This document shows, piece after piece, positions 1 through 61,507 of a stretch of 61,507 nucleotides of DNA. Below the pieces are notes generated by a model. It had not been told where the DNA came from and did no database searches. It worked only from the letters and a program-made list of their open reading frames with translations. Made by a program: the position numbers and the translations under genes. The first letter of the stretch is position 1; the number at the start of each line of letters is the position of its first letter. Location of the stretch: the NCBI GenBank assembly GCA_946616835.1, contig CAMOJK010000001.1, forward strand, positions 72,894-134,400, read 5' to 3'. Source of the stretch: an uncultured Lachnospiraceae bacterium (GTDB lineage: Bacteria; Bacillota; Clostridia; Lachnospirales; Lachnospiraceae).

Positions 1-960
1 CTTTTTGATAAGAAGGGGCGTATTATAAGACGCGGTGAAATGAGTAACCTGATTCTTCATAAGAAGATAAAAAATGCTGAACCTGATATAGCACAAAAAG
101 CTGATGATATGATTGAAAAACGGTTCAGTGGTATGAATGGCCGGGATATAGACAGGGCAGCCTTTAAAGGAAAAAGGGTCTTATCAAAAGAAGAATTGTG
201 TGAAGAATTAGGGTTGGACTCAAATAAAAAGAATGTTGTCATTATGGCACATACTTTTACGGATGCCGTATTTAATTATGGTGATATTTATTTTCGTGAC
301 TACTATGATTGGCTGGAACAGACCTTGGAAACAGCTGAAGAGGTGGACAATGTTAACTGGATATTGAAGCCACATCCCAGCAGGAAGCTTTACCATGAAA
401 ATGTTGATTCCATAGAAGAAATGTATAATCGCCATAAAAAGGATCATATTTTTTTCTTTGATGAGAGTGTAAGTGCAAAGAGCGTTCAATATCTTGCGGA
501 TGTTATTATTACGATAGGCAGTAATGCCGGTGCCGAATTCGCGTGCGTAGGTGTTCCTGTTTTAATTGTTGGCAAACCCTATTATGCAGGTTTTGGATAT
601 ACTATTGAGCCACATACAGTTTCTTCATACAAGGAACAGCTTAAGAATATTATGAATGTAAAACCTTTGTCACCAGGGCAGATCAATACTGCCAAGATGG
701 TATTTTATGTAAACAATACTAAAACTGAAACTGATGGTAGTTATACGGATGACTTTGCCGTATTCCTCTTGAAACTATATAACGATATGTCTGAGGAAAG
801 CAGACGCAGACTTTTTGAAAGTGATAAGGGTACATTGGAGAGTAATACCAAAATGACAGAGTGTGTTATTAAGTTTATACGAACTCATGATATAAAGAAA
901 TGCGCATATTACATGCGCGGGATAAAGCGTGGAGATGCGTGTGATTGCTGGGATGATTAG
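1..960 (+). CDS. Capsule-polysaccharide-type glycosyltransferase, 5' end missing
   Basis: The reading frame is open from the first base, so the gene begins upstream of the window; the ATG at 40 is only the first internal methionine. The visible C-terminal part looks like the capsule synthesis transferase family (KpsS/KpsC-like GT-B fold, Pfam Capsule_synth). It has the KPHPSRK segment and, further on, a SNAGAEFACVGVPVL stretch, where this family carries its conserved Ser/Thr-Ala-Gly-x-Glu nucleotide-sugar loop. No membrane segment is visible. It overlaps the next gene by about 30 bases, which implies translational coupling. The family is a good match; donor and acceptor sugars cannot be read from the sequence. 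Confidence 0.75.
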   Translation, partial: LFDKKGRIIRRGEMSNLILHKKIKNAEPDIAQKADDMIEKRFSGMNGRDIDRAAFKGKRVLSKEELCEELGLDSNKKNVVIMAHTFTDAVFNYGDIYFRDYYDWLEQTLETAEEVDNVNWILKPHPSRKLYHENVDSIEEMYNRHKKDHIFFFDESVSAKSVQYLADVIITIGSNAGAEFACVGVPVLIVGKPYYAGFGYTIEPHTVSSYKEQLKNIMNVKPLSPGQINTAKMVFYVNNTKTETDGSYTDDFAVFLLKLYNDMSEESRRRLFESDKGTLESNTKMTECVIKFIRTHDIKKCAYYMRGIKRGDACDCWDD

Positions 961-1909
961 AAGATTGCAGTGGTTTTACCATGCGGTAAGATACACCTTG
1001 AGAAATAAAATACCGTTTATGTGTAGGTTTCCTTACTCTAAACGCTGGATGCTTGATATTGAGGAAGGAAGTAAGAAGCTTGAGGAAATGATTACCTCGG
1101 GCAGACCATTTATGGCAGGGCGTCTTGGCGGCTTTGAGCTTGCTGTCATGCGTATGGTTGAATTTCATTTTCCTAAGAAAATAGCGGCCCAAGTTCATAG
1201 TGCGTATCTATGTGCAGGTTTTTTCCCGGATGATCCGGCGCTGGCAGAGCGGTTTACCCGGGTACAGGAGGAAGCCTACAGGAATACGGATATTCTGGCT
1301 TGTTGTGGTCAGTTTGCTGAACCATGGTTTATAAATCGTTTTATGCCGCAGAACAGTATAACAGTTAAGTCTTTGAAGTTATACGATGTTTTTTCGCTTA
1401 AAAATCATTGGACCAAAGCTTTGGCGGGAAAAAAAGTGCTGGTAGTCACAGCGTTTCCGGAATCAGTAGCTATGCAGTATGCAAGACGGGATAAAATATA
1501 TCCCGGTACGGATATTCTTCCTGAGTTTGCAGAATTGATCATATATAAGCCTGTGTTTACAATAGGTGATATTAAGGATGATCGTTTCGGGGATTGGTTC
1601 GAAGCGCTTGAATTTATGAAGAAGGAGATTTTAGCCAAAGAATTCGATATTGCGATAATGGCCTGTGGAGCATATGGTTTTCCCCTTGCGGGAGAAATAA
1701 AAAAAGCAGGGCGGCAGGCGATATACATGGGAGGCGTACTGCAGATATTATTTGGAATTCTGGGAAGGCGTTGGGATGGATCGCGTTTTGGCGGTATTGA
1801 TCACATGCCGGAAGAATTAAAGAAGTATTACAGTGATGCCTGGATATATCCGATAGAGGGCAGACCCGATGATGCGGGTAAAGTGGAGTATGGCCCGTAC
1901 TGGAAATAG
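929..1909 (+). CDS. Putative GT-D-like glycosyltransferase
   Basis: About 326 residues, soluble. The N-terminal part has GRLGGFELAVMR. The centre has VLVVTAFPESVAMQYARRD and the C-terminal part FDIAIMACGAYGFPLAG followed by YMGGVLQILFG. This pattern recurs in polysaccharide loci of Firmicutes and resembles GT-D-fold enzymes (DUF1792-like), but that is my inference. The start is uncertain: GTG 929 has GGGA 6 bases upstream, whereas ATG 935 and ATG 953 have poorly spaced ribosome sites. The gene overlaps the end of the preceding transferase and ends eight bases before the next gene, so it is likely part of the same operon. Confidence 0.7.
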   Translation: MEMRVIAGMIRRLQWFYHAVRYTLRNKIPFMCRFPYSKRWMLDIEEGSKKLEEMITSGRPFMAGRLGGFELAVMRMVEFHFPKKIAAQVHSAYLCAGFFPDDPALAERFTRVQEEAYRNTDILACCGQFAEPWFINRFMPQNSITVKSLKLYDVFSLKNHWTKALAGKKVLVVTAFPESVAMQYARRDKIYPGTDILPEFAELIIYKPVFTIGDIKDDRFGDWFEALEFMKKEILAKEFDIAIMACGAYGFPLAGEIKKAGRQAIYMGGVLQILFGILGRRWDGSRFGGIDHMPEELKKYYSDAWIYPIEGRPDDAGKVEYGPYWK

Positions 1910-1916
1910 AATTTTT

Positions 1917-4658
1917 ATGGAATACTTGTATTTATTGATAATTAAGCCTATAGAATATCTGATAGAACTGATCTTTGTGTTATTGCACAGGTTCCTGGGA
2001 AATCCCGGGGAAGCCCTGCTGGGGGTAAGTATTGCGGTAAGCTTTCTGGTTCTGCCATTGTATCTTCGTGCGGACAGGGTTCAGGAAGATGCTATCGCAA
2101 AGCAGAAAAGCATGGAAGCCTGGACGAAGCATATTAAGAGGCATTTTAGCGGTGATGACCGCTATATGACTTTGTCGGCATATTATCGTAGCTGCGGTTA
2201 TCATCCGCTGCATATTTTATGCGGAACATTGTCTGTGTTGCTTCAGATACCGTTCTTTCTGGCAGCATATAACTATCTTTCATCTCTTGAAACTCTTCAG
2301 GGTGTCTCTTTTGGCCCTATAAATGATCTGGGGGCGCCTGATGCACTCGTCTATATTGGTGGTTTGAGTATTAATATTCTGCCGGTCTTAATGACTTTGA
2401 TCAATATGGTTTCCGGAACTATCTATACCAAAGGGGGAACTCTTCGGGAGAAAATACAGGTATATCTTCCGGCATTGGTTTTTCTGGTATTGCTGTACAA
2501 TAGTCCTTCCGGACTGGTAATGTACTGGACTATGAACAATCTCTTTTCTCTGTCCAAGAATGTTGTATTGAAATATGTCAAGGACAAGGGGCTGTTTCTA
2601 TCTGTTCTGTTTGCAGTAATGGGAATTGTGTATCTGATATTTCTTGTGGATGGCAGATGCACTGCTGCATTGTCCTCCGGTGATTATGAATTGCTGGCTG
2701 TTTATATCCTTGTTGCATTAATTTTTTTCCTTCCGATAGCTATACCTTTATTAAAAAAGAAGCTCCTTGCCGGGATTATCGACAGAGCAAAAGCGCTGCC
2801 TCAGGCTGTATCCGTGAAATATGTGGATTATCTTTTGCTTGCGCTGGTTTTGACTTTTTTTATGGGACTGATAATCCCATTGTCCGTAGTATCCTCATCA
2901 CCGCAGGATTTTGTGGATGTTTTTGCATATATTAACCCGCTTCATTATGTTTTGACTACAAGTCTCACTATGTTTGGTTGTTTTGTGCTTTGGGGAAGTC
3001 TTCTGTTTTTGATGTTGGATGAGAAAGTCAGGATCAAATATTATGCGGTTTTGTCCAGTTTATTGATTGTTGGTGTTATCAACTTTTATTTTACGGTTGC
3101 GGATATGGGAGTCTGTGAGATGCAGCTTCTTTTTGAACGCGAACCGCATTTTGATAAGCTGGTTAGATATGGCAATGCTGTATTGGTAGTTATCATTTTT
3201 TCAATATTCTTCGTTCTGAACTGTTATGCGCATAGAATAAGACGGTATTTTATTGTCGTGTTGCTTGCTGTTTTTTGCGTTATCGGTGTAAGCCGTATTA
3301 CAGCAACGGAAAAGGAATTGGGGAAAATGGACCTATCGGTAGATTATTCTGCACAGAATATAGATTTTCCCTTGAGCAGGTCAGGGAAAAATGTGGTCGT
3401 GATCATGCTGGACAAGGCTATAGGTGGATATATTCCGTTTATTATGGAGGAACGTCCGGATCTGCTTGCAAAGATGGATGGATTTACTTTCTATCCAAAT
3501 ACTGTGTCTACCGGTACCTACACGAAATACGGCTCTCCCGCAATATTTGGGGGATATGATTACACTTCATATGCTATAGATTCCCGTCCGGATGAGACGC
3601 TTGTGAAAAAGCATGACGAAGCGCTTCATGTTATGCCGGCTTTATTTGATGCTAATGGTTATCGGGTGACTCTGGCAGATCTTCCGTATGCCGGTTATAC
3701 TTATGTTCCGACAATGAGTATTTTTGATGATCTGCCAAATGTAAATGCATTTAATTATTCTGCCAGATATAGCGGAGGTGAAGATGCCGAGTTTAACCGC
3801 AGGCTGATCGAACATAATTTTTTTCTATATAGTTTTTTGAGAACTGTACCTGCGATGCTCCAAGATGATATATATGATCATTCAAACTACCTGGCTGACA
3901 GAGGTGACAGGACATGGTTTTCGGATGAATTCAGGAAAGAATACAAAGCGTTGGTATCCATGTCCGAACATACGAGTATAGTGGATGATGCTGAAGGAAG
4001 CCTCATACTATACTGTAATTGTGTGTCTCATGAAGCGTGGACATTTCCTCAGCTACCGGATTATACTATGGAGGATCATGTAGACAATAGCGGTTACCCT
4101 TTTGAAACATACAGGGAGATCGATGGTATAACACTGGACCTCGATGATGCTAATACCCCGTTTGATGCGGAATGGGCCCTTTATTCTGCACAGTATGCGG
4201 TGACCGCATCTGCACTTTTAAGGCTGGCAGACTGGCTTGATTATCTGCGGGAAGAGGGAGTTTATGATAACACAAGGATCATTCTGGTAGCCGATCATGG
4301 AAGGGCGCTGGGACAGTTTGCGCATATGGATCTGGGCAATGGCATAGATGTGGAAGCATATAACGCATTGCTCATGGAAAAGGATTTTTATAGTCACGGC
4401 TACCATACGGACGACAGTTTCATGACTAATGCTGACGTTCCGGCCATGGCGATGGAGGGAATCATAGATAATCCTGTAAACCCTTATAATGGCAATGCTG
4501 TCGATATGTCAGGAAAAGAAAACGGCGTTTATATATACAGCGGCAGTGAACTTGACATTCCGGCGGAAAATCATACTTTGTCTAATGGAAATAATAGTTG
4601 GCTTCATGTGAACGATTATATTTTTGATGTAAATAATTGGAGTATTACACCGGAGTGA
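1917..4658 (+). CDS. YidC/Oxa1-like domain fused to alkaline-phosphatase-superfamily domain (copy 1)
   Basis: A 913-residue fusion. Residues 1 to about 225 match the YidC/Oxa1 insertase core: IEYLIELIFVLLHRF, a charged cytoplasmic hairpin, LQIPFFLAAYNYL and NSPSGLVMYWTMNNLFS. About seven more membrane spans follow (about 230-480). A soluble domain then starts at SGKNVVVIMLDKA (D499 as metal ligand) and runs through a Thr-rich nucleophile region (STGTYTKYGSP, T532/T536) and ADHG (D793, H794) near the C-terminus, as in sulfatase/LTA-synthase/phosphoethanolamine-transferase enzymes. A longer frame opens at 1869 inside the previous gene, but the YidC homology starts at ATG 1917. A role in adding a phospho-substituent to a membrane-linked glycan is inference. 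A close paralogue lies at 6451. Confidence 0.85.
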   Translation: MEYLYLLIIKPIEYLIELIFVLLHRFLGNPGEALLGVSIAVSFLVLPLYLRADRVQEDAIAKQKSMEAWTKHIKRHFSGDDRYMTLSAYYRSCGYHPLHILCGTLSVLLQIPFFLAAYNYLSSLETLQGVSFGPINDLGAPDALVYIGGLSINILPVLMTLINMVSGTIYTKGGTLREKIQVYLPALVFLVLLYNSPSGLVMYWTMNNLFSLSKNVVLKYVKDKGLFLSVLFAVMGIVYLIFLVDGRCTAALSSGDYELLAVYILVALIFFLPIAIPLLKKKLLAGIIDRAKALPQAVSVKYVDYLLLALVLTFFMGLIIPLSVVSSSPQDFVDVFAYINPLHYVLTTSLTMFGCFVLWGSLLFLMLDEKVRIKYYAVLSSLLIVGVINFYFTVADMGVCEMQLLFEREPHFDKLVRYGNAVLVVIIFSIFFVLNCYAHRIRRYFIVVLLAVFCVIGVSRITATEKELGKMDLSVDYSAQNIDFPLSRSGKNVVVIMLDKAIGGYIPFIMEERPDLLAKMDGFTFYPNTVSTGTYTKYGSPAIFGGYDYTSYAIDSRPDETLVKKHDEALHVMPALFDANGYRVTLADLPYAGYTYVPTMSIFDDLPNVNAFNYSARYSGGEDAEFNRRLIEHNFFLYSFLRTVPAMLQDDIYDHSNYLADRGDRTWFSDEFRKEYKALVSMSEHTSIVDDAEGSLILYCNCVSHEAWTFPQLPDYTMEDHVDNSGYPFETYREIDGITLDLDDANTPFDAEWALYSAQYAVTASALLRLADWLDYLREEGVYDNTRIILVADHGRALGQFAHMDLGNGIDVEAYNALLMEKDFYSHGYHTDDSFMTNADVPAMAMEGIIDNPVNPYNGNAVDMSGKENGVYIYSGSELDIPAENHTLSNGNNSWLHVNDYIFDVNNWSITPE

Positions 4659-4696
4659 GGTTAATTGCTCGTAGTTAGTATAAGGAGATCAGAATA

Positions 4697-6433
4697 GTGA
4701 ATGTTTTGCAACAACTGAATTATTTGCTTACTAAAAAAACAAAAAGGACTCTTGTTCTTGTAGTTATCATGTCTGTGGTAGGTTCTGCCGCAGAACTCCT
4801 TGGCGTTACCATTGTGCTTCCTATAGTGGAACTAGCCATGGATCAGGGGAGTGGGGAAGGGCGCCTTGCTTCTATACTACGTGATATTACCGGTGCGAAT
4901 ACCAAGGAAGAGCTGCTCATTTGGATGATAGTTATTACAATAGCTGTTTATATTATCAAGAATATTTATGTGTGCTATATGTATTCGAGACAGTTTAAAT
5001 TTGCAGCAGCAGTGAAGAGGGAAACTGCCACAAGGTTGATGAATAGTTATCTGTCCAGACCATATTCATTTTTCCTGAGCAAGAATTCTTCTGAACTGAT
5101 AAGAAGTGTGGGAACAGATACGGGACAGCTATTTCAGCTTTTATTTAATCTGTTGACCATTTTTTCTAATGCACTTACTGCAATCTGTATAATTGTATTC
5201 CTGGCGAGTACTAATCTTGCTATGACAATAACTGTAGGCGTCATACTTGGAACCTGCCTTATGGTTATTGTATTTGGTTTGCAGAAGATAAACCGTCGAA
5301 ATGGTGAAATCAACTTACAGCTACACGGATTTCTTATCAAGCATCTTCAGCAGGCTTTTGAAGGTATAAAAGAAATCAAAATCATGAATACTGAGGACTA
5401 TTTTATTGACACATATGCCTCAACTTTCCGTAGCAGTACTGATATGGAGGTTAAGTATTCGCTTATTAATACGATGCCGAAATATTTGATTGAATCTTTT
5501 GCAGTAATAGCTGTACTTGGATTTCTTGGAATGAATATATTATTTAATCCTAATTATTTGGAATTGCTTCCGCAGCTGGCAGCTTTTTGTGTAGCGGCAT
5601 TTAAGTTGCTTCCAAGTGTGAATGCTATTTATGCAAGTTTTAATTCTGTGGTGTATTACAAAGCATCTATTGATGTAGTTTACAACGACATTAAATTGGC
5701 GGAAGAGTGTGATGCAGAAAACGAGTTTGCTAATGATAACAATTCTGATCTGCAATTTGAAAATGATATTAGACTGGAGAATGTGTCTTTTAGATACGAG
5801 GGTTCAGAACGTGATGTATTAAGTGGTATAAATATTGATATCAAAAAGGGACAATCAGTGGCTTTGGTTGGTGCGTCTGGCGGCGGTAAGACTACTACAG
5901 CGGATATAATCCTAAGTCTTCTTAGTCCTACATCCGGTAGAGTGTTGGTAGACGGAGTGGATATAAAAGCTAATAAAAAGGCATGGCGCGATAAGTTCGG
6001 TTATATACCGCAGGGAATTTATTTGATTGATGACAGCATACGGAGGAATGTCGCTTTTGGTGTGCCGGAGAATTTAATTGATGATACAAGGGTGTGGGGG
6101 GCACTGAAAGAAGCACAGCTTGAGGATTTTGTAAGAAGTCTTCCGGAGGGGATTGACACGGAAGTGGGTGAGAGAGGCGCAAGGATATCAGGTGGTCAGA
6201 AGCAGCGTATAGGTATAGCAAGGGCTTTGTATAGGAATCCGGAAATTCTTGTGTTCGATGAAGCAACATCTGCCTTAGATAATGAGACTGAAAAAGAAGT
6301 GATGGCTGCAATAGATGGTTTACAGGGGACCAAGACCATTATTATGATTGCACATAGGCTTAGTACTATAGAAAATTGTGATGTGGTTTATAAGGTTGAG
6401 AGCGGAAATATTGAAAAGACTGAAAAGCTATAA
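4697..6433 (+). CDS. ABC exporter, PglK/MsbA type (1 of 3)
   Basis: A 578-residue half-transporter with an N-terminal six-span membrane domain (about 20-330) and a C-terminal nucleotide-binding domain. Walker A is GASGGGKTT with K398, the signature is SGGQ at 498-501, Walker B ends in D521-E522, and the switch His is in IAHRLST. The closest type I recognise is the PglK lipid-linked-oligosaccharide flippase; the stretch after the Q-loop (DDSIRRNVAFG) and the AQLEDFV segment fit it. It should act as a homodimer moving a lipid-linked glycan across the membrane. The start is GTG 4697 with AGGAG ten bases upstream. It sits between two YidC-phosphatase fusions, suggesting joint function. Confidence 0.9.
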   Translation: MNVLQQLNYLLTKKTKRTLVLVVIMSVVGSAAELLGVTIVLPIVELAMDQGSGEGRLASILRDITGANTKEELLIWMIVITIAVYIIKNIYVCYMYSRQFKFAAAVKRETATRLMNSYLSRPYSFFLSKNSSELIRSVGTDTGQLFQLLFNLLTIFSNALTAICIIVFLASTNLAMTITVGVILGTCLMVIVFGLQKINRRNGEINLQLHGFLIKHLQQAFEGIKEIKIMNTEDYFIDTYASTFRSSTDMEVKYSLINTMPKYLIESFAVIAVLGFLGMNILFNPNYLELLPQLAAFCVAAFKLLPSVNAIYASFNSVVYYKASIDVVYNDIKLAEECDAENEFANDNNSDLQFENDIRLENVSFRYEGSERDVLSGINIDIKKGQSVALVGASGGGKTTTADIILSLLSPTSGRVLVDGVDIKANKKAWRDKFGYIPQGIYLIDDSIRRNVAFGVPENLIDDTRVWGALKEAQLEDFVRSLPEGIDTEVGERGARISGGQKQRIGIARALYRNPEILVFDEATSALDNETEKEVMAAIDGLQGTKTIIMIAHRLSTIENCDVVYKVESGNIEKTEKL

Positions 6434-6450
6434 TATTGAGGAATCCTAAA

Positions 6451-9123
6451 ATGGGCGATATCTTATATCATATAGTAGTCCTGCCGGTAGAATATCTGCT
6501 GGGTGTGATCTATGTATTATTGTTTAGATTTTTGGAGCATCCGGGATATGCGATAATAGGTGTCAGTATAGTGGTTAATTTTTTGATATTACCATTATAC
6601 TTGCGTGCTGATTCCTTGCAGGAAGAAGAATCTGAACGGCAGAAGAATATGAAGTTCTGGACTGATCATATACGAAAATTCTTTCGATCGGATGAAAGAT
6701 ATATGATACAGTCTGCGTATTACCGTACACAGCAGTATAGACCGATTTATGCCTTGAGGGGTGTTTTATCTCTTTTCCTGCAGATTCCTTTTTTTATTGC
6801 GGCATATCATTTTCTGTCTCACACGGAGCTGTTGAATGGAGTAAGTCTGGGACCCATTGCTGATCTCTCTAGCCCGGATGGTATATTTTCATTTCTAGGT
6901 CATCCCATTAATGTACTGCCTGTTCTGATGACAGTCGTAAATATAATCTCAGGTATGATTTACACAAAAGGCAAAACAGGCAGAGAGAAATTGCAAGTTA
7001 TTCTTCCAGCATTTGTATTTCTTGTCCTGTTGTATCAGAGTCCGTCAGGACTGGTTGTATATTGGACTATGAACAATATCTTTTCGATGGGAAAGAATAT
7101 TGTTGTTAAATATGTTAAAGATAAGAAAAGATTTCTGTCAGTGATTTTCACTTTATTTGGCATATTATATTGGATATTTATATTTGTATCAGACAAGATA
7201 AATAAAGCTTTGGCTGCTACAGATAACGAAGCTGTAGCTATTTACATTGTCATCGGACTGCTTTTGTTTATACCGAATGTGTGCGTATTGCTTAACGGCC
7301 GATACAAGATAAATCCGCGTATCGGCAAATCAAGTACATCATATTTTATGCTGATAAGTTCAGCATCAGTCATTCTTATGGGGGGAGTTATACCGCTGGC
7401 TGTCGTGGCAGCATCACCCCAGGAGTTTATCAATAAATTTTACTATGTGCATCCACTTTTCTTTATTGCAATGACTTTTTTTACATATATAGGTTTTGCG
7501 TTGTGGATATTCATGATATATCGAATGATCGGAAAAGATAAAAGGGAAATTATTGAGCTTGCATTAACCTGTGGTCTGATGGTTTTTCTGTTTAACTACT
7601 TTACCTGTAGTGCAGATGTCGGCGTTTATAATTCAGTTTTGATGTTTGAGCATGAACCACATTATGCAGCAGTTATACGATATGGTAATGTACTGATAGA
7701 TGCAATTATTTGCCTGGTTATTGTATTTATAATGCCAAGGTTTGAAAAGTTGTTTAAAAGTGCAGCCTTGGTTATCCTAGGGGTTTTAGTGGTGATGTCT
7801 TGTCGGTATATTTATATAACATTGGACGATATTAAGTGGTTTGATGACAGTGGACAGTTTGAAAATGAAAAGGTAGATTTTCCGCTTAGTAAAAACGGGC
7901 GGAATGTTATAGTGATAATGATGGACCGGATGATGGGGGCATATGTTCCCTTCATTCTTGATGAAAGACCGGAACTTGTAGAGAAGTTTGATGGTTTTAC
8001 TTACTATCCTAATGCGATATCCACTGGGATGGTAACATATACAGGATCTCCTGCGCTTTTTGGCGGTTATGAGTATACTGCCTATGCAATTAATGAACGT
8101 ACAGATGAAACACTATTGGATAAGCATAGTGAGGCCATTAGCTTGATGCCTGTTATGTTTGGCAAGGAAGGGTGGAATGTTACTGTCTGCGATTTGCCTT
8201 ATGCAGGACTTAAGCAGGGATCTGATTATTCTTTATATGATAAATATGACTATGTCAATGCTTTCCATTATTATGACAGGTTTGAAAATGGGGGAGATGC
8301 GGAAGAGACGCATTCGCTTATGGAACGAAATTTTGTATTTCACAGCATGTATAAAGTAGCCCCCGCGATGTTGCAGGACAATATATATGATTATGGGAAT
8401 TATTTATCAGGAAGAAATTTTTGGTATGGTGATGCCAAGGAAGATTTTTATGCTTTGAAGGCATTAAAGGATAATACCAGTATTGTTGATGGCCCTGATC
8501 AGCTTATAATTTATGTGAATCTTCTGACACATGATCCCTGCATATTGCAGCTGCCGGATTATACAGTGGTTGATCATCTGGATAATTCATCCTATGATTT
8601 TGAAACTGTGCGGACTCTGAATGGAACTACTATGAATCTGGAAAATGGTTTGGATGGTATAGAGCACTATTTTGTAAATGCTTCTGCAATGATTCAGTTA
8701 GGTGAGTATTTTGATTATCTTAGAGAAGAAGGGGTATATGATAATACGCGCATTATCTTGACCGCAGATCATGGTTTCTCCCTCAATCAGTTTTCGGAAA
8801 TGAAACTGGATAACGGTATCGATGTACAGGGCGTAGATGCTATACTTATGGTAAAGGACTATGATGCAGAGGGATTCATTATAAATGAAGAGTTTATGAC
8901 TAATGCGGATGTTCCGGCTTTGGCTGCCAAAGACAATATTGAACATCCGATTAATCCGTTTACGGGTAATACTATAGATATGTTTGCAAAAGAGGATGGT
9001 GTGTATATTTCACTATATGATGATTTTGAAATAGGGGGGTATGGTTTTTTACGGGACAATCCAAAAATCTATAGGGTAAAAGAGAATGCTTTCAAATCGG
9101 AAAATTGGATAAAGGTTGAGTAG
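6451..9123 (+). CDS. YidC/Oxa1-like domain fused to alkaline-phosphatase-superfamily domain (copy 2)
   Basis: An 890-residue paralogue of the gene at 1917, with the same order: YidC core (about 1-225, LQIPFFIAAYHFL and QSPSGLVVYWTMNN), additional membrane spans, then the phosphatase-superfamily domain beginning NVIVIMMDR (D492), with STGMVTYTGSP (T525/T529) and ADHG (D773, H774). Copy 1 keeps Asp, Thr and Asp-His at corresponding places, so both look catalytically intact. A TTG at 6436 would lengthen the protein by five residues, but GAGGA at 6438-6442 is well placed for ATG 6451. It follows the ABC exporter by 17 bases and ends 40 bases before a convergent gene. Confidence 0.85.
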   Translation: MGDILYHIVVLPVEYLLGVIYVLLFRFLEHPGYAIIGVSIVVNFLILPLYLRADSLQEEESERQKNMKFWTDHIRKFFRSDERYMIQSAYYRTQQYRPIYALRGVLSLFLQIPFFIAAYHFLSHTELLNGVSLGPIADLSSPDGIFSFLGHPINVLPVLMTVVNIISGMIYTKGKTGREKLQVILPAFVFLVLLYQSPSGLVVYWTMNNIFSMGKNIVVKYVKDKKRFLSVIFTLFGILYWIFIFVSDKINKALAATDNEAVAIYIVIGLLLFIPNVCVLLNGRYKINPRIGKSSTSYFMLISSASVILMGGVIPLAVVAASPQEFINKFYYVHPLFFIAMTFFTYIGFALWIFMIYRMIGKDKREIIELALTCGLMVFLFNYFTCSADVGVYNSVLMFEHEPHYAAVIRYGNVLIDAIICLVIVFIMPRFEKLFKSAALVILGVLVVMSCRYIYITLDDIKWFDDSGQFENEKVDFPLSKNGRNVIVIMMDRMMGAYVPFILDERPELVEKFDGFTYYPNAISTGMVTYTGSPALFGGYEYTAYAINERTDETLLDKHSEAISLMPVMFGKEGWNVTVCDLPYAGLKQGSDYSLYDKYDYVNAFHYYDRFENGGDAEETHSLMERNFVFHSMYKVAPAMLQDNIYDYGNYLSGRNFWYGDAKEDFYALKALKDNTSIVDGPDQLIIYVNLLTHDPCILQLPDYTVVDHLDNSSYDFETVRTLNGTTMNLENGLDGIEHYFVNASAMIQLGEYFDYLREEGVYDNTRIILTADHGFSLNQFSEMKLDNGIDVQGVDAILMVKDYDAEGFIINEEFMTNADVPALAAKDNIEHPINPFTGNTIDMFAKEDGVYISLYDDFEIGGYGFLRDNPKIYRVKENAFKSENWIKVE

Positions 9124-9163
9124 CATGTTCCGAGACGGACTTATATGCCGGATGCCGAAAGAA

Positions 9164-10123
9164 TCAATCCAGTTTGCAATGATAGTTGATCCGCATCCTG
9201 TGATTGGCACAGGCACCGGTGTATATGTGTTTTAATTTCAGGTATGCATATTTAGTCACGCTGACCTGTGATGTTTCTATCATTTCCTGTAGTTTATTGA
9301 GCAAATCCTGGTCAAGCTGTATTGAGTTGTCCTGGGCTGTCTGTATATTGGTATATAGTCTCTGTAACTCCCTGTGATAGAGCTGTTCTTCTCCCCGGAG
9401 TGAAATGACCTGTATACATTTTTCGGTCATGTAGCTGAATTCTGCCTGATCCCTATCTGCTATGCATGTCTCAAGCTTTTCAAAGAACGCTTTATCGGGA
9501 GTGAGCCGCGTGAGGCCGCTGTGGTATGAGCGATATCCATAGAGACAGTAGGCGGTAAGGGCGGCTTTTTTTGAAGACTTAAGAACTTCTGTTACATAGA
9601 GACAGTCTTCACCGTGGAGCATATCGGTAAATCTAACGTTACCATGTATATCGCTTTTATATAGTTTCCCCCAGACAGACCTTGGCAGATCTTTTTCTCC
9701 ATCGACCACTCGTGTATCGTGTTTGGAATTTCTTCTTTCATCCCTGCATTCGTACATATAGACAACACCACATTGTACCAGGTCAGCGTCAAATTGCTTT
9801 GCGGTTTCATACATGTATGAAATGTAGTTCTCGGATACAAAGTCATCAGCATCTGCAAAGGCATAATAGGTCCCGTTCATTTCGGCTAATCCTTTGTTTC
9901 TGGCGCTTCCATGCTGTCGGATGCCTTCCTGCAGAATGCGTATGCGGGGATCCTTTTTTTTATACTCAAGGCATATGCTAAGGCTTTCGTCAGTGCTGCC
10001 GTTATCTACAAGAATTATTTCTAGGTGGTTGTATGTCTGTCTGATCAGACTTTCGATACAATCCCGGAGATAATTCTGGGCATTGTATATGGGAACTATG
10101 ATGCTGATAAGGTCCTGAACCAT
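9164..10123 (-). CDS. GT2 glycosyltransferase
   Basis: A 319-residue GT-A enzyme. It opens with ISIIVPIYNAQNYL, has VDNGSTDES at about 40-47 and the metal/nucleotide-binding DADD at 91-94. HGEDCLY further on is the usual acidic position of family 2 enzymes that act in the cytoplasm. AAAGGAG stands ten bases before its ATG. It is the only gene on this strand in the first 55 kb and is transcribed towards the YidC fusion, so it has its own promoter in the 265-bp gap at 10124-10388 and lies outside the main operon. Donor and acceptor are unknown. Confidence 0.85.
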   Translation of the reverse strand: MVQDLISIIVPIYNAQNYLRDCIESLIRQTYNHLEIILVDNGSTDESLSICLEYKKKDPRIRILQEGIRQHGSARNKGLAEMNGTYYAFADADDFVSENYISYMYETAKQFDADLVQCGVVYMYECRDERRNSKHDTRVVDGEKDLPRSVWGKLYKSDIHGNVRFTDMLHGEDCLYVTEVLKSSKKAALTAYCLYGYRSYHSGLTRLTPDKAFFEKLETCIADRDQAEFSYMTEKCIQVISLRGEEQLYHRELQRLYTNIQTAQDNSIQLDQDLLNKLQEMIETSQVSVTKYAYLKLKHIYTGACANHRMRINYHCKLD

Positions 10124-10388
10124 TGATCAAGGACTCCTTTAAGGGGTTATCGTAGAGTTGTTACTTCAATTATGACAGTATATAATATTGCTTTCCGAAA
10201 ATCAATCTAAGACCAATTGGCATACTGTTATGTGTGATTCTTGTTTTATCAGGATTAATTTTGATATTATAGTATCTGATTTGTAAAAAGAATGACCATA
10301 AAATAAGCTTTGTGAATCGTATCATCATTGTAAAAGAAAATGTACAGAATGTTTTGAGTACATTCACCATATAACGGGAGGAGAGATT

Positions 10389-11483
10389 ATGGATAATCAG
10401 CATATTGGTGCTCAGAATACGGACGAATCAGCAATTAAACCGGATCTTTCGGGGACACCGCTAGTGAATAGTGGGAACAACCAATGGCAGTCAACCTCTC
10501 AGGCTGACTATATTCCGGTACAGAATTCGTATAAGCCGGAGCAAAAACGAAACGGTTATTACAGCAGTAATACCTATATCCCGGCACCGCCACAAAGTGC
10601 CCATTCAATTGACAGTGTGGTGTCCGAACTGAAGAAGCAGAAGGGCATAATGATTGCTGCACTTATAATCAATGCCATGCTCCTTATCGTTTTTGCCGCT
10701 ATTACGACCGTGATGTTTGTAAGGCTTGATATGGTCACTGAGGAGATGGCGTCTGACCTGGCGGATTGCGAGGAGAGCATCTGCAAACAGGGACGTACGG
10801 TAAGTGCCATAAGCAATGGTATGGAAACTGTTGTTGACTACATAAATGATGATTACTCATATAGTGATCCCTACTATTATGAAGACCCCTATTCTTTGTA
10901 TCCGTATGTGCAGGAAGACAAGCCTGTAATATACCTTTATCCTGAAAAGGAGACCGATGTGGAAGTAAGGCTTACATTAAACGATGGAGAGATGCTCTGC
11001 ACCTACCCTGATCCCTTAGAGGATGGTGACGAATATGTATGGAACATGCATGCACTGCCCGACGGTACCCTTTATGATGCTGAAGGAACAGAGTATTCAT
11101 ATATTTTCTGGGAGGCTTCCAGCTATGCAGAGCCTGATTTTTCACAGGGCTTCTGTGTAAAGGGAGAGGATACGGCTGAATTCCTGCGTACCACCCTTGC
11201 AGAGATCGGATTGACACCTGATGAATACAACGAGTTTATCGTATACTGGCTGCCGAAGATGCAGGACAACGAGTACAACCTGATCTCATTTCAGACTGAC
11301 AATTATACCGAGTCTTGTCCTCTGGAAATCATTGCATCAGACGGTGAGAAGGCGGATGTGCTCCGCGTCATGATGGCGTGGCAGGCAGTGGATGAGTATG
11401 TTGAGATTGAACCACAATGTTTTGATGGATTTGAAAGAACCGGGTTCTCCGTAGTTGAGTGGGGCGGGGAAGAAGTGAAGTAA
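10389..11483 (+). CDS. Single-pass surface protein with KPVIYLYPE-type domain (copy 1)
   Basis: 364 residues. A Gln/Asn/Ser-rich cytoplasmic N-terminus (about 1-85) is followed by one membrane segment (about 89-115), a short linker, a Tyr/Asp-rich stretch (DDYSYSDPYYYEDPYS), and an outer domain beginning KPVIYLYPEKETDVEV. That domain, with CTYPDP, YSYIFWEA, GFCVKGEDTAEFL and VVEWGG, recurs in Clostridia as an uncharacterised extracellular or secreted domain; I know of no established function. GGGAGGAG is 4-11 bases before the ATG. The next gene is a clear tandem duplicate. There is no peptidase, lectin or anchor motif that I can identify. Confidence 0.8.
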   Translation: MDNQHIGAQNTDESAIKPDLSGTPLVNSGNNQWQSTSQADYIPVQNSYKPEQKRNGYYSSNTYIPAPPQSAHSIDSVVSELKKQKGIMIAALIINAMLLIVFAAITTVMFVRLDMVTEEMASDLADCEESICKQGRTVSAISNGMETVVDYINDDYSYSDPYYYEDPYSLYPYVQEDKPVIYLYPEKETDVEVRLTLNDGEMLCTYPDPLEDGDEYVWNMHALPDGTLYDAEGTEYSYIFWEASSYAEPDFSQGFCVKGEDTAEFLRTTLAEIGLTPDEYNEFIVYWLPKMQDNEYNLISFQTDNYTESCPLEIIASDGEKADVLRVMMAWQAVDEYVEIEPQCFDGFERTGFSVVEWGGEEVK

Positions 11484-11535
11484 TAATATATGTATATGCT
11501 GCAGATGTAACAAAAAGGGGGGAGGAGATCAGAAA

Positions 11536-12579
11536 ATGGACAATCAGAATAGCAATGCAGGGAATCAGTCGGAGTACACTCCGGTACAGAATGCTTATCA
11601 GCCGAACATGTATCAAAATGGTGGCTATAACACTAACGGATATCAGGACAATGCCTATATCCCGGCAACGCCGCAGAGCACCCATTCAATTGACAGTGTT
11701 GTTTCGGAATTAAAGAAGCAGAAAGGCATAATGATAGCTGCGCTCATAGTCAATGCATTGCTGCTGATTATATTTGCCGGTATTACAACGGTGATGTTTA
11801 TTAGAATGGATATGGTGCTGGGAGAAATGTCAGCAGATCTCGCTGACTGCGAGGAGAGCATCTGCAAGCAGGGACGCACTGTTACTGCTATAAGCAATGG
11901 GATGGAGTCTATTGTTGACTACATAAATGATGAGTATTCCTACAATGATCCGTATTACGATCCGTACGTTGATTACGACTATGATCCTTATTACGATCAG
12001 TATCCGGCGGCTGAGAAGCCTGTAATATACATATATCCCGAAAACGAGACAGATGTAGAGGTAAGGCTTAGATTAAACGATGGCGATATGTTATGTACTT
12101 ATCCTGATCCTGTAATGGACGGAGATACATATGTATGGAATATGCGTGCACTCCCTGACGGGACTCTCTATGATGCTGAGGGGACGGAGTATTCATATCT
12201 CTTCTGGGAGGCAATAAACTATGCCGAACCTGTTTTTTCACAGGGCTTTTGTGTAAAAGGTGAGGATACTGCTGAATTCCTTCGCACCACTCTTGCAGAG
12301 ATAGGACTCACACCTGAGGAGTACAACGAGTTCATAGTTTACTGGCTGCCCAGGATGCAGGATAACGAATACAATCTGATTTCTTTCCAGGCTGACAATT
12401 ATGATGAGTCCTGCCCGCTGGAGGTCACTGCCTCTGATGGCGAGGTGGCAGATGTGCTCCGCGTCATGATGGCATGGCAGGCTGCAGACGACTATGTTGA
12501 GATCGAGCCCCAGAGCTTCGACGGATTTGAAAGAACCGGCTTTTCAGTAGTAGAGTGGGGTGGGGAAGAAGTGAAGTGA
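11536..12579 (+). CDS. Single-pass surface protein with KPVIYLYPE-type domain (copy 2)
   Basis: 347 residues and a tandem paralogue of the preceding gene, 52 bases downstream. The membrane segment and outer domain are nearly the same residue for residue, while the cytoplasmic N-terminus and the linker differ. The linker is more repetitive (DPYYDPYVDYDYDPYYDQ). GGAGGAG precedes the ATG. Conservation of the GFCVKGEDTAEFLRTTLAEI core between the copies indicates selection on the extracellular domain. The function is unknown. The pair is probably bicistronic and is followed by an inverted repeat that could end transcription. Confidence 0.8.
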   Translation: MDNQNSNAGNQSEYTPVQNAYQPNMYQNGGYNTNGYQDNAYIPATPQSTHSIDSVVSELKKQKGIMIAALIVNALLLIIFAGITTVMFIRMDMVLGEMSADLADCEESICKQGRTVTAISNGMESIVDYINDEYSYNDPYYDPYVDYDYDPYYDQYPAAEKPVIYIYPENETDVEVRLRLNDGDMLCTYPDPVMDGDTYVWNMRALPDGTLYDAEGTEYSYLFWEAINYAEPVFSQGFCVKGEDTAEFLRTTLAEIGLTPEEYNEFIVYWLPRMQDNEYNLISFQADNYDESCPLEVTASDGEVADVLRVMMAWQAADDYVEIEPQSFDGFERTGFSVVEWGGEEVK

Positions 12580-12588
12580 ATGTTTTCC

Positions 12589-12621
12589 AGCTATTGAAAA
12601 ATAGCTACTTTATGTTAAAAT
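12589..12621 (+). promoter_or_regulatory. Promoter of the toxin-antitoxin operon with overlapping inverted repeat
   Basis: TTGAAA at 12594-12599 and TAAAAT at 12616-12621 are 16 bases apart, with TG one base before the -10. AGCTATT (12589-12595) and AATAGCT (12600-12606) form an inverted repeat over the -35, which could be an operator or the stem of a weak terminator for the preceding gene. Confidence 0.6.
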
Positions 12622-12640
12622 ATAGTCAAGAAGATCAATA

Positions 12641-12655
12641 TGGTCAATGTGACCA
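12641..12655 (+). promoter_or_regulatory. Candidate autoregulatory operator
   Basis: TGGTCA-ATG-TGACCA is a perfect 6-bp inverted repeat placed just after the predicted transcription start and 32 bases before the antitoxin ATG. Phd/YefM antitoxins normally bind such palindromes to repress their own operon. Assigning this palindrome to that role is inference from position and symmetry. Confidence 0.5.
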
Positions 12656-12687
12656 ATAGGATATACTGAAAAAGGGGGAACAAAATT

Positions 12688-12933
12688 ATGCAGGTTAATG
12701 TTGCTGAAGCAAAAAAAGATTTGTCCAGGCTGATAAGGCTTGTGGAAACAAACAAGGAGTCTGTCATAACAGTAGCCAGAAATGGTAACCCTGTAGTAAA
12801 AATTGTCCCGGTTGATAATCCTCCTGTTATAAATAGGATTGGAATAGCAAAAGGGAAATTTAAGGCTCCTGATGATTTTGATGCCAACAATGAAGAGATT
12901 TGCGAGATGCTGACAGGGGGATCTCTGCTATGA
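12688..12933 (+). CDS. Phd/YefM-family antitoxin
   Basis: 81 residues. The N-terminal MQVNVAEAKKDLSRLI and VITVARNGNPVVKIVP are the classic Phd/YefM DNA-binding fold. The C-terminal tail after about residue 50 is the part that should wrap the toxin. An AAAGGGGGA ribosome site lies upstream. The stop overlaps the toxin start as ATGA, giving the usual translational coupling of type II pairs. It should neutralise the PIN protein and repress the operon through the palindrome at 12641. Confidence 0.9.
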   Translation: MQVNVAEAKKDLSRLIRLVETNKESVITVARNGNPVVKIVPVDNPPVINRIGIAKGKFKAPDDFDANNEEICEMLTGGSLL

Positions 12934-13334
12934 ACATTCTGTTGGATACACACATTGCAATTTGGGCTATTGTAGATGACAATAGGCTTACTCAAAAGGC
13001 TCGTGATCTGATACTTGATTCGGGCAACAATATCTATTACAGTGCATTGTCTGTTTTAGAGGTGAATCTTAAAACAAAGAGCAGGCATAATAATCTGACT
13101 TTTAGTACGGAAGAATTTAATGATATGTGTCTTAATTCAGGTTATATCCATTTGCCTTTGAAGGCTGAGCATATTATTGGGGCGAACTGTTTGGAATGGA
13201 TTGGGGAGGGCATGGAACATCAGGATCCTTTTGACAGGATGCTTCTTGCTCAGGCTATAGAAGAAAAAATGCATTTTATGACGAGTGATTCTAAAATACC
13301 AAATTTTAAACAGCGTTGTGTAATATCTATTTGA
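12930..13334 (+). CDS. PIN-domain (VapC-like) toxin
   Basis: 134 residues. The PIN fold starts at MNILLDTHIAIW, and the acidic metal ligands are visible as D6, E44 (SVLEV), D99 with D102 (HQDPFDRM) and D120 (TSD). All are present, so the nuclease appears intact. Family members cleave RNA, often tRNA. A longer frame begins at 12900, but the ATGA overlap with the antitoxin and the PIN start both favour ATG 12930. The pair may stabilise the surrounding accessory region. Confidence 0.9.
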   Translation: MNILLDTHIAIWAIVDDNRLTQKARDLILDSGNNIYYSALSVLEVNLKTKSRHNNLTFSTEEFNDMCLNSGYIHLPLKAEHIIGANCLEWIGEGMEHQDPFDRMLLAQAIEEKMHFMTSDSKIPNFKQRCVISI

Positions 13335-13360
13335 TAGCGCAATTTATGTAAATGACCACA

Positions 13361-13396
13361 TTGGACGATTATGGTAAAATATGCTATAGTTATAAT
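13361..13396 (+). promoter_or_regulatory. Promoter for the phosphoribosyltransferase-like gene
   Basis: TTGGAC at 13361-13366 and TATAGT at 13385-13390 are separated by 18 bases, with TGC before the -10 (extended -10). A second TATAAT follows directly at 13391-13396. The leader before the ATG includes a short TGTCC/GGACA inverted repeat. Confidence 0.55.
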
Positions 13397-13474
13397 CACG
13401 AGACGGCTGGAATGTCCGGTACGCATGTTATCAGGACAGGCTTATGGCAAAATAATGAATGGGGGTAAATGATT

Positions 13475-14116
13475 ATGCAGGATTACAAGAAGATTGATTA
13501 TTCGAAAAACAAGGATGTGGTACTCCGCTACATTCCGGGGCATTTCATCACGCCGAATTCACATGTTAATTACTATATGGATCTGAGTGACATGAAGTCC
13601 AGGCAGCGTGAGGCCAGGGCTACCGGCGAGGAGCTTGCGGAGTTCTATAACTATTCGGATGTTATCGACACCATACTCTGCCTTAACAGCATGGAGGTTG
13701 TGGGCGCATATATGGCAAATAAGCTGACCAAGGCCGGCATCATATCGGCTAACCGTCATCAGACCATGTATATCACCGCACCTGAGTATAATAACAGCGG
13801 CCAGATGATGTTCCGTGAAAACACTCAGCACATGATCAAGAATAAGAAGGTTCTGATACTGATTGATACGGCTACGACTGGTGAAACGCTGAAGAGTGCC
13901 ATCCGTTCCATCAGGTATTATGGTGGTGAGACTATCGGTATTTCAGCAATATATTCCGTGGCCAACCAGCTGGATGGCTATCCGATCCGTGCTCTTTATT
14001 CCAATGTTGATCTTCCGGACTACTGTAGCTATCCTCAGGATAACTGTCCGCTGTGCAAGAGCGGAGCACCTGTGGATGCCATCTGTAACGGTTTCGGATA
14101 TTCCACACTGAAATAG
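13475..14116 (+). CDS. Phosphoribosyltransferase-like protein
   Basis: 213 residues. The PRPP-binding loop VLILIDTATTGET lies at about 126-138, preceded by a hydrophobic strand and followed by GGETIGISAIYSV, the type I PRTase layout seen in orotate-type enzymes. The C-terminus carries a Cys cluster (CSYPQDNCPLC), possibly metal-binding. ATG 13475 is chosen over ATG 13469 because GGGGG ends nine bases before it and only three before the other. The gene has its own promoter and terminator, so it is probably independent of the glycan genes. Its base substrate is unknown; similar proteins are often annotated as orotate phosphoribosyltransferase. Confidence 0.75.
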   Translation: MQDYKKIDYSKNKDVVLRYIPGHFITPNSHVNYYMDLSDMKSRQREARATGEELAEFYNYSDVIDTILCLNSMEVVGAYMANKLTKAGIISANRHQTMYITAPEYNNSGQMMFRENTQHMIKNKKVLILIDTATTGETLKSAIRSIRYYGGETIGISAIYSVANQLDGYPIRALYSNVDLPDYCSYPQDNCPLCKSGAPVDAICNGFGYSTLK

Positions 14117-14187
14117 GATTCCGGCAGCAGGAGACATTGGTTTGCCCTGATGAACAGGATAAGGGGTAGATTATCAACTGGAATTAT

Positions 14188-14222
14188 GGCGGTACCCGGT
14201 TATGCCGTAGCACCGCCTTTTT
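14188..14222 (+). terminator. Rho-independent terminator
   Basis: GGCGGT (14188-14193) pairs with ACCGCC (14212-14217), with a smaller CGG/CCG pairing inside the loop, and is followed at once by TTTTT. It ends the phosphoribosyltransferase-like transcript. Confidence 0.75.
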
Positions 14223-14224
14223 AT

Positions 14225-14253
14225 TTGATTTTAGGGCTTTTTTCGCTTATAAT
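14225..14253 (+). promoter_or_regulatory. Promoter for the second ABC exporter operon
   Basis: TTGATT (14225-14230) and TATAAT (14248-14253) are spaced by exactly 17 bases. It lies directly after the terminator at 14188 and about 130 bases before the ATG of the exporter, leaving a long leader. It probably drives the run of co-directional genes from 14385. Confidence 0.65.
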
Positions 14254-14265
14254 ATGCTAGTGTGT

Positions 14266-14302
14266 GCAGTTTTATGTAAACGATATGCAAACTGCTGTTT
14301 TT
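14266..14302 (+). promoter_or_regulatory. Leader hairpin, possible attenuator
   Basis: GCAGTTT (14266-14272) pairs with AAACTGC (14289-14295), and TGTTTTT follows. It lies a short way downstream of the promoter and upstream of the first gene, the geometry of a transcription attenuator. A second short hairpin, CCCAAA/TTTGGG, is at 14325-14341. No known riboswitch fold is recognised. Confidence 0.45.
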
Positions 14303-14384
14303 GTGATTGGAATAGCGTTAATATCCCAAAAGATATTTGGGGTGAGTTGATCATAATATTTGAGGAAGATAAGGGACATTTCGG

Positions 14385-16118
14385 ATGAATGTTTACCGCA
14401 GGCTGAATACTCTGCTTGGGAAAAAGGAAAAATTGCAGTTCGCAGGGATGCTGGTGCTTATTTTCATAAGTGCTCTGCTTGAGACCCTGGGGGTTTCCGT
14501 TATCGTCCCCATTATATCGGCTGTTGTTACCCCCGATAAGATTCTCTCAAATGCCATGGTGCAGGATGCAATGCTCCGGGCGGGGCTGGAACCTGCCGAC
14601 AATCTGGCTTTTGTGAAGGTAGTACTTATCGTTGCAATAGCTGTTTACCTTATCAAGAATCTTTATCTGCTTTTCCTTTACTATGTACAGTCAAAATATG
14701 TCAACAGGCTGGAAAGCCGTACATCTTCAAGGCTTCTGGGCGAGTATCTGAACCGACCCTACGAGTATTACCTGAATGCAGATGTCAATGCAATATTTCA
14801 GACTATAAATAAAGACATACCTCATGTATTCCTGCTTCTGCAGGAAGTGATGCTCCTGCTTACCGAAGTGGCTGTGTCCATATGCCTGTGCGTGCTTCTG
14901 CTCATCGTGGATCCCGCCATGACACTGTTCTTTGCGGGACTTATGTTTGCCATGGTTCTGGTGATAGTGCTGGTCATAAAGCCTCTGCTCGGCAGGCTTG
15001 GACAGGAAAGGGTGCAACAGCAGGTTGCTACCATGAAATGGATGCAGCAGGCTGTATTCGGAATAAAGGATGTGAAGGTAGCAGCAAAAGAAGGGCATTT
15101 CTTAGGCGCTTTTTCAGCAGCATATGATAAGCTGGCCAATGCTAACAGAAAGTATACCGTTTATAATAATTCGCCCAGGCTTGCTATTGAGCTTGTGTGC
15201 ATGGTGGGGGCTCTGGCATATATGTATATTTGTGTTGTAAGCGGAAAGGATATGATGGCCATGTTCCCCCAGCTTTCCGCATTTGCCTTTGCGGCAGTAA
15301 GGCTTATGCCGGGAGTAAATCGTATTTCTACTCATCTTTCCACTATAGCTTATTATGAGACTTCACTTAACTATGTCTGTGACAATCTGAATATAACAGA
15401 GCTAAAGGATACTGAGATAATCGAGAGCAAAAACAGGATCAGTTCGGAAAAGAAGATTTCTCTTGAGCATATTACCTACAGATATCCTAATACGGAAAAA
15501 GCTATATTTGAAGATGCAGACATGGAGATTCCCGTAGGAAAAAGTGTGGGCGTGATAGGCCCCAGCGGTGCGGGCAAGACTACCATAATCGATATACTTT
15601 TAGGTCTGCTCAAGCCTGAGTCAGGTCATGTACTTTCGGATTCAGTAGATATAGAGGATGATATGCCGGGCTGGCTTCACAATACTGGCTATATTGCACA
15701 GAATATCTATATGCTGGATACCACGATAAGGGCAAATGTGGCCTTTGGAGTGAAGGATAGTGATGTAGATGAGGCACGCATCTGGGAGGTGCTTAAAGAA
15801 GCACAGATGGATACCTTCGTTAAGTCCCTGCCGGACGGTCTTGATACGGTGATAGGCGATCGCGGCGTTCGTATATCCGGCGGTCAGAGGCAGAGACTTG
15901 GTATTGCCAGGGCTCTCTACCATGATCCGGAGCTGCTTGTATTTGATGAGGCTACCAGTGCCCTGGATAACGATACTGAATCGGCAATTATGGATGCTAT
16001 CAATTCCCTTAAGGGGCGCAAGACCCTCGTGATCATAGCTCACAGGCTTAAGACTGTAGAAAACTGCGATATACTGTACAAAGTAGAAAATGGCAAGATA
16101 AATATTACGGAGCTATAA
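14385..16118 (+). CDS. ABC exporter, PglK/MsbA type (2 of 3)
   Basis: 577 residues, same architecture as the exporter at 4697: a six-span membrane domain, then an ATPase with GPSGAGKTT (K398), SGGQRQR (from 498) and FDEATSALD. The DTTIRANVAFG and AQMDTFVKSLP segments fit the PglK-like group. AAGGGA precedes the ATG. It is the first gene after a terminator-promoter pair, so it heads a transcription unit and is followed with only one spare base by a glycosyltransferase. It should flip a lipid-linked saccharide; the substrate is not evident. Confidence 0.9.
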   Translation: MNVYRRLNTLLGKKEKLQFAGMLVLIFISALLETLGVSVIVPIISAVVTPDKILSNAMVQDAMLRAGLEPADNLAFVKVVLIVAIAVYLIKNLYLLFLYYVQSKYVNRLESRTSSRLLGEYLNRPYEYYLNADVNAIFQTINKDIPHVFLLLQEVMLLLTEVAVSICLCVLLLIVDPAMTLFFAGLMFAMVLVIVLVIKPLLGRLGQERVQQQVATMKWMQQAVFGIKDVKVAAKEGHFLGAFSAAYDKLANANRKYTVYNNSPRLAIELVCMVGALAYMYICVVSGKDMMAMFPQLSAFAFAAVRLMPGVNRISTHLSTIAYYETSLNYVCDNLNITELKDTEIIESKNRISSEKKISLEHITYRYPNTEKAIFEDADMEIPVGKSVGVIGPSGAGKTTIIDILLGLLKPESGHVLSDSVDIEDDMPGWLHNTGYIAQNIYMLDTTIRANVAFGVKDSDVDEARIWEVLKEAQMDTFVKSLPDGLDTVIGDRGVRISGGQRQRLGIARALYHDPELLVFDEATSALDNDTESAIMDAINSLKGRKTLVIIAHRLKTVENCDILYKVENGKINITEL

Positions 16119-16119
16119 A

Positions 16120-17364
16120 ATGCCTGAAGAAATAAATGTGAAAAAAAATGTAAAAAATACCGCAGGAAAAACGCCCTCTAAATCGGTTGATAAAGCTGTA
16201 TCAAATGGCAGGAAACGCAGGATAGCCTTTATCCTGCCACATTTCTATCCTTATGTAGGCGGCGCTGAGAAGCTGTTTTATGAGATGGCTGTCCAAATGG
16301 TAAAGGCCGGGTATGAAGTCAGGGTAGTTGCGGAGAAGGTTGATGAAGAGCATAGTGGAAAGTGTAAGCTCGACGGCATGACAGTGTGGTACTGCCCATG
16401 GAAGTCCATGTTCGGCCACCCATTTCCCAGGAAAAAGGATATTGAGAGGCATATAAAGTGGTGCGACATAGTACATACCTCTACTTTTACCACATCTCCT
16501 ATAGTAAGCGCACTTGCAAAGAAATATCATAAGCCATCCGTGCTTACAGTACATGAAATCAGGGGGGATAAGTGGTTCTGGTCTGATGCCTGGTATAAAG
16601 CCTGCATCTACTGGGCAGTAGAGCAGTACAGCTGTCGACAGAGGTTTGATGTATACCATGTAGTATCGGATGCAACAAAGAGGGATTTTATAAAATTCAT
16701 TGGCAACGGAAATATCAGACGTGTATATAATGCCACCGATAATGAGTGGCGAGATATTAAATCGGACGATAAAGCTTTTTCCCTGCGTAAATACTTCAAG
16801 GTTAAGAAGGATTTTATCTTCCTGTATTACGGAAGGCCGGGCCGTACCAAAGGCATATTCGTTTATGCTGATGCCCTGAAGCTTTTGAAAGAGCGGGGCA
16901 TTGATACCTCGGGGGTAAAGTTTTGTTTTATACTTGGTAAAGAGCCTGCCGCACCGAGGCGTGAATTCCTGACCTTCATAAAAAAGAACGGCCTGAAAGA
17001 TCTGGTACGTATACGCGGTTCCGTCGGACGTGAAGAGCTTGGTATGTGCATAAAGCAGGCTAACTGCGTAGTGGTTCCTTCCCTTACTGAAGGTTTCGGA
17101 TTCAGTGCTGCGGAGGCCTGCATGACAGGTACTCCCTTAATATGCAGCGATGCCGGCGCCTTACCGGAAGTCGTAAGCGGCAAGTGCCTTATCTTCAGGA
17201 ACAGAGATTCCGGAGATCTCGCTGACAAGCTTGAGAACGTGATCCGAGAAGGTGAGAATGCTTTCGAGGTAATACCTGAGAAGGTGTTCACTCATGAGGC
17301 GATGTATGAGGGCTTGAATGAAATATATAACGATTTACTGAGCAAAGAAAAAAAATGTTACTGA
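16120..17364 (+). CDS. GT4 glycosyltransferase
   Basis: 414 residues with GT-B fold. A basic N-terminal tail (about 1-28) precedes IAFILPHFYPYVGGAEKLFYEMA, the acceptor-side glycine-rich loop of family 4. The donor-side domain shows LYYGRPGRTKGIFV and VVVPSLTEGFGFSAAEA, containing the E-x7-E motif of retaining family 4 enzymes. It overlaps the next gene by ten bases, so translation is coupled. The lysine-rich N-terminus may hold it at the membrane. Sugar specificity is unknown. Confidence 0.85.
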   Translation: MPEEINVKKNVKNTAGKTPSKSVDKAVSNGRKRRIAFILPHFYPYVGGAEKLFYEMAVQMVKAGYEVRVVAEKVDEEHSGKCKLDGMTVWYCPWKSMFGHPFPRKKDIERHIKWCDIVHTSTFTTSPIVSALAKKYHKPSVLTVHEIRGDKWFWSDAWYKACIYWAVEQYSCRQRFDVYHVVSDATKRDFIKFIGNGNIRRVYNATDNEWRDIKSDDKAFSLRKYFKVKKDFIFLYYGRPGRTKGIFVYADALKLLKERGIDTSGVKFCFILGKEPAAPRREFLTFIKKNGLKDLVRIRGSVGREELGMCIKQANCVVVPSLTEGFGFSAAEACMTGTPLICSDAGALPEVVSGKCLIFRNRDSGDLADKLENVIREGENAFEVIPEKVFTHEAMYEGLNEIYNDLLSKEKKCY

Positions 17365-19406
17365 CAATCTTCATCCTGGGGCTTTTGGGAACCTGGTTCC
17401 TTACAGCCCTGGCATTCAGAAAAAGTGATGTCCTGCGCGTAGTGGCAGTGGGTACCGGCCTGTATCTTGCAGGTTATGCTGTCCTGTCTGGAATGCTCAT
17501 ATGGTGGGATAAATTTTCGATTAAGCGCGGCGCAGTGTGCGTGCTGGCTGTTGCTGTTCTGATCGACATCGTGCTCCTTCTGGCCTGGACAGGAGGCTTT
17601 CCTAAAGTCAGCTTTAAATGGAAGGAATATGTCCCTCTTGCAATAATATTGGCTGTAGCAACATTTATATCCTGTGGACACCGTGCAGGATTTTATAATA
17701 TGACACAGGATGAGGGGGGCTATGTAGCAAGGGCTTTTGGCTACATAGGCGGTTATAATGCTAATAGGATCAGGTTTAGCGAAATGAACAATGTCCTTAA
17801 TGAATGGGAAAGGGACTTCTATTTCGACAGACTTGGAGAACTGACAGCGTATTACAACTGGGATGTAATAGATGATACTACAGGACAGCTGATAGCTGAG
17901 GGAGTGACACATGGAATAAACACTTTTCCGGCAGTACTTGCACTGTGGGGTGCGATGTTTGGTATAAAGTCCATGCCCGGAATCCTTACATTGTGTTATC
18001 TGCTTTTTCTTTGCTGTGTGTGGCTTATATGTGAAAACTATAAGTTCAAGCCATGGGTAAAGATTACACTGACGACAGTTATGATGTTTAGCCCCATAGT
18101 GATATGGTGCTCGCAGAATACATTAAGCGAGATAGTGCTGGCAATGTTTATCGCATTGTTTTATGCGCTGATCACGGAAAATGCCAGAAAGCGAGTGACA
18201 TTTATATCCGCAATACCGGTTATGGGTGCATGCTTCCTGCATGTGCAAATGGCAATGCTCATGCCGGCGGTGATCGTAATATATGTCATAAATTATGTGC
18301 GTACATCCCATAAAGGTTACCTGAATGCTCTGACGATGGTCATGTTGTCATTTGGATTTGGTTTCTCTATGATGCATAAAGTGGCCTATGACTATGTGGA
18401 GAAAAATTTCGGTCATTTGTTTTACAAGACAGGCTATCTGTTTTATATGGGGAATTTCAGGTTAGTTATATGGCTGATAGTGATTGCATGTATCTTAATG
18501 ATCATAGTGCTTCGCATTTTGGCAGCAAAAGGTATCGTAGTAAAGGCTATTCATGCAGCAAGACACGAAGAAAGACTTGGGAAGTTTATGAAACTTCTGA
18601 TATCACTGACGGTTGCGCTTTTGCTTGTTTATTTCATATATTACGGTATAGCACATGTTTACAAATATGAGCTTGAGATAAGTAGAATGTCATTTATGGG
18701 GCTGCTCCAGATGAGTAGTTTCGTGATTCTCCCCCTGAGCCTTGCGGCTATTATTAAAAAGGGAAATGAATGGTTTACCAACAGGCTGTACGCTACATCC
18801 GTGACCGCACTTTTGTCTGTATTGCTGCTATATTGTATAATAGTTATACCTCAGATTTATTTTTACTACTACTATGCAAGGTATCTTGCGGTATTTGTCT
18901 TTATGGCAGTCATACCGGCGGGTTATATACTGAATAAGCTGAATGCAAAGATACTTGCCCCTGTGGTAGGTTTGGGGACTGTGGTAATGGTATGGCAGAG
19001 CCGGGCTTTGTATAAAGATCAGGACCTGACCTATTGTCAGTACGATATGGTGCAAAAGATAGTATCCTGTATATCCGCAAAGGATGTGGTGCTTATTAAT
19101 GAAGAGGGCTATCAGTGCCATTCTGTTTTTCTGCTTCCTGTAAAAATGCTCAGTGGGGCTGATGTATATTTTGTGGATAAGGATAATCTTGATATACAGA
19201 AGCAGATATATGACCAGCTATATGATGATGTATTTCTGTTGACATATGATATCGGGCAGTATACTGATGATCCTTCATGGAAACCTGTTTACAGAGATAT
19301 GATGCATAGTTCTATGTATGAAACATTTTATGAACATTTCGGACCATATCCGTTGGAGACTGATGTATTCGACTCACCGGTGGCCCTGTATGTTAAGTCA
19401 AGATGA
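17355..19406 (+). CDS. Polytopic GT-C-type glycosyltransferase
   Basis: 683 residues with about a dozen hydrophobic segments and a soluble C-terminal domain (about 560-683). After the first spans an extracytoplasmic loop carries NMTQDEGGYVARAFGY, in the place where GT39/ArnT-type enzymes keep their catalytic acidic residues. GT-C enzymes use polyprenyl-phosphate sugars as donors. That fits the two adjacent GT2 genes that look like polyprenyl-phosphate-sugar synthases. The ATG lies within the end of the preceding gene. The fold assignment is fairly safe, the substrate is not known. Confidence 0.75.
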   Translation: MLLTIFILGLLGTWFLTALAFRKSDVLRVVAVGTGLYLAGYAVLSGMLIWWDKFSIKRGAVCVLAVAVLIDIVLLLAWTGGFPKVSFKWKEYVPLAIILAVATFISCGHRAGFYNMTQDEGGYVARAFGYIGGYNANRIRFSEMNNVLNEWERDFYFDRLGELTAYYNWDVIDDTTGQLIAEGVTHGINTFPAVLALWGAMFGIKSMPGILTLCYLLFLCCVWLICENYKFKPWVKITLTTVMMFSPIVIWCSQNTLSEIVLAMFIALFYALITENARKRVTFISAIPVMGACFLHVQMAMLMPAVIVIYVINYVRTSHKGYLNALTMVMLSFGFGFSMMHKVAYDYVEKNFGHLFYKTGYLFYMGNFRLVIWLIVIACILMIIVLRILAAKGIVVKAIHAARHEERLGKFMKLLISLTVALLLVYFIYYGIAHVYKYELEISRMSFMGLLQMSSFVILPLSLAAIIKKGNEWFTNRLYATSVTALLSVLLLYCIIVIPQIYFYYYYARYLAVFVFMAVIPAGYILNKLNAKILAPVVGLGTVVMVWQSRALYKDQDLTYCQYDMVQKIVSCISAKDVVLINEEGYQCHSVFLLPVKMLSGADVYFVDKDNLDIQKQIYDQLYDDVFLLTYDIGQYTDDPSWKPVYRDMMHSSMYETFYEHFGPYPLETDVFDSPVALYVKSR

Positions 19407-19457
19407 AAATAAGAAACCGGAGGCATAACATGCTGAAGGAGTAAAAAGGGTTAAACT

Positions 19458-20489
19458 ATGAAACTAATAATACAGATTCCCTGCTATAACGAAGCAGACA
19501 CATTGGAAATAGCATTGAACGACCTGCCGAAGCATATTGATGGTATAGATAAGATCGAGTATCTGATCATAAATGACGGCAGTTCTGACGATACGGTTAA
19601 AGTTGCTGCTGAATGGGGAGTTCACCATATCGTGAGTTTTACCAGGAATAAGGGGTTAGCAAAAGGCTTTATGGCGGGTATTGAGGCTTCTCTGTCCTAT
19701 GGTGCAGATATCATAGTCAATACAGATGCGGATAATCAGTACTGTGGTGCTGATATAGAAAAGCTGATCGCCCCTATACTTGAAGGCAAGGCGGATGTTG
19801 TAATAGGTGAGAGACCTATAGATGAGACTCCGCATTTTTCCTGGATAAAGAAAAAGCTTCAGCATTTTGGAAGCTGGGTAGTCAGGAAAGCTTCAAAGAC
19901 GGATATACCGGATGCTCCATCGGGCTTCAGGGCTTTTTCCCGAGAGGCGGCAATGCATATCAATGTGGTAAATGAATATACCTACACTCTAGAAACGATT
20001 GTGCAGGCCGGAAGAAATAAGATGGCTATCACATCTGTTCCGGTAAGGACCAATCCGGAACTTAGAAAGTCGAGACTCTTTAACAGTATGTGGGGCTATA
20101 TCAAGAAATCCATGCTGACCATATTGAGAGCTCTGCTTATGTATAGACCTTTGATGGTGCTTACGATATTGGGGTCTGTGCCTTTTGCTGTGGGCTTTGG
20201 TATAGGTATACGTTTTTTGATGCTTTATTTTCAGCATCAGGCCGGCGGACATGTGCAGTCACTCATCCTGGCATGTACATTGATGATCATAGGCTTTATG
20301 ACATTCATAATAGGTATGCTGGCGGATATTATTTCTGCCAACAGAAAGATACTGGAAGATGTTCAGTACAATGTGAGAAAGCTTACTTATGACGAGAGCT
20401 CTGCAAAGGTATGGCAGGAGGCTGCCAGTGCCCAGGCGGAGAGCCTGCTTGACGAGGCGGCCAAGAATGACAATGGTGGTACGGCATAG
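19458..20489 (+). CDS. GT2 polyprenyl-phosphate-sugar synthase-like enzyme
   Basis: 343 residues. The GT-A domain begins IIQIPCYNEADTLE, has NDGSSDDT at about 39-46 and DAD at 90-92, and ends with two membrane segments (about 225-255 and 268-298) plus a cytoplasmic tail. This arrangement is typical of dolichyl- or polyprenyl-phosphate glycosyltransferases (DPM1/GtrB-like) that charge undecaprenyl phosphate with a hexose for GT-C enzymes. The GT-C-like protein directly upstream is a natural user. The three-base gap to the next gene indicates one operon. Confidence 0.85.
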   Translation: MKLIIQIPCYNEADTLEIALNDLPKHIDGIDKIEYLIINDGSSDDTVKVAAEWGVHHIVSFTRNKGLAKGFMAGIEASLSYGADIIVNTDADNQYCGADIEKLIAPILEGKADVVIGERPIDETPHFSWIKKKLQHFGSWVVRKASKTDIPDAPSGFRAFSREAAMHINVVNEYTYTLETIVQAGRNKMAITSVPVRTNPELRKSRLFNSMWGYIKKSMLTILRALLMYRPLMVLTILGSVPFAVGFGIGIRFLMLYFQHQAGGHVQSLILACTLMIIGFMTFIIGMLADIISANRKILEDVQYNVRKLTYDESSAKVWQEAASAQAESLLDEAAKNDNGGTA

Positions 20490-20491
20490 CC

Positions 20492-21277
20492 ATGGATAAA
20501 CAGATTGTCCCATTAGTCAGTATATGGATACTGATGTACAATAATGCAGTCGAACTGGACGATACTGTGGATTCGATTGTTTCACAGGATTATCCTAATG
20601 CTGAAGTGATATTCAGTGATGATGGCTCTAAAGTAACAGATCCTGATAAGGTGGAGAAGTTAGCTCAAAAGGTCAGGAATCGCGGATATGCTGCGAAGAT
20701 TTTTTTCAATAAGGAAAATGTAGGAACTGTAGCCCATATCAATTCCGTAATAGACCGGTCAGAAGGGAAGTATTTCGTAAGCTGCTGTCCCGGGGAAAGG
20801 TTTCATACATCCGGAACGGTGTCATCCATTGTGAAGGCGATGGAGAGGAATAAGTCACTTATGATGACCAGCAGACGTCTGGATGTCTATCCTGACAAGA
20901 TAAAAAAAAGGCCGTCTGTGATGCTGGGGATCGCACTCAAAATCTGTCCTAAGGCATTGGCTGGATATATGGTAAGGAAAAGAAATCTTATCAGCGGGTG
21001 CTGTACATTCGAAAGCAGGGAACTGTTTGAGAAATACGGAAAATATGACACATCCTACAGACTGGTAGAGGACTATCCTTATGTGGTGGATCTTTTGAGA
21101 AATGGTGTCAGGATTGATTTCATGAACTGTGTCACTGTGGAACATACCATAGGTGGTGTTTCGACAGGAAATATACACCCGGCTGTTATAAAAGATATAG
21201 AACACATGCGTGAAGTGCTTAAGGCTGATCCCCATGGGTTGCCAAAAAGTACCATAAAGTATTTGAACAGCATATAG
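20492..21277 (+). CDS. GT2-like protein without the DxD motif
   Basis: 261 residues. The N-terminal half follows family 2: VSIWILMYNNAVELDDTVDSI and FSDDGSK at about 41-47. Where family 2 enzymes carry DxD, this protein reads SCCPGERF (about 97-104), so the usual metal-binding aspartates are absent. The later EDYPYVVDLL acidic motif is present. It could be a metal-independent transferase, use other residues, or be a non-catalytic partner. It sits three bases after one GT2 and 61 bases before another. Confidence 0.7.
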   Translation: MDKQIVPLVSIWILMYNNAVELDDTVDSIVSQDYPNAEVIFSDDGSKVTDPDKVEKLAQKVRNRGYAAKIFFNKENVGTVAHINSVIDRSEGKYFVSCCPGERFHTSGTVSSIVKAMERNKSLMMTSRRLDVYPDKIKKRPSVMLGIALKICPKALAGYMVRKRNLISGCCTFESRELFEKYGKYDTSYRLVEDYPYVVDLLRNGVRIDFMNCVTVEHTIGGVSTGNIHPAVIKDIEHMREVLKADPHGLPKSTIKYLNSI

Positions 21278-21338
21278 CAGTTGAGACAGAATAATGCAGA
21301 TCGAAAGGAATGCAGTTTTATAAGTAACGGAGACGGAT

Positions 21339-22286
21339 ATGGATCGCATAGCGGTGCTGATTCCTTGTTATAATGAGGAAAAGACAATTGAAAAAGTAGT
21401 GACCGATGCCAAGCGGGTGCTTCCGGAGGCAGTTGTTTACGTTTACGATAATAATTCCACAGACAAAACTGCAGAGATTGCATTGAAGGCGGGTGCCATA
21501 GTCAGAAAGGAACCCAGACAGGGTAAGGGTTTCGTTTTAAGAAGGATGTTCCGTGAGATAGACGCACAGTGCTATATCTGCGTGGATGGTGATGACACCT
21601 ATTCCATGGAATCAGCCAGGGAAATGGCCGACAGAGTGCTTGAACACAATGTGGATATGGTAGTCGGAGATCGTCTGTCTTCAACCTATTTTAAGGAAAA
21701 TAAGCGTCCATTCCATAATTTCGGTAACTCAATGGTCAGATCCACGATCAACAGGTTTTTTCATTGTAATGTTAAGGATATCATGACGGGTTTCAGAGCT
21801 ATGTCCTATGAGTTCGTCAAAAGCTACCCCGTCTTGTCAAGAGGCTTTGAGATAGAGACAGAGATGACCATACATGCCGTATTTAACGAAATGGTAATTG
21901 AAAATGTGGTGGTAGATTACCGTGACAGACCGGAAGGCAGCGAAAGTAAGCTGAACACCTATTCCGACGGCGCAAAAGTCCTGGGAACTATTGTAAGTCT
22001 CTACAAGAACTACAAGCCCTTTAAGTTCTTCACCAGCCTCGCCGTTGTCATGCTTATAGTAGCTGCAATAATGTTCCTTTGGGTATTCGCTAAATTCCTG
22101 AATACCCACCTGGTAGAAAACATGCCCACCCTGGTAGTAAGTGGCTTCATCGCCCTTGCAGCGATCCAGTCCTTTTTTTCCGGCCTGATACTATCCGACA
22201 TGGTCACAAAGAACCGTCGCAACTTTGAAATTGAACTGAACCATATACATGACAGGAAGAGGGATTTGTTGCAGGAAAGGGATTAA
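21339..22286 (+). CDS. GT2 polyprenyl-phosphate-sugar synthase-like enzyme
   Basis: 315 residues. IAVLIPCYNEEKTIEKVV opens the GT-A domain, DNNSTDKT is at about 37-44 and VDGDDTY at 82-88. RGFEIETEMTIHA matches the part of dolichyl-phosphate-glucose/mannose synthases that follows the acceptor site. Two membrane segments lie at about 228-250 and 262-285. It probably charges a polyprenyl phosphate, like the gene at 19458, but the two are diverged and may use different sugars. GGAGACGG precedes the ATG. It is followed by the structured element at 22389. Confidence 0.85.
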   Translation: MDRIAVLIPCYNEEKTIEKVVTDAKRVLPEAVVYVYDNNSTDKTAEIALKAGAIVRKEPRQGKGFVLRRMFREIDAQCYICVDGDDTYSMESAREMADRVLEHNVDMVVGDRLSSTYFKENKRPFHNFGNSMVRSTINRFFHCNVKDIMTGFRAMSYEFVKSYPVLSRGFEIETEMTIHAVFNEMVIENVVVDYRDRPEGSESKLNTYSDGAKVLGTIVSLYKNYKPFKFFTSLAVVMLIVAAIMFLWVFAKFLNTHLVENMPTLVVSGFIALAAIQSFFSGLILSDMVTKNRRNFEIELNHIHDRKRDLLQERD

Positions 22287-22339
22287 GGTAACGCACCGTT
22301 CGAATGCGTAATTTTACATTTGAATAGCATTGTATATCC

Positions 22340-22559
22340 GCACCGTATAGTCTCTTCTGACGGTGCATTGCGGTATCGCAAAGTGTAAGTTCTGTGACTG
22401 CTATATGCTGAGCAAATCGATAGCAAGCGACTGAAGTTTTGCGAGAACATCGGCGCCGCGACGCGACCCGGTCCATTAGGAGCCAAAGCGGCGTCCGAAT
22501 AGTTCGATGCAAAACGAAGGTAGTGAAGCGTGATTTGCGGCATATAGCTGTCACAGAAC
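22340..22559 (+). repeat. Structured palindromic intergenic element A (family I)
   Basis: This fills the 306-base gap between two co-directional genes; no open frame is supported. A small hairpin, GCACCGT (22340-22346) with ACGGTGC (22360-22366) around a 13-base loop, is followed by a long hairpin: 22389-22408 pairs with 22540-22559 at 19 of 20 positions. Inner stems are GCAAATC/GATTTGC (22412, 22532), GTTTTGC/GCAAAAC (22436, 22509) and GCCGC/GCGGC (22455, 22488). The small hairpin with its loop recurs almost unchanged in element B. There is no U-tract, so it is not an ordinary terminator. The function is unknown; it could be a processed RNA structure or a palindromic repeat element. Confidence 0.75.
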
Positions 22560-22592
22560 GTAACTATTGATAAAGATTTAGAGGATGAACTG

Positions 22593-24407
22593 ATGAAAAG
22601 CATCTCTGACATACTGAAAAAAATACACTATGTAATGACCTCGAAGCAGAAGCTCCAGTATATTTTTGTAATGCTGGTAGCTCTGATAGGATCTTTTTGT
22701 GAACTGATAAGCGTTTCTGCGGTGCTGCCCTTTATCCAGTCCGTAATGATGCCGGATGCTTTGGTAAATGAATGGTATTATAAGCTGGTAGCCCGCTATA
22801 TCTATTTCGATAGCCAGACCAAAACCGTCACTGTTTTTGGTATTCTCATAATCATTGTTTTCATAGTAAAGAACCTTTACCTTATGTTTTCTTCCTATGT
22901 TCAGTCCTGGTATTCCACTACGGTGCAGAGGGATCTATCCATAAAGATGGAGAAAGCATATCTGAACAGCTCTTACCTTTTTCATTTAGGGGTTAATTCA
23001 TCGCTGTTAATAAGAAGTATCCGTCAGGATGTGGACGGTGTTTTTGCTCTGTTCCTCCATCTGTTCCGTATATTTGCGGAATCTTTTACTGTTCTTGCGA
23101 TTACTGTATATCTGGTCACCCTTGATCCGGTGCTTGCATTTTCCCTTGCAGCCATACTGGGATCATGCATGATGCTTATATTTTTCGGCTTAAAAGGTCT
23201 GATAAAGAAATTCGGTAAGATTGGCGCAGAGTATGATACGAAGATGTACCAGTATCTTAATCAGGCCTTCAACGGTATAAAAGAGATAATGGTAATGAAC
23301 AGGCAGGAGTATTTCTCACAGAGTTTTGAGGAAGCCTGTACCATAAGCGCAAAGACCATGAGACGGAACGGTTTCTTAAACAGTATTCCGTCATATATAT
23401 ATGAGATAGCATGTGTGGGCGGTCTGATAGGTATAGTGGTACTAAGGATCAACAGTTCCGAAGATGTTTCGGTGATGCTGACCAAAGTGGCAATAGTTGC
23501 CGTAGCGGCATTCAGACTTTTCCCGGCTGTGGGACGTCTTACCAATGCCATGAATTCCGTTCTGTATAATAAACCCAGACTGGATTCCACTTATGATATG
23601 TTAAAGCTTCTTGAAGAAACTGAGATGTATAGGGTTAAGCATATCGATGAGTCAAACTATGTTCCCCTGGCATTCGAAAAAGAGCTGGTGGTTGATAATA
23701 TCAATATGAAATATCCGGCCGGTGACGAGAATGTCCTGGAGCATCTGTCCATGACCATAAAGAAAGGCAGCTCAGTCGCCTTCATAGGACCTTCCGGTGC
23801 AGGAAAGACAACCCTTGCGGATGTGATCTTAGGTCTGCTTAAACCTCAGGAAGGTCATGTAATGTCTGACGGTACAGATATATATGAAAATCTTCCCAAG
23901 TGGGCGAAGATAATCGGCTATGTTCCCCAGACCGTGTATCTTACGGATGATACCATAAGGAATAATGTGGCTTTTGGTATATATGAGAATGAGATAGATG
24001 AAGATGAAGTTTGGCGTGCATTGGAAGAGGCGCAGTTAGCTGACTTTGTAAAGCATCTGCACGACGGACTGGATACAATGGTGGGTGAGAGAGGCGTAAG
24101 GCTTTCCGGCGGACAGAGGCAAAGAATAGCCATAGCCAGAGCACTTTATCAGAATCCCTCGATCCTTGTGCTGGATGAAGCAACCAGTGCACTGGATACA
24201 GAAACAGAGACCGCAGTTATGGAAGCTATAGATTCCCTGCATGGAGTGAAGACTATGATAATAGTAGCTCATCGTTTGACTACCATTAGAAACTGTGATG
24301 AGATATTTGAGATAAAGGATGGCAGGGCCGTTAAGCGTAATAAAGAAGAAGTTATCCGTTCTGCTTATGAAGAGATAGAGAATGCGGTAACGGAGGACGG
24401 CAACTAA
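22593..24407 (+). CDS. ABC exporter, PglK/MsbA type (3 of 3)
   Basis: 604 residues, the third half-transporter of the same type. The six-span domain is followed by GPSGAGKTT (K405), SGGQRQR and LDEATSALD; DDTIRNNVAFG and AQLADFVKHL mark the PglK-like group. It has a longer C-terminal tail than the other two, about 20 acidic and charged residues after the ATPase domain. GAGGA is seven bases before the ATG. The stop shares one base with the next start (TAATG), so the GT4 is translationally coupled. Confidence 0.9.
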   Translation: MKSISDILKKIHYVMTSKQKLQYIFVMLVALIGSFCELISVSAVLPFIQSVMMPDALVNEWYYKLVARYIYFDSQTKTVTVFGILIIIVFIVKNLYLMFSSYVQSWYSTTVQRDLSIKMEKAYLNSSYLFHLGVNSSLLIRSIRQDVDGVFALFLHLFRIFAESFTVLAITVYLVTLDPVLAFSLAAILGSCMMLIFFGLKGLIKKFGKIGAEYDTKMYQYLNQAFNGIKEIMVMNRQEYFSQSFEEACTISAKTMRRNGFLNSIPSYIYEIACVGGLIGIVVLRINSSEDVSVMLTKVAIVAVAAFRLFPAVGRLTNAMNSVLYNKPRLDSTYDMLKLLEETEMYRVKHIDESNYVPLAFEKELVVDNINMKYPAGDENVLEHLSMTIKKGSSVAFIGPSGAGKTTLADVILGLLKPQEGHVMSDGTDIYENLPKWAKIIGYVPQTVYLTDDTIRNNVAFGIYENEIDEDEVWRALEEAQLADFVKHLHDGLDTMVGERGVRLSGGQRQRIAIARALYQNPSILVLDEATSALDTETETAVMEAIDSLHGVKTMIIVAHRLTTIRNCDEIFEIKDGRAVKRNKEEVIRSAYEEIENAVTEDGN

Positions 24408-25627
24408 TGGTAAGAGTTCTTCTGCTTACCCATTATGACAATATGTATGGGGCTAATAATGCACTTCTTAAGCTGGTTTTAAAGATGCATGCAAGCGGAA
24501 GATATGAGCCTGCTGTAGTGATACCGGCTAAAGGCAGTTTTACGGATATTCTTGATAGTGAAGGAATATCTTATTTTGTGTGTCCCATAACCCAGTGGCA
24601 GGCAGTATATAAGGAAGCTATAAGCTTTGAGATAAAAAAGAATAAGCGAAAAAAAGCGATATCGAATGAGCTTGAGATTATTTACGATCATTTTAAGGAT
24701 AAAGCTCCGGATATCATACATTCCAATTCCAGCGTGATAGGGACAGGAGCTATGCTTGCGGGAAGATTTGGATGCAGGCATATATGGCATGTGCGTGAGT
24801 TTGCTAGGGAACACTACGGGATGAGATATTTTTATCCCGAGAGTATGGTAAGGAATTATTATGAATCTGCAGACAGTGTGATCGCAATATCTGAGGCTGT
24901 ATGCAGGTCTGTGAAAAAAGAATACCCCGATGCGCATACGGTGGTTGTATATGACGGGATAGAGACGACTCCTTCTAAAGAAGATGGTGATGTAAGAAGT
25001 ACAGACCTAGGGACCGGAGATATATTAAGTGCCGACAGGAAATCTTCGTATTCAGGAGATAGCAGCAGTGGTAAAATAACTGAGTTCCTCTACACCGGAT
25101 ATATTTTTCCGGCAAAGCATCAGCTTGATCTGCTGAAGGCAGCTCTCATCTTAATAAAGCATGGCTGTTCTGCATTTCACATAACGCTGGCGGGCAATGG
25201 TGATGAGAGATATTGCAGGATACTTGAAAGTTATATAAGGAAAAACAGACTGGAAGATCATGTGACCATGACAGGATTCACTGACAATGTTCCGGAGCTG
25301 ATAAAAAAAAGTGATGTGGGTGTTATCGCTTCGGAATATGAAGGTTTCGGTCTGGTGACAGCAGAATATATGCTTGGCGGCCTGCCGGTGCTGGGAAGAA
25401 GATCCGGTGCTACCCCGGAGATAATCCTTGATGGTGTTACCGGTTTTTTGTTTGATGATGTAAACGGTCTGGCTTTGCTTATGCAGAGATTTATTGAAAA
25501 TCCTGAGCTGGGGAAAAGCATGGGCAGTAAGGGCTGTGATAGGGTAAAAGAATGTTTCACTGCCGAAAAAAATGCTGATAGTGTGATGGCTGTTTATGAT
25601 GAAGTATTGAAAGAGACAGGTAAGTAA
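24407..25627 (+). CDS. GT4 glycosyltransferase
   Basis: 406 residues, GT-B fold. The first domain starts VRVLLLTHYDNMYGANNALLKL with HSNSSV and HVREF segments, and the second shows FLYTGYIFPAKHQLDLL and VIASEYEGFGLVTAEYM, the E-x7-E motif of family 4. A hydrophilic insertion rich in Asp, Ser and Gly (about 188-225) separates the domains and looks disordered. It is coupled to the ABC exporter upstream and followed five bases later by the polymerase-like gene. Specificity is unknown. Confidence 0.85.
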   Translation: MVRVLLLTHYDNMYGANNALLKLVLKMHASGRYEPAVVIPAKGSFTDILDSEGISYFVCPITQWQAVYKEAISFEIKKNKRKKAISNELEIIYDHFKDKAPDIIHSNSSVIGTGAMLAGRFGCRHIWHVREFAREHYGMRYFYPESMVRNYYESADSVIAISEAVCRSVKKEYPDAHTVVVYDGIETTPSKEDGDVRSTDLGTGDILSADRKSSYSGDSSSGKITEFLYTGYIFPAKHQLDLLKAALILIKHGCSAFHITLAGNGDERYCRILESYIRKNRLEDHVTMTGFTDNVPELIKKSDVGVIASEYEGFGLVTAEYMLGGLPVLGRRSGATPEIILDGVTGFLFDDVNGLALLMQRFIENPELGKSMGSKGCDRVKECFTAEKNADSVMAVYDEVLKETGK

Positions 25628-25632
25628 TAGTC

Positions 25633-26802
25633 TTGAATAATAGTTTTGAAAAAAGTCTGGAAAAAAGTCTGGAAATAAGAAAAAGAATATCGAATGTTCT
25701 TTTCTGGATAGGGATGCTATGCGAGCTGATCGTGTCGCCATCCGGTTATGCTTTTGGCTGGTATCATGAGAAAGTATATATAGTCGTGGGCATGGCATGC
25801 CTTACTCTTTCGATACTTTGTGTTCCTGAATTTAAGAAGAACTGGAAGCTTTATATCCTGTGCGGTGCTTATGGTCTTATTTGTTACTATTTTCAGCATT
25901 CCGCATTGATATTGAGGATAGCACTGGCGCTGTTTGCCGGAAGGCGGCAGAAAAGGGATCATGTGGTGCGTTTGTTTTTTTGCGGATCGCTGTTGATAGT
26001 GATTTATGCTGCAGTGTTGTCTTTACTCGGACTTCATAATACCGTAACAATGACTGGACAGTTCAGGAGTGTTGAGGAAACCAGACTGTGTCTTGGCTTC
26101 TTTCATCCGAATAGTCTTTCCTTTTTTGTATATCGTGTATATATATTGGGATGTTTTCTGCTTGACCGGGACTTTAAAGGAAAGACGGTATGCTTTTGGC
26201 TGCTGACTATGTTCTGTGGAATATTGATAGCTTTATCTAATTCTAAAATGGGGATAGCGGCATTTTTGCTGACTACATTTATGTGTGCAGTTAAAAAATT
26301 TATTCCTGACAGAATCTCGGAAATTGTTTTATTTATTATCAGTATAGCATCAGCAGTAGTACAGATGCTGGTAGTGATATTATTCATGCTTATACATGTT
26401 CCAAAGCCAAATATTGGCGAGCAGGAAAATCTTTGGGATTTTCTGAATAATGCAACTACGGGAAGGTTATGGGGGGCTGCAGAGGTCCTGCAGCAGAACC
26501 GGTTTAATCTCTTTGGCATCAAGCTAGTTGAGACTCTGACGGAGATGGGTTTTGCAAATGCCGTAATTCAGCAGGGATTTGTATTTTTCCTCTTGTATTC
26601 CGTATTTTTCATTATCCTGTGTATAAAGGCTTATAAATACAGGGAGAAGGCGGCACAGATGGTTTTCGCGGGAAGTGCTGCTTATTCAATGGGTGAGAGC
26701 TATCTGGCATACTTTAATAAGAACCCCTTATGGTTGATGCTGATCGGTTACGAGAATCTCATAGAAGAAAAAAATGGAGAAGCTCCAGAGCAAAAGCCAT
26801 AA
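25633..26802 (+). CDS. Wzy-like polysaccharide polymerase / O-antigen ligase-type membrane protein
   Basis: 389 residues with about ten hydrophobic segments. GFFHPNSLSFFVY, ALSNSKMGIAAFLL and the extracellular TTGRLWGAAEVLQQN are typical of Wzy/WaaL-like proteins, whose large outer loop binds the lipid-linked repeat units. It starts at TTG 25633; no ATG lies upstream in frame and the next methionine would remove the first segment. A 12-base direct repeat (25649-25660 and 25661-25672) encodes a doubled EKSL at the N-terminus. It probably polymerises the repeat unit made by the surrounding transferases. Confidence 0.75.
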   Translation: MNNSFEKSLEKSLEIRKRISNVLFWIGMLCELIVSPSGYAFGWYHEKVYIVVGMACLTLSILCVPEFKKNWKLYILCGAYGLICYYFQHSALILRIALALFAGRRQKRDHVVRLFFCGSLLIVIYAAVLSLLGLHNTVTMTGQFRSVEETRLCLGFFHPNSLSFFVYRVYILGCFLLDRDFKGKTVCFWLLTMFCGILIALSNSKMGIAAFLLTTFMCAVKKFIPDRISEIVLFIISIASAVVQMLVVILFMLIHVPKPNIGEQENLWDFLNNATTGRLWGAAEVLQQNRFNLFGIKLVETLTEMGFANAVIQQGFVFFLLYSVFFIILCIKAYKYREKAAQMVFAGSAAYSMGESYLAYFNKNPLWLMLIGYENLIEEKNGEAPEQKP

Positions 26803-26824
26803 TATCTCTTTGTGGAGGGCATAG

Positions 26825-27832
26825 ATGAAAAAGATAAAAATTGATTTTATAGATTTCTGGTCTGATCTTGATAAGACCGATAATCTCTTTTATAACACTC
26901 TCAGTAGATATTATGATGTAGAGTTAAGTAATACACCGGACTATGTTTTCTGCAGCTGTTTTTCGGAGACGCATTTTAATTATCAGGATTGTGTAAAAAT
27001 CTATTTTACCGGGGAAAATATAATTCCTGATTTTAATCTGTATGATTATGCAATGGGCTTCCATTACATAGATTTTGAAGACAGATATTTAAGACTGCCT
27101 TTATATGCCCTTTATTCCAAGGATAAGGTGATAGAGCCGGCCCTTAAGAAACATACTTACAGTGATGATTACTATCTTTCAAAAAAGAAATTCTGCAATC
27201 GTGTGGTATCCAATCCCTATGCTATGGGAGAGAGGGATGAGATGTACCTGAAGCTTTCCGAATATAAGCAGGTTGATTCCGGCGGAAAGTACAGGAATAA
27301 TGTAGGCGGACCTGTGGATGACAAGATAGCTTTTGAAAAGGACTACAGATTTACTCTTGCCTTCGAAAACTCCGGCATGAGCGGGTACACGACGGAAAAG
27401 ATACTAGAGGCTTTTGCCGGAGATACCATACCCATTTATTGGGGCAATCCCAGAATAAAAGAAGAATTCAATCCCGAATCCTTTATAGATGCATCATCCT
27501 TTGGCAGCGTGGAAGCTGCTATCGAGGAAGTAAAGAGAATAGATGCGGATGACGAGCTTTTCCTTAAGATGGTGAAAGCTCCTATACTTACGGATGATAC
27601 AAGCGCAAAGAAAATCTTAAGCGATGATTTTGCTGATGCATTTTTGCGGAATATATTTGATCAGGATATCAAAGATGCAAAGCGCAGAAATATGGTATAC
27701 ATTGGCAGGGACTATCAGAAAAAGCTTAAGGATGCCAAGAAGGTGCAACGCGCACTGGATGTGGTGAAGAAGCCCATGCATATGATGAACAAGATGAAGG
27801 CACAGATGAAGACCAAGGAGAAACTGGTATAA
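26825..27832 (+). CDS. GT10 alpha-fucosyltransferase
   Basis: 335 residues. The family 10 signature is clear: FENS at 180-183, then GYTTEKILEAF and TIPIYWGNP, which bind GDP-fucose in the alpha-1,3/1,4-fucosyltransferases. An upstream VFCSCFSETHF and KIYFTGENI segment fits the acceptor domain. The C-terminus is basic (about 290-335), as in bacterial members that peripherally bind membranes. GGAGGG is close before the ATG. The manC and gmd genes later in the window make the precursor of GDP-fucose; the final epimerase-reductase is not in the window. Confidence 0.9.
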   Translation: MKKIKIDFIDFWSDLDKTDNLFYNTLSRYYDVELSNTPDYVFCSCFSETHFNYQDCVKIYFTGENIIPDFNLYDYAMGFHYIDFEDRYLRLPLYALYSKDKVIEPALKKHTYSDDYYLSKKKFCNRVVSNPYAMGERDEMYLKLSEYKQVDSGGKYRNNVGGPVDDKIAFEKDYRFTLAFENSGMSGYTTEKILEAFAGDTIPIYWGNPRIKEEFNPESFIDASSFGSVEAAIEEVKRIDADDELFLKMVKAPILTDDTSAKKILSDDFADAFLRNIFDQDIKDAKRRNMVYIGRDYQKKLKDAKKVQRALDVVKKPMHMMNKMKAQMKTKEKLV

Positions 27833-27943
27833 AGGTCGGAACGATGAGTGGTACCACATTCAGGCAAGCTACCGGTGTGCGGAAATCAGTGGTATACGAC
27901 AAGCGTGAAGTTTTAGTAAGTAGATGATCGGAAAAGTGACGGA

Positions 27944-29338
27944 ATGACAAAGAATAAAACGGCTGATAACATTCAGACAGAAACTGCACAATCAGAGAAA
28001 AGCTCAGATAAAAAAAATCACTATCTCCGTATGATGATCATTACGGCAGTTTTTTTCTTTGCCATGCATCTTACTTTTGTGGGCTTTACCAATGATGATT
28101 CCTATTTCGTACAGTTAAGACAGGACTGGCCGTCCCTGACAGAGCTGCTGCTTTTCAGATACAGGACGGATTCTTCGAGAGTATTGTCGGAGGCAATACT
28201 CTTTACTCTGATAAAGATGCCCTTTATCGTCTGGCAGATACTGGATACTCTTATCTGCATCCTTATCGCACACAGCGCATCAGTTATCCTGGTAAATGAT
28301 AAGTATGACAAAAAAAATTATCTGATATTCGGGCTTTTTGCCTGCTATCCCTATATGCATATGGGATCCGCAGGGTGGATATGTACATCTTTAAACTACA
28401 TCTGGCCTTTGGCGGCATTCCTGTATGCCCTTAGCTGCAGCATGAGAAGATACCGGAGTGAAAAAGTAAGCGGCGGTACCTTAAGGTGCGGTCTTATTGC
28501 CTTGGTATTTGCTGCAAACTGTGAGCAGTCAGCCACAGTGGTGTTACTTTCTTTTGCTCTTGTTTTATGGTTCCTGATAAAAGAGAAAAAAAGCAAGTGG
28601 TTTGAGATAACCGCTCTCTGTATCGGAGTGTTTGGTCTAGTATTCGCACTGTCTGCTCCCGGTAATGAAGAGCGTACCGCAATGGAAGCGGCAAACTGGA
28701 TGCCGAAATTTTTTGACCTTTCCATTTTTGAAAAGGCGAGACTTTGCAGCGTGTTCGTATTCGAGCATTTTGTCGCCATACCCGATGTGATATTCTTTCT
28801 GTTTTCACTTCTGCTGTTATTCGCAGGGAACAAAAAAGAGAATAAGCTGTGGGTGCGTATCGTATCTTTCGTGCCACTTGTAACCGATGTTATTTTTACC
28901 TCCGTATACTTTGTGATCGATTTCATCATCGGGCATAAGAGAAATTATGATTTTTCATTTCCGTCTGTATATATGACGGATGCAAAGACTGCGTTCATAC
29001 AGTTGTCTGAAGTGACCGGGCTGGTGATATACATAGCTGCTGCGGTGATCGTGCTCTGGAATGTGGGGGTCGACTTTAATGAAAAGCTTATCAGCATATG
29101 GTGTGTGGGAGTGGGTTTTGCCGTAAGGATGGCACTTATGCTTTCGCCGACTATGTTTGCTTCCTGGCACCGTGTTCTTATATTCATGTATTTTGCTTTT
29201 TTAGGCGATAGTTATCTGTTGTATAAAAAGCTGGACAAGAAGTGGCAGAAATACCTTGTATATGCGGTCATAGTGATCGGTATTATCGCAAACCTGGTGC
29301 TGACAGTGGGACTTCAGATCAGAAAGGCCGGAATGTAG
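27944..29338 (+). CDS. Polytopic membrane protein, DUF6056/GT-C-like
   Basis: 464 residues. A hydrophilic N-terminal tail (about 1-28) precedes roughly eleven membrane segments. The first outer loop has FTNDDSYFVQLRQDW, a paired-Asp motif placed as in GT-C transferases, and SAPGNEERT later is typical of the DUF6056-like proteins found in glycan loci. It ends one base before the MBOAT gene, so the two are co-translated. It could add a sugar from a polyprenyl-phosphate donor on the outside; this is inferred from topology and motif only. Confidence 0.65.
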   Translation: MTKNKTADNIQTETAQSEKSSDKKNHYLRMMIITAVFFFAMHLTFVGFTNDDSYFVQLRQDWPSLTELLLFRYRTDSSRVLSEAILFTLIKMPFIVWQILDTLICILIAHSASVILVNDKYDKKNYLIFGLFACYPYMHMGSAGWICTSLNYIWPLAAFLYALSCSMRRYRSEKVSGGTLRCGLIALVFAANCEQSATVVLLSFALVLWFLIKEKKSKWFEITALCIGVFGLVFALSAPGNEERTAMEAANWMPKFFDLSIFEKARLCSVFVFEHFVAIPDVIFFLFSLLLLFAGNKKENKLWVRIVSFVPLVTDVIFTSVYFVIDFIIGHKRNYDFSFPSVYMTDAKTAFIQLSEVTGLVIYIAAAVIVLWNVGVDFNEKLISIWCVGVGFAVRMALMLSPTMFASWHRVLIFMYFAFLGDSYLLYKKLDKKWQKYLVYAVIVIGIIANLVLTVGLQIRKAGM

Positions 29339-29339
29339 A

Positions 29340-30773
29340 ATGACATTTACGACTCTTACATTTGCATATTTCTTCATTGCTGTTTTTCTGCTGTACTATA
29401 TAGTGCCAAAAAAGTGGCAGTGGATCGTAACGCTTTTGGCTTCTATGATTTTTTATTTTGAGGCAGGTGTTCCGGGATTTGTTATGATGCTCATTAGCGT
29501 CATGGTAAGCTGGGGCTCTGCAATTTTTATAGAGAAGGCAAAGAATAAGGCTTCGTTTATATTTGCAGTATCTGTACTGATATTTATTGTTGTCCTTGTA
29601 CTTATGCGCACTCCCTTCGGCTCGCTTGTGATGCCCCTGGGACTGTCATTCTACACGCTGCAGTGTATCGGATATGTGACGGAGGTCTACCGAGGCTCCA
29701 CTGAAGCACAGAAGAATCCGCTGAGGGTGCTTTTATATGTGTCATTTTTTCCGCATATACTTCAGGGACCTTTTGAGGACTACAACGAGCTCAAGTCAAG
29801 ACTTGAGGAAGGTCATGATTTTGATTATGCGAATGTCTGCAACGGCGCCGGAAGGTTTGCACTTGGGCTTTTAAAGAAGCTGGTGCTGGCAGACCGTATA
29901 GGATATGTGGTGGATCCGGTTTTTGAAGACGCCTCCGGTTACTATGGTTTTACCATTGTTTTTGTGATGGCTCTTTATACGATTCAGCTGTATGCTGATT
30001 TTTCCGGATATATGGACATGGCTGTGGGGATGTCTAAAATGCTTGGGATAGAGATAAGGGAAAACTTCAATGTTCCTTACGCCTCCAAGTCTATGGCCGA
30101 ATTCTGGCGCAGATGGCATATGTCTCTTGGCCTGTGGTTCAAGGTGTATGTTTTCTATCCGGTGTTAAGGACTAAACTCTGCTCCGGTGTAAGCTCCCAT
30201 TTCAAAAAAAAGAAAAACAAGTATCTTATGAAAACTCTTCCCACTGCCATTGCCCTGACGGTGAACTGGACGCTTATAGGTCTGTGGCACGGCTTTGATG
30301 CCAATTACCTGTGTTATGACTGGTTTTGCGGAGCTGTTATAATCTTCTCGGAGTTTTTGCGCCCTGTCTACGCATCGGTAAATGATAAAGCATCAAAGAT
30401 TTTTAAGACGAAATTTATGGATGTGCTCAGGGTGGTGCGCACCTTTATCATAGTGATGTTCAGTTTTATGATGTTCAGGCCGACGGAGCTTTCCACATCA
30501 TTTCTTATGATGAGGGAAATATTTATCAAGGCAGACATAAGCGGCTGTGCAAATTTCATATATCATAATATCTATGACCTGTTTTTGATCTTGGTTCCTT
30601 TTGTGATACTTTTGATCGTGGATATATTCAAGTACAGGGAAAAGGATATCCTGACGATGATACATTCTCTGAATCCCGTATTACGGTGGTGCATCTATAT
30701 AGCTGTGGCAGTATTGATATATGTGTGCAAGGGAGACCGCAGTGCGGCAGGCTTCGCATATTACATTTTCTGA
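29340..30773 (+). CDS. MBOAT membrane O-acyltransferase
   Basis: 477 residues, about ten membrane segments. The MBOAT core is visible as SKSMAEFWRRWHMSLGLWF (H260) and LIGLWHGFD (H317, the expected catalytic His). The order resembles AlgI/DltB-type enzymes that move acyl groups across the membrane onto extracellular polymers. It is directly followed by FkbH-like, ACP, MaoC-like and SDR genes, which suggests the donor is an acyl carrier protein made by that set. GAGGTG for the next gene lies over its stop region, so translation continues. Confidence 0.9.
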   Translation: MTFTTLTFAYFFIAVFLLYYIVPKKWQWIVTLLASMIFYFEAGVPGFVMMLISVMVSWGSAIFIEKAKNKASFIFAVSVLIFIVVLVLMRTPFGSLVMPLGLSFYTLQCIGYVTEVYRGSTEAQKNPLRVLLYVSFFPHILQGPFEDYNELKSRLEEGHDFDYANVCNGAGRFALGLLKKLVLADRIGYVVDPVFEDASGYYGFTIVFVMALYTIQLYADFSGYMDMAVGMSKMLGIEIRENFNVPYASKSMAEFWRRWHMSLGLWFKVYVFYPVLRTKLCSGVSSHFKKKKNKYLMKTLPTAIALTVNWTLIGLWHGFDANYLCYDWFCGAVIIFSEFLRPVYASVNDKASKIFKTKFMDVLRVVRTFIIVMFSFMMFRPTELSTSFLMMREIFIKADISGCANFIYHNIYDLFLILVPFVILLIVDIFKYREKDILTMIHSLNPVLRWCIYIAVAVLIYVCKGDRSAAGFAYYIF

Positions 30774-30780
30774 GGTGATT

Positions 30781-32499
30781 ATGAGTACTTTTATCGAACT
30801 GAAAAAAAATCTGAAAAAAGACATGACGGGGCTTCCGGAGATAAGGATGGCTATAACAGGCGACTGTGCCACACAGCATCTTGCAACTGCTGTGGCGGGA
30901 GCTGCGTATGAGCATGGATTTCATATGTCCGTGTTTGATGCCGACTATGATGAGATCAGGGCACAGATAACCGATCCTGCATCGGAGCTTTATGAAAGTG
31001 ATCCGGAAGCAGTGCTCATAGATATGTGCACGGAAAAGCTCTATGGGGATTTCTGCAGCCAGCCTATAGAGGCGAGAAAGAGTTATGCTAATGATAAGAT
31101 CGATCAGATTGCAGGATACTGGGAGATGCTTTTGAGCAACGCAAGATGTAAAGTCCTGCAGTTTAATTTTCCTGAAAGAGATGACCGTGTATTCGGAAAC
31201 TATGCTAATTCTGTAGAGGCGTCATTTATCTTTCAGCAGAGAAAACTCAACCTGTTATTGATGGAAGAGGCTGCAAAGCATCCGGGGGTATACATCATAG
31301 ACCTTGATTCCTTGCAGAGCCGTGTGGGCGTGGATAAGTTTTGTGACAGCAAGCTTTACTTCGCTGCCAGGATGCCCTATTCCACAGAGATTCTTCCTGA
31401 GATCGCAGAAGAGATTATGAAAGTGATTGGAGCGATGCGGGGCAGCATAAAGAAGTGTGTGGTCCTCGACCTGGACAACACTCTCTGGGGCGGCGTAGTT
31501 GGCGATGACGGACTGGAAGGAATCCAGATAGGTGAGCTGGGCATAGGAAGAGCCTTTCAGGAATTCCAGGTCTGGCTTAAGGAATTAAAGAAACGAGGAA
31601 TCCTGCTTGCGATATGCAGCAAGAATGATGAGGATAAGGCAAAGGAACCCTTTGAAAAACATCCGGAAATGGTACTTCATCTTGAGGATATAGCCTGCTT
31701 TGTTGCAAACTGGGAAGACAAGGCTTCGAACATAAGACATATCCGTGAGACCCTTAATCTCGGAATGGACAGTTTTGTATTCATCGATGATAATCCATTC
31801 GAGCGAAACCTGGTAAGGGAGTTAATCCCTGACATAACGGTTCCAGAAATGCCCGAGGACCCGGCAGAATACCTGAATTATCTTAAAAGTCTGAATCTTT
31901 TTGAAACAGTTGCCTTCAGTGCAGAGGATGCCGGAAGGACGGATCAGTACAGGGCAGAGGCGCAGCGCACCAAGGTGAGGGAAAGCTTTGGCAGTTATGA
32001 GGATTACCTGAAGGACCTTCAGATGGAAGCCTATGCCGGTCCCTTTGATAAATTCCATTACCCCAGGATCGCGCAGCTGACACAGCGTTCCAACCAGTTT
32101 AATCTGCGCACCGTCCGCTATACCCAGGAGGAGATAGAGGCTCTTGCCAATGACGATTCTTATATCACTCTTTATTTCACACTTAAGGACCGCTTCGGTG
32201 ACCACGGCCTGGTAAGCGTGGTCATAATGAAGAAAGAGGATGGCTATGCCTTTGTGGATACATGGCTTATGAGCTGCCGCGTCCTTAAGCGCACTATGGA
32301 AGACTACATTGTAAACACGATTGTCTCCACTGCCAAATCCAACGGTTTTAACGAAATCCGTGCTGAGTATATACCCACTGCTAAGAATGCCATGGTTAAG
32401 GACATCTACAAAGAAAAGGGTTTCACGGAGACCGCCTCCGGCAAGTACGTCTGCAAAGTAGATGAATACCAGATTAGGACTACCTATATTTCTGATTAA
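30781..32499 (+). CDS. FkbH-like HAD-IIIC/GNAT protein
   Basis: 572 residues. An N-terminal SGNH-like region (about 15-190) leads to the HAD-IIIC domain with VVLDLDNTLWGG (D230, D232) and FIDDNPFERNLV, then a GNAT-like C-terminus (FGDHGLVSVVIM, about 470-560). FkbH proteins load a glyceryl group from 1,3-bisphosphoglycerate onto an acyl carrier protein. A longer frame starts at 30721 inside the MBOAT gene, but GAGGTG lies ahead of ATG 30781. With the ACP 360 bases later it points to formation of a small hydroxyacyl-ACP. Exact acyl identity is inference. Confidence 0.9.
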   Translation: MSTFIELKKNLKKDMTGLPEIRMAITGDCATQHLATAVAGAAYEHGFHMSVFDADYDEIRAQITDPASELYESDPEAVLIDMCTEKLYGDFCSQPIEARKSYANDKIDQIAGYWEMLLSNARCKVLQFNFPERDDRVFGNYANSVEASFIFQQRKLNLLLMEEAAKHPGVYIIDLDSLQSRVGVDKFCDSKLYFAARMPYSTEILPEIAEEIMKVIGAMRGSIKKCVVLDLDNTLWGGVVGDDGLEGIQIGELGIGRAFQEFQVWLKELKKRGILLAICSKNDEDKAKEPFEKHPEMVLHLEDIACFVANWEDKASNIRHIRETLNLGMDSFVFIDDNPFERNLVRELIPDITVPEMPEDPAEYLNYLKSLNLFETVAFSAEDAGRTDQYRAEAQRTKVRESFGSYEDYLKDLQMEAYAGPFDKFHYPRIAQLTQRSNQFNLRTVRYTQEEIEALANDDSYITLYFTLKDRFGDHGLVSVVIMKKEDGYAFVDTWLMSCRVLKRTMEDYIVNTIVSTAKSNGFNEIRAEYIPTAKNAMVKDIYKEKGFTETASGKYVCKVDEYQIRTTYISD

Positions 32500-32521
32500 T
32501 CTCTTGTATGTTTCATGTGTA

Positions 32522-32787
32522 GTGTGAGTTCTGTGTCTGCATATCCCCGCACCGTATAGACTCTTCTGACGGTGTAAAGTGAGCTCTAGCAGTTCTCGGA
32601 AATGCATAAATACACCAGGAACGTCCCGCCACGGATGGCGGGGCGAGTGAACAACGCTACATGGATGTAGCGTGTGAACGGTTCCGGACGTGATACTCAG
32701 ACTTTGGCATTTCCGTAAGAACTGCTTGGCGAACGACCCCACCGGCAGAAGAGCTATCGGTGCGGGTGTGGGTCACTGAACGTACAC
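32522..32787 (+). repeat. Structured palindromic intergenic element B (family I)
   Basis: This occupies most of the 362-base gap between the FkbH-like and ACP genes. The outer arms 32522-32537 and 32772-32787 pair at 12 of 16 positions. Inside are CACCGT/ACGGTG (32550-32555, 32569-32574) with the same 13-base loop as element A except one base; a stem 32588-32605 with 32707-32726 (two-base bulge); CCCGCC/GGCGGG (32625, 32637); CGCTACAT/ATGTAGCG (32655, 32665); and GACCC/GGGTC with CACCG/CGGTG (32735-32744, 32758-32774). The last stem shares bases with the outer arm, so two folds compete. No coding potential on the + strand is supported here. Confidence 0.75.
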
Positions 32788-32788
32788 A

Positions 32789-32817
32789 TGGAAAATTTCT
32801 CTGATTTATGCTATAAT
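32789..32817 (+). promoter_or_regulatory. Promoter of the ACP operon
   Basis: TGGAAA (32789-32794) and TATAAT (32812-32817) are 17 bases apart, and TGC precedes the -10, giving an extended -10. It begins one base after element B ends and would give a leader of about 40 bases before the ACP start. It makes the ACP-MaoC-SDR genes at least partly independent of the upstream operon. Confidence 0.65.
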
Positions 32818-32861
32818 ACCTCAGTTATGGAAACTAAACGCAACCGGTACGGAGGGACGGC

Positions 32862-33104
32862 ATGAGCAGAGAAGAAATCCTTAGCAAGGTAAATGATGTT
32901 TTTCATGATGTATTTGACGATGACGGCATAGTCGTAACGGAGTCTACCACCGCTGATGACGTAGAGGACTGGGATTCCCTTATGCATATCACTCTCATAT
33001 CCGAGATCGAGTCAGCCTTCGGAATGAAGTTCCAGATGAAGGATGTAGTCGGCATGCAGAATGTCGGCGAGATGCTCGATATCATCGAAAAGGCGGTATC
33101 CTGA
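32862..33104 (+). CDS. Acyl carrier protein
   Basis: 80 residues, acidic and helical. The phosphopantetheine attachment site is DWDSL with Ser39, as in discrete carrier proteins next to FkbH enzymes. GGAGGG is a few bases upstream of the ATG. It should carry the acyl or glyceryl group loaded by the FkbH-like protein, be acted on by the MaoC-like and SDR proteins just downstream, and supply the MBOAT acyltransferase. It is a dedicated ACP rather than the fatty-acid one, judged by its neighbours. Confidence 0.95.
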   Translation: MSREEILSKVNDVFHDVFDDDGIVVTESTTADDVEDWDSLMHITLISEIESAFGMKFQMKDVVGMQNVGEMLDIIEKAVS

Positions 33105-33106
33105 AT

Positions 33107-33526
33107 ATGAATCATTATACTATCTCAGAGCTTACGATAGGCATGACAGAGTCCTTTACCGTAGAGGTTACGGAGGAGATGCAGGATAAATTCACTGAGA
33201 TCAGTGAAGATATAAATCCCATGCATATAGATGAGGATTACGCAAAGAAACATGGCTGCAAAGGAAGACTTGTTTACGGCATGCTTACTTCTTCATTTTA
33301 CTCAAGGCTTGCAGGCGTCTATCTTCCCGGTGAGCATTGCATACTGCATGAGGTAAAGTCAAGATTTCACAATCCCGTATATATTGGTGATGTGTTGACA
33401 GTAATGGGAACAGTCGAAGAAGTGCATGAGGCCGTAAGGACTATCAGGATAAAAGCTGTGATAGTGAATCAGGACGGACAGAAAGTGTCCCAAGCAATGA
33501 TAACTGCAGGAGTACAGGAATATTGA
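33107..33526 (+). CDS. MaoC-like (R)-hydratase
   Basis: 139 residues, a single hot-dog domain. EDINPMHIDEDYA contains the Asp35 and His40 of the (R)-specific enoyl hydratase motif, followed by GRLVYGMLTSSF. Such enzymes add water to a trans-2-enoyl thioester to give a (R)-3-hydroxyacyl chain. Placed between an ACP and an SDR it suggests a hydroxyacyl group is made or remodelled on the carrier. It starts two bases after the ACP stop and overlaps the SDR start by four bases. Confidence 0.85.
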   Translation: MNHYTISELTIGMTESFTVEVTEEMQDKFTEISEDINPMHIDEDYAKKHGCKGRLVYGMLTSSFYSRLAGVYLPGEHCILHEVKSRFHNPVYIGDVLTVMGTVEEVHEAVRTIRIKAVIVNQDGQKVSQAMITAGVQEY

Positions 33527-34251
33527 GTAATACTTATCTTGTAATCGGTGCGTCTTCGGATGTCGGGAGCACATATATCGGGCATTTGGCTAAAAAGGAC
33601 GATGGGGACTTGTGTATCCTTGCCCATTGCTTCGGCAGGCCGGAAAAGTTTGATGCGATAAAATCAGAGTTTCCTGAATTGGATATAAGGGTATTCAAAG
33701 CTGACCTTTCGGATCAGGAAGAAACAGAGAGGCTGATAAAAGATATACGCGATACTGGCAGGGTGCCGGAAAAGTTTATGTTCCTGCCGGCCCCTGCTTT
33801 TTCTTATATGCGGCTGAAGGAGCTGGATAGAAACAGGGTGGAATCATCTTTCAGGATACAGGTGGAGAGTTTTTTGAGGCTTGCCTCGGAGTTTTTCCCT
33901 GATATGAAAAAGGTGAAGGGCTCAAAGGCCCTGGTCATGCTTACAAAATATGTGGCAGACGAAATGCCGCCGAAATTCATGACTGATTATATCGTGGCTA
34001 AATATGCCCTGCTTGGTGCCATGAAGGCTGCTGCTGCCGAGTACGGCGGGGGAAAGCTTATGATAAATGGGATATCGCCGGACATGATGGATACATCTTT
34101 CCTTAAAGACATGGATCCGATGATAAAAGAACTGGCAGTTTATCAGAACGGCCGGCTTATGACACCGGAGGATCTTGTGGATGTATTCGATGAGATGCTG
34201 TCTGCAGAATACTCTGTAAACGGTGAGAACAGATGCGTAACATTGGGATAA
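33523..34251 (+). CDS. Short-chain dehydrogenase/reductase
   Basis: 242 residues. A GASSDVG cofactor loop (about 9-15) replaces the usual TGxxxGIG, and the catalytic pair is Y156-K160 (YIVAK). The active-site Ser position reads as LTKYV, so it may be atypical. The start is TTG 33523, overlapping the MaoC-like stop, with AGGAG upstream. It probably reduces a 3-keto or oxidises a hydroxy-acyl thioester on the ACP next to it. The rather loose nucleotide loop leaves NADH or NADPH preference open. Confidence 0.8.
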   Translation: MSNTYLVIGASSDVGSTYIGHLAKKDDGDLCILAHCFGRPEKFDAIKSEFPELDIRVFKADLSDQEETERLIKDIRDTGRVPEKFMFLPAPAFSYMRLKELDRNRVESSFRIQVESFLRLASEFFPDMKKVKGSKALVMLTKYVADEMPPKFMTDYIVAKYALLGAMKAAAAEYGGGKLMINGISPDMMDTSFLKDMDPMIKELAVYQNGRLMTPEDLVDVFDEMLSAEYSVNGENRCVTLG

Positions 34252-34257
34252 TGGATC

Positions 34258-35514
34258 ATGCCTGATTTTAGATTTATATTTCATGAACCGGAGACAGAGG
34301 GCAAGGACCTGTCAATGCCGGAGCTGGGGAATCCCGGAGTGGGCGGTACGGCTTACTGCTTTGCCATAATTATCAAGTATCTGTCAGAAGATGCTGGAAA
34401 TACTGTCAGCGTCTATTCAGTGCAGAATGTGAAACTGCCCTGCGGAAATGTGGTAAAAGCTGATTCTGTTGAAGATGCATTTTCAAAAGTGCAGCGTGAC
34501 GGCGGAAAAACAGTTATACTGCGTAATCACCAGGAAGACCGTATATACGAAGCCCTTGGCAGGTATGACCTTAATTATATTTTCTGGATGCACAACAGAT
34601 TGACATATCCGGAGATACGGCTCTTTTCGAAAGAAGAAAAAGTAAAGCGAGTGATATCCGTCTGCCGTGAGATGTACGATCTGTACATTGATGATGCGGT
34701 GATAGAAAAAACGGATTATATCAATAATCCTTTCATAATGCCGGACGCACTGGTCCAGGATATCAGAAAGAATGATGTCGCACGGGAAAAGTCCATTGCA
34801 TATATGGGCAGCCTTATACCTGACAAAAATTTCCACATGCTGGCTGAAGCCTGGAGCAAGGTGAGGGTAAAGGTTCCGGATGCAGGCCTTGATGTCATAG
34901 GCACAGGCAGGCTTTATGATGAAAATGCGAAGCTCGGAAAATACGGCCTGGCAGAGGAGTCTTACGAACAGGAGTTTATGAAGTGGCTGACGGATGAAAA
35001 GGGAGAGATACTTCCCAATGTCCGTTTTCACGGGATACTTGGTGCCGAAAAATACGACGTATTCAGAAAGTGCAGCATAGGCGTCATAAACCCCATGGCC
35101 ACTGAGACATTCGGACTGGCTGCGGTAGAGATGGAGGCCTGCGGGCTGCCGGTGGTTTGCCGCAGGAAGAACGGGCTGTGCGATTCCGTAATGGATGGAA
35201 AGACGGGAACTTTATTTAAAGACATAAGCGAGTTTCCGGATAAGCTTGCAGAACTTTTGACGGATGATGCTAAGCGTGAAACCTTTTCAAAGAATGCCAT
35301 GGAGTTTGCATTAAGGGATTTCCAGCCTGCGCTCTTGGTCCCCGAATGGAAGCGGGTGGCATCCGAAGTGTCGGAAGGAAAGAAGGCCGCATACAGAAAG
35401 CCTGTGGCCAATATGGACAACAACAATAAGCGGATAAGAAGCATCATGCATGGTATACATAGCGTGCCCTTCCTTAAATGGGTGCCTTCTATACATGATC
35501 TGCAGAAGAAATAA
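34258..35514 (+). CDS. GT4-like glycosyltransferase
   Basis: 418 residues, GT-B fold. NPGVGGTAYCFAIIIKYL resembles the acceptor-site loop, and the donor domain has SIAYMGSLIPDKNFHML and INPMATETFGLAAVEMEACGLP, containing the E-x7-E of family 4. The C-terminal tail is basic and may contact the membrane. It starts six bases after the SDR stop, so it is in the same transcript as the acyl genes, which may mean its product is the acylated sugar. Specificity is unknown. Confidence 0.8.
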   Translation: MPDFRFIFHEPETEGKDLSMPELGNPGVGGTAYCFAIIIKYLSEDAGNTVSVYSVQNVKLPCGNVVKADSVEDAFSKVQRDGGKTVILRNHQEDRIYEALGRYDLNYIFWMHNRLTYPEIRLFSKEEKVKRVISVCREMYDLYIDDAVIEKTDYINNPFIMPDALVQDIRKNDVAREKSIAYMGSLIPDKNFHMLAEAWSKVRVKVPDAGLDVIGTGRLYDENAKLGKYGLAEESYEQEFMKWLTDEKGEILPNVRFHGILGAEKYDVFRKCSIGVINPMATETFGLAAVEMEACGLPVVCRRKNGLCDSVMDGKTGTLFKDISEFPDKLAELLTDDAKRETFSKNAMEFALRDFQPALLVPEWKRVASEVSEGKKAAYRKPVANMDNNNKRIRSIMHGIHSVPFLKWVPSIHDLQKK

Positions 35515-35528
35515 GGCAATCGGAAGAA

Positions 35529-35694
35529 CCAATAGGTTTTGAACAGTATTACATCTGTTCGGGACAGCGCGAAGTGCTTGCTATTACGGGCGTATAGATA
35601 GAGTAAATATAATGATGGCAGTCAGCTATTGGCGAAGCAAATCTTCCATTGCAGGCTGCCGTTCCCGAGAGAAATGATAGGTTCTTTCGGGAAC
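35529..35694 (+). repeat. Structured region around the next gene's start (possible element E)
   Basis: CCAATAG (35529-35535) pairs with CTATTGG (35626-35632); inside is GAACAG/CTGTTC (35541-35546, 35555-35560). A stronger hairpin follows: 35661-35673 with 35682-35694, 12 of 13 pairs, whose 8-base loop begins with the candidate ATG 35674. A GTATAG stretch at 35592 recalls elements A and B, but the similarity is weak. It could hide or expose the start of the downstream gene. Confidence 0.45.
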
Positions 35695-36735
35695 ATAATG
35701 GATGACCATATGGAAAACCTGTGTAAAGACGATAATAGCGATAATAGTGATGTTCGCGTAAGCGTTCTGGTAACAGTTTATAACCTGAAAAAATATGTTG
35801 CCCAGACACTTGAAAGCGTACTTGAGCAGGAGACGGACTTTGATTTCGAGATCCTGGTCGGAGATGATGGTTCAGATGACGGGACTGTGGATATAGTAAA
35901 GGATTTTATTTCGCGTTACCCGGGACGTATAGAGCTCTTTGAAAATCCCAGGGAGAAGGGGAAAATTTACAACAGGGTGGAACGCTCAGCGGCAAACCGC
36001 CTGGGACTATTAGCTAATGCAAAGGGAAAGTACTGCTGCTTCCTTGATGGGGATGACTATTACATAGATAATAAAAAGCTGCAACGGCAGGCTGACATAT
36101 TGGATGATCCGGCAAATACAGATTGTGTACTTTGTGCACATAACCTGTATCTCGCATATGAAGATGGCAGGCTGGAACCATTGTCCTTAGCTAAGAAGGA
36201 AAGGAAGATAAGCCTTAAAGAGTATTGGACTATGATGTTCATTCAGGCCAATGCCATGATGTTTCGGAACATATATGCCGATAATATCCCCGGAGAGCGG
36301 CTGGCTGCTACATTTGATGATAATAATATAGTGTTCTGGCTTATGCAGCATGGAAAAATGTACTATATTCCGGAATTCATGGGAGCATACAGGCAGGTAG
36401 AGGGATCCTCCTGGAGTGCCATAGACTTGCTTAAACGAAGTGCCTCCAATATGGTGGGGTACAGTGTGGAAAGGGAAGTGGCTCCTTCCTTAAGGAAGAT
36501 AAGTGATATAAGGCATTACCCGGATTTAAAATATCTGTCTGAGCACAGAGCAGAACTTAAGCCTGCGGATTTGGAGCCGTTCTATACTACGGCTAAGACT
36601 CATGATATGAGAGAGGCACTTGATGTTTATTCTATGAGCGGTGAATGGATAAACGCAAGTCTGAGGCGCGGGTGGTTCGGTTATAATGCCACAAGGATAA
36701 AAAGAGCTGTAAAAAAAATGCTCGGATTGTTTTAG
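35674..36735 (+). CDS. GT2 glycosyltransferase
   Basis: About 353 residues if begun at ATG 35674; ATG 35698 and 35710 are equally in frame, and the family core starts at VRVSVLVTVYNLKKYV. GDDGSDDGT and LDGDDYY (the DxD motif) are clear. The second half, with ADILDDPANTDCVLCAHNLY and a MQHGKMYYIPEFMGAYR acceptor loop, is shared with the gene at 51012, so the two are paralogues. The start lies in or after a hairpin that could control translation. The C-terminus is basic. Donor unknown. Confidence 0.85.
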   Translation: MIGSFGNIMDDHMENLCKDDNSDNSDVRVSVLVTVYNLKKYVAQTLESVLEQETDFDFEILVGDDGSDDGTVDIVKDFISRYPGRIELFENPREKGKIYNRVERSAANRLGLLANAKGKYCCFLDGDDYYIDNKKLQRQADILDDPANTDCVLCAHNLYLAYEDGRLEPLSLAKKERKISLKEYWTMMFIQANAMMFRNIYADNIPGERLAATFDDNNIVFWLMQHGKMYYIPEFMGAYRQVEGSSWSAIDLLKRSASNMVGYSVEREVAPSLRKISDIRHYPDLKYLSEHRAELKPADLEPFYTTAKTHDMREALDVYSMSGEWINASLRRGWFGYNATRIKRAVKKMLGLF

Positions 36736-36738
36736 CCT

Positions 36739-36795
36739 GCTGACCGAAAATTTCCATACACTGTTGCGGGAAAACAGAGCGGCAACTTAGTCAGC
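36739..36795 (+). repeat. Small intergenic hairpin
   Basis: GCTGAC (36739-36744) pairs with GTCAGC (36790-36795), with an inner GTTGC/GCAAC (36763-36767, 36782-36786). It lies between two GT2 genes on the same strand and has no U-tract, so it may slow or process the transcript. Confidence 0.4.
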
Positions 36796-36826
36796 GGATA
36801 GTTTAGTTACTGGTTTAGAGGATTTT

Positions 36827-37828
36827 ATGGAAGATAATAAAGACCTTGTAAGCGTGATAGTGCCTGTATATAAGGTTGAAAAATATCTTGACAGGTGCAT
36901 AAAGAGTATACGGGAACAGACATATACAGAACTTGAGATAATACTTGTTGATGACGGGTCGCCGGATTCCTGCGGGCGCATGTGCGATGAATATGCCACA
37001 AAGGATGACAGGATAAAGGTTATACATAAAAAGAACGGTGGACTTTCGGACGCAAGGAATGCGGGAATAGAAGCGTCCGCCGGTAAGTGGATAGTTTTTG
37101 TCGATTCCGATGATTATATATCAACGGAAATGATTGCCTATCTCAAAAGCGTGGCCGATGAGCATTCTGCCGATATAGCCTGGTGCCGTTATAAAGAAAC
37201 CGCAGCGGATGAAGAAGATGCGGAATTTGACAGCAGGGGAACCGTGGAGGAGATCTTCAGCGGAAGGGATGCGGAGTATCTTTTTTACCATATGGGAATG
37301 ATGGGCGAATGCATGGTGGCCTGGAATAAGATATATTCCAAAAGTCTCTTTGAGGGCATGCCGCAGGTAAGGTACCCATACGGGAAGATTTTTGAAGACG
37401 GATATACGACATACAGACTGATATACAAGGCTGAGCGGGTGGTAGTGACGGATGCGGTTATGTATGCTTACAGGCAGCGAAGTGACAGCATAATGCAGAT
37501 GAACGGTGATAAGAACTATCATGCTGCATTTGAAGCCGGAGAGGGAAAACTGCTGTTTTTCTCAAAGTATAAAGAAGAGGAACTGTACCGTCTTGAGTTA
37601 AACCTTCTGATGCATTCGGTGATCAATTTTTATGAAAACTCAGCAGATGATGCCGGGAAGAAGGAAATGAAGGATGTTTTTGACAGATTTTACAGGGATT
37701 ATTTTGTAAAGGAAAAATGGCCTTTAGGAAAAAAGATCAGGATGAAAGCTTTTTATACGGACTACGGTCTGTATACGGCTATAAGCAGGTTTGAAGGTCT
37801 GTACAATAAGGTTACGGGCAGAAAATGA
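36827..37828 (+). CDS. GT2 glycosyltransferase
   Basis: 333 residues. VSVIVPVYKVEKYLDRC, VDDGSPDSCG and VDSDDYIS (DxD at 93-95) identify a canonical family 2 enzyme, and FEDGYTTYRL is the later acidic motif. Members of this shape often add galactose or glucose in capsule loci, but the substrate cannot be read here. GAGG lies upstream of the ATG. It ends nine bases before the initiating sugar transferase, so the two may act early in repeat-unit assembly. Confidence 0.9.
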   Translation: MEDNKDLVSVIVPVYKVEKYLDRCIKSIREQTYTELEIILVDDGSPDSCGRMCDEYATKDDRIKVIHKKNGGLSDARNAGIEASAGKWIVFVDSDDYISTEMIAYLKSVADEHSADIAWCRYKETAADEEDAEFDSRGTVEEIFSGRDAEYLFYHMGMMGECMVAWNKIYSKSLFEGMPQVRYPYGKIFEDGYTTYRLIYKAERVVVTDAVMYAYRQRSDSIMQMNGDKNYHAAFEAGEGKLLFFSKYKEEELYRLELNLLMHSVINFYENSADDAGKKEMKDVFDRFYRDYFVKEKWPLGKKIRMKAFYTDYGLYTAISRFEGLYNKVTGRK

Positions 37829-37836
37829 TACAGTAA

Positions 37837-39261
37837 ATGAACAGGATATATAAAAAAAGCAATGTCATAAAAACATATGGGTTGATTCTGATAGAAGTCC
37901 TTTCGGGGGCGGCAGCGCTCGTGCTGGCTGTCCTGATCCGTTACAGGAATCTGTACTGTGATGGGCATTATGAACTTTATATCAGTTTCGGAGGATTGTA
38001 CATACTGTTTTTATTGCTGTATAGCATTTTTACCGACTGGAATAGGGATTTTTTTATACGTGGCTTTTTCAAGGAATCTATCGCCATTATAAAGTGCCTT
38101 GCTGTTACCATATCGATGCCGGCACTGGTTATGTATACGGTATTTAAAGAACGCCCGATTTCAAGAACAGTACTGTTTTTCTTTATTCTTCTGAGTGCCC
38201 TGATAACATTTTCGGCACACCTTGTGTTCAAGGAATACATGCTGAAATGCTATAGGAACGGTGCTGACAGCGATAAACTTATGGTGGTGACTACCAGGGA
38301 CCGTGCGGCTGAGATAATAAGGAAGCTCATTAATTCCAACGAATGGAATTATGAGGTAAAAAGTCTTATCATTACTGATGCAGATATGGTGGGGTGTGAG
38401 ATTGAAGGTGTAAAGGTAGTGGGCGATTCGGCCAGTATGCTTGAGGCTGCTACTAAGGAAGTTGTCGACAGGGTGTTTATATCGCTGCCAAGGGAAGTGC
38501 CCATCAATACCATCAGAAATATGATATTTGACTTTGAGAGTATGGGGGTGCTGTGCCACTATGACATAGGTCTTGAGGAACTTAATCTCGAGGGCAAGGA
38601 AGCGGATGACATAGCCGGCTACCCGGTGCTTTCTTTTTCCTTAAAGAACCTGGATTACAGACGCCTTATGGTGAAGCGTTTTTCTGATATAGTAGGAAGT
38701 GTTTTTGGTATTATAATACTCTTGCTTTTCTATCCCTTTGTAGCAGTTGCGATAAAGCTTGAATCAAAAGGTCCTGTGATTTTTAAACAGGAAAGGGTTG
38801 GCAGGAGTGGCAGGAAATTTATGATGTATAAATTTCGCTCGATGTATGTGGATGCAGAAGAAAGAAAAAAAGAGCTCTATGATAAAAATGAAATGGAAGG
38901 TCTGATGTTCAAGATGAAAGACGATCCCCGGATAACAAAGGTGGGACGTTTCTTAAGGAAGACCAGTATAGATGAGCTGCCGCAGTTTTTTAATATATTG
39001 AAGGGTGATATGTCCATGGTGGGAACAAGGCCTCCTACTGTTGATGAGTATGAAAAATACAATGCGCACTACAGGAGGCGCCTGTCCATTACGCCGGGAC
39101 TTACGGGAATGTGGCAGGTAAGCGGACGAAGTGATATAACGGATTTTGATGAAGTGGTCAGGCTTGATCTTGAGTATATTGATCAGTGGTCGCTTCTGCT
39201 TGACTGCAAGATACTGCTGCAGACAGTGGGAGTGGTTTTATTCAGAAAGGGTTCAAAGTGA
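37837..39261 (+). CDS. Polyprenyl-phosphate sugar-1-phosphate transferase (initiating enzyme)
   Basis: 474 residues. Four to five N-terminal membrane segments (about 10-135) and a soluble Rossmann-like region are followed by the bacterial sugar transferase domain (about 275-474): KRFSDIVGS, a membrane hairpin, MMYKFRSM, DELPQFFNILKGDMSMVGTRPP and ITPGLTGMWQVSGRS. This is the WbaP/WcaJ/ExoY-type enzyme that puts the first sugar phosphate on undecaprenyl phosphate. It therefore starts the repeat unit for one glycan of this locus. Its stop overlaps the next start. Confidence 0.95.
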   Translation: MNRIYKKSNVIKTYGLILIEVLSGAAALVLAVLIRYRNLYCDGHYELYISFGGLYILFLLLYSIFTDWNRDFFIRGFFKESIAIIKCLAVTISMPALVMYTVFKERPISRTVLFFFILLSALITFSAHLVFKEYMLKCYRNGADSDKLMVVTTRDRAAEIIRKLINSNEWNYEVKSLIITDADMVGCEIEGVKVVGDSASMLEAATKEVVDRVFISLPREVPINTIRNMIFDFESMGVLCHYDIGLEELNLEGKEADDIAGYPVLSFSLKNLDYRRLMVKRFSDIVGSVFGIIILLLFYPFVAVAIKLESKGPVIFKQERVGRSGRKFMMYKFRSMYVDAEERKKELYDKNEMEGLMFKMKDDPRITKVGRFLRKTSIDELPQFFNILKGDMSMVGTRPPTVDEYEKYNAHYRRRLSITPGLTGMWQVSGRSDITDFDEVVRLDLEYIDQWSLLLDCKILLQTVGVVLFRKGSK

Positions 39262-40175
39262 TGAGCGAGGAAATTTATAAGCTAAAGACGGCTGTGATGA
39301 TGATAGTTTTCAACAGGCCGGATACCACAAAAGAAGTTTTTGAGGAGATACGGAAGGCAAGACCTTCAAGGTTTTATCTGGTGTCGGATGCTCCACGCAA
39401 GGGACGTCCGGATGACATAGATAAGGTTAAAGAGTGCCGTGAGTATGTGGAGTCTCACATAGACTGGCCTTGTGAATTCAAAAAAAATTATGCAGAGGAA
39501 AATATGGGGTGCAAGGAGAGGATGCATACCGGCATAAGCTGGGTTCTCTCCCAGGAGCCTCATACCATAATACTTGAAGATGATGTGGTGCCTGCACCGG
39601 AATTCTTCAGATACTGTGACGAACTCCTTGAATTATATAAAAATGACAAAAAGGTAATGATGATATCCGGAACGAATCTGCTTAAGGGACAGAAAGTAAA
39701 AGGCGCATATACTTTCTCATGTTTTTCAAGCATATGGGGATGGGCAACCTGGGCCAGAGCATGGAAGTATTATGATCCGGATGTTAAAACATGGCCGCAG
39801 GTGAAGAGAAGCGGTGAACTCAAAAAAGTTCAGGGCGGTCTTTCGTATATGTTTATTAAGAAACATGTGAATAGCGTGTATACGCATAAAAAGGATACCT
39901 GGGATATTCAGTGGGACTATTGCAGACATATCCATAAAGGGCTTGGTATTGTTCCGGCAGTAAATATGATACGCAACATAGGTTTTGACCGGGAAGATGC
40001 AACTCATACGAATTGGCACAGCGAGGAAGATTTTTCGTATGGAAAAATGCGGTTTCCCATGAAAAAAAGAAAAAGCATTCGCCGTGATACAGAATATGAT
40101 AAGGCCTATATCAAAAAGTATTATGGAACTAAGAAGCTGATGGAGGCTGTGAAAAAAAAGCTCCATATATTTTAA
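39261..40175 (+). CDS. GT-A glycosyltransferase, LEDDxxP type
   Basis: 304 residues. VMMIVFNRPDTTKEVFEEI, then ILEDDVVPAPEFF with the DxD-type EDD at 106-108, and SSIWGWATWARAWKYYD. This group is found in polysaccharide loci and is related to family 2. The stretch DTWDIQWDY supplies later acidic residues. ATG 39261 overlaps the previous stop as TGATG, so it is coupled to the initiating transferase and may add the second sugar. No membrane span is present. Confidence 0.8.
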   Translation: MSEEIYKLKTAVMMIVFNRPDTTKEVFEEIRKARPSRFYLVSDAPRKGRPDDIDKVKECREYVESHIDWPCEFKKNYAEENMGCKERMHTGISWVLSQEPHTIILEDDVVPAPEFFRYCDELLELYKNDKKVMMISGTNLLKGQKVKGAYTFSCFSSIWGWATWARAWKYYDPDVKTWPQVKRSGELKKVQGGLSYMFIKKHVNSVYTHKKDTWDIQWDYCRHIHKGLGIVPAVNMIRNIGFDREDATHTNWHSEEDFSYGKMRFPMKKRKSIRRDTEYDKAYIKKYYGTKKLMEAVKKKLHIF

Positions 40176-40195
40176 AGGACAGGAGACTTCCGGAT

Positions 40196-40669
40196 ATGTT
40201 TGAAAACATAGAGTTGATAGTATATGATTTTGACGGGGTCATGACCGATAACCGTGTCATGGTGGATCAGAATGGAAACGAAAGCGTTATGGCAAACCGT
40301 GGTGATGGCTATGGTGTTGGTATGATAAGGAAGCTTGGGGTTAAGCAGGTGATTCTGTCAACTGAGGTTAATCCCGTAGTGGAGATGCGTGCCCAAAAGC
40401 TTAATCTGGAAGTGATACATGGCGTATCAGATAAGAAGCAGACACTTGAAAAGTATTGTGCAGACAGAAATATCAGTTTAGATAGGGTTATGTATCTGGG
40501 GAATGATCTGAATGATATAGATGCTATGAAATGTGTCGGCATAAAAGGAGCACCGAAGGATGCAGAGCCGGAGATACTTGAGATTGCTGACTGGATATCT
40601 GAAAAAAGCGGCGGCTATGGTGTGGTAAGGGAGCTTGCCCGGCTTATAACTAGAGAGCGGATTGAATAA
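40196..40669 (+). CDS. KdsC-like HAD phosphatase
   Basis: 157 residues, a single HAD domain without cap. The first motif is YDFDGVMTDN (D11, D13); VILSTE gives the second and GNDLNDIDAMK the acidic third motif. It matches KdsC and the C-terminal phosphatase part of some acylneuraminate cytidylyltransferases, which remove phosphate from Kdo-8-phosphate or similar acid sugars. No Kdo or sialic acid synthase or CMP-transferase is present in the window, so either those lie elsewhere or the substrate differs. AGGAG precedes the ATG. Confidence 0.85.
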   Translation: MFENIELIVYDFDGVMTDNRVMVDQNGNESVMANRGDGYGVGMIRKLGVKQVILSTEVNPVVEMRAQKLNLEVIHGVSDKKQTLEKYCADRNISLDRVMYLGNDLNDIDAMKCVGIKGAPKDAEPEILEIADWISEKSGGYGVVRELARLITRERIE

Positions 40670-40683
40670 GGATAAAAGATGAT

Positions 40684-41502
40684 ATGTGTAGATTTTCCAT
40701 AATAACACCTACATTCGAACAGGCTAAATATATTTCTGATACCATTGAATCAGTATTAAGTCAGAACTATAGGGATTTCGAATATATTATAATTGACAGC
40801 TGTTCTGAGGATGGTACTAAGGAAATTGTTGAGTCATATGCCGCAAGGGACAGCAGGATACATTATATACGTGAAAAGGACCATGGTCAGGCTGAGGGGA
40901 TAAATAAGGGACTTCGTCTGGCAAAGGGAGAAATTGTGGCATGGCTTAATTCGGATGACTTTTATTACGATGAGCATGTGCTGGAAAGTGTAGACAGAGT
41001 ATTCACTTGCAACAAGGGCTTGAAGCTTGCCATAGGTGATGCCTGGTACTGTGACAGAAATAAGAAACTTACCGAGTACAATAAATCTGACAGAAATGTG
41101 CCGGATGATGTGATCAGACGCTGGTATTACATAGTGCAGCCAGCCTGTTTTTGGAAAAATGAGCACAGGCTCCTAGATGAGAAGTATCATTATGTTTTCG
41201 ATTGGAAATTTTTCATAGGATTGTTTTCTTCCGGCAGGAAGACATATACGCATGAACCCTATGCCGTTTACCGGATGTATGAAAACAATAAAACTGGGCT
41301 AAATAATGCAGCTAGGCGCAAGGAAGTATATCGTCTTCAGAAGGAAATAGGAAAAGATAAGTTGAACATATCCTGGTGCCGCCATGTGTATCATGCGTAT
41401 GCAAGCGCAGAAAAAAACGGTTGGCCTTGGCTTAAGGATATAGTGGATTTTGAGAGTAAGCTGCTTTTCCATTTGACTAATAAGAGGATAGCGGGTTTTT
41501 AA
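40684..41502 (+). CDS. GT2 glycosyltransferase
   Basis: 272 residues. FSIITPTFEQAKYISDTIESVL, DSCSEDGT and LNSDDFYY (NSDD at 89-92) are the family 2 pattern of enzymes often called WcaA-like. HGQAEGINKGL is typical of the group. The C-terminal third has no membrane span. AAGGA is located before the ATG. It is separated by 14 bases from the KdsC-like gene and by 22 bases from the next GT2, as expected for one operon. Confidence 0.85.
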   Translation: MCRFSIITPTFEQAKYISDTIESVLSQNYRDFEYIIIDSCSEDGTKEIVESYAARDSRIHYIREKDHGQAEGINKGLRLAKGEIVAWLNSDDFYYDEHVLESVDRVFTCNKGLKLAIGDAWYCDRNKKLTEYNKSDRNVPDDVIRRWYYIVQPACFWKNEHRLLDEKYHYVFDWKFFIGLFSSGRKTYTHEPYAVYRMYENNKTGLNNAARRKEVYRLQKEIGKDKLNISWCRHVYHAYASAEKNGWPWLKDIVDFESKLLFHLTNKRIAGF

Positions 41503-41524
41503 ACTACTGAATAGGGGGAAGTGT

Positions 41525-42376
41525 ATGCTTTGGGTATTAATGACTACATACAATAGAAGAGAGCAGACTGTGGAATGTTTCAAGTCTCTGTTAGGAGCTT
41601 ACAGAGGATCCATGGTTATAGTCGATGTGGATGCCGGAAGCATTGATGGGACCGGTATATATTTAAGAAAGTGCATGGAGCATGCAAAACAAAGCAGGCG
41701 CTACGGCAGCAGGGATGTAAGCCTGAAAATTCTGCATTGCAAAAAAAATGTTTATTGGAATCAGGGAATGCGCTATGCTCTGTCCTACGCCGCAAAGCAC
41801 GCAAAGGCCGGTGACGATATACTGCTGGTAAATGATGATGTAGTATTTTATGAGGATTCCGTTGATACGCTGATGAAGAGGAGAAAGCGTTACAGGGCGG
41901 CAGCCGTGGTGGGAGCAGTATGCTCTGAAAGTGGTGAGCAGACCTACGGTGGTGTAAGGACATTGTCAAAGTTTTTTGCAAAGTTTGAAGTGATACCCCC
42001 TGCAAATAAGCCGGTGCTCTGCGATACCTTCAATTGTAACTGTCTTCTGATGTCTGTGGAATGCATGAAGAAGAATGGAAATCTTGACAGAAATTATACC
42101 CACAGCATGGGCGACTATGATTACGGCCTTAGAATGAAGCGGAAAGGTCTCAAAGTCATAAGTAGTGCGGGATATGTAGGTACATGTGAAGCAAATCCCG
42201 TAGAGGAAAGCTGGCAGGATACAGAGCTTCCCATATTTGAACGTGTAATGAAGAAGGAAACTCCCAAGGGCCTCCCTGCAAAAGATTGGTATTATTTCGT
42301 GAAAAAGAACTACGGTGTACTGTCAGCGGTATACCACTCAGTGACACCGTATGTCAGGATTGTTCTGGGAATTTAA
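41525..42376 (+). CDS. GT2 glycosyltransferase, rhamnosyltransferase-like
   Basis: 283 residues. LMTTYNRREQTVECFKSL opens the protein; VNDDVVFYED carries NDD at 103-105 and HSMGDYDYGLRMKRKG the D-x-D-Y-G-L-R motif typical of the WfgS/rhamnosyl-type family 2 enzymes. It has no membrane anchor. The stop codon directly abuts structured element C, whose left arm starts at 42377. The GGGGGAAG ribosome site is well placed. Confidence 0.85.
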   Translation: MLWVLMTTYNRREQTVECFKSLLGAYRGSMVIVDVDAGSIDGTGIYLRKCMEHAKQSRRYGSRDVSLKILHCKKNVYWNQGMRYALSYAAKHAKAGDDILLVNDDVVFYEDSVDTLMKRRKRYRAAAVVGAVCSESGEQTYGGVRTLSKFFAKFEVIPPANKPVLCDTFNCNCLLMSVECMKKNGNLDRNYTHSMGDYDYGLRMKRKGLKVISSAGYVGTCEANPVEESWQDTELPIFERVMKKETPKGLPAKDWYYFVKKNYGVLSAVYHSVTPYVRIVLGI

Positions 42377-42736
42377 AACTTCCCACATATAGTCTGTGGG
42401 AAGCAGAACGACGACTCGCATATGCGCCGGAACCGATGCAACGCCTCGGGAAACTAATCGCTAACAGCCCGTAGTTATCCGTCACATGCGAGCCGGCCAA
42501 AAGCGTACCGTCTCGCAGCCCTGCACCGGATAACAACGGGCTGTTAGCGCTGGATTTCCCCTCGGGAAATTGAACGAAACATAAGTAATTGTACCACTCT
42601 CAGCAGATAATGCTTTCATGTATGGCATTATCTGCTGAGAGTGACAATTACTAGTTTCGTTCAAACTCAGGGCGCATCGTGACTGTTCCGGTGCAATTGC
42701 GAGTGTCGTTCTGGCTAGTTCAGTGAGTGGGAAGTT
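42377..42736 (+). repeat. Structured palindromic intergenic element C (family II, expanded copy)
   Basis: This fills the 392-base gap. Outer arms AACTTCCCAC (42377-42386) and GTGGGAAGTT (42727-42736) are exact inverted repeats; the left arm can also fold locally with GTGGGAAG at 42396-42403. A second stem pairs 42404-42420 with 42698-42713 and 42424-42433 with 42685-42694. Two branches follow: 42459-42481 with 42527-42549 (22 of 23 pairs, flanked by GGGAAA/TTTCCC, with an inner TGCGAG/CTCGCA), and a hairpin from 42570 to 42664 with 39 paired bases and an 11-base loop. Relative to element D, 42442-42696 looks like an insertion bordered by TGCAA on both sides. No open frame is supported. Confidence 0.8.
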
Positions 42737-42768
42737 AAATAATAAATTAGATAATAAGGAGAAATATT

Positions 42769-43704
42769 ATGGGCAAAAGAATATTAGTGACAGGCGGTGC
42801 AGGATTTCTGGGTTCACATTTGTGTAATAGATTGATAGAGGAAGGCAACGATGTTATCTGCCTTGATAATCTCTTTACGGGAACCAAGGACAACATCAGA
42901 CATCTCATCGGCAATCCATATTTTGAATTCATAAGACACGACGTCACCGTGCCCATTGTTATTGAAGTGGATCAGATATACAATCTGGCCTGCCCTGCCA
43001 GCCCGGTTCATTACCAGTATAACCCCATTAAGACCACCAAGACCTCCGTGCTGGGTGCCATGAATATGCTGGGACTAGCAAAGCGGGTTCATGCAAGAAT
43101 TCTTCAGGCGTCCACATCCGAAGTATACGGTGATCCTGAGGTTCATCCCCAGCCCGAAAGCTATAGGGGCTGTGTAAATACCATAGGCATCAGATCCTGC
43201 TACGATGAGGGCAAGCGTGTGGCTGAGACTCTTTTCTTTGATTATCACAGAATGAACAATGTGGATATTAAAGTAATGAGAATCTTTAATACCTATGGTC
43301 CCAACATGCACCCGGCAGACGGCAGGGTGGTTTCAAATTTCATAATGCAGGCCCTCAGGGGGGAAGACATAACTGTGTATGGCGACGGTTCGCAGACCAG
43401 GAGTTTTTGCTATGTGGATGACCTGATCGAAGGCATGGTGAGGCTGATGAATTCAAGGGATGGCTTTACGGGCCCTGTTAACATTGGAAATCCCGGCGAG
43501 TTTACTATCAAGGAGCTGGCTGAGATGATTCTTGAAAAGACAGGCTCGTCTTCTAAAATCGTGTATAAGCCCCTTCCTTCGGATGATCCTATACAACGCA
43601 GACCTGTTATAGAATTGGCAAAGAAAGAGTTAGACTGGGAGCCCACTATCCCTCTTGATAAGGGACTTGATAAGACTATTGAATATTTCAGGCAGTTTGT
43701 GTAA
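42769..43704 (+). CDS. UDP-glucuronate decarboxylase (UDP-xylose synthase)
   Basis: 311 residues, extended [12 protein letters not shown] (about 9-17) binds NAD, Y145 and K149 (SCYDEGKR) are the catalytic pair, and CPASPVHYQ plus [16 protein letters not shown] are diagnostic for the UXS branch. It turns UDP-glucuronate into UDP-xylose, implying xylose (or a derived pentose) in the glycan. The UDP-glucose dehydrogenase needed upstream is not in the window. AAGGAG precedes the ATG, just after element C. Confidence 0.9.
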
Positions 43705-43724
43705 AGAGTGGTCAGTTAACTGCA

Positions 43725-44990
43725 ATGAAAAGTGTTCCGTCAAAAAAGAATTCTGCCATAGAGTATATTGCCTGGGTTCCTGTAGTTATCTGGATAGTGG
43801 TGATCTTTACCTTTTCATTACAGCCGGGAGAGGGTTCGGAGAATACAAGCCTTAGTGTTACAAAATGGATTTTAGGGATGGTTTTCGGAACTGAGGCGGT
43901 AACACAGATTCCGGTGACGGATGTCGGCCTGAAAAGATTTGATGAGATAACACGCACTTTTGCCCATATGAATGAGTATATCGTGTTGGGACTCCTTTTG
44001 GGAGTTACGGTTACGGTAAACGGCTTCAGGGAGAAACTGCGTGTTTTTTATATCTGTTCTATGGGAGGATGTATAGCTCTGGCAGATGAGTTTGTGCAGA
44101 TCTTTGTGCCCGGACGGTATAGCGAGATAAACGATTTTGCTATAGATATGGCAGGAATAATGACTGCTGCACTTATCTGGCAGTTGTGCGGTGAAATAAA
44201 GGCAAAACTTTCGACAAAGCATAGTCACACTAAGGAATCCGTGACACATGGACGCAGAAAATATATGAACTTTGAGCTGGATGATATAAGTTTTGATGAA
44301 GCTGCAGGCCGTATCATGGAATTTGCAGAAGAAGGCAAACATTATGTGGTCACTCCAAATGCGGATCATGTGATGCGTCTTCAGAGAGATGAAGAATTTC
44401 TAAAAATCTATAGGAATGCCGATCTGGTGCTTACTGATGGAACACCGCTTTTATGGATTGCCGAGTCCCTGGGGCATCCGATAAAGGAAAGGGTGACAGG
44501 GGCGGATATGTTTCCGGAAATCTGTAAAAGGGCTGCGGAAAATGAAAAGTCAGTTTTTATACTTGGTGGGACTGGCGGCAGTGCAGAGGCTGCTTCTAAA
44601 AAAATGAAAGAGAAGTACAAAGGTCTTAATATCTGTGGATACTATGAGCCGCCTATGGAATTTGAAAAGAACGAACAGGAACTTAAAAAGACCATAAAAG
44701 CCGTAAACCGGTCAAAGCCTGACATTATCTTTGTGTGTCTGGGGATGCCGAAGCAGGAAAAATTTGTTTATTCCAACAAAGACAAAATGGATTTCCATGT
44801 TGCCCTTTCATTTGGAGCTGCTGTGGATTTTGCAGCCGAGAAAAATCTGCGTGCACCGGTATGGATGCGTAAGTGTGGACTGGAATGGTTTTACAGATTT
44901 TTACAGGAGCCGGGCCGGCTCTTTCACAGATACTTTATTGAAGACATGCAGATTTTTCTGCTGGCATGGAAATACAGGAAGGAAATCTGA
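43725..44990 (+). CDS. VanZ-like membrane domain fused to WecG/TagA (GT26) glycosyltransferase
   Basis: 421 residues. Residues 1-155 hold four membrane segments and the VanZ motif DEFVQIFVPGRYSEINDFAIDMAG, split here as DEFVQIFVPGRYS (121-133) and NDFAIDMAG. A short linker leads to the GT26 domain at about 181-421 with TPNADHVM, DGTPLLWIAE, VFILGG and CLGMPKQEKF. GT26 enzymes add N-acetylmannosaminuronate or N-acetylmannosamine to lipid-linked GlcNAc in teichoic acid and ECA synthesis. VanZ-type domains are small and of uncertain function. No separate start with a ribosome site is seen at the junction (ATG 44265), so it is one protein. Ribosome site is weak. Confidence 0.85.
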   Translation: MKSVPSKKNSAIEYIAWVPVVIWIVVIFTFSLQPGEGSENTSLSVTKWILGMVFGTEAVTQIPVTDVGLKRFDEITRTFAHMNEYIVLGLLLGVTVTVNGFREKLRVFYICSMGGCIALADEFVQIFVPGRYSEINDFAIDMAGIMTAALIWQLCGEIKAKLSTKHSHTKESVTHGRRKYMNFELDDISFDEAAGRIMEFAEEGKHYVVTPNADHVMRLQRDEEFLKIYRNADLVLTDGTPLLWIAESLGHPIKERVTGADMFPEICKRAAENEKSVFILGGTGGSAEAASKKMKEKYKGLNICGYYEPPMEFEKNEQELKKTIKAVNRSKPDIIFVCLGMPKQEKFVYSNKDKMDFHVALSFGAAVDFAAEKNLRAPVWMRKCGLEWFYRFLQEPGRLFHRYFIEDMQIFLLAWKYRKEI

Positions 44991-44992
44991 TA

Positions 44993-46300
44993 ATGCGTAT
45001 AGCGGCAGATATGACATCATTATCGGATAATCTTTCTGGACTTGAACGCTATGCGCTCTGTATGGTCAGTGAAATGATAGGCCTTGGCAGGGACAGGTGG
45101 TATCTTGTTGTAAAGAATGATGTGCCGGAAAGTATAAAGCAGCTTAAGAAAAGATACCCGGACAGGATATGTCTTGTCCATATAAGTGGCGGGAAGTTAT
45201 TGGTAAACCAGATAAAGCTTCCGCTTGTCATGTCCCGCATTAAAGCTGACGCCTATCTGTTTCCTGCTTTTCCTGTACCGCTTTTATTTGGAAAGGCTTT
45301 GGGATGTCAGCGTACCTGCAGAAGACGGAGTTGCAGGACATGCGCCGAACAGAATTACCGTGTATGCGTGAGGAAGAATAGCTGTGTGTGTGGTAAGCCA
45401 AATTGCACTGCAAGAGGCAGAAAAAAGATATATGCACTTATAGCTGATACGGCCGTGAAAGATGTGCCTGAAACCATGAAGCTTAGATCAAGGCTTCTGT
45501 TCGGACTTGGGTACAGGCACAGTGTGAGAGTTTGTGAGTCGGTTATTACGATCTCACATTTTTCCGAAAAAAGGATCCGGAAACACTATAAGAATGTAAG
45601 GAATATAATATATGCACCCTGCGGTGTATCTGCAAGTAGGGATAATTGTTATAGTACAGATAGAACGGCAAAAACATTGCCTGTAGGAACAGCTGGGTCT
45701 GCTACAAATGGTGGACATGAGTTTTCCTATGATGCATCAGAGAATTCCTGGAATGAAATAAAGAAAAAATATGGCCTTCCTGAGAATTATATACTGGTCT
45801 TATCAACGCTTGAACCCAGAAAAAACATAAGCCAGATATTCAATGCTTATTTTGATCTTGTCTCAAAGAGTACTGATATTCCGAAGCTTGTTGTTGCCGG
45901 AAGAAAAGGCTGGATGGTGGATAAAGAACTTGAAAGTGTAAAGGAAAATTATTCCGACTGCATTTGCCTTACGGGTTTTATTGATGAAAATGATTTAAAG
46001 GTTGTATATTCACATGCAGATATTTTTGTGGATGCTTCCATATACGAAGGATTTGGTATGCCGCCTGTAGAAGCATTATCAAATGGTGTAAAGCATGTGT
46101 TGGTTTCTGACATTCCTGTCCATAGGGAAGTGCTGGGGAAGGATGCTGTATATTTTAGATTGTATGATGTAAATGATCTTACGATGAAAATGGCACAGCT
46201 ATGTAAAGACGGCACCGGCTGGAAGGCGGAACCAAAATGCCTGAGCAGGTATTCCTGGAGGAAAAGGGCTGAGACGGTATACATAGCCATACATGTATGA
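44993..46300 (+). CDS. GT4 glycosyltransferase with Cys-rich insertion
   Basis: 435 residues, GT-B. The donor domain is canonical: LVLSTLEPRKNISQI, LVVAGRKGW and ASIYEGFGMPPVEAL (E-x7-E). The acceptor domain has a 40-residue insertion with eight cysteines (105, 109, 114, 117, 125, 131, 133, 138), a spacing that could bind zinc or an iron-sulfur cluster. It sits between LLFGKA and KKIYALIADTAV, where related enzymes continue without a break. A second low-complexity insertion (about 215-250) precedes the donor domain. Start ATG 44993 follows the previous stop by two bases; a longer frame from 44966 is in the preceding gene. Confidence 0.8.
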   Translation: MRIAADMTSLSDNLSGLERYALCMVSEMIGLGRDRWYLVVKNDVPESIKQLKKRYPDRICLVHISGGKLLVNQIKLPLVMSRIKADAYLFPAFPVPLLFGKALGCQRTCRRRSCRTCAEQNYRVCVRKNSCVCGKPNCTARGRKKIYALIADTAVKDVPETMKLRSRLLFGLGYRHSVRVCESVITISHFSEKRIRKHYKNVRNIIYAPCGVSASRDNCYSTDRTAKTLPVGTAGSATNGGHEFSYDASENSWNEIKKKYGLPENYILVLSTLEPRKNISQIFNAYFDLVSKSTDIPKLVVAGRKGWMVDKELESVKENYSDCICLTGFIDENDLKVVYSHADIFVDASIYEGFGMPPVEALSNGVKHVLVSDIPVHREVLGKDAVYFRLYDVNDLTMKMAQLCKDGTGWKAEPKCLSRYSWRKRAETVYIAIHV

Positions 46301-46323
46301 AAAAACTGTAACTGTTTAAAACC

Positions 46324-46410
46324 TGTGGTTTTTCATGGTTGTGGTAGCCTGCAATTATTAATTTGTTTTTGCAAATAGCGGGGCGTTATTGTCAAAACCA
46401 CACATTTGTA
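46324..46410 (+). repeat. Intergenic inverted repeat
   Basis: In the 186-base gap between two GT4 genes, TGTGGTTTT (starting near 46324) is an inverted match to AAAACCACA (near 46398-46406). The enclosed bases are A/T-rich with no obvious stem. It resembles the smaller gap structures elsewhere in the locus but shares no sequence with elements A-D. I see no promoter here. Confidence 0.35.
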
Positions 46411-46486
46411 TGTCAGTGATAGCAGGGGCTTTGGACTGTCATGAATAGGTATAAAGAGTTTATCAACAGTATTTTGATAGAAAGTG

Positions 46487-47680
46487 ATGAAGAGATTTTT
46501 GATCAATCGTTATAATATGGTCCGGGATACATTGGCGGTAAAAAAAGCAGTAAAGAAAACTGTTAAGCCATACCAAAAAGGATCGAGACCTGCAGGAATA
46601 AATCTTTATGGTGATTTTGTATCAGGGACCGGAATATCCAGGAGTGTTAATCTTTTATCAGGAGCACTTAAGGCGGCCGGAATTCCTCATTCAAAACATC
46701 AGGTAGAGGAGAGGCGCGGTATCCCAAAGAAAACAGGCAGGCATGTTGATTATGCTGTCAATGTTTTTCATGTGCAGCCTGCAAAAATACCTGTACTTTT
46801 TGAAATGCTTGAAACCTCTGACCTGGACGGACATTATAATATTGCATACTGGTTGTGGGAAACGCCGGCCTTTCCTAAAGAGTGGACAGGACTATGTAAA
46901 TGTTTTGATGAGATATGGACGCCGTCTGTATTTGTAGCGAAAGCATTGAGGCGGATAACGGACAAAAAAATAAAAGTTTATCCCTGTGCAGTGGTGGGTG
47001 AGGAAAACTTTTTTCCGGAAGACTGCTGTATTGTGAGAAAAAGGTACGGTATTCCTGAAGATGCATTTGTTGCAGGGATCATTTATGACAGGCGGAGCGG
47101 TTCGGAACGAAAAAATCCGGACGCAGCGATAAAGGCTTTTCGTGAGGCTTTTCCGGACGGACGGGAAAATGTCTGTCTGATGATAAAGGCAAAGTGTCTG
47201 AATGAAAAGGATCTGTCGCATTTAAAAAGCGTTATAGGTAGTGAAAAAAGATTTGTTATCATACAGGATTATTTAAGTCATGAAGATACATTATCCCTGC
47301 TGGCAAGCAGTGATGCGCTTCTTTCACTGCATAGGGCAGAAGGTTTTGGTCTGGCTTCGGCTGAGATGATGAGCTGTGGTGGTGTGGTCATTTCCACTGA
47401 TTATTCTGCTACGAAAGAATTTGTGAATGAAAAAAACGGCTGCCCTGTTAAATATAAACTGGTAAGTACAAAAAAGGAATATAGTGTTTACCGTGCAGGA
47501 ACGGTATGGGCTGAACCGGATGTACATGATGCGGCAAGAAAACTTCGTATGCTGTATGTTGATCCTGCTTTAAGAAAAAAGCTTGGGAATGAAGCTAAGA
47601 GATCAGTTTCTAAGGAACTTTCAGCAAAAGTGATCGGCATAAGGATTAAGAAGAGAATTGAAGCAGTCTGTGGTGTCTGA
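46487..47680 (+). CDS. GT4 glycosyltransferase
   Basis: 397 residues. A basic N-terminus precedes INLYGDFVSGTGISRSVNLL, then NIAYWLWETPAFPKEW and the donor domain with LLSLHRAEGFGLASAEMMSCGG, which carries the E-x7-E of family 4. The WLWETP segment is common in the WsaF-like/family 4 enzymes of Gram-positive glycan loci. GTG 46484 could also start the protein one codon earlier. The next gene starts directly at the base after the stop, so the pair is co-translated. Confidence 0.85.
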   Translation: MKRFLINRYNMVRDTLAVKKAVKKTVKPYQKGSRPAGINLYGDFVSGTGISRSVNLLSGALKAAGIPHSKHQVEERRGIPKKTGRHVDYAVNVFHVQPAKIPVLFEMLETSDLDGHYNIAYWLWETPAFPKEWTGLCKCFDEIWTPSVFVAKALRRITDKKIKVYPCAVVGEENFFPEDCCIVRKRYGIPEDAFVAGIIYDRRSGSERKNPDAAIKAFREAFPDGRENVCLMIKAKCLNEKDLSHLKSVIGSEKRFVIIQDYLSHEDTLSLLASSDALLSLHRAEGFGLASAEMMSCGGVVISTDYSATKEFVNEKNGCPVKYKLVSTKKEYSVYRAGTVWAEPDVHDAARKLRMLYVDPALRKKLGNEAKRSVSKELSAKVIGIRIKKRIEAVCGV

Positions 47681-48802
47681 ATGAAAAATACGAAGATATA
47701 TGCAGCTTACCTGCCACAATTTCATGAAACAGAAGATAATGACATTTTCTGGGGAAAGGGTTTTACCGACTGGGACGGTGTCAGAAATGCTAAGCCCCAG
47801 TATGAAGGCCATGTGCAGCCCAGGGTTCCTAAGGAAAAGAATTATTATGATCTTTCAGATCCTGAATCGCTGAAAAAACAGGCGGAACTGGCGTTGTTCT
47901 ATGGAATTGATGGGTTTAATATCTATCATTACTGGTTTAAAAAAGGAAAACAGGAACTGCAGCTTCCTGCAGAACTGCTGCTGAACCACCCGGAGATCAG
48001 GATTGCTTATTTTTTCACCTGGGATAACAGTTCATGGAAACGGACATGGAGTAGCATTAAGGGAAATGATTGGGCACCCTTAAGGGATGTTGAAAAAAAG
48101 CAGGGTGATGCTGTTCTCTGTGAGCTGGATTACGGCAGTAAAGAAGATTGGGAAAAACATTTTCAGTACTTGCTTAATTTCTTCAGGGATGAAAGATATT
48201 TAAGGATAAACAACAAACCTGTATTTGCTTTCATGACCTATCAGGACGCGGAAGTGATGAAAAAGATGATTGCATATTGGCGGAAGCGGGCTGAGGAATA
48301 TGGCCTTGAGGGACTCTTTATTCTGACCAATTATGACAGGATGAAAGGGCGGTTCTTAGGGGACCGGTATTTTGTATATCAGCCGTCATACAGTGCATGG
48401 TCCGTACGCTCCAGATGGGAAAACCGTTTTGAAAGGTATCTGAAGCTAAAGCCGCATTTTGATTCGCCGGTGAAATATCTGTATGATTATGATGCGGTCT
48501 GGAAGAAGATAATCAGCTTTTCGGAAAGCCGGCCGGAGATCATACAGGGCGGCTTTGTAAGATATGATGATACTCCCCGCAGGGGGAACAAGGCACTTAT
48601 AATACGCGGTGAAACTGCTGAGAGTTTTTATAATAACTTTAAAAAACTATATGAGAACTGTATGAAGAATGATCAGGAAATCCTGCTGCTTACCGCATGG
48701 AATGAGTGGGGAGAAGGTGCATATCTGGAACCTGATGAGGATACTTCATATGCATACCTTGAAGCAGTAAAGAGAGTTAAGATTAAAACTTCCCACATGT
48801 AG
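47681..48802 (+). CDS. WbsX-like (GH99-like) protein
   Basis: 373 residues. IYAAYLPQFHETEDNDIFWG, GFTDWDGVRNAKPQYEGH and TAWNEWGEGAYLEPD are the hallmarks of the WbsX family (Pfam PF14307, related to glycosidase family 99). Such proteins are common in O-antigen and capsule loci, where they are proposed to be transferases or mannan-trimming enzymes. The last residues (KTSHM) and the stop lie inside element D, so the element forms the 3' end of the gene. The natural C-terminus may have been altered slightly by it. Confidence 0.9.
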   Translation: MKNTKIYAAYLPQFHETEDNDIFWGKGFTDWDGVRNAKPQYEGHVQPRVPKEKNYYDLSDPESLKKQAELALFYGIDGFNIYHYWFKKGKQELQLPAELLLNHPEIRIAYFFTWDNSSWKRTWSSIKGNDWAPLRDVEKKQGDAVLCELDYGSKEDWEKHFQYLLNFFRDERYLRINNKPVFAFMTYQDAEVMKKMIAYWRKRAEEYGLEGLFILTNYDRMKGRFLGDRYFVYQPSYSAWSVRSRWENRFERYLKLKPHFDSPVKYLYDYDAVWKKIISFSESRPEIIQGGFVRYDDTPRRGNKALIIRGETAESFYNNFKKLYENCMKNDQEILLLTAWNEWGEGAYLEPDEDTSYAYLEAVKRVKIKTSHM

Positions 48803-48892
48803 TCTTTGAGAAAAGAACGACGATTCGCATATGCTTGGAACCGATGCAATTGTGAGTGCCGTTCTAACAAACTTGGTGAGTGGGAAGTTTTA
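48784..48892 (+). repeat. Structured palindromic element D (family II, minimal copy)
   Basis: 109 bases bounded by a perfect 13-bp inverted repeat, TAAAACTTCCCAC (48784-48796) and GTGGGAAGTTTTA (48880-48892). It covers the last codons and stop of the WbsX-like gene. An inner stem (AGAACG near 48815 with CGTTCT near 48860) continues through ATTCGCA and TGTGAGT, which pair only with two G-U wobbles; element C has Watson-Crick pairs at the same places. The flanks and inner blocks are shared with element C, which carries about 255 extra bases. No coding capacity apart from the overlapped gene end. Confidence 0.8.
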
Positions 48893-48932
48893 GTTAAGAA
48901 AAGATTATAGGGAGAATTGGTTTAGGAAAGCT

Positions 48933-49550
48933 ATGTTTCATGAAATAAAAGAATTCTTTGTTTTGCAGAGCAGCAAAAGAAAATGGATAAAGAACAACCG
49001 TCATAACGGAACCTTTCCGGTAAGTATATTTGATCCAAAGCTGGTGACGGTAGGAAATGCTTCCTATGGTGAACTCAATGTTGTGAGCTTCAACAACAGG
49101 AGCAGATTAAAAATCGGTAATTATGTTTCGATATCCCAGAGAGTTACATTTTTGCTGGACGTGGAACATAGACTGGATCTGATTTCAACTTTTCCCTTTA
49201 AGACAAAAATCCTGAAGGCCGGGGATGAGGCTTTTTCTAAAGGTGATATTGTAGTAGATGACGATGCGTGGATCGGCTATGGTGCAACGATCATGTCGGG
49301 AGTGCATATAGGGCAGGGAGCAGTGGTGGCGGCAGGTGCTGTAGTAACAAAAGATGTGGAACCTTACGCAATCGTGGGCGGTGTTCCTGCTAAGATTATA
49401 AGGTACAGATTTGATGAGGCTATGATAAAAGAACTGCTTCAGCTTGATTTCGGAAAACTTGACGAAGCCTTTATAAAGGACCATATAGAAGAACTCTATA
49501 AAAAGGCAGAAGATGCAGAAGAGACAATGACATATTTAAGTTCGGTATGA
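48933..49550 (+). CDS. Hexapeptide-repeat acetyltransferase
   Basis: 205 residues. The left-handed beta-helix is visible in [53 protein letters not shown] and [13 protein letters not shown], as in CatB/WcaF-like O-acetyltransferases. The His in DVEHRLD is a likely catalytic base. These trimeric enzymes transfer acetyl from acetyl-CoA to sugars in the cytoplasm. AGGAAAG precedes the ATG. The stop overlaps the next ATG as ATGA, so translation is coupled. Confidence 0.9.
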
Positions 49551-50995
49551 ATACGGATAAGCAAAAAACTATAAACGCCGAATATGACAGGTACTGCGGT
49601 GAAATAGAAAGGGCAATTCAGACCGGCAGAACGGAACGGGCGGCAGCCATGTTATCCGTGTGCGGGGAGCTGTTGTATGAGTCCAATCAGTCATATACAG
49701 ATGACCGGCTGGAGTCGTACATGGAAGCATTATCGGAATTGACTAATGACGACAGGTTTTCCGGGATTAAGGGAAAAGAAAAAACGGTACTTTTTTATGA
49801 TGGCTTTGGAACTGATACCAGAGGCCTGGCACTTGTATATCTAAAGGCACTGATCGGATTGGGGTATAAGATAATATATGTGTCTCCGCTTCATTCAAGG
49901 GATAAACAGCCTGTAATAGACAGTTTACTTGCCGGAACGGAGACAGTAAAAGAGTATGTGGATTTCAGGCACCAGTACCTGAAACAGCAGGAAGGTCTTC
50001 AGCAAATAATTTTGAACCATGAGCCTTCCATTGTTTTTTATTATTCCCTTCCGAATGACATAGCAGGCCTCCTGTGTTTTATGCAGCTGAAGGGAATTGT
50101 GAAGAGATATTTCATTAACCTTACTGATCATGCTTTCTGGATTGGCAGGGATGCTGCGGACCATTATATTGAATTCAGGGGATATGGAAAAAGTGTTTCT
50201 ATACAGCATAGAAAACTGGGGAAAGAAAAACTGATTGACCTGCCTTTTTATCCCTACATCCATAAAGACACAGAATTCAAGGGTTTTGATTTTAATACTG
50301 AAGGGAAAAAGATACTTTTCAGCGGAGGGGCCTTATATAAAACAATAGATGAGAAGGGTACATACTACAAGTTGATAACGAGACTGCTGGATGAAAATAA
50401 AGATCTTATTTTTTTATATGCCGGTTACGGAATGACAGATGAATTAGATAAAGTTCTGAAAAATTATGAGGGCAGGGCATATAAAGTAGATGAAAGAAAA
50501 GATCTTTATCAGCTTATGAAAAATATAACCCTGTATCTCAATACTTATCCCATTATAGGTGGCTTAATGACACAGTATGCTGTTGCTGCAGGGAAACTTC
50601 CCTTGATATTAAAATTTGATGATGAGTGTGAAGGAATACTGATCGGCCAGGGAGAAAGAAAAATCGAATACAGTTCGGCAGATGCTTTGGCAGAGGATGT
50701 ACAGAAACTGCTGTCGGATGATGATTACTTAAGAAAACGTGAAAAATTATTGGAGAACAGTTTAATAACCGAAAGAGAATTTGAAAATCAGCTGGGAAAA
50801 GCTATTAAAAACGGGTATACAGATTTTGACTTTGAAGTAAAGGAATATGATGATCTGAGATTAAGAGAAACATATATTGACAGGTTTGATATGGATGAAT
50901 ACAGGAACAATGCTGCCATAAAAAGAAATGCCTGTCTGTTTGATATTTTGTCCGGATCATATATAAAAAAAGCGCTTGGTCGGATGGTAAATTAA
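49547..50995 (+). CDS. Putative GT-B-type glycosyltransferase
   Basis: 482 residues, soluble. A helical N-terminus (about 1-70) precedes [24 protein letters not shown], a GT-B-like first domain; [12 protein letters not shown] and [13 protein letters not shown] follow, and the second domain includes [22 protein letters not shown], placed like a nucleotide-sugar loop. I do not recognise a CAZy family with confidence. It is coupled to the acetyltransferase and followed by another GT2, so a transferase role is likely. It could alternatively be a capsule export or polymer-length factor, but no membrane span supports that. Confidence 0.6.
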
Positions 50996-51011
50996 GAGAT
51001 TGACGAATAAA

Positions 51012-51998
51012 ATGAAGAACAGAATCAGTGTTTTGATAACATTTTATAATCAGGAAGAATTTGTTGATCAGACCCTGCAAAGTGTCGTGGATCAAAAGAC
51101 AGACTGCGGTGTGACAATCCTGATAGGAGATGACGGTTCTGATGATTCAACCAGAGAAAAGGTTAACGAGTGGATAAAACGTTATCCTGAGCATATAAAA
51201 ATGTTTGTCATGGAAAGAGGCAGGGAGGAATGTATTCCGGGGTTCAGAGCATCCCGCAACAGACTGAATCTTCTGAAAAATGTTGAGACGGAATATTTTA
51301 TTTTTCTGGATGGTGATGACCGATTTGACTATGCTGGAAAATTAAAAAAGCAGATCGAGATATTGGATGATCCGGTCAACCGGGACTGTATTGCCTGCGG
51401 ACATAATACTGACAGACTTTATCCGGATGGAAAAAGGCTACCCGTCACATCTCCTGAACTTAAGGAGGGAAAGTATGGAGCCGCAGAATACTGGGAGAAC
51501 CTTTATTTTCATACCGATTCGTTATTGATCAGGAGCTCAGTCATCCCGAAGATAGACGCAGTATTGTTAGATAATTGTTTTAATGACAACCTGATCACTT
51601 TTTCTGTCATACAGTACGGTAAAATTTATTATCTGCCGTATTCCTGGGCGATTTATACACAGACAGGTAACGGTATATGGACAAGTGATAAAACGGTGGT
51701 TAACCAGATAAGAAATATGTTCATGATTGATCTGTGTGATCAGATCAATCCGTCCATGAAAAAGGAAACAAAAAAAAGATTAAAGCATACCTGGTATTCA
51801 CTGTATAAAATCCGCAAACAGATAAACAGTGAGGAGTTAGTGGAGTACAGCAAAGAGGCCCTGGATAAAAAGATGGGTAACTCATATAAGTGGATTCATT
51901 ACAATGAGTTAAGTCTGCCGGTTAAATGTATGCTATGTGCAAAGGCTTTATTGCTGAACTGGAAAATATGTATTAAGGAAACATTTCGCTTGAAATAA
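51012..51998 (+). CDS. GT2 glycosyltransferase
   Basis: 328 residues. ISVLITFYNQEEFVDQTLQS, GDDGSDDST and FLDGDDRF (DGDD at 100-103) mark family 2. The layout, including EILDDPVNRDCIACGHNTD and YGKIYYLPYSWAIYTQ, is the same as the gene at 35674, so they are paralogues. TTG 51000 would add four residues, but ATG 51012 is better placed behind AAGAGA. A 120-base gap without clear signals follows before the methyltransferase-like gene. Confidence 0.85.
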   Translation: MKNRISVLITFYNQEEFVDQTLQSVVDQKTDCGVTILIGDDGSDDSTREKVNEWIKRYPEHIKMFVMERGREECIPGFRASRNRLNLLKNVETEYFIFLDGDDRFDYAGKLKKQIEILDDPVNRDCIACGHNTDRLYPDGKRLPVTSPELKEGKYGAAEYWENLYFHTDSLLIRSSVIPKIDAVLLDNCFNDNLITFSVIQYGKIYYLPYSWAIYTQTGNGIWTSDKTVVNQIRNMFMIDLCDQINPSMKKETKKRLKHTWYSLYKIRKQINSEELVEYSKEALDKKMGNSYKWIHYNELSLPVKCMLCAKALLLNWKICIKETFRLK

Positions 51999-52118
51999 AG
52001 ACGCTGATATAATGGAGTATGCCGTTGGGAGATAATAGTTCAGTCGGTCGTCATTCGGGTAATTATAGTGTAGCGGGATTTAGTATCTGAGGTAATAGCA
52101 CAAGGATTATTAAAGAGT

Positions 52119-52820
52119 ATGATAATAAAGGATTATCTGAAGAGAATAGAGAATACAAATTATGACCTGATGTGGGCCAGAGTGTGGGATGATACGCGAC
52201 GAGGGATAAGATGGCTTGATGACCTGCCAAGCATATCGCCTGGAAGGTGGGCTGTAGGATACAATTATATTTATGTCATGACAAGAGTGCTGGATGCAGT
52301 AGAACCATGCAAGGTTTTGGAAATGGGATTAGGAATATCCAGTACGCTTATTTCGTGCTATTTTCGTGGAAGTTCAGCAGAATCGCATAAGCATACTATC
52401 ATTGAACATAATAAGGAGTGGATAGATTTTTACACAAAAAAGAATTCACTGTCGGACTGTACCGATATAGTTTTGACTAATTGCGAAGAAAAAGTATATA
52501 AAAAGCATAAATACTATGCGTATGAGAATTTTAAAAATATTATCGGTTCTGAAAAATATGAAGTGATTTCGATTGATGGACCCTACGGATCTGACAGATA
52601 TTCAAGAAGGGATATTGTTGAGTGCCTGCCTGAAATACTGGATGAGAAATTTGTCATCATTATGGATGATACGCACAGAAAGGGCGAGCAGGATACATTA
52701 AAGGAAATAGAGAGTGTTCTGGCTCAGAACAGCATAAAGTATATATATGCCTGGTATCCGGGATTGACAGGATGCAGCTTGATCTGTTCGGAAGACTATT
52801 CTTTTTTGAAATCATTATAA
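52119..52820 (+). CDS. Class I SAM-dependent methyltransferase-like protein
   Basis: 233 residues. VLEMGLGISSTLISCYF fits the glycine-rich SAM loop, HTIIEHNKEWIDFY the acidic second strand, and YEVISIDGPYGSDRYSRRD plus VIIMDDTHRKGE the later catalytic loop seen in CmcI/TylF-like and capsule methyltransferases. It probably O-methylates a sugar hydroxyl, giving a cap or variable group on the glycan. It is 12 bases upstream of the flippase. The ribosome site is weak (AAAGAG). The substrate is not predictable. Confidence 0.75.
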   Translation: MIIKDYLKRIENTNYDLMWARVWDDTRRGIRWLDDLPSISPGRWAVGYNYIYVMTRVLDAVEPCKVLEMGLGISSTLISCYFRGSSAESHKHTIIEHNKEWIDFYTKKNSLSDCTDIVLTNCEEKVYKKHKYYAYENFKNIIGSEKYEVISIDGPYGSDRYSRRDIVECLPEILDEKFVIIMDDTHRKGEQDTLKEIESVLAQNSIKYIYAWYPGLTGCSLICSEDYSFLKSL

Positions 52821-52832
52821 ACTCATTGTGTT

Positions 52833-54362
52833 ATGAAATTAGAGAAAGTAAAAAATACGAAAAAGGGTCTGGTGTTTGGTTCCATTAATCGTGTTGCAGG
52901 ATTGCTGCTGCCTTTTCTTATTCAGACAGTAACAATACACAGGCTGGGGATTGAATACATTGGTGTAAAGGGGCTGTTCAGTTCTATCCTTACTGTGTTC
53001 AGTCTGGCTGAACTGGGTTTCGGCAGTGCGATAGTTTATGCAATGTATAAACCGATAGCGGAAGATGACACTAAAGAAATAAATGCCCTCTTAAAGCTTT
53101 ACAGAAAAATCTACAGAGTTATCGGACTGGTCATTCTGATCATAGGATTAGCCCTTATACCATTTTTAGATATTATAGTAAAAGAAGAATGTCCGGGTAA
53201 TCTTAGCCTTACCTTGGTGTATCTTTTATATCTGGCCAATACGGTAATATCATACTGGATGTTTTCGTATAAAGCCTCCGTACTGAATGCCTATCAGAGA
53301 TATGATGTGATAAGCAATATCAGCACGGTAACGCTTCTTCTGTCATCTTCCGTGCAGATACTTGTTCTATGGGGCTGGAGGGATTTTTATGCTTTCCTGG
53401 TCGTAATGGTTCTGGCAACGGTGGTGAACAATCTGATTACTATGATCACTGTTAAGAGATTATACCCGGAAATAAAATGCGAAGGACAGGTAAGCAATGA
53501 GGTCGTTGACGGAATAAAAAAGAAAGTATTAGGTTTACTGACCGGAAAAGTATGCGGCGTCACAAGGAATACATTCGACAGCATTTTTATTTCGGCTTTT
53601 CTGGGGTGGACACAGACAGCAATATACTCAAATTACTATTATATTATTTTTGCTCTGAACAGTTTTACATCGGTTATTCTGGGAGCACTGCTTGGAGGTG
53701 TCGGAAACAGCATTGTTTTAGAGAGCAGGCAGAAAAACTATAAGGATATGATGACATTGAACAATATATATTTGTTTATTGCCGGCTTTATGGCGATATG
53801 TATGTTGTGCTTATACCAGCCCTTCATGTCGAAATGGATGGGGCCTGAAAATTTATACTCCAGTCATATCATGCTGCTGTTTCCAATATATTTTTACATG
53901 ACGAAAATGGGGGATATCCGGGGGGTTTACGCTGATGCCGCAGGATTATTCTGGGAAAACCGCTGGAGATATGTTGCAGAGGCGGTTCTGAATGTTTTAC
54001 TGAACTATATTCTGGGAAAGTTGTTCGGCGTAGTGGGCATACTGATTGGAACCATACTGACAGTTTTCTTTGTCGCATTTTTAGGATCAACACAGGTTGC
54101 GTTTAAACACTACTTTGAGAAGGGGATGAAAAAGTATCTTGTTATCCAGTTTATTATGCTTGCGTTTACATTCTTATCGGGTGCTTTGGTGTATTCGGTC
54201 TGCTGTCTGATAAATTATGAAAGCGAGATACTGACTTTTCTGGTACGCGTGGTAATATGCACAGTTCTGATTCCGGGCTTATACTGGACAGCTTTTCATC
54301 GTACCGCTGAATATCGGGAAGCCAGGGATTTTATTGTAAGAGTAGTTTTAAAAAAGGGGTAG
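52833..54362 (+). CDS. Wzx-like lipid-linked-saccharide flippase
   Basis: 509 residues, about 14 membrane segments. VFGSINRVAGLLLPFLIQTVTIHRLGIEYIGVKGLFSSIL is the usual start of MOP-superfamily polysaccharide transporters, and ELGFGSAIVYAMYKP follows. It should flip the undecaprenyl-linked repeat unit outward for a Wzy-type polymerase such as the one at 25633. The locus thus has both a Wzx and three PglK-like ABC exporters. It is the last gene before a gap with a new promoter and gmd. Confidence 0.9.
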   Translation: MKLEKVKNTKKGLVFGSINRVAGLLLPFLIQTVTIHRLGIEYIGVKGLFSSILTVFSLAELGFGSAIVYAMYKPIAEDDTKEINALLKLYRKIYRVIGLVILIIGLALIPFLDIIVKEECPGNLSLTLVYLLYLANTVISYWMFSYKASVLNAYQRYDVISNISTVTLLLSSSVQILVLWGWRDFYAFLVVMVLATVVNNLITMITVKRLYPEIKCEGQVSNEVVDGIKKKVLGLLTGKVCGVTRNTFDSIFISAFLGWTQTAIYSNYYYIIFALNSFTSVILGALLGGVGNSIVLESRQKNYKDMMTLNNIYLFIAGFMAICMLCLYQPFMSKWMGPENLYSSHIMLLFPIYFYMTKMGDIRGVYADAAGLFWENRWRYVAEAVLNVLLNYILGKLFGVVGILIGTILTVFFVAFLGSTQVAFKHYFEKGMKKYLVIQFIMLAFTFLSGALVYSVCCLINYESEILTFLVRVVICTVLIPGLYWTAFHRTAEYREARDFIVRVVLKKG

Positions 54363-54396
54363 GAAAGTATAAAACATGGTAAAAGGCTTATATTTA

Positions 54397-55482
<1,086 letters not shown>

Positions 55483-55550
55483 ATCAAAAGCATATAAAAC
55501 TATAAATTTCTGCGGAATATATCCGTAAAGCTTTAATAATAGCAATAAAA

Positions 55551-55576
55551 ATCCGGCTGGTCAGCCGGATTTTTTA
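55551..55576. terminator. Bidirectional terminator
   Basis: ATCCGGCTG (55551-55559) and CAGCCGGAT (55562-55570) form a 9-bp stem with a two-base loop. It is flanked by A-rich bases on the left and TTTTT on the right, so it can end both gmd and the convergent GT2 gene. Confidence 0.85.
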
Positions 55577-55597
55577 ATTGAATATTTAGCTATGGTT

Positions 55598-56365
55598 TTA
55601 TTTTTCTGCTGTAAGTTTTGCCTTCTTTTCGGCCAGCTTTGAAGGACTCCAACGGGCTACCTTCATATTTTTACCGTTGTTTTTGCCATTGAATCTTAAG
55701 TTGAACAGTTGCTGGATGAACTCAAGGCTTACTTTTAAGGAAATCTTGGATTCGCCGGATTCACGGTCGTGGAAAGAATACGGTGTTTCCAGGATTTTTT
55801 TAACATTGCACTGTGAGATCACTTCGACCATTATCTTCCAGCCTATGGGATTGAGTTCCGCATTTTCAAGCAGTTCCCTTTTAACCATGAAGAGTCCGCT
55901 TGTGGGATCTGATATGGGTCTTAAGCAGGGCAGGATGATCTTTGCGATATATCTTGCAGAACCTGATATGATCTTTCTGAGTATGTCGAGTCCGCCGTCA
56001 GAACCGCCGGGGATCAGACGGCTGGGGATAGCCATATCGGCGTGGGCTAACATTGCTGCATACATATCCAGGAGAACTTCGGGCGGGTGTTGTAAGTCTG
56101 CATCCATACAGGCTACGAAATCGCCTTTTGCAAGCTTAAAGCCCTTAACAACAGCGGTAGCTAAGCCCTTTTCGTTTTCACGGTGATGGAGTACCACATG
56201 CTTATTGGTCTCGGCAGCTTTTTTTATCACCTCAGGGGTATCATCATTACTGTCATCTACGAATATGACCTCATAATCTATCCCGGGAAGGGCTTTATCG
56301 ATCCTTTCAAGAAGTGGATTGATATTTCCCTTTTCGTTAAATGTAGGAACAACTATAGATATCAT
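55598..56365 (-). CDS. Polyprenyl-phosphate mannose synthase-like GT2
   Basis: 255 residues. ISIVVPTFNEKGNINPLLERI, VDDSNDDT and MDADLQHPPE (DAD at 88-90) match the DPM1-type synthases, as does SGESKISLK near the C-terminus, with no membrane anchor. It would charge a polyprenyl phosphate from GDP-mannose, which manC in the neighbouring divergent unit supplies. A longer frame to 56428 lacks a ribosome site; GGAGG lies five bases before the start at 56365. It has its own promoter region and is not part of the main operon. Confidence 0.85.
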   Translation of the reverse strand: MISIVVPTFNEKGNINPLLERIDKALPGIDYEVIFVDDSNDDTPEVIKKAAETNKHVVLHHRENEKGLATAVVKGFKLAKGDFVACMDADLQHPPEVLLDMYAAMLAHADMAIPSRLIPGGSDGGLDILRKIISGSARYIAKIILPCLRPISDPTSGLFMVKRELLENAELNPIGWKIMVEVISQCNVKKILETPYSFHDRESGESKISLKVSLEFIQQLFNLRFNGKNNGKNMKVARWSPSKLAEKKAKLTAEK

Positions 56366-56469
56366 AATAACCTCCATTGCTGTTTTGATATTTATTACAT
56401 CCGGGTGTTTCCGGATAACTGTCCACATTTTATCACATCAGGCTGCTGTTTTTCTATACTTGAATTATA

Positions 56470-56478
56470 TGGTATAAT
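56470..56478 (+). promoter_or_regulatory. Extended -10 promoter for manC
   Basis: TG-G-TATAAT at 56470-56478 is an extended -10 with a perfect hexamer. The -35 region is T-rich and weak. The distance to the manC start is 116 bases, so there is room for a leader. Confidence 0.5.
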
Positions 56479-56594
56479 TTCCTACAGATTTTTATGAAAT
56501 GAAGAAATCATATATTGTTTTTTCTTAAATGACAAGGTGCATAGGTGTTTTTTTATCGCTGTGCGCAGCTGCGAAAGCGGCAGAAGGAGGAAAG

Positions 56595-57677
56595 ATGAAA
56601 ACAGCAGCTCTTATACTGGCAGGTGGAAAAGGTGAGAGATTCTGGCCGGGAAGCAGAACCTCACATCCGAAGCAGTTTTTGTGTCTTACCGGGGATGGCA
56701 AAACAATGATACGCCATACCGTGGAGCGTATCCTGCCAATAGTAAATATGGAAGATATCTATGTTTCCACTAATGAGAGGTACAGGCAGTTAGTTTATGA
56801 GCAGCTGCCGGAACTTCCGAAGGAAAATGTTATATGTGAGCCAGTGGGGCGGAATACCGCGCCCGGAATAGGCTTGGGAGCTGTTTATATGCGCAGGAAA
56901 TACGGTGATGCAGTAATGCTGGTTCTGCCCAGTGACCACCAGATCGCATTTGAGGATAAATATACGGAGATTCTTAAGAAAGCTGTTGATACTGCGGAAA
57001 ACGGGGATGAAGGTGAAAGGCGCCTCGTTACATTAGGCATTACGCCTAATGAGCCTGAGACCGGTTACGGTTATATTAAATTTGACAGGTCTTCCGATGC
57101 TAATGGGGTGTGCCGGGTGGAAAGATTTGTAGAAAAGCCGGACCTTGAGAAGGCTAAGCAGTATCTGGAGTCAGGAGACTATCTCTGGAATTCAGGTATG
57201 TTCATATGGAAAGTATCGGCAATCTTAGCATCAATGGAAAAGAATATGCCTGAGGTTTATAAAGGGCTTACAGATATTGAGGCTGCCATAGGGACTAATG
57301 ATGAGGTTGAGGTACTTAAGTCTGCTTTTGAGGCAATGCCTTCACAGTCAGTAGATTACGGTATCCTGGAAAAGGAGGATTCCATTTATGTATGTCCCGG
57401 TGATTTTGGCTGGGATGATGTGGGGTCATGGCTGGCACTCAGCAGGCTTAATGCCCCTGATGAAAATGGAAATGTGTTCATGGGGAATGTGGAGAGCACC
57501 TCTACTAAAAGGACTATTGTTAAAGCCGGTGACAAGCTTGTGGCAGTAGTGGGGCTTGAGGATGTTGTGGTAGTAGATACTGAAGATGCGACTCTTATCT
57601 GTTCGGCTGAACATACTGCTGATATAAAGAAACTTCTGGAGGAACTCAGGAGTAAGGGCAGAGAGGAGTATCTCTGA
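56595..57677 (+). CDS. manC: Mannose-1-phosphate guanylyltransferase
   Basis: 360 residues. LILAGGKGERFWPGSR is the nucleotidyltransferase signature, KQFL binds the sugar nucleotide, and FVEKPDLEKA plus YLWNSGMF are typical of GMP enzymes. The C-terminal left-handed helix remains, but there is no phosphomannose isomerase domain, so it is the short form. It makes GDP-mannose for gmd and for the polyprenyl-phosphate mannose synthase-like gene. A longer frame from 56529 lacks support; GGAGG lies close before ATG 56595. Confidence 0.95.
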   Translation: MKTAALILAGGKGERFWPGSRTSHPKQFLCLTGDGKTMIRHTVERILPIVNMEDIYVSTNERYRQLVYEQLPELPKENVICEPVGRNTAPGIGLGAVYMRRKYGDAVMLVLPSDHQIAFEDKYTEILKKAVDTAENGDEGERRLVTLGITPNEPETGYGYIKFDRSSDANGVCRVERFVEKPDLEKAKQYLESGDYLWNSGMFIWKVSAILASMEKNMPEVYKGLTDIEAAIGTNDEVEVLKSAFEAMPSQSVDYGILEKEDSIYVCPGDFGWDDVGSWLALSRLNAPDENGNVFMGNVESTSTKRTIVKAGDKLVAVVGLEDVVVVDTEDATLICSAEHTADIKKLLEELRSKGREEYL

Positions 57678-57678
57678 T

Positions 57679-58764
57679 TTGACTTTAAGTCCGGAGACAA
57701 TAGTAAATCTCGTCATATGGCTGGTGATCTTTCCGGCTGTTTCGGGGATTGTCCCTTCTGAATTAATAAAAAAAAGGGACAAGTCCCTGGCGGAGATATA
57801 TCTGTGCGGACTGTTTCTTATGTTCGCCGTTTTTGAAGTCTGTGCTGTTCCGTGTATATTACTGCATAAAAGTCTGGTGTTCCTAACCGTAACGGTGATG
57901 ATGGTTATGACGGTTTTTTGTATCGCCTCAGTTATCGTTATTACATATGCATTTGCCGCCAGAACCATAAATGTATATTTTCGATTGTCATCATTTGTGG
58001 ATTTTAAAGCTGCCGATGCCGCTATATGGCTGGTTTTTGGCGTGGTCTTTGCGCTGCAGCTTTTCCTTTCGCTGTTTGCAGCGAGATCATACGCAGATGA
58101 TGCAGCCTGGATAGCGGATGCTGTGGCAGCTTCTTCCGGAGGTGAAATGTATGTCGTGTATCCATTTACAGGAATGCCCGGAGGACATCTTTTAAGGGAC
58201 ATAGTTTCGCCTTATCCTATGTTTGTTGCTATGCTTTCAAATGTAAGCGGACTTCATGTTCTTATCATTGCTCATACAGTGATGCCGGTTTTTCTTGGTA
58301 TTGTATCCTGTCTTATGTATAAGGAAATTGCAATAAGGCTGTTTGAGGGAAACTTAAGGAAAATTCCTGTTTTTATGATGATAATGAGCATGATAAACCT
58401 GTTGGGGGGATATTCGGAATATACCAGGGAGGTTTTTCAGGGGATTTTTGCCGAAAGCAGTGAAGGAGTGACAGCGGGGATTTTTACCCTGTATGCTTTT
58501 TTGCTTCTTTGCACTATATCACAGTGTTGCAGTGCGGGAAATGAAGATACGGTTCCTGAATCCTTAAATGGCCTGGGGGCAATGCTTTTCATACTGAATA
58601 CGGCTGCCGCCCTTATTGGTACGGGGACGGTTTTTATGATGCTTTTTATGGAGATTGTTTTAATTGTGCTTATGGCGGTGAGAAACAAGCGGCCTATAAT
58701 GGTACTTAAGTGGTTTTTTTCAGCTATTCCCGGGGTGGCCTGCATAATGTTTTATCTTACATGA
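57679..58764 (+). CDS. Polytopic membrane protein, DUF6077-like
   Basis: 361 residues with about nine membrane segments. SYADDAAWIADAVAASSGG and FTGMPGGHLLRDIVSPYPMFVAMLS are features I associate with the DUF6077 group of Lachnospiraceae. The paired Asp in the first outer loop recalls GT-C enzymes. It starts at TTG 57679 with AGGAG 11 bases upstream, directly after manC. No catalytic site is proven. It could act on the same lipid-linked sugar as its neighbour. Confidence 0.65.
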   Translation: MTLSPETIVNLVIWLVIFPAVSGIVPSELIKKRDKSLAEIYLCGLFLMFAVFEVCAVPCILLHKSLVFLTVTVMMVMTVFCIASVIVITYAFAARTINVYFRLSSFVDFKAADAAIWLVFGVVFALQLFLSLFAARSYADDAAWIADAVAASSGGEMYVVYPFTGMPGGHLLRDIVSPYPMFVAMLSNVSGLHVLIIAHTVMPVFLGIVSCLMYKEIAIRLFEGNLRKIPVFMMIMSMINLLGGYSEYTREVFQGIFAESSEGVTAGIFTLYAFLLLCTISQCCSAGNEDTVPESLNGLGAMLFILNTAAALIGTGTVFMMLFMEIVLIVLMAVRNKRPIMVLKWFFSAIPGVACIMFYLT

Positions 58765-58852
58765 TGTTTAAGGAATAGGGTGATTACTTATCAGCATGCC
58801 TGTGACAGCAGGTGTTTGGGATTGCTTTGAATGGTTATGGACGAGGTAAATA

Positions 58853-59644
58853 ATGGCAGAGATACTTAATGGTATTTTTACGGCATACTCGCAATACAGC
58901 GGAAGCGGTGTGATAATGATCATTTTTTTCGTGGGATTGGTCTACATTGCCGTAAGTGAAAAAAATACCGGAACGCGCACCATTCTGGTGGATGTCAGTG
59001 CACTTCTGTTGCTGGGGATTTTTCTGCCTCCGATATATTACATTTATACTAAATTTATAAACAGTGAAACATATTGGCAGCTTTTTTGGATGCTTCCGAT
59101 AGGAATAGGTTTAGGATATGTAGCCAGCATGCTCATAAGGGAACATACCGTAACCGGAGTAACTCTTGTACTAGTAGTTCTTTTTTTCGGCGGAGAATTT
59201 ATATCCACATCCATAGAGGATGATGATCTGACTAATCTTTCAAATGTATATCGTATGCCTACAGAGGTGGTGGAAGTGGTTGACAGGCTTCATGATATAT
59301 CCGACGAAAAGGTGGTGCATGCAGCCTTTACCGAGGAATTCCTTCCTTATGTGCGTCAGTATGATGCGGATATTGTGATGCCATACGGCTACAGCGTGGT
59401 GGATTCTGACCGACCGGCTGAGTTTTATCTGCTGATGAGCAGTGAGGTGGTTGATTTTGCAAAACTTGAGCAGAAGTGCATACATACCGGCACGGAATAT
59501 CTTGTACTTCCTTCGGATAGGAAGCCCAAACGCCCCTTCGGTCATTATGCATTCAGGCGTGTGGCAGAGGTTTCCGGCTATAGTGTATATCAGTATGCAC
59601 CGACAGACGGCAAGGTCGCAGGTGCATCCCGGGAAGGTAATTAA
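58853..59644 (+). CDS. Membrane protein with soluble C-terminal domain
   Basis: 263 residues. Three or four membrane segments (about 18-120) are followed by a soluble domain starting PTEVVEVVDRLHDI and containing EEFLPYVRQYDADIVMPYG. It resembles the C-terminal half of large GT-C-like proteins (compare the end of the gene at 17355), and a paired partner to the DUF6077-like gene upstream. The gap of 88 bases and a separate GAGG ribosome site argue that it is a distinct gene rather than a broken half. No function is recognised. Confidence 0.6.
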   Translation: MAEILNGIFTAYSQYSGSGVIMIIFFVGLVYIAVSEKNTGTRTILVDVSALLLLGIFLPPIYYIYTKFINSETYWQLFWMLPIGIGLGYVASMLIREHTVTGVTLVLVVLFFGGEFISTSIEDDDLTNLSNVYRMPTEVVEVVDRLHDISDEKVVHAAFTEEFLPYVRQYDADIVMPYGYSVVDSDRPAEFYLLMSSEVVDFAKLEQKCIHTGTEYLVLPSDRKPKRPFGHYAFRRVAEVSGYSVYQYAPTDGKVAGASREGN

Positions 59645-59705
59645 GACCTGGAGATCAGAGACTTCATTAAGGGCTGTAAGATTAAGGCTGTAATAAGGCT
59701 ATAAA

Positions 59706-59734
59706 TAGAAAAAAAAGCTTACATATGGTACAAT
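59706..59734 (+). promoter_or_regulatory. Promoter with a start close to the ATG
   Basis: TAGAAA (59706-59711) and TACAAT (59729-59734) are 17 bases apart, with TGG before the -10. Transcription would begin near 59741, only a couple of bases before ATG 59743, and no ribosome site is present, so the mRNA may be leaderless. Confidence 0.55.
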
Positions 59735-59742
59735 AACAACTC

Positions 59743-61507
59743 ATGGGTAAGAAAAAAAATAAAATTGAATTTATAGATATTGACGATACCGGTGTGCTTG
59801 AACGAATAGTTTCTGATGAACATTACGGTGCACATCAGAATGAGGAATCGGAGTCCCCGGATGATGAAGCTTTTCTGGACGAGGACTATGCCGAGAACGG
59901 TGATGAAGCTTATGATGAGTACGATGATTCAGAGGAAGAACCGGAGTATGACAGTCATGTTGAGGCTTTTGAAAACGGCGGTACAGATGAGGAACATGCC
60001 GGAAGTGAGGTCTTTCAGGGGGAAATCCTGGAGGATGTCCTGATGGAGGATATTGTGCCCGAAGATGGTTCGGAGAGGGATGGGAATGATGAATTTGCAG
60101 ACCTGGAAGAATATGACGAGCCTGAAGTGTATGAGGGTGAGGATACCCCGGAAGATGATGATATTCCTGAAATAGATGACGAATTCGGGGATGATGGTTT
60201 TGAGGATTCAGAAGACCTGGAAGATGTAATTGATGACGAAAAATCAGAAATACCTGAGGATGAAGATGGAGAGGGACTTGAAGCAGAGTATGATGAAGGC
60301 GTAGAGTCAGATGAAACTTTTCCGGGCAGGAGTAAGAACCGGAATAAAAAAACTGGTAAAACTGCAGACAATAGGGAAAAGCAATCCCGAAAAGGATCGG
60401 ATAGAAAAAACAAAGAACCTGCATCAAAGAAGGAGTCATCGAAAAAAAAGAAAAAAAACAGCGTCGCAGAGAAGCCTTTTAAGGAAAAGAATCTTAAGGA
60501 AAAGGCTGCTTTTATTGCTGATAAGCTAATGCATGACAAGCAGGTACAGCAGATTGCATCTGTTGTTGCAGCCGTTGTTTTGCTTCTTATCTGCGTTGCT
60601 GCCGTTCTGGCAATAAATTCCGGCAGAAATCAGAAGAGCCTCTCGAAGCAGATGGCTGACACAGGTGCAATGCTGGGGAGTGTTTCAGTTGCCGGAGAGG
60701 CAGGTCTCATGGCGGTGGCGGATTCAAAGCTTGCTGCCAAACTTGCTGCAGAGGCAGAAGAAGAACAGCGGAAAGCAGATGAAGAACTGGACGAAGATGA
60801 GGAAGAGGAAGGAATTAAGGTAAAGGTTACATTCACCTCTTTGGAAAGGGATATCAAGATAAAATTCATAAATGACGAGACCGACAGGCTTGTTACCGAT
60901 ACGGAATTTGTGGTGCATCTGACTGATAAGAATGATAAAGAGACTGTATTCAAGGACTCGGATTTAGATGGAATTATTTACGAGACTAATGTTGAAAGCG
61001 GTGACTATATTGTAGAAATAGATTCCGTGGAAGGTCTGGTTTTTGCAGAATATGACAGCAAGGTACATGTGGAAGACAAGATCGTGTATGAACAGATCGA
61101 TGTTACCCAGGAGATAAAGACAGAAGCTGAGGTCAATGTTGCTGTCGAGGATAAAGAAAATACTGCACCTCCGGTGGTAGAGGAAGCACCCACTGTTACT
61201 GATACTGTAGAATATGTAGAGTCAAGCCGCAGTGTAAAGACGGGCGAGGATGAGTATGAAAAAATAAGCAGGGATGATATACCGGATCCTGCCGGCAGTG
61301 CAATGAACACAGCCTATGTCACGCTCCCTGCAATGGCAGCAGATTCTGCCTGTGGGGAAAAGTATGTATTAGGTACTATGGTAAGGACTTCTGAGGAAGA
61401 GCCTTCTGTTGCGGCTTCTGAAGATCCAACGGAAGAACCTACTGCAACGAGTGCACCTACTGCAACAAGTGCACCCAGCGCAACAAGTGCACCTAACGCA
61501 ACGAGCG
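59743..61507 (+). CDS. Large acidic single-pass protein, 3' end missing
   Basis: At least 588 residues, open to the window edge. The N-terminal 200 residues are extremely rich in Asp and Glu, then a Lys-rich segment (about 210-255) and one membrane span (about 268-290) follow. The outer part has an alanine-rich coiled-coil-like stretch, a beta-sandwich-like domain (about 363-460, starting IKVKVTFTSLERDIKIKF) and, at the end, a Thr/Ser/Ala/Pro repeat. This suggests a wall-spanning surface protein with a stalk. No enzyme domain is visible. The promoter suggests a leaderless transcript. Confidence 0.75.
   Translation, partial: MGKKKNKIEFIDIDDTGVLERIVSDEHYGAHQNEESESPDDEAFLDEDYAENGDEAYDEYDDSEEEPEYDSHVEAFENGGTDEEHAGSEVFQGEILEDVLMEDIVPEDGSERDGNDEFADLEEYDEPEVYEGEDTPEDDDIPEIDDEFGDDGFEDSEDLEDVIDDEKSEIPEDEDGEGLEAEYDEGVESDETFPGRSKNRNKKTGKTADNREKQSRKGSDRKNKEPASKKESSKKKKKNSVAEKPFKEKNLKEKAAFIADKLMHDKQVQQIASVVAAVVLLLICVAAVLAINSGRNQKSLSKQMADTGAMLGSVSVAGEAGLMAVADSKLAAKLAAEAEEEQRKADEELDEDEEEEGIKVKVTFTSLERDIKIKFINDETDRLVTDTEFVVHLTDKNDKETVFKDSDLDGIIYETNVESGDYIVEIDSVEGLVFAEYDSKVHVEDKIVYEQIDVTQEIKTEAEVNVAVEDKENTAPPVVEEAPTVTDTVEYVESSRSVKTGEDEYEKISRDDIPDPAGSAMNTAYVTLPAMAADSACGEKYVLGTMVRTSEEEPSVAASEDPTEEPTATSAPTATSAPSATSAPNATS
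61438..61507 (+). repeat. Tandem 18-bp repeat encoding Pro-x-Ala-Thr-Ser-Ala
   Basis: Units begin at 61438, 61456, 61474 and 61492, the last cut by the window edge. They encode PTATSA, PTATSA, PSATSA and PNATS, a Pro/Thr/Ser stalk that is a likely O-glycosylation or wall-spanning region and a spot prone to length changes. Confidence 0.85.

Follow-up and report, generated by a model that had tools for sequence, protein, structure and literature searches.

Prokaryotic MITEs, which are non-autonomous transposable elements, are characterised in the relevant passages of PMC10969869 as typically shorter than 500 bp, bounded by terminal inverted repeats and direct repeats, yielding folded transcripts, and both originating from and moved by insertion sequences (IS). 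The pneumococcal BOX and RUP elements, as described in the passages of PMC3049150 devoted to them, are small, intergenic and MITE-like, of modular size, with terminal repeats, strong folding with paired ends and mutual insertion; a BOX element forms a composite RNA with two T-box riboswitches. The TwoAYGGAY motif (RF01731) is listed in the table of Weinberg 2010 as probably RNA and as neither cis-regulatory nor a riboswitch, and its Rfam type is cis-regulatory. Those parts of PMC4333381 that concern it present TwoAYGGAY as a motif of unknown function with a poorly conserved external stem and propose, from motif matches, that it is a CsrA-binding sRNA; transposons are unmentioned in those of the literature passages naming the motif that were examined. 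Open literature that links MITEs to structured RNA, IS4, Lachnospiraceae, Butyrivibrio or riboswitches was surveyed through listings, abstracts and passages, and none of it was recognised as describing the element analysed here.

The window, that is, the whole 61,507-nucleotide stretch of DNA that was analysed, comes from an uncultured Lachnospiraceae bacterium (GCA_946616835.1, contig CAMOJK010000001.1). Within it a palindrome fills the space that separates a family-2 glycosyltransferase gene (41525-42376) from a gene for an NAD-dependent sugar epimerase of UXS-like type (42769-43704), both assigned by Pfam and both on the plus strand, as the preliminary description had held in calling the flanking genes codirectional. 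The left terminal repeat, TAAAACTTCCCAC, starts at 42374, three bases ahead of the span given there, and opens with the three bases (42374-42376) that serve the glycosyltransferase gene as its stop codon. No open reading frame (ORF) of at least 100 aa lies inside the element. Its parts, and two related features of the window, are as follows.

42374-42739, plus strand: the whole element in its long form (arms, core and inserted hairpin), 366 bp end to end.
42374-42386, plus strand: left terminal inverted repeat TAAAACTTCCCAC, including the stop codon of the upstream gene.
42387-42429, plus strand: left outer arm, whose partner is 42689-42726.
42430-42565, plus strand: conserved structured core, 5' and apical part, with co-varying stems and conserved internal loops.
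42566-42670, plus strand: inserted 105-nt hairpin module (the "39-bp hairpin"), in whose place aligned hairpin-less copies have CTAAG or CTAAC.
42671-42688, plus strand: conserved structured core, 3' strand of the closing stem.
42689-42726, plus strand: right outer arm.
42727-42739, minus strand: right terminal inverted repeat, reading GTGGGAAGTTAAA on the plus strand (family form GTGGGAAGTTTTA).
48784-48892, plus strand: a further copy of this element type, short (109 bp), with both terminal repeats and no core.
32573-32740, plus strand: a TwoAYGGAY RNA motif (RF01731, 100 bits) in a degenerate wrapper of a second element type.

As RNA, positions 42370-42745 fold at -199 kcal/mol, compared with a mean of -104.4 (sd 5.7) in 100 dinucleotide shuffles (z -16.6), none of which folded equally well. 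Between 42374 and 42741 the sequence departs from its shuffles by z -17.4 as DNA and by z -17.5 as minus-strand RNA, and the earlier claim of a palindrome far beyond chance therefore holds, at about z -17 for RNA, DNA and minus strand alike. The arms and hairpins reported before were likewise recovered, with exact 10-bp outer arms (AACTTCCCAC at 42377-42386 and GTGGGAAGTT at 42727-42736), a further inverted repeat at 42448-42481/42527-42560 (34 nt, 85%), and a long hairpin of which the repeats at 42595-42613/42625-42643 (19 nt, 100%) and 42584-42599/42637-42652 (16 nt, 81%) are parts. No intrinsic terminator, i.e., a GC hairpin followed by a T-run, was found in the element on the plus strand, which agrees with the earlier statement that no terminator U-tract follows the palindrome; one short terminator-like site is present on the minus strand (42404-42378).

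Shared terminal inverted repeats, 7-bp target duplications and, in a sister species, an IS4-family insertion sequence bounded by the same ends lead us to regard the palindrome, with high confidence, as a MITE that would be moved in trans by an IS4-family transposase recognising CTAAAACTTCCCAC-type ends, with 7-bp target duplications. Its nature as mobile palindromic DNA is well supported by the comparisons of sequence, and of the readings first offered for this gap it is the palindromic mobile element that gains, from the terminal inverted repeats, the 7-bp duplications in sister copies, the dispersed copies, the same-ended IS and the empty gaps in relatives. The family's terminal inverted repeats, about 14 bp long (CTAAAACTTCCCAC), were counted 92 times in the element's own genome, against 18 for a reversed-pattern control; the corresponding counts were 142 against 2 in G026, 33 against 1 in G008 and 25 against 4 in G034. 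Perfect 7-bp target duplications flank 13 of 36 paired-end elements, where 0.53 would be expected with shuffled partners, and perfect duplications at the control lengths of 5, 6, 8 and 9 numbered 0, 1, 1 and 0. These 36 are the elements of both types that have both ends and enough flank, two MarR-gene pairs included; the other 23 are without a perfect 7-mer duplication. The window copy has no clean duplication beside 42374 and 42739, and its right end is decayed.

The copy search by BLAST that the preliminary description had proposed returned pieces in the element's own genome and in congeners: 83 pieces in the former, by hand count 40 places, many of them at contig ends, and matches in 8 of 60 genomes including its own (7 of the 59 others), every one congeneric. 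The whole element was unmatched in the plasmid and phage collections. The ORF at 47681-48802 extends into the short copy at 48784-48892, which consequently supplies its last codons and stop. At about 1047-1083 of locus L137 two element ends lie nearly back to back (about 35 bp), resembling a bare end-to-end remnant. A MarR-family regulator gene lies between second-type ends at a spacing of 619 bp in two species (L124 989-1607 and L217 981-1599). Its interpretation as cargo between two terminal repeats (PF01047; G000:C64 and G026:C12) was rejected because the same gene stands at the same spacing in both genomes and no perfect target duplication is present.

The IS4-family partner is found in G026, where perfect inverted ends of 17 bp enclose about 1.6 kb with a single ORF of 471 aa that scores 560 bits against the NCBIfam IS4-family model NF049925 (cut-off 250). 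A transposase 63% identical to it, with like ends, is present in G032, and G008 has the C-terminal part only, at a contig end. At E 1e-30, the transposase was detected in 3 of 35 congeneric genomes and not in the other 32, which include the element's own assembly (85.6% complete, 178 contigs). The G026 insertion sequence (G026:C41) sits at a contig edge, and its own target duplication is therefore unreadable. The window element shares its 14-bp ends, beyond which there are only 10-bp chance matches, and, unlike it, encodes no transposase. Because the resemblance is confined to the ends, the body of the window element did not, on this comparison, arise from the insertion sequence by simple deletion. 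A simple deletion derivative is a 224-bp element of G034 that has the same ends and a relic of the transposase C-terminus (39 aa, 44% identical, E 1e-7).

From a comparison of the orthologous gap in 8 of the 32 genomes that have the gene, the window insertion looks old and its interior appears to have been altered afterwards. The gap in G026 (upstream protein 93% identical) holds a copy that measures about 130 bp, lacks the inner modules and is identical in its near flanks, and that in G008 (93%) a 266-bp copy at the same nucleotide in the opposite orientation. The arm letters of the G008 copy are those of the window copy's subtype, which makes an inversion in place possible; a separate insertion is the other possibility. 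In G034 (89%) the gap is occupied by another MITE-like insert, decayed and about 100 bp long, and in G009 by an unrelated hairpin; in G003, G027 and G002 the gap is short and the element absent. The age of an insertion present in three species may explain why no clean target duplication flanks the window copy. At another site, one and the same gap contains a core element in G008, a TwoAYGGAY element in G034, nothing in G026 and something else in G000. In the mechanism that we propose, the window site would be an old insertion between the glycosyltransferase and epimerase genes and, if transcribed through, would place a long double-stranded segment in that mRNA.

The same kind of ends also encloses TwoAYGGAY, which is present in 26 of the 35 congeneric genomes, many times in some of them. 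Six matches fall within elements whose terminal repeats are those of the window element (G034:C6:84083, L220; G034:C3:186706, L222; G034:C5:39552, L088; G026:C48:53656, L223; G008:C4:91184, L229; G000:C2:40860, L100). By motif, TwoAYGGAY is carried by 7 of 13 elements of the second type, the other six being short forms that lack it; five of those seven measure 264 bp, and first-type core elements 264-266 bp. In the window's own genome, two of five TwoAYGGAY matches lie between such ends when up to two mismatches are allowed. At 19 loci the motif is flanked by long duplexes that differ between genomes, an observation made without a shuffled control, and these variable palindromic arms fit the poorly conserved external stem reported in the TwoAYGGAY passages of PMC4333381. 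The TwoAYGGAY match in the window itself has arms like those of sister elements carrying the motif and no intact terminal repeats.

Both-ended elements vary in their content. Among 47 of them, taken from the fetched loci and thus not a complete survey, 28 belong to the window type: 12 are without an intact core motif (109-243 bp; L071 and L079 retain part of it), 11 have the core (264-266 bp in 10, the remaining one having unread bases) and 5 have the core plus the inserted hairpin (349-369 bp). One further core-bearing element was left unclassed. Modules have been gained and lost over a size range from 109 to 369 bp. The hairpin of the window copy is identical at 105/105 positions to that of L031, at another place in G026, where the sequence on either side of it agrees at 179/192 and 60/72 positions; L031 in turn resembles L049 with the hairpin replacing CTAAC. 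The hairpin of L206 occupies the opposite side of the same internal loop and those of L004 and L005 the apical loop, and in all five copies seen it thus lies within core loops, at three positions. Its identity amid less alike surroundings, together with these varied positions, indicates that the hairpin is a module that spread as a unit, by insertion or gene conversion. A search for it as a standalone module by its loop pattern hit 2 of 35 genomes, at four places, each within or at one of these elements; the copies in L005 and L206 were missed by the pattern and seen otherwise. In such copies the extra hairpin in the core loop leaves the overall fold intact.

The core, about 160 nt long, was aligned from 22 of 25 located stretches in eight genomes (three near-duplicates were omitted, and copies with a hairpin insert or a broken core are absent), which gave 180 columns, 49 of them invariant. 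RNAalifold places 44 pairs on this alignment, 25 of them with double changes; 95.9% of the cells pair, and covariation amounts to 0.341, compared with 0.132 after shuffling and at most 0.082 with slid partners. A model built from the alignment matches 10 of the 35 congeneric genomes, the match numbers including weak antisense matches of the palindrome, and among 392 genomes of the order it has weak matches in two from other genera of the same family (G333 and G177, both outside the 22-sequence alignment). Across a species-level genome collection the core pattern occurs in 34 stretches, all from Lachnospiraceae and, where a habitat is named, from the rumen (genomes G005, G008, G013, G021, G026, G029, G033 and G034), and viral contigs gave no match to the pattern. 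The core relatives in G333 are L171, L172, L174 and L176; the apical part is short in L171, the other three have an inserted hairpin of their own, and L171 and L172 are surrounded by repeated "actgtt"-like units.

Forty-five core copies were checked for terminal repeats within 150 bp. In the four closest genomes both repeats accompany 17 of 24 copies, one accompanies 4 and none 3. Such ends are absent from 20 of the 21 copies of other genomes, with one end at the remaining copy, so IS4 does not explain the spread of these copies; where read, they have other palindromic arms. The folded core in the body of the window element is conserved and is present elsewhere in the genus as well, inside other palindromic wrappers. 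No Rfam family reached its gathering score on the element, and the 13 matches at a relaxed threshold, 10 of them to microRNA models, all fell below it; at eight core loci no family lay over a core except for one weak match touching the edge of the L048 core. The TwoAYGGAY model left the window element unmatched and matched one of the eight loci (L037), about 238 bp from the core, and the HEARO / IscB omega RNA model matched neither the element nor the eight loci.

The position between two codirectional genes would suit cis-regulation or attenuation of the UXS-like gene, an explanation that we consider very improbable. According to a crude ORF caller, 31 of 43 core copies (positions being approximate for five, L190, L201, L203, L206 and L210) have a gene on each side, which are codirectional in 15 (10 sense, 5 antisense), convergent in 9 and divergent in 7. 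The core thus lacks the constant orientation to a downstream gene by which a cis-regulatory leader or riboswitch would be recognised, and some relatives have either nothing or another element in this gap. Together with the lack of a plus-strand terminator, the varying orientation also leaves the "polar regulator" suggested at first without support.

The core might be a functional RNA, transcribed from outside or autonomously, with a putative role in mRNA protection, trans action or protein binding and with stems kept by selection on RNA folding; we regard this as quite conceivable, if short of probable. It agrees with the strong covariation and the 49 invariant columns in 22 sequences, with the presence between the same ends of TwoAYGGAY, a probable RNA (table of Weinberg 2010; CsrA-binding sRNA proposed in passages of PMC4333381), and with a hairpin and T-run after the core in L046 and L048. 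The varying orientation of the core to genes argues against it, and three orthologous pairs from G013 and G033 gave a mixed outcome. In L036/L041 the core (168/174) is better conserved than the downstream sequence (46/60 and 204/251; upstream, 226/240), which favours a functional RNA. Conversely, the core of L046/L048 (165/172) is no more alike than its flanks, and that of L034/L043 (130/172) is less alike than the upstream side (214/240); the arms of the latter pair are identical at 41/64 and 31/60 positions with pairing retained. Downstream of the core, L036 and L041 both have a separate near-perfect palindrome, GGGATATAA..GGGGACACA. The cores of L046 (1004-1175) and L048 (1499-1670) lie about 285 bp upstream of a gene for a PD-(D/E)XK transposase-type nuclease, in the same place in two species; a PF12784 domain was found in the L048 gene.

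RNA helices normally favour G-U pairs. In a larger core alignment (the 44 best of 63 rows, 42 of them distinct, with antisense rows and L170 excluded and L169 and L171 counted), 30 G-U cells compare with 42 A-C cells in the distinct rows, one invariant U-G pair being excluded, and the minority pair states of the 22-sequence alignment comprise 12 G-U and 15 A-C. TwoAYGGAY, treated by the same method, gave 10 G-U against 2 A-C in a small control (23 of 30 fetched loci used, 22 distinct, 25 pairs); the alignment for a TPP control (30 of 30 fetched loci) yielded merely 7 pairs and was uninformative. The missing preference for wobble pairs, which counts against a functional RNA, is a hint, not proof, of DNA-level pairing or strand-switch correction; it is only a hint because one control was small and the other failed. 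Of the "structured RNA" of the preliminary description, only the conserved, co-varying fold is supported.

Alternatively, the core may be a DNA structure, a putative cruciform or single-stranded hairpin for movement, replication or protein binding in which Watson-Crick DNA pairs are selected; this is possible but doubtful. Both wobble counts, set against that of TwoAYGGAY, are in line with it, as are a DNA fold that exceeds its shuffles as much as the RNA fold does, the extra hairpins within loops in the five copies seen, and the G008 copy that lies in the orthologous gap in opposite orientation. On the other hand, the control is thin (25 TwoAYGGAY and 7 TPP pairs), decayed copies add G-U and A-C equally and could mask a preference, and IS4-type transposition is not known to need such a folded DNA structure. 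The low G-U count would equally suit a core without present function, in which strand switching during replication copies and corrects palindromes and itself yields Watson-Crick double changes. Module gain and loss between 109 and 369 bp and the transfer of the hairpin, whether as a unit or through gene conversion, also accord with it. We nevertheless think the absence of function unlikely, as it leaves unexplained the invariant internal-loop letters (AAC of GCAACGC, TAA of GCTAA) across differing wrappers in eight genomes.

Returning to the mobile element, the window palindrome is of an ordinary kind, a MITE, in an unusual form; the folded nucleic acid of its core would be a selfish passenger or a helper. 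Tentatively, we propose that IS4-type MITEs in this Lachnospiraceae genus may serve as vehicles for selfish folded nucleic acids, in that at least two unrelated motifs, the core and TwoAYGGAY, lie between the same ends, both within long palindromic arms that differ between species, with further hairpins parasitising the loops of the core, whose job would then belong to the life of the element and not to the control of one gene. If this were true, the core might, for instance, mark single-stranded DNA or bind a protein, be it the transposase or a host regulator like CsrA. The motif of CsrA-binding sRNAs is ANGGA in hairpin loops, and with regard to CsrA binding the invariant GGATT of the core is only a lead. 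Two structured motifs sharing one set of transposon ends are the part most worth following: the mobile-element context offers a testable hypothesis for TwoAYGGAY, to which a second co-varying motif travelling on the same ends is now added. A caution also follows, since covariation by itself need not indicate a regulatory RNA: the present motif lacks the wobble signature and rides on palindromic mobile DNA.

Among known systems, TwoAYGGAY (RF01731) is linked to the window element by those of its copies that, in this genus, ride in sister MITEs of near-equal length that share its terminal repeats; TwoAYGGAY is nevertheless a distinct motif, whose model finds no match in the window element's core. 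Pneumococcal BOX and RUP are likened to the element by description and not by sequence, and they belong with another IS, RUP being linked to IS630-Spn1; covariation, or one core in different wrappers, is unmentioned in the passages of PMC3049150 that describe them. From prokaryotic MITEs as portrayed in the passages of PMC10969869, the window element differs in its conserved co-varying core, in the occurrence of that core in other wrappers and in the hairpins nested within its loops.
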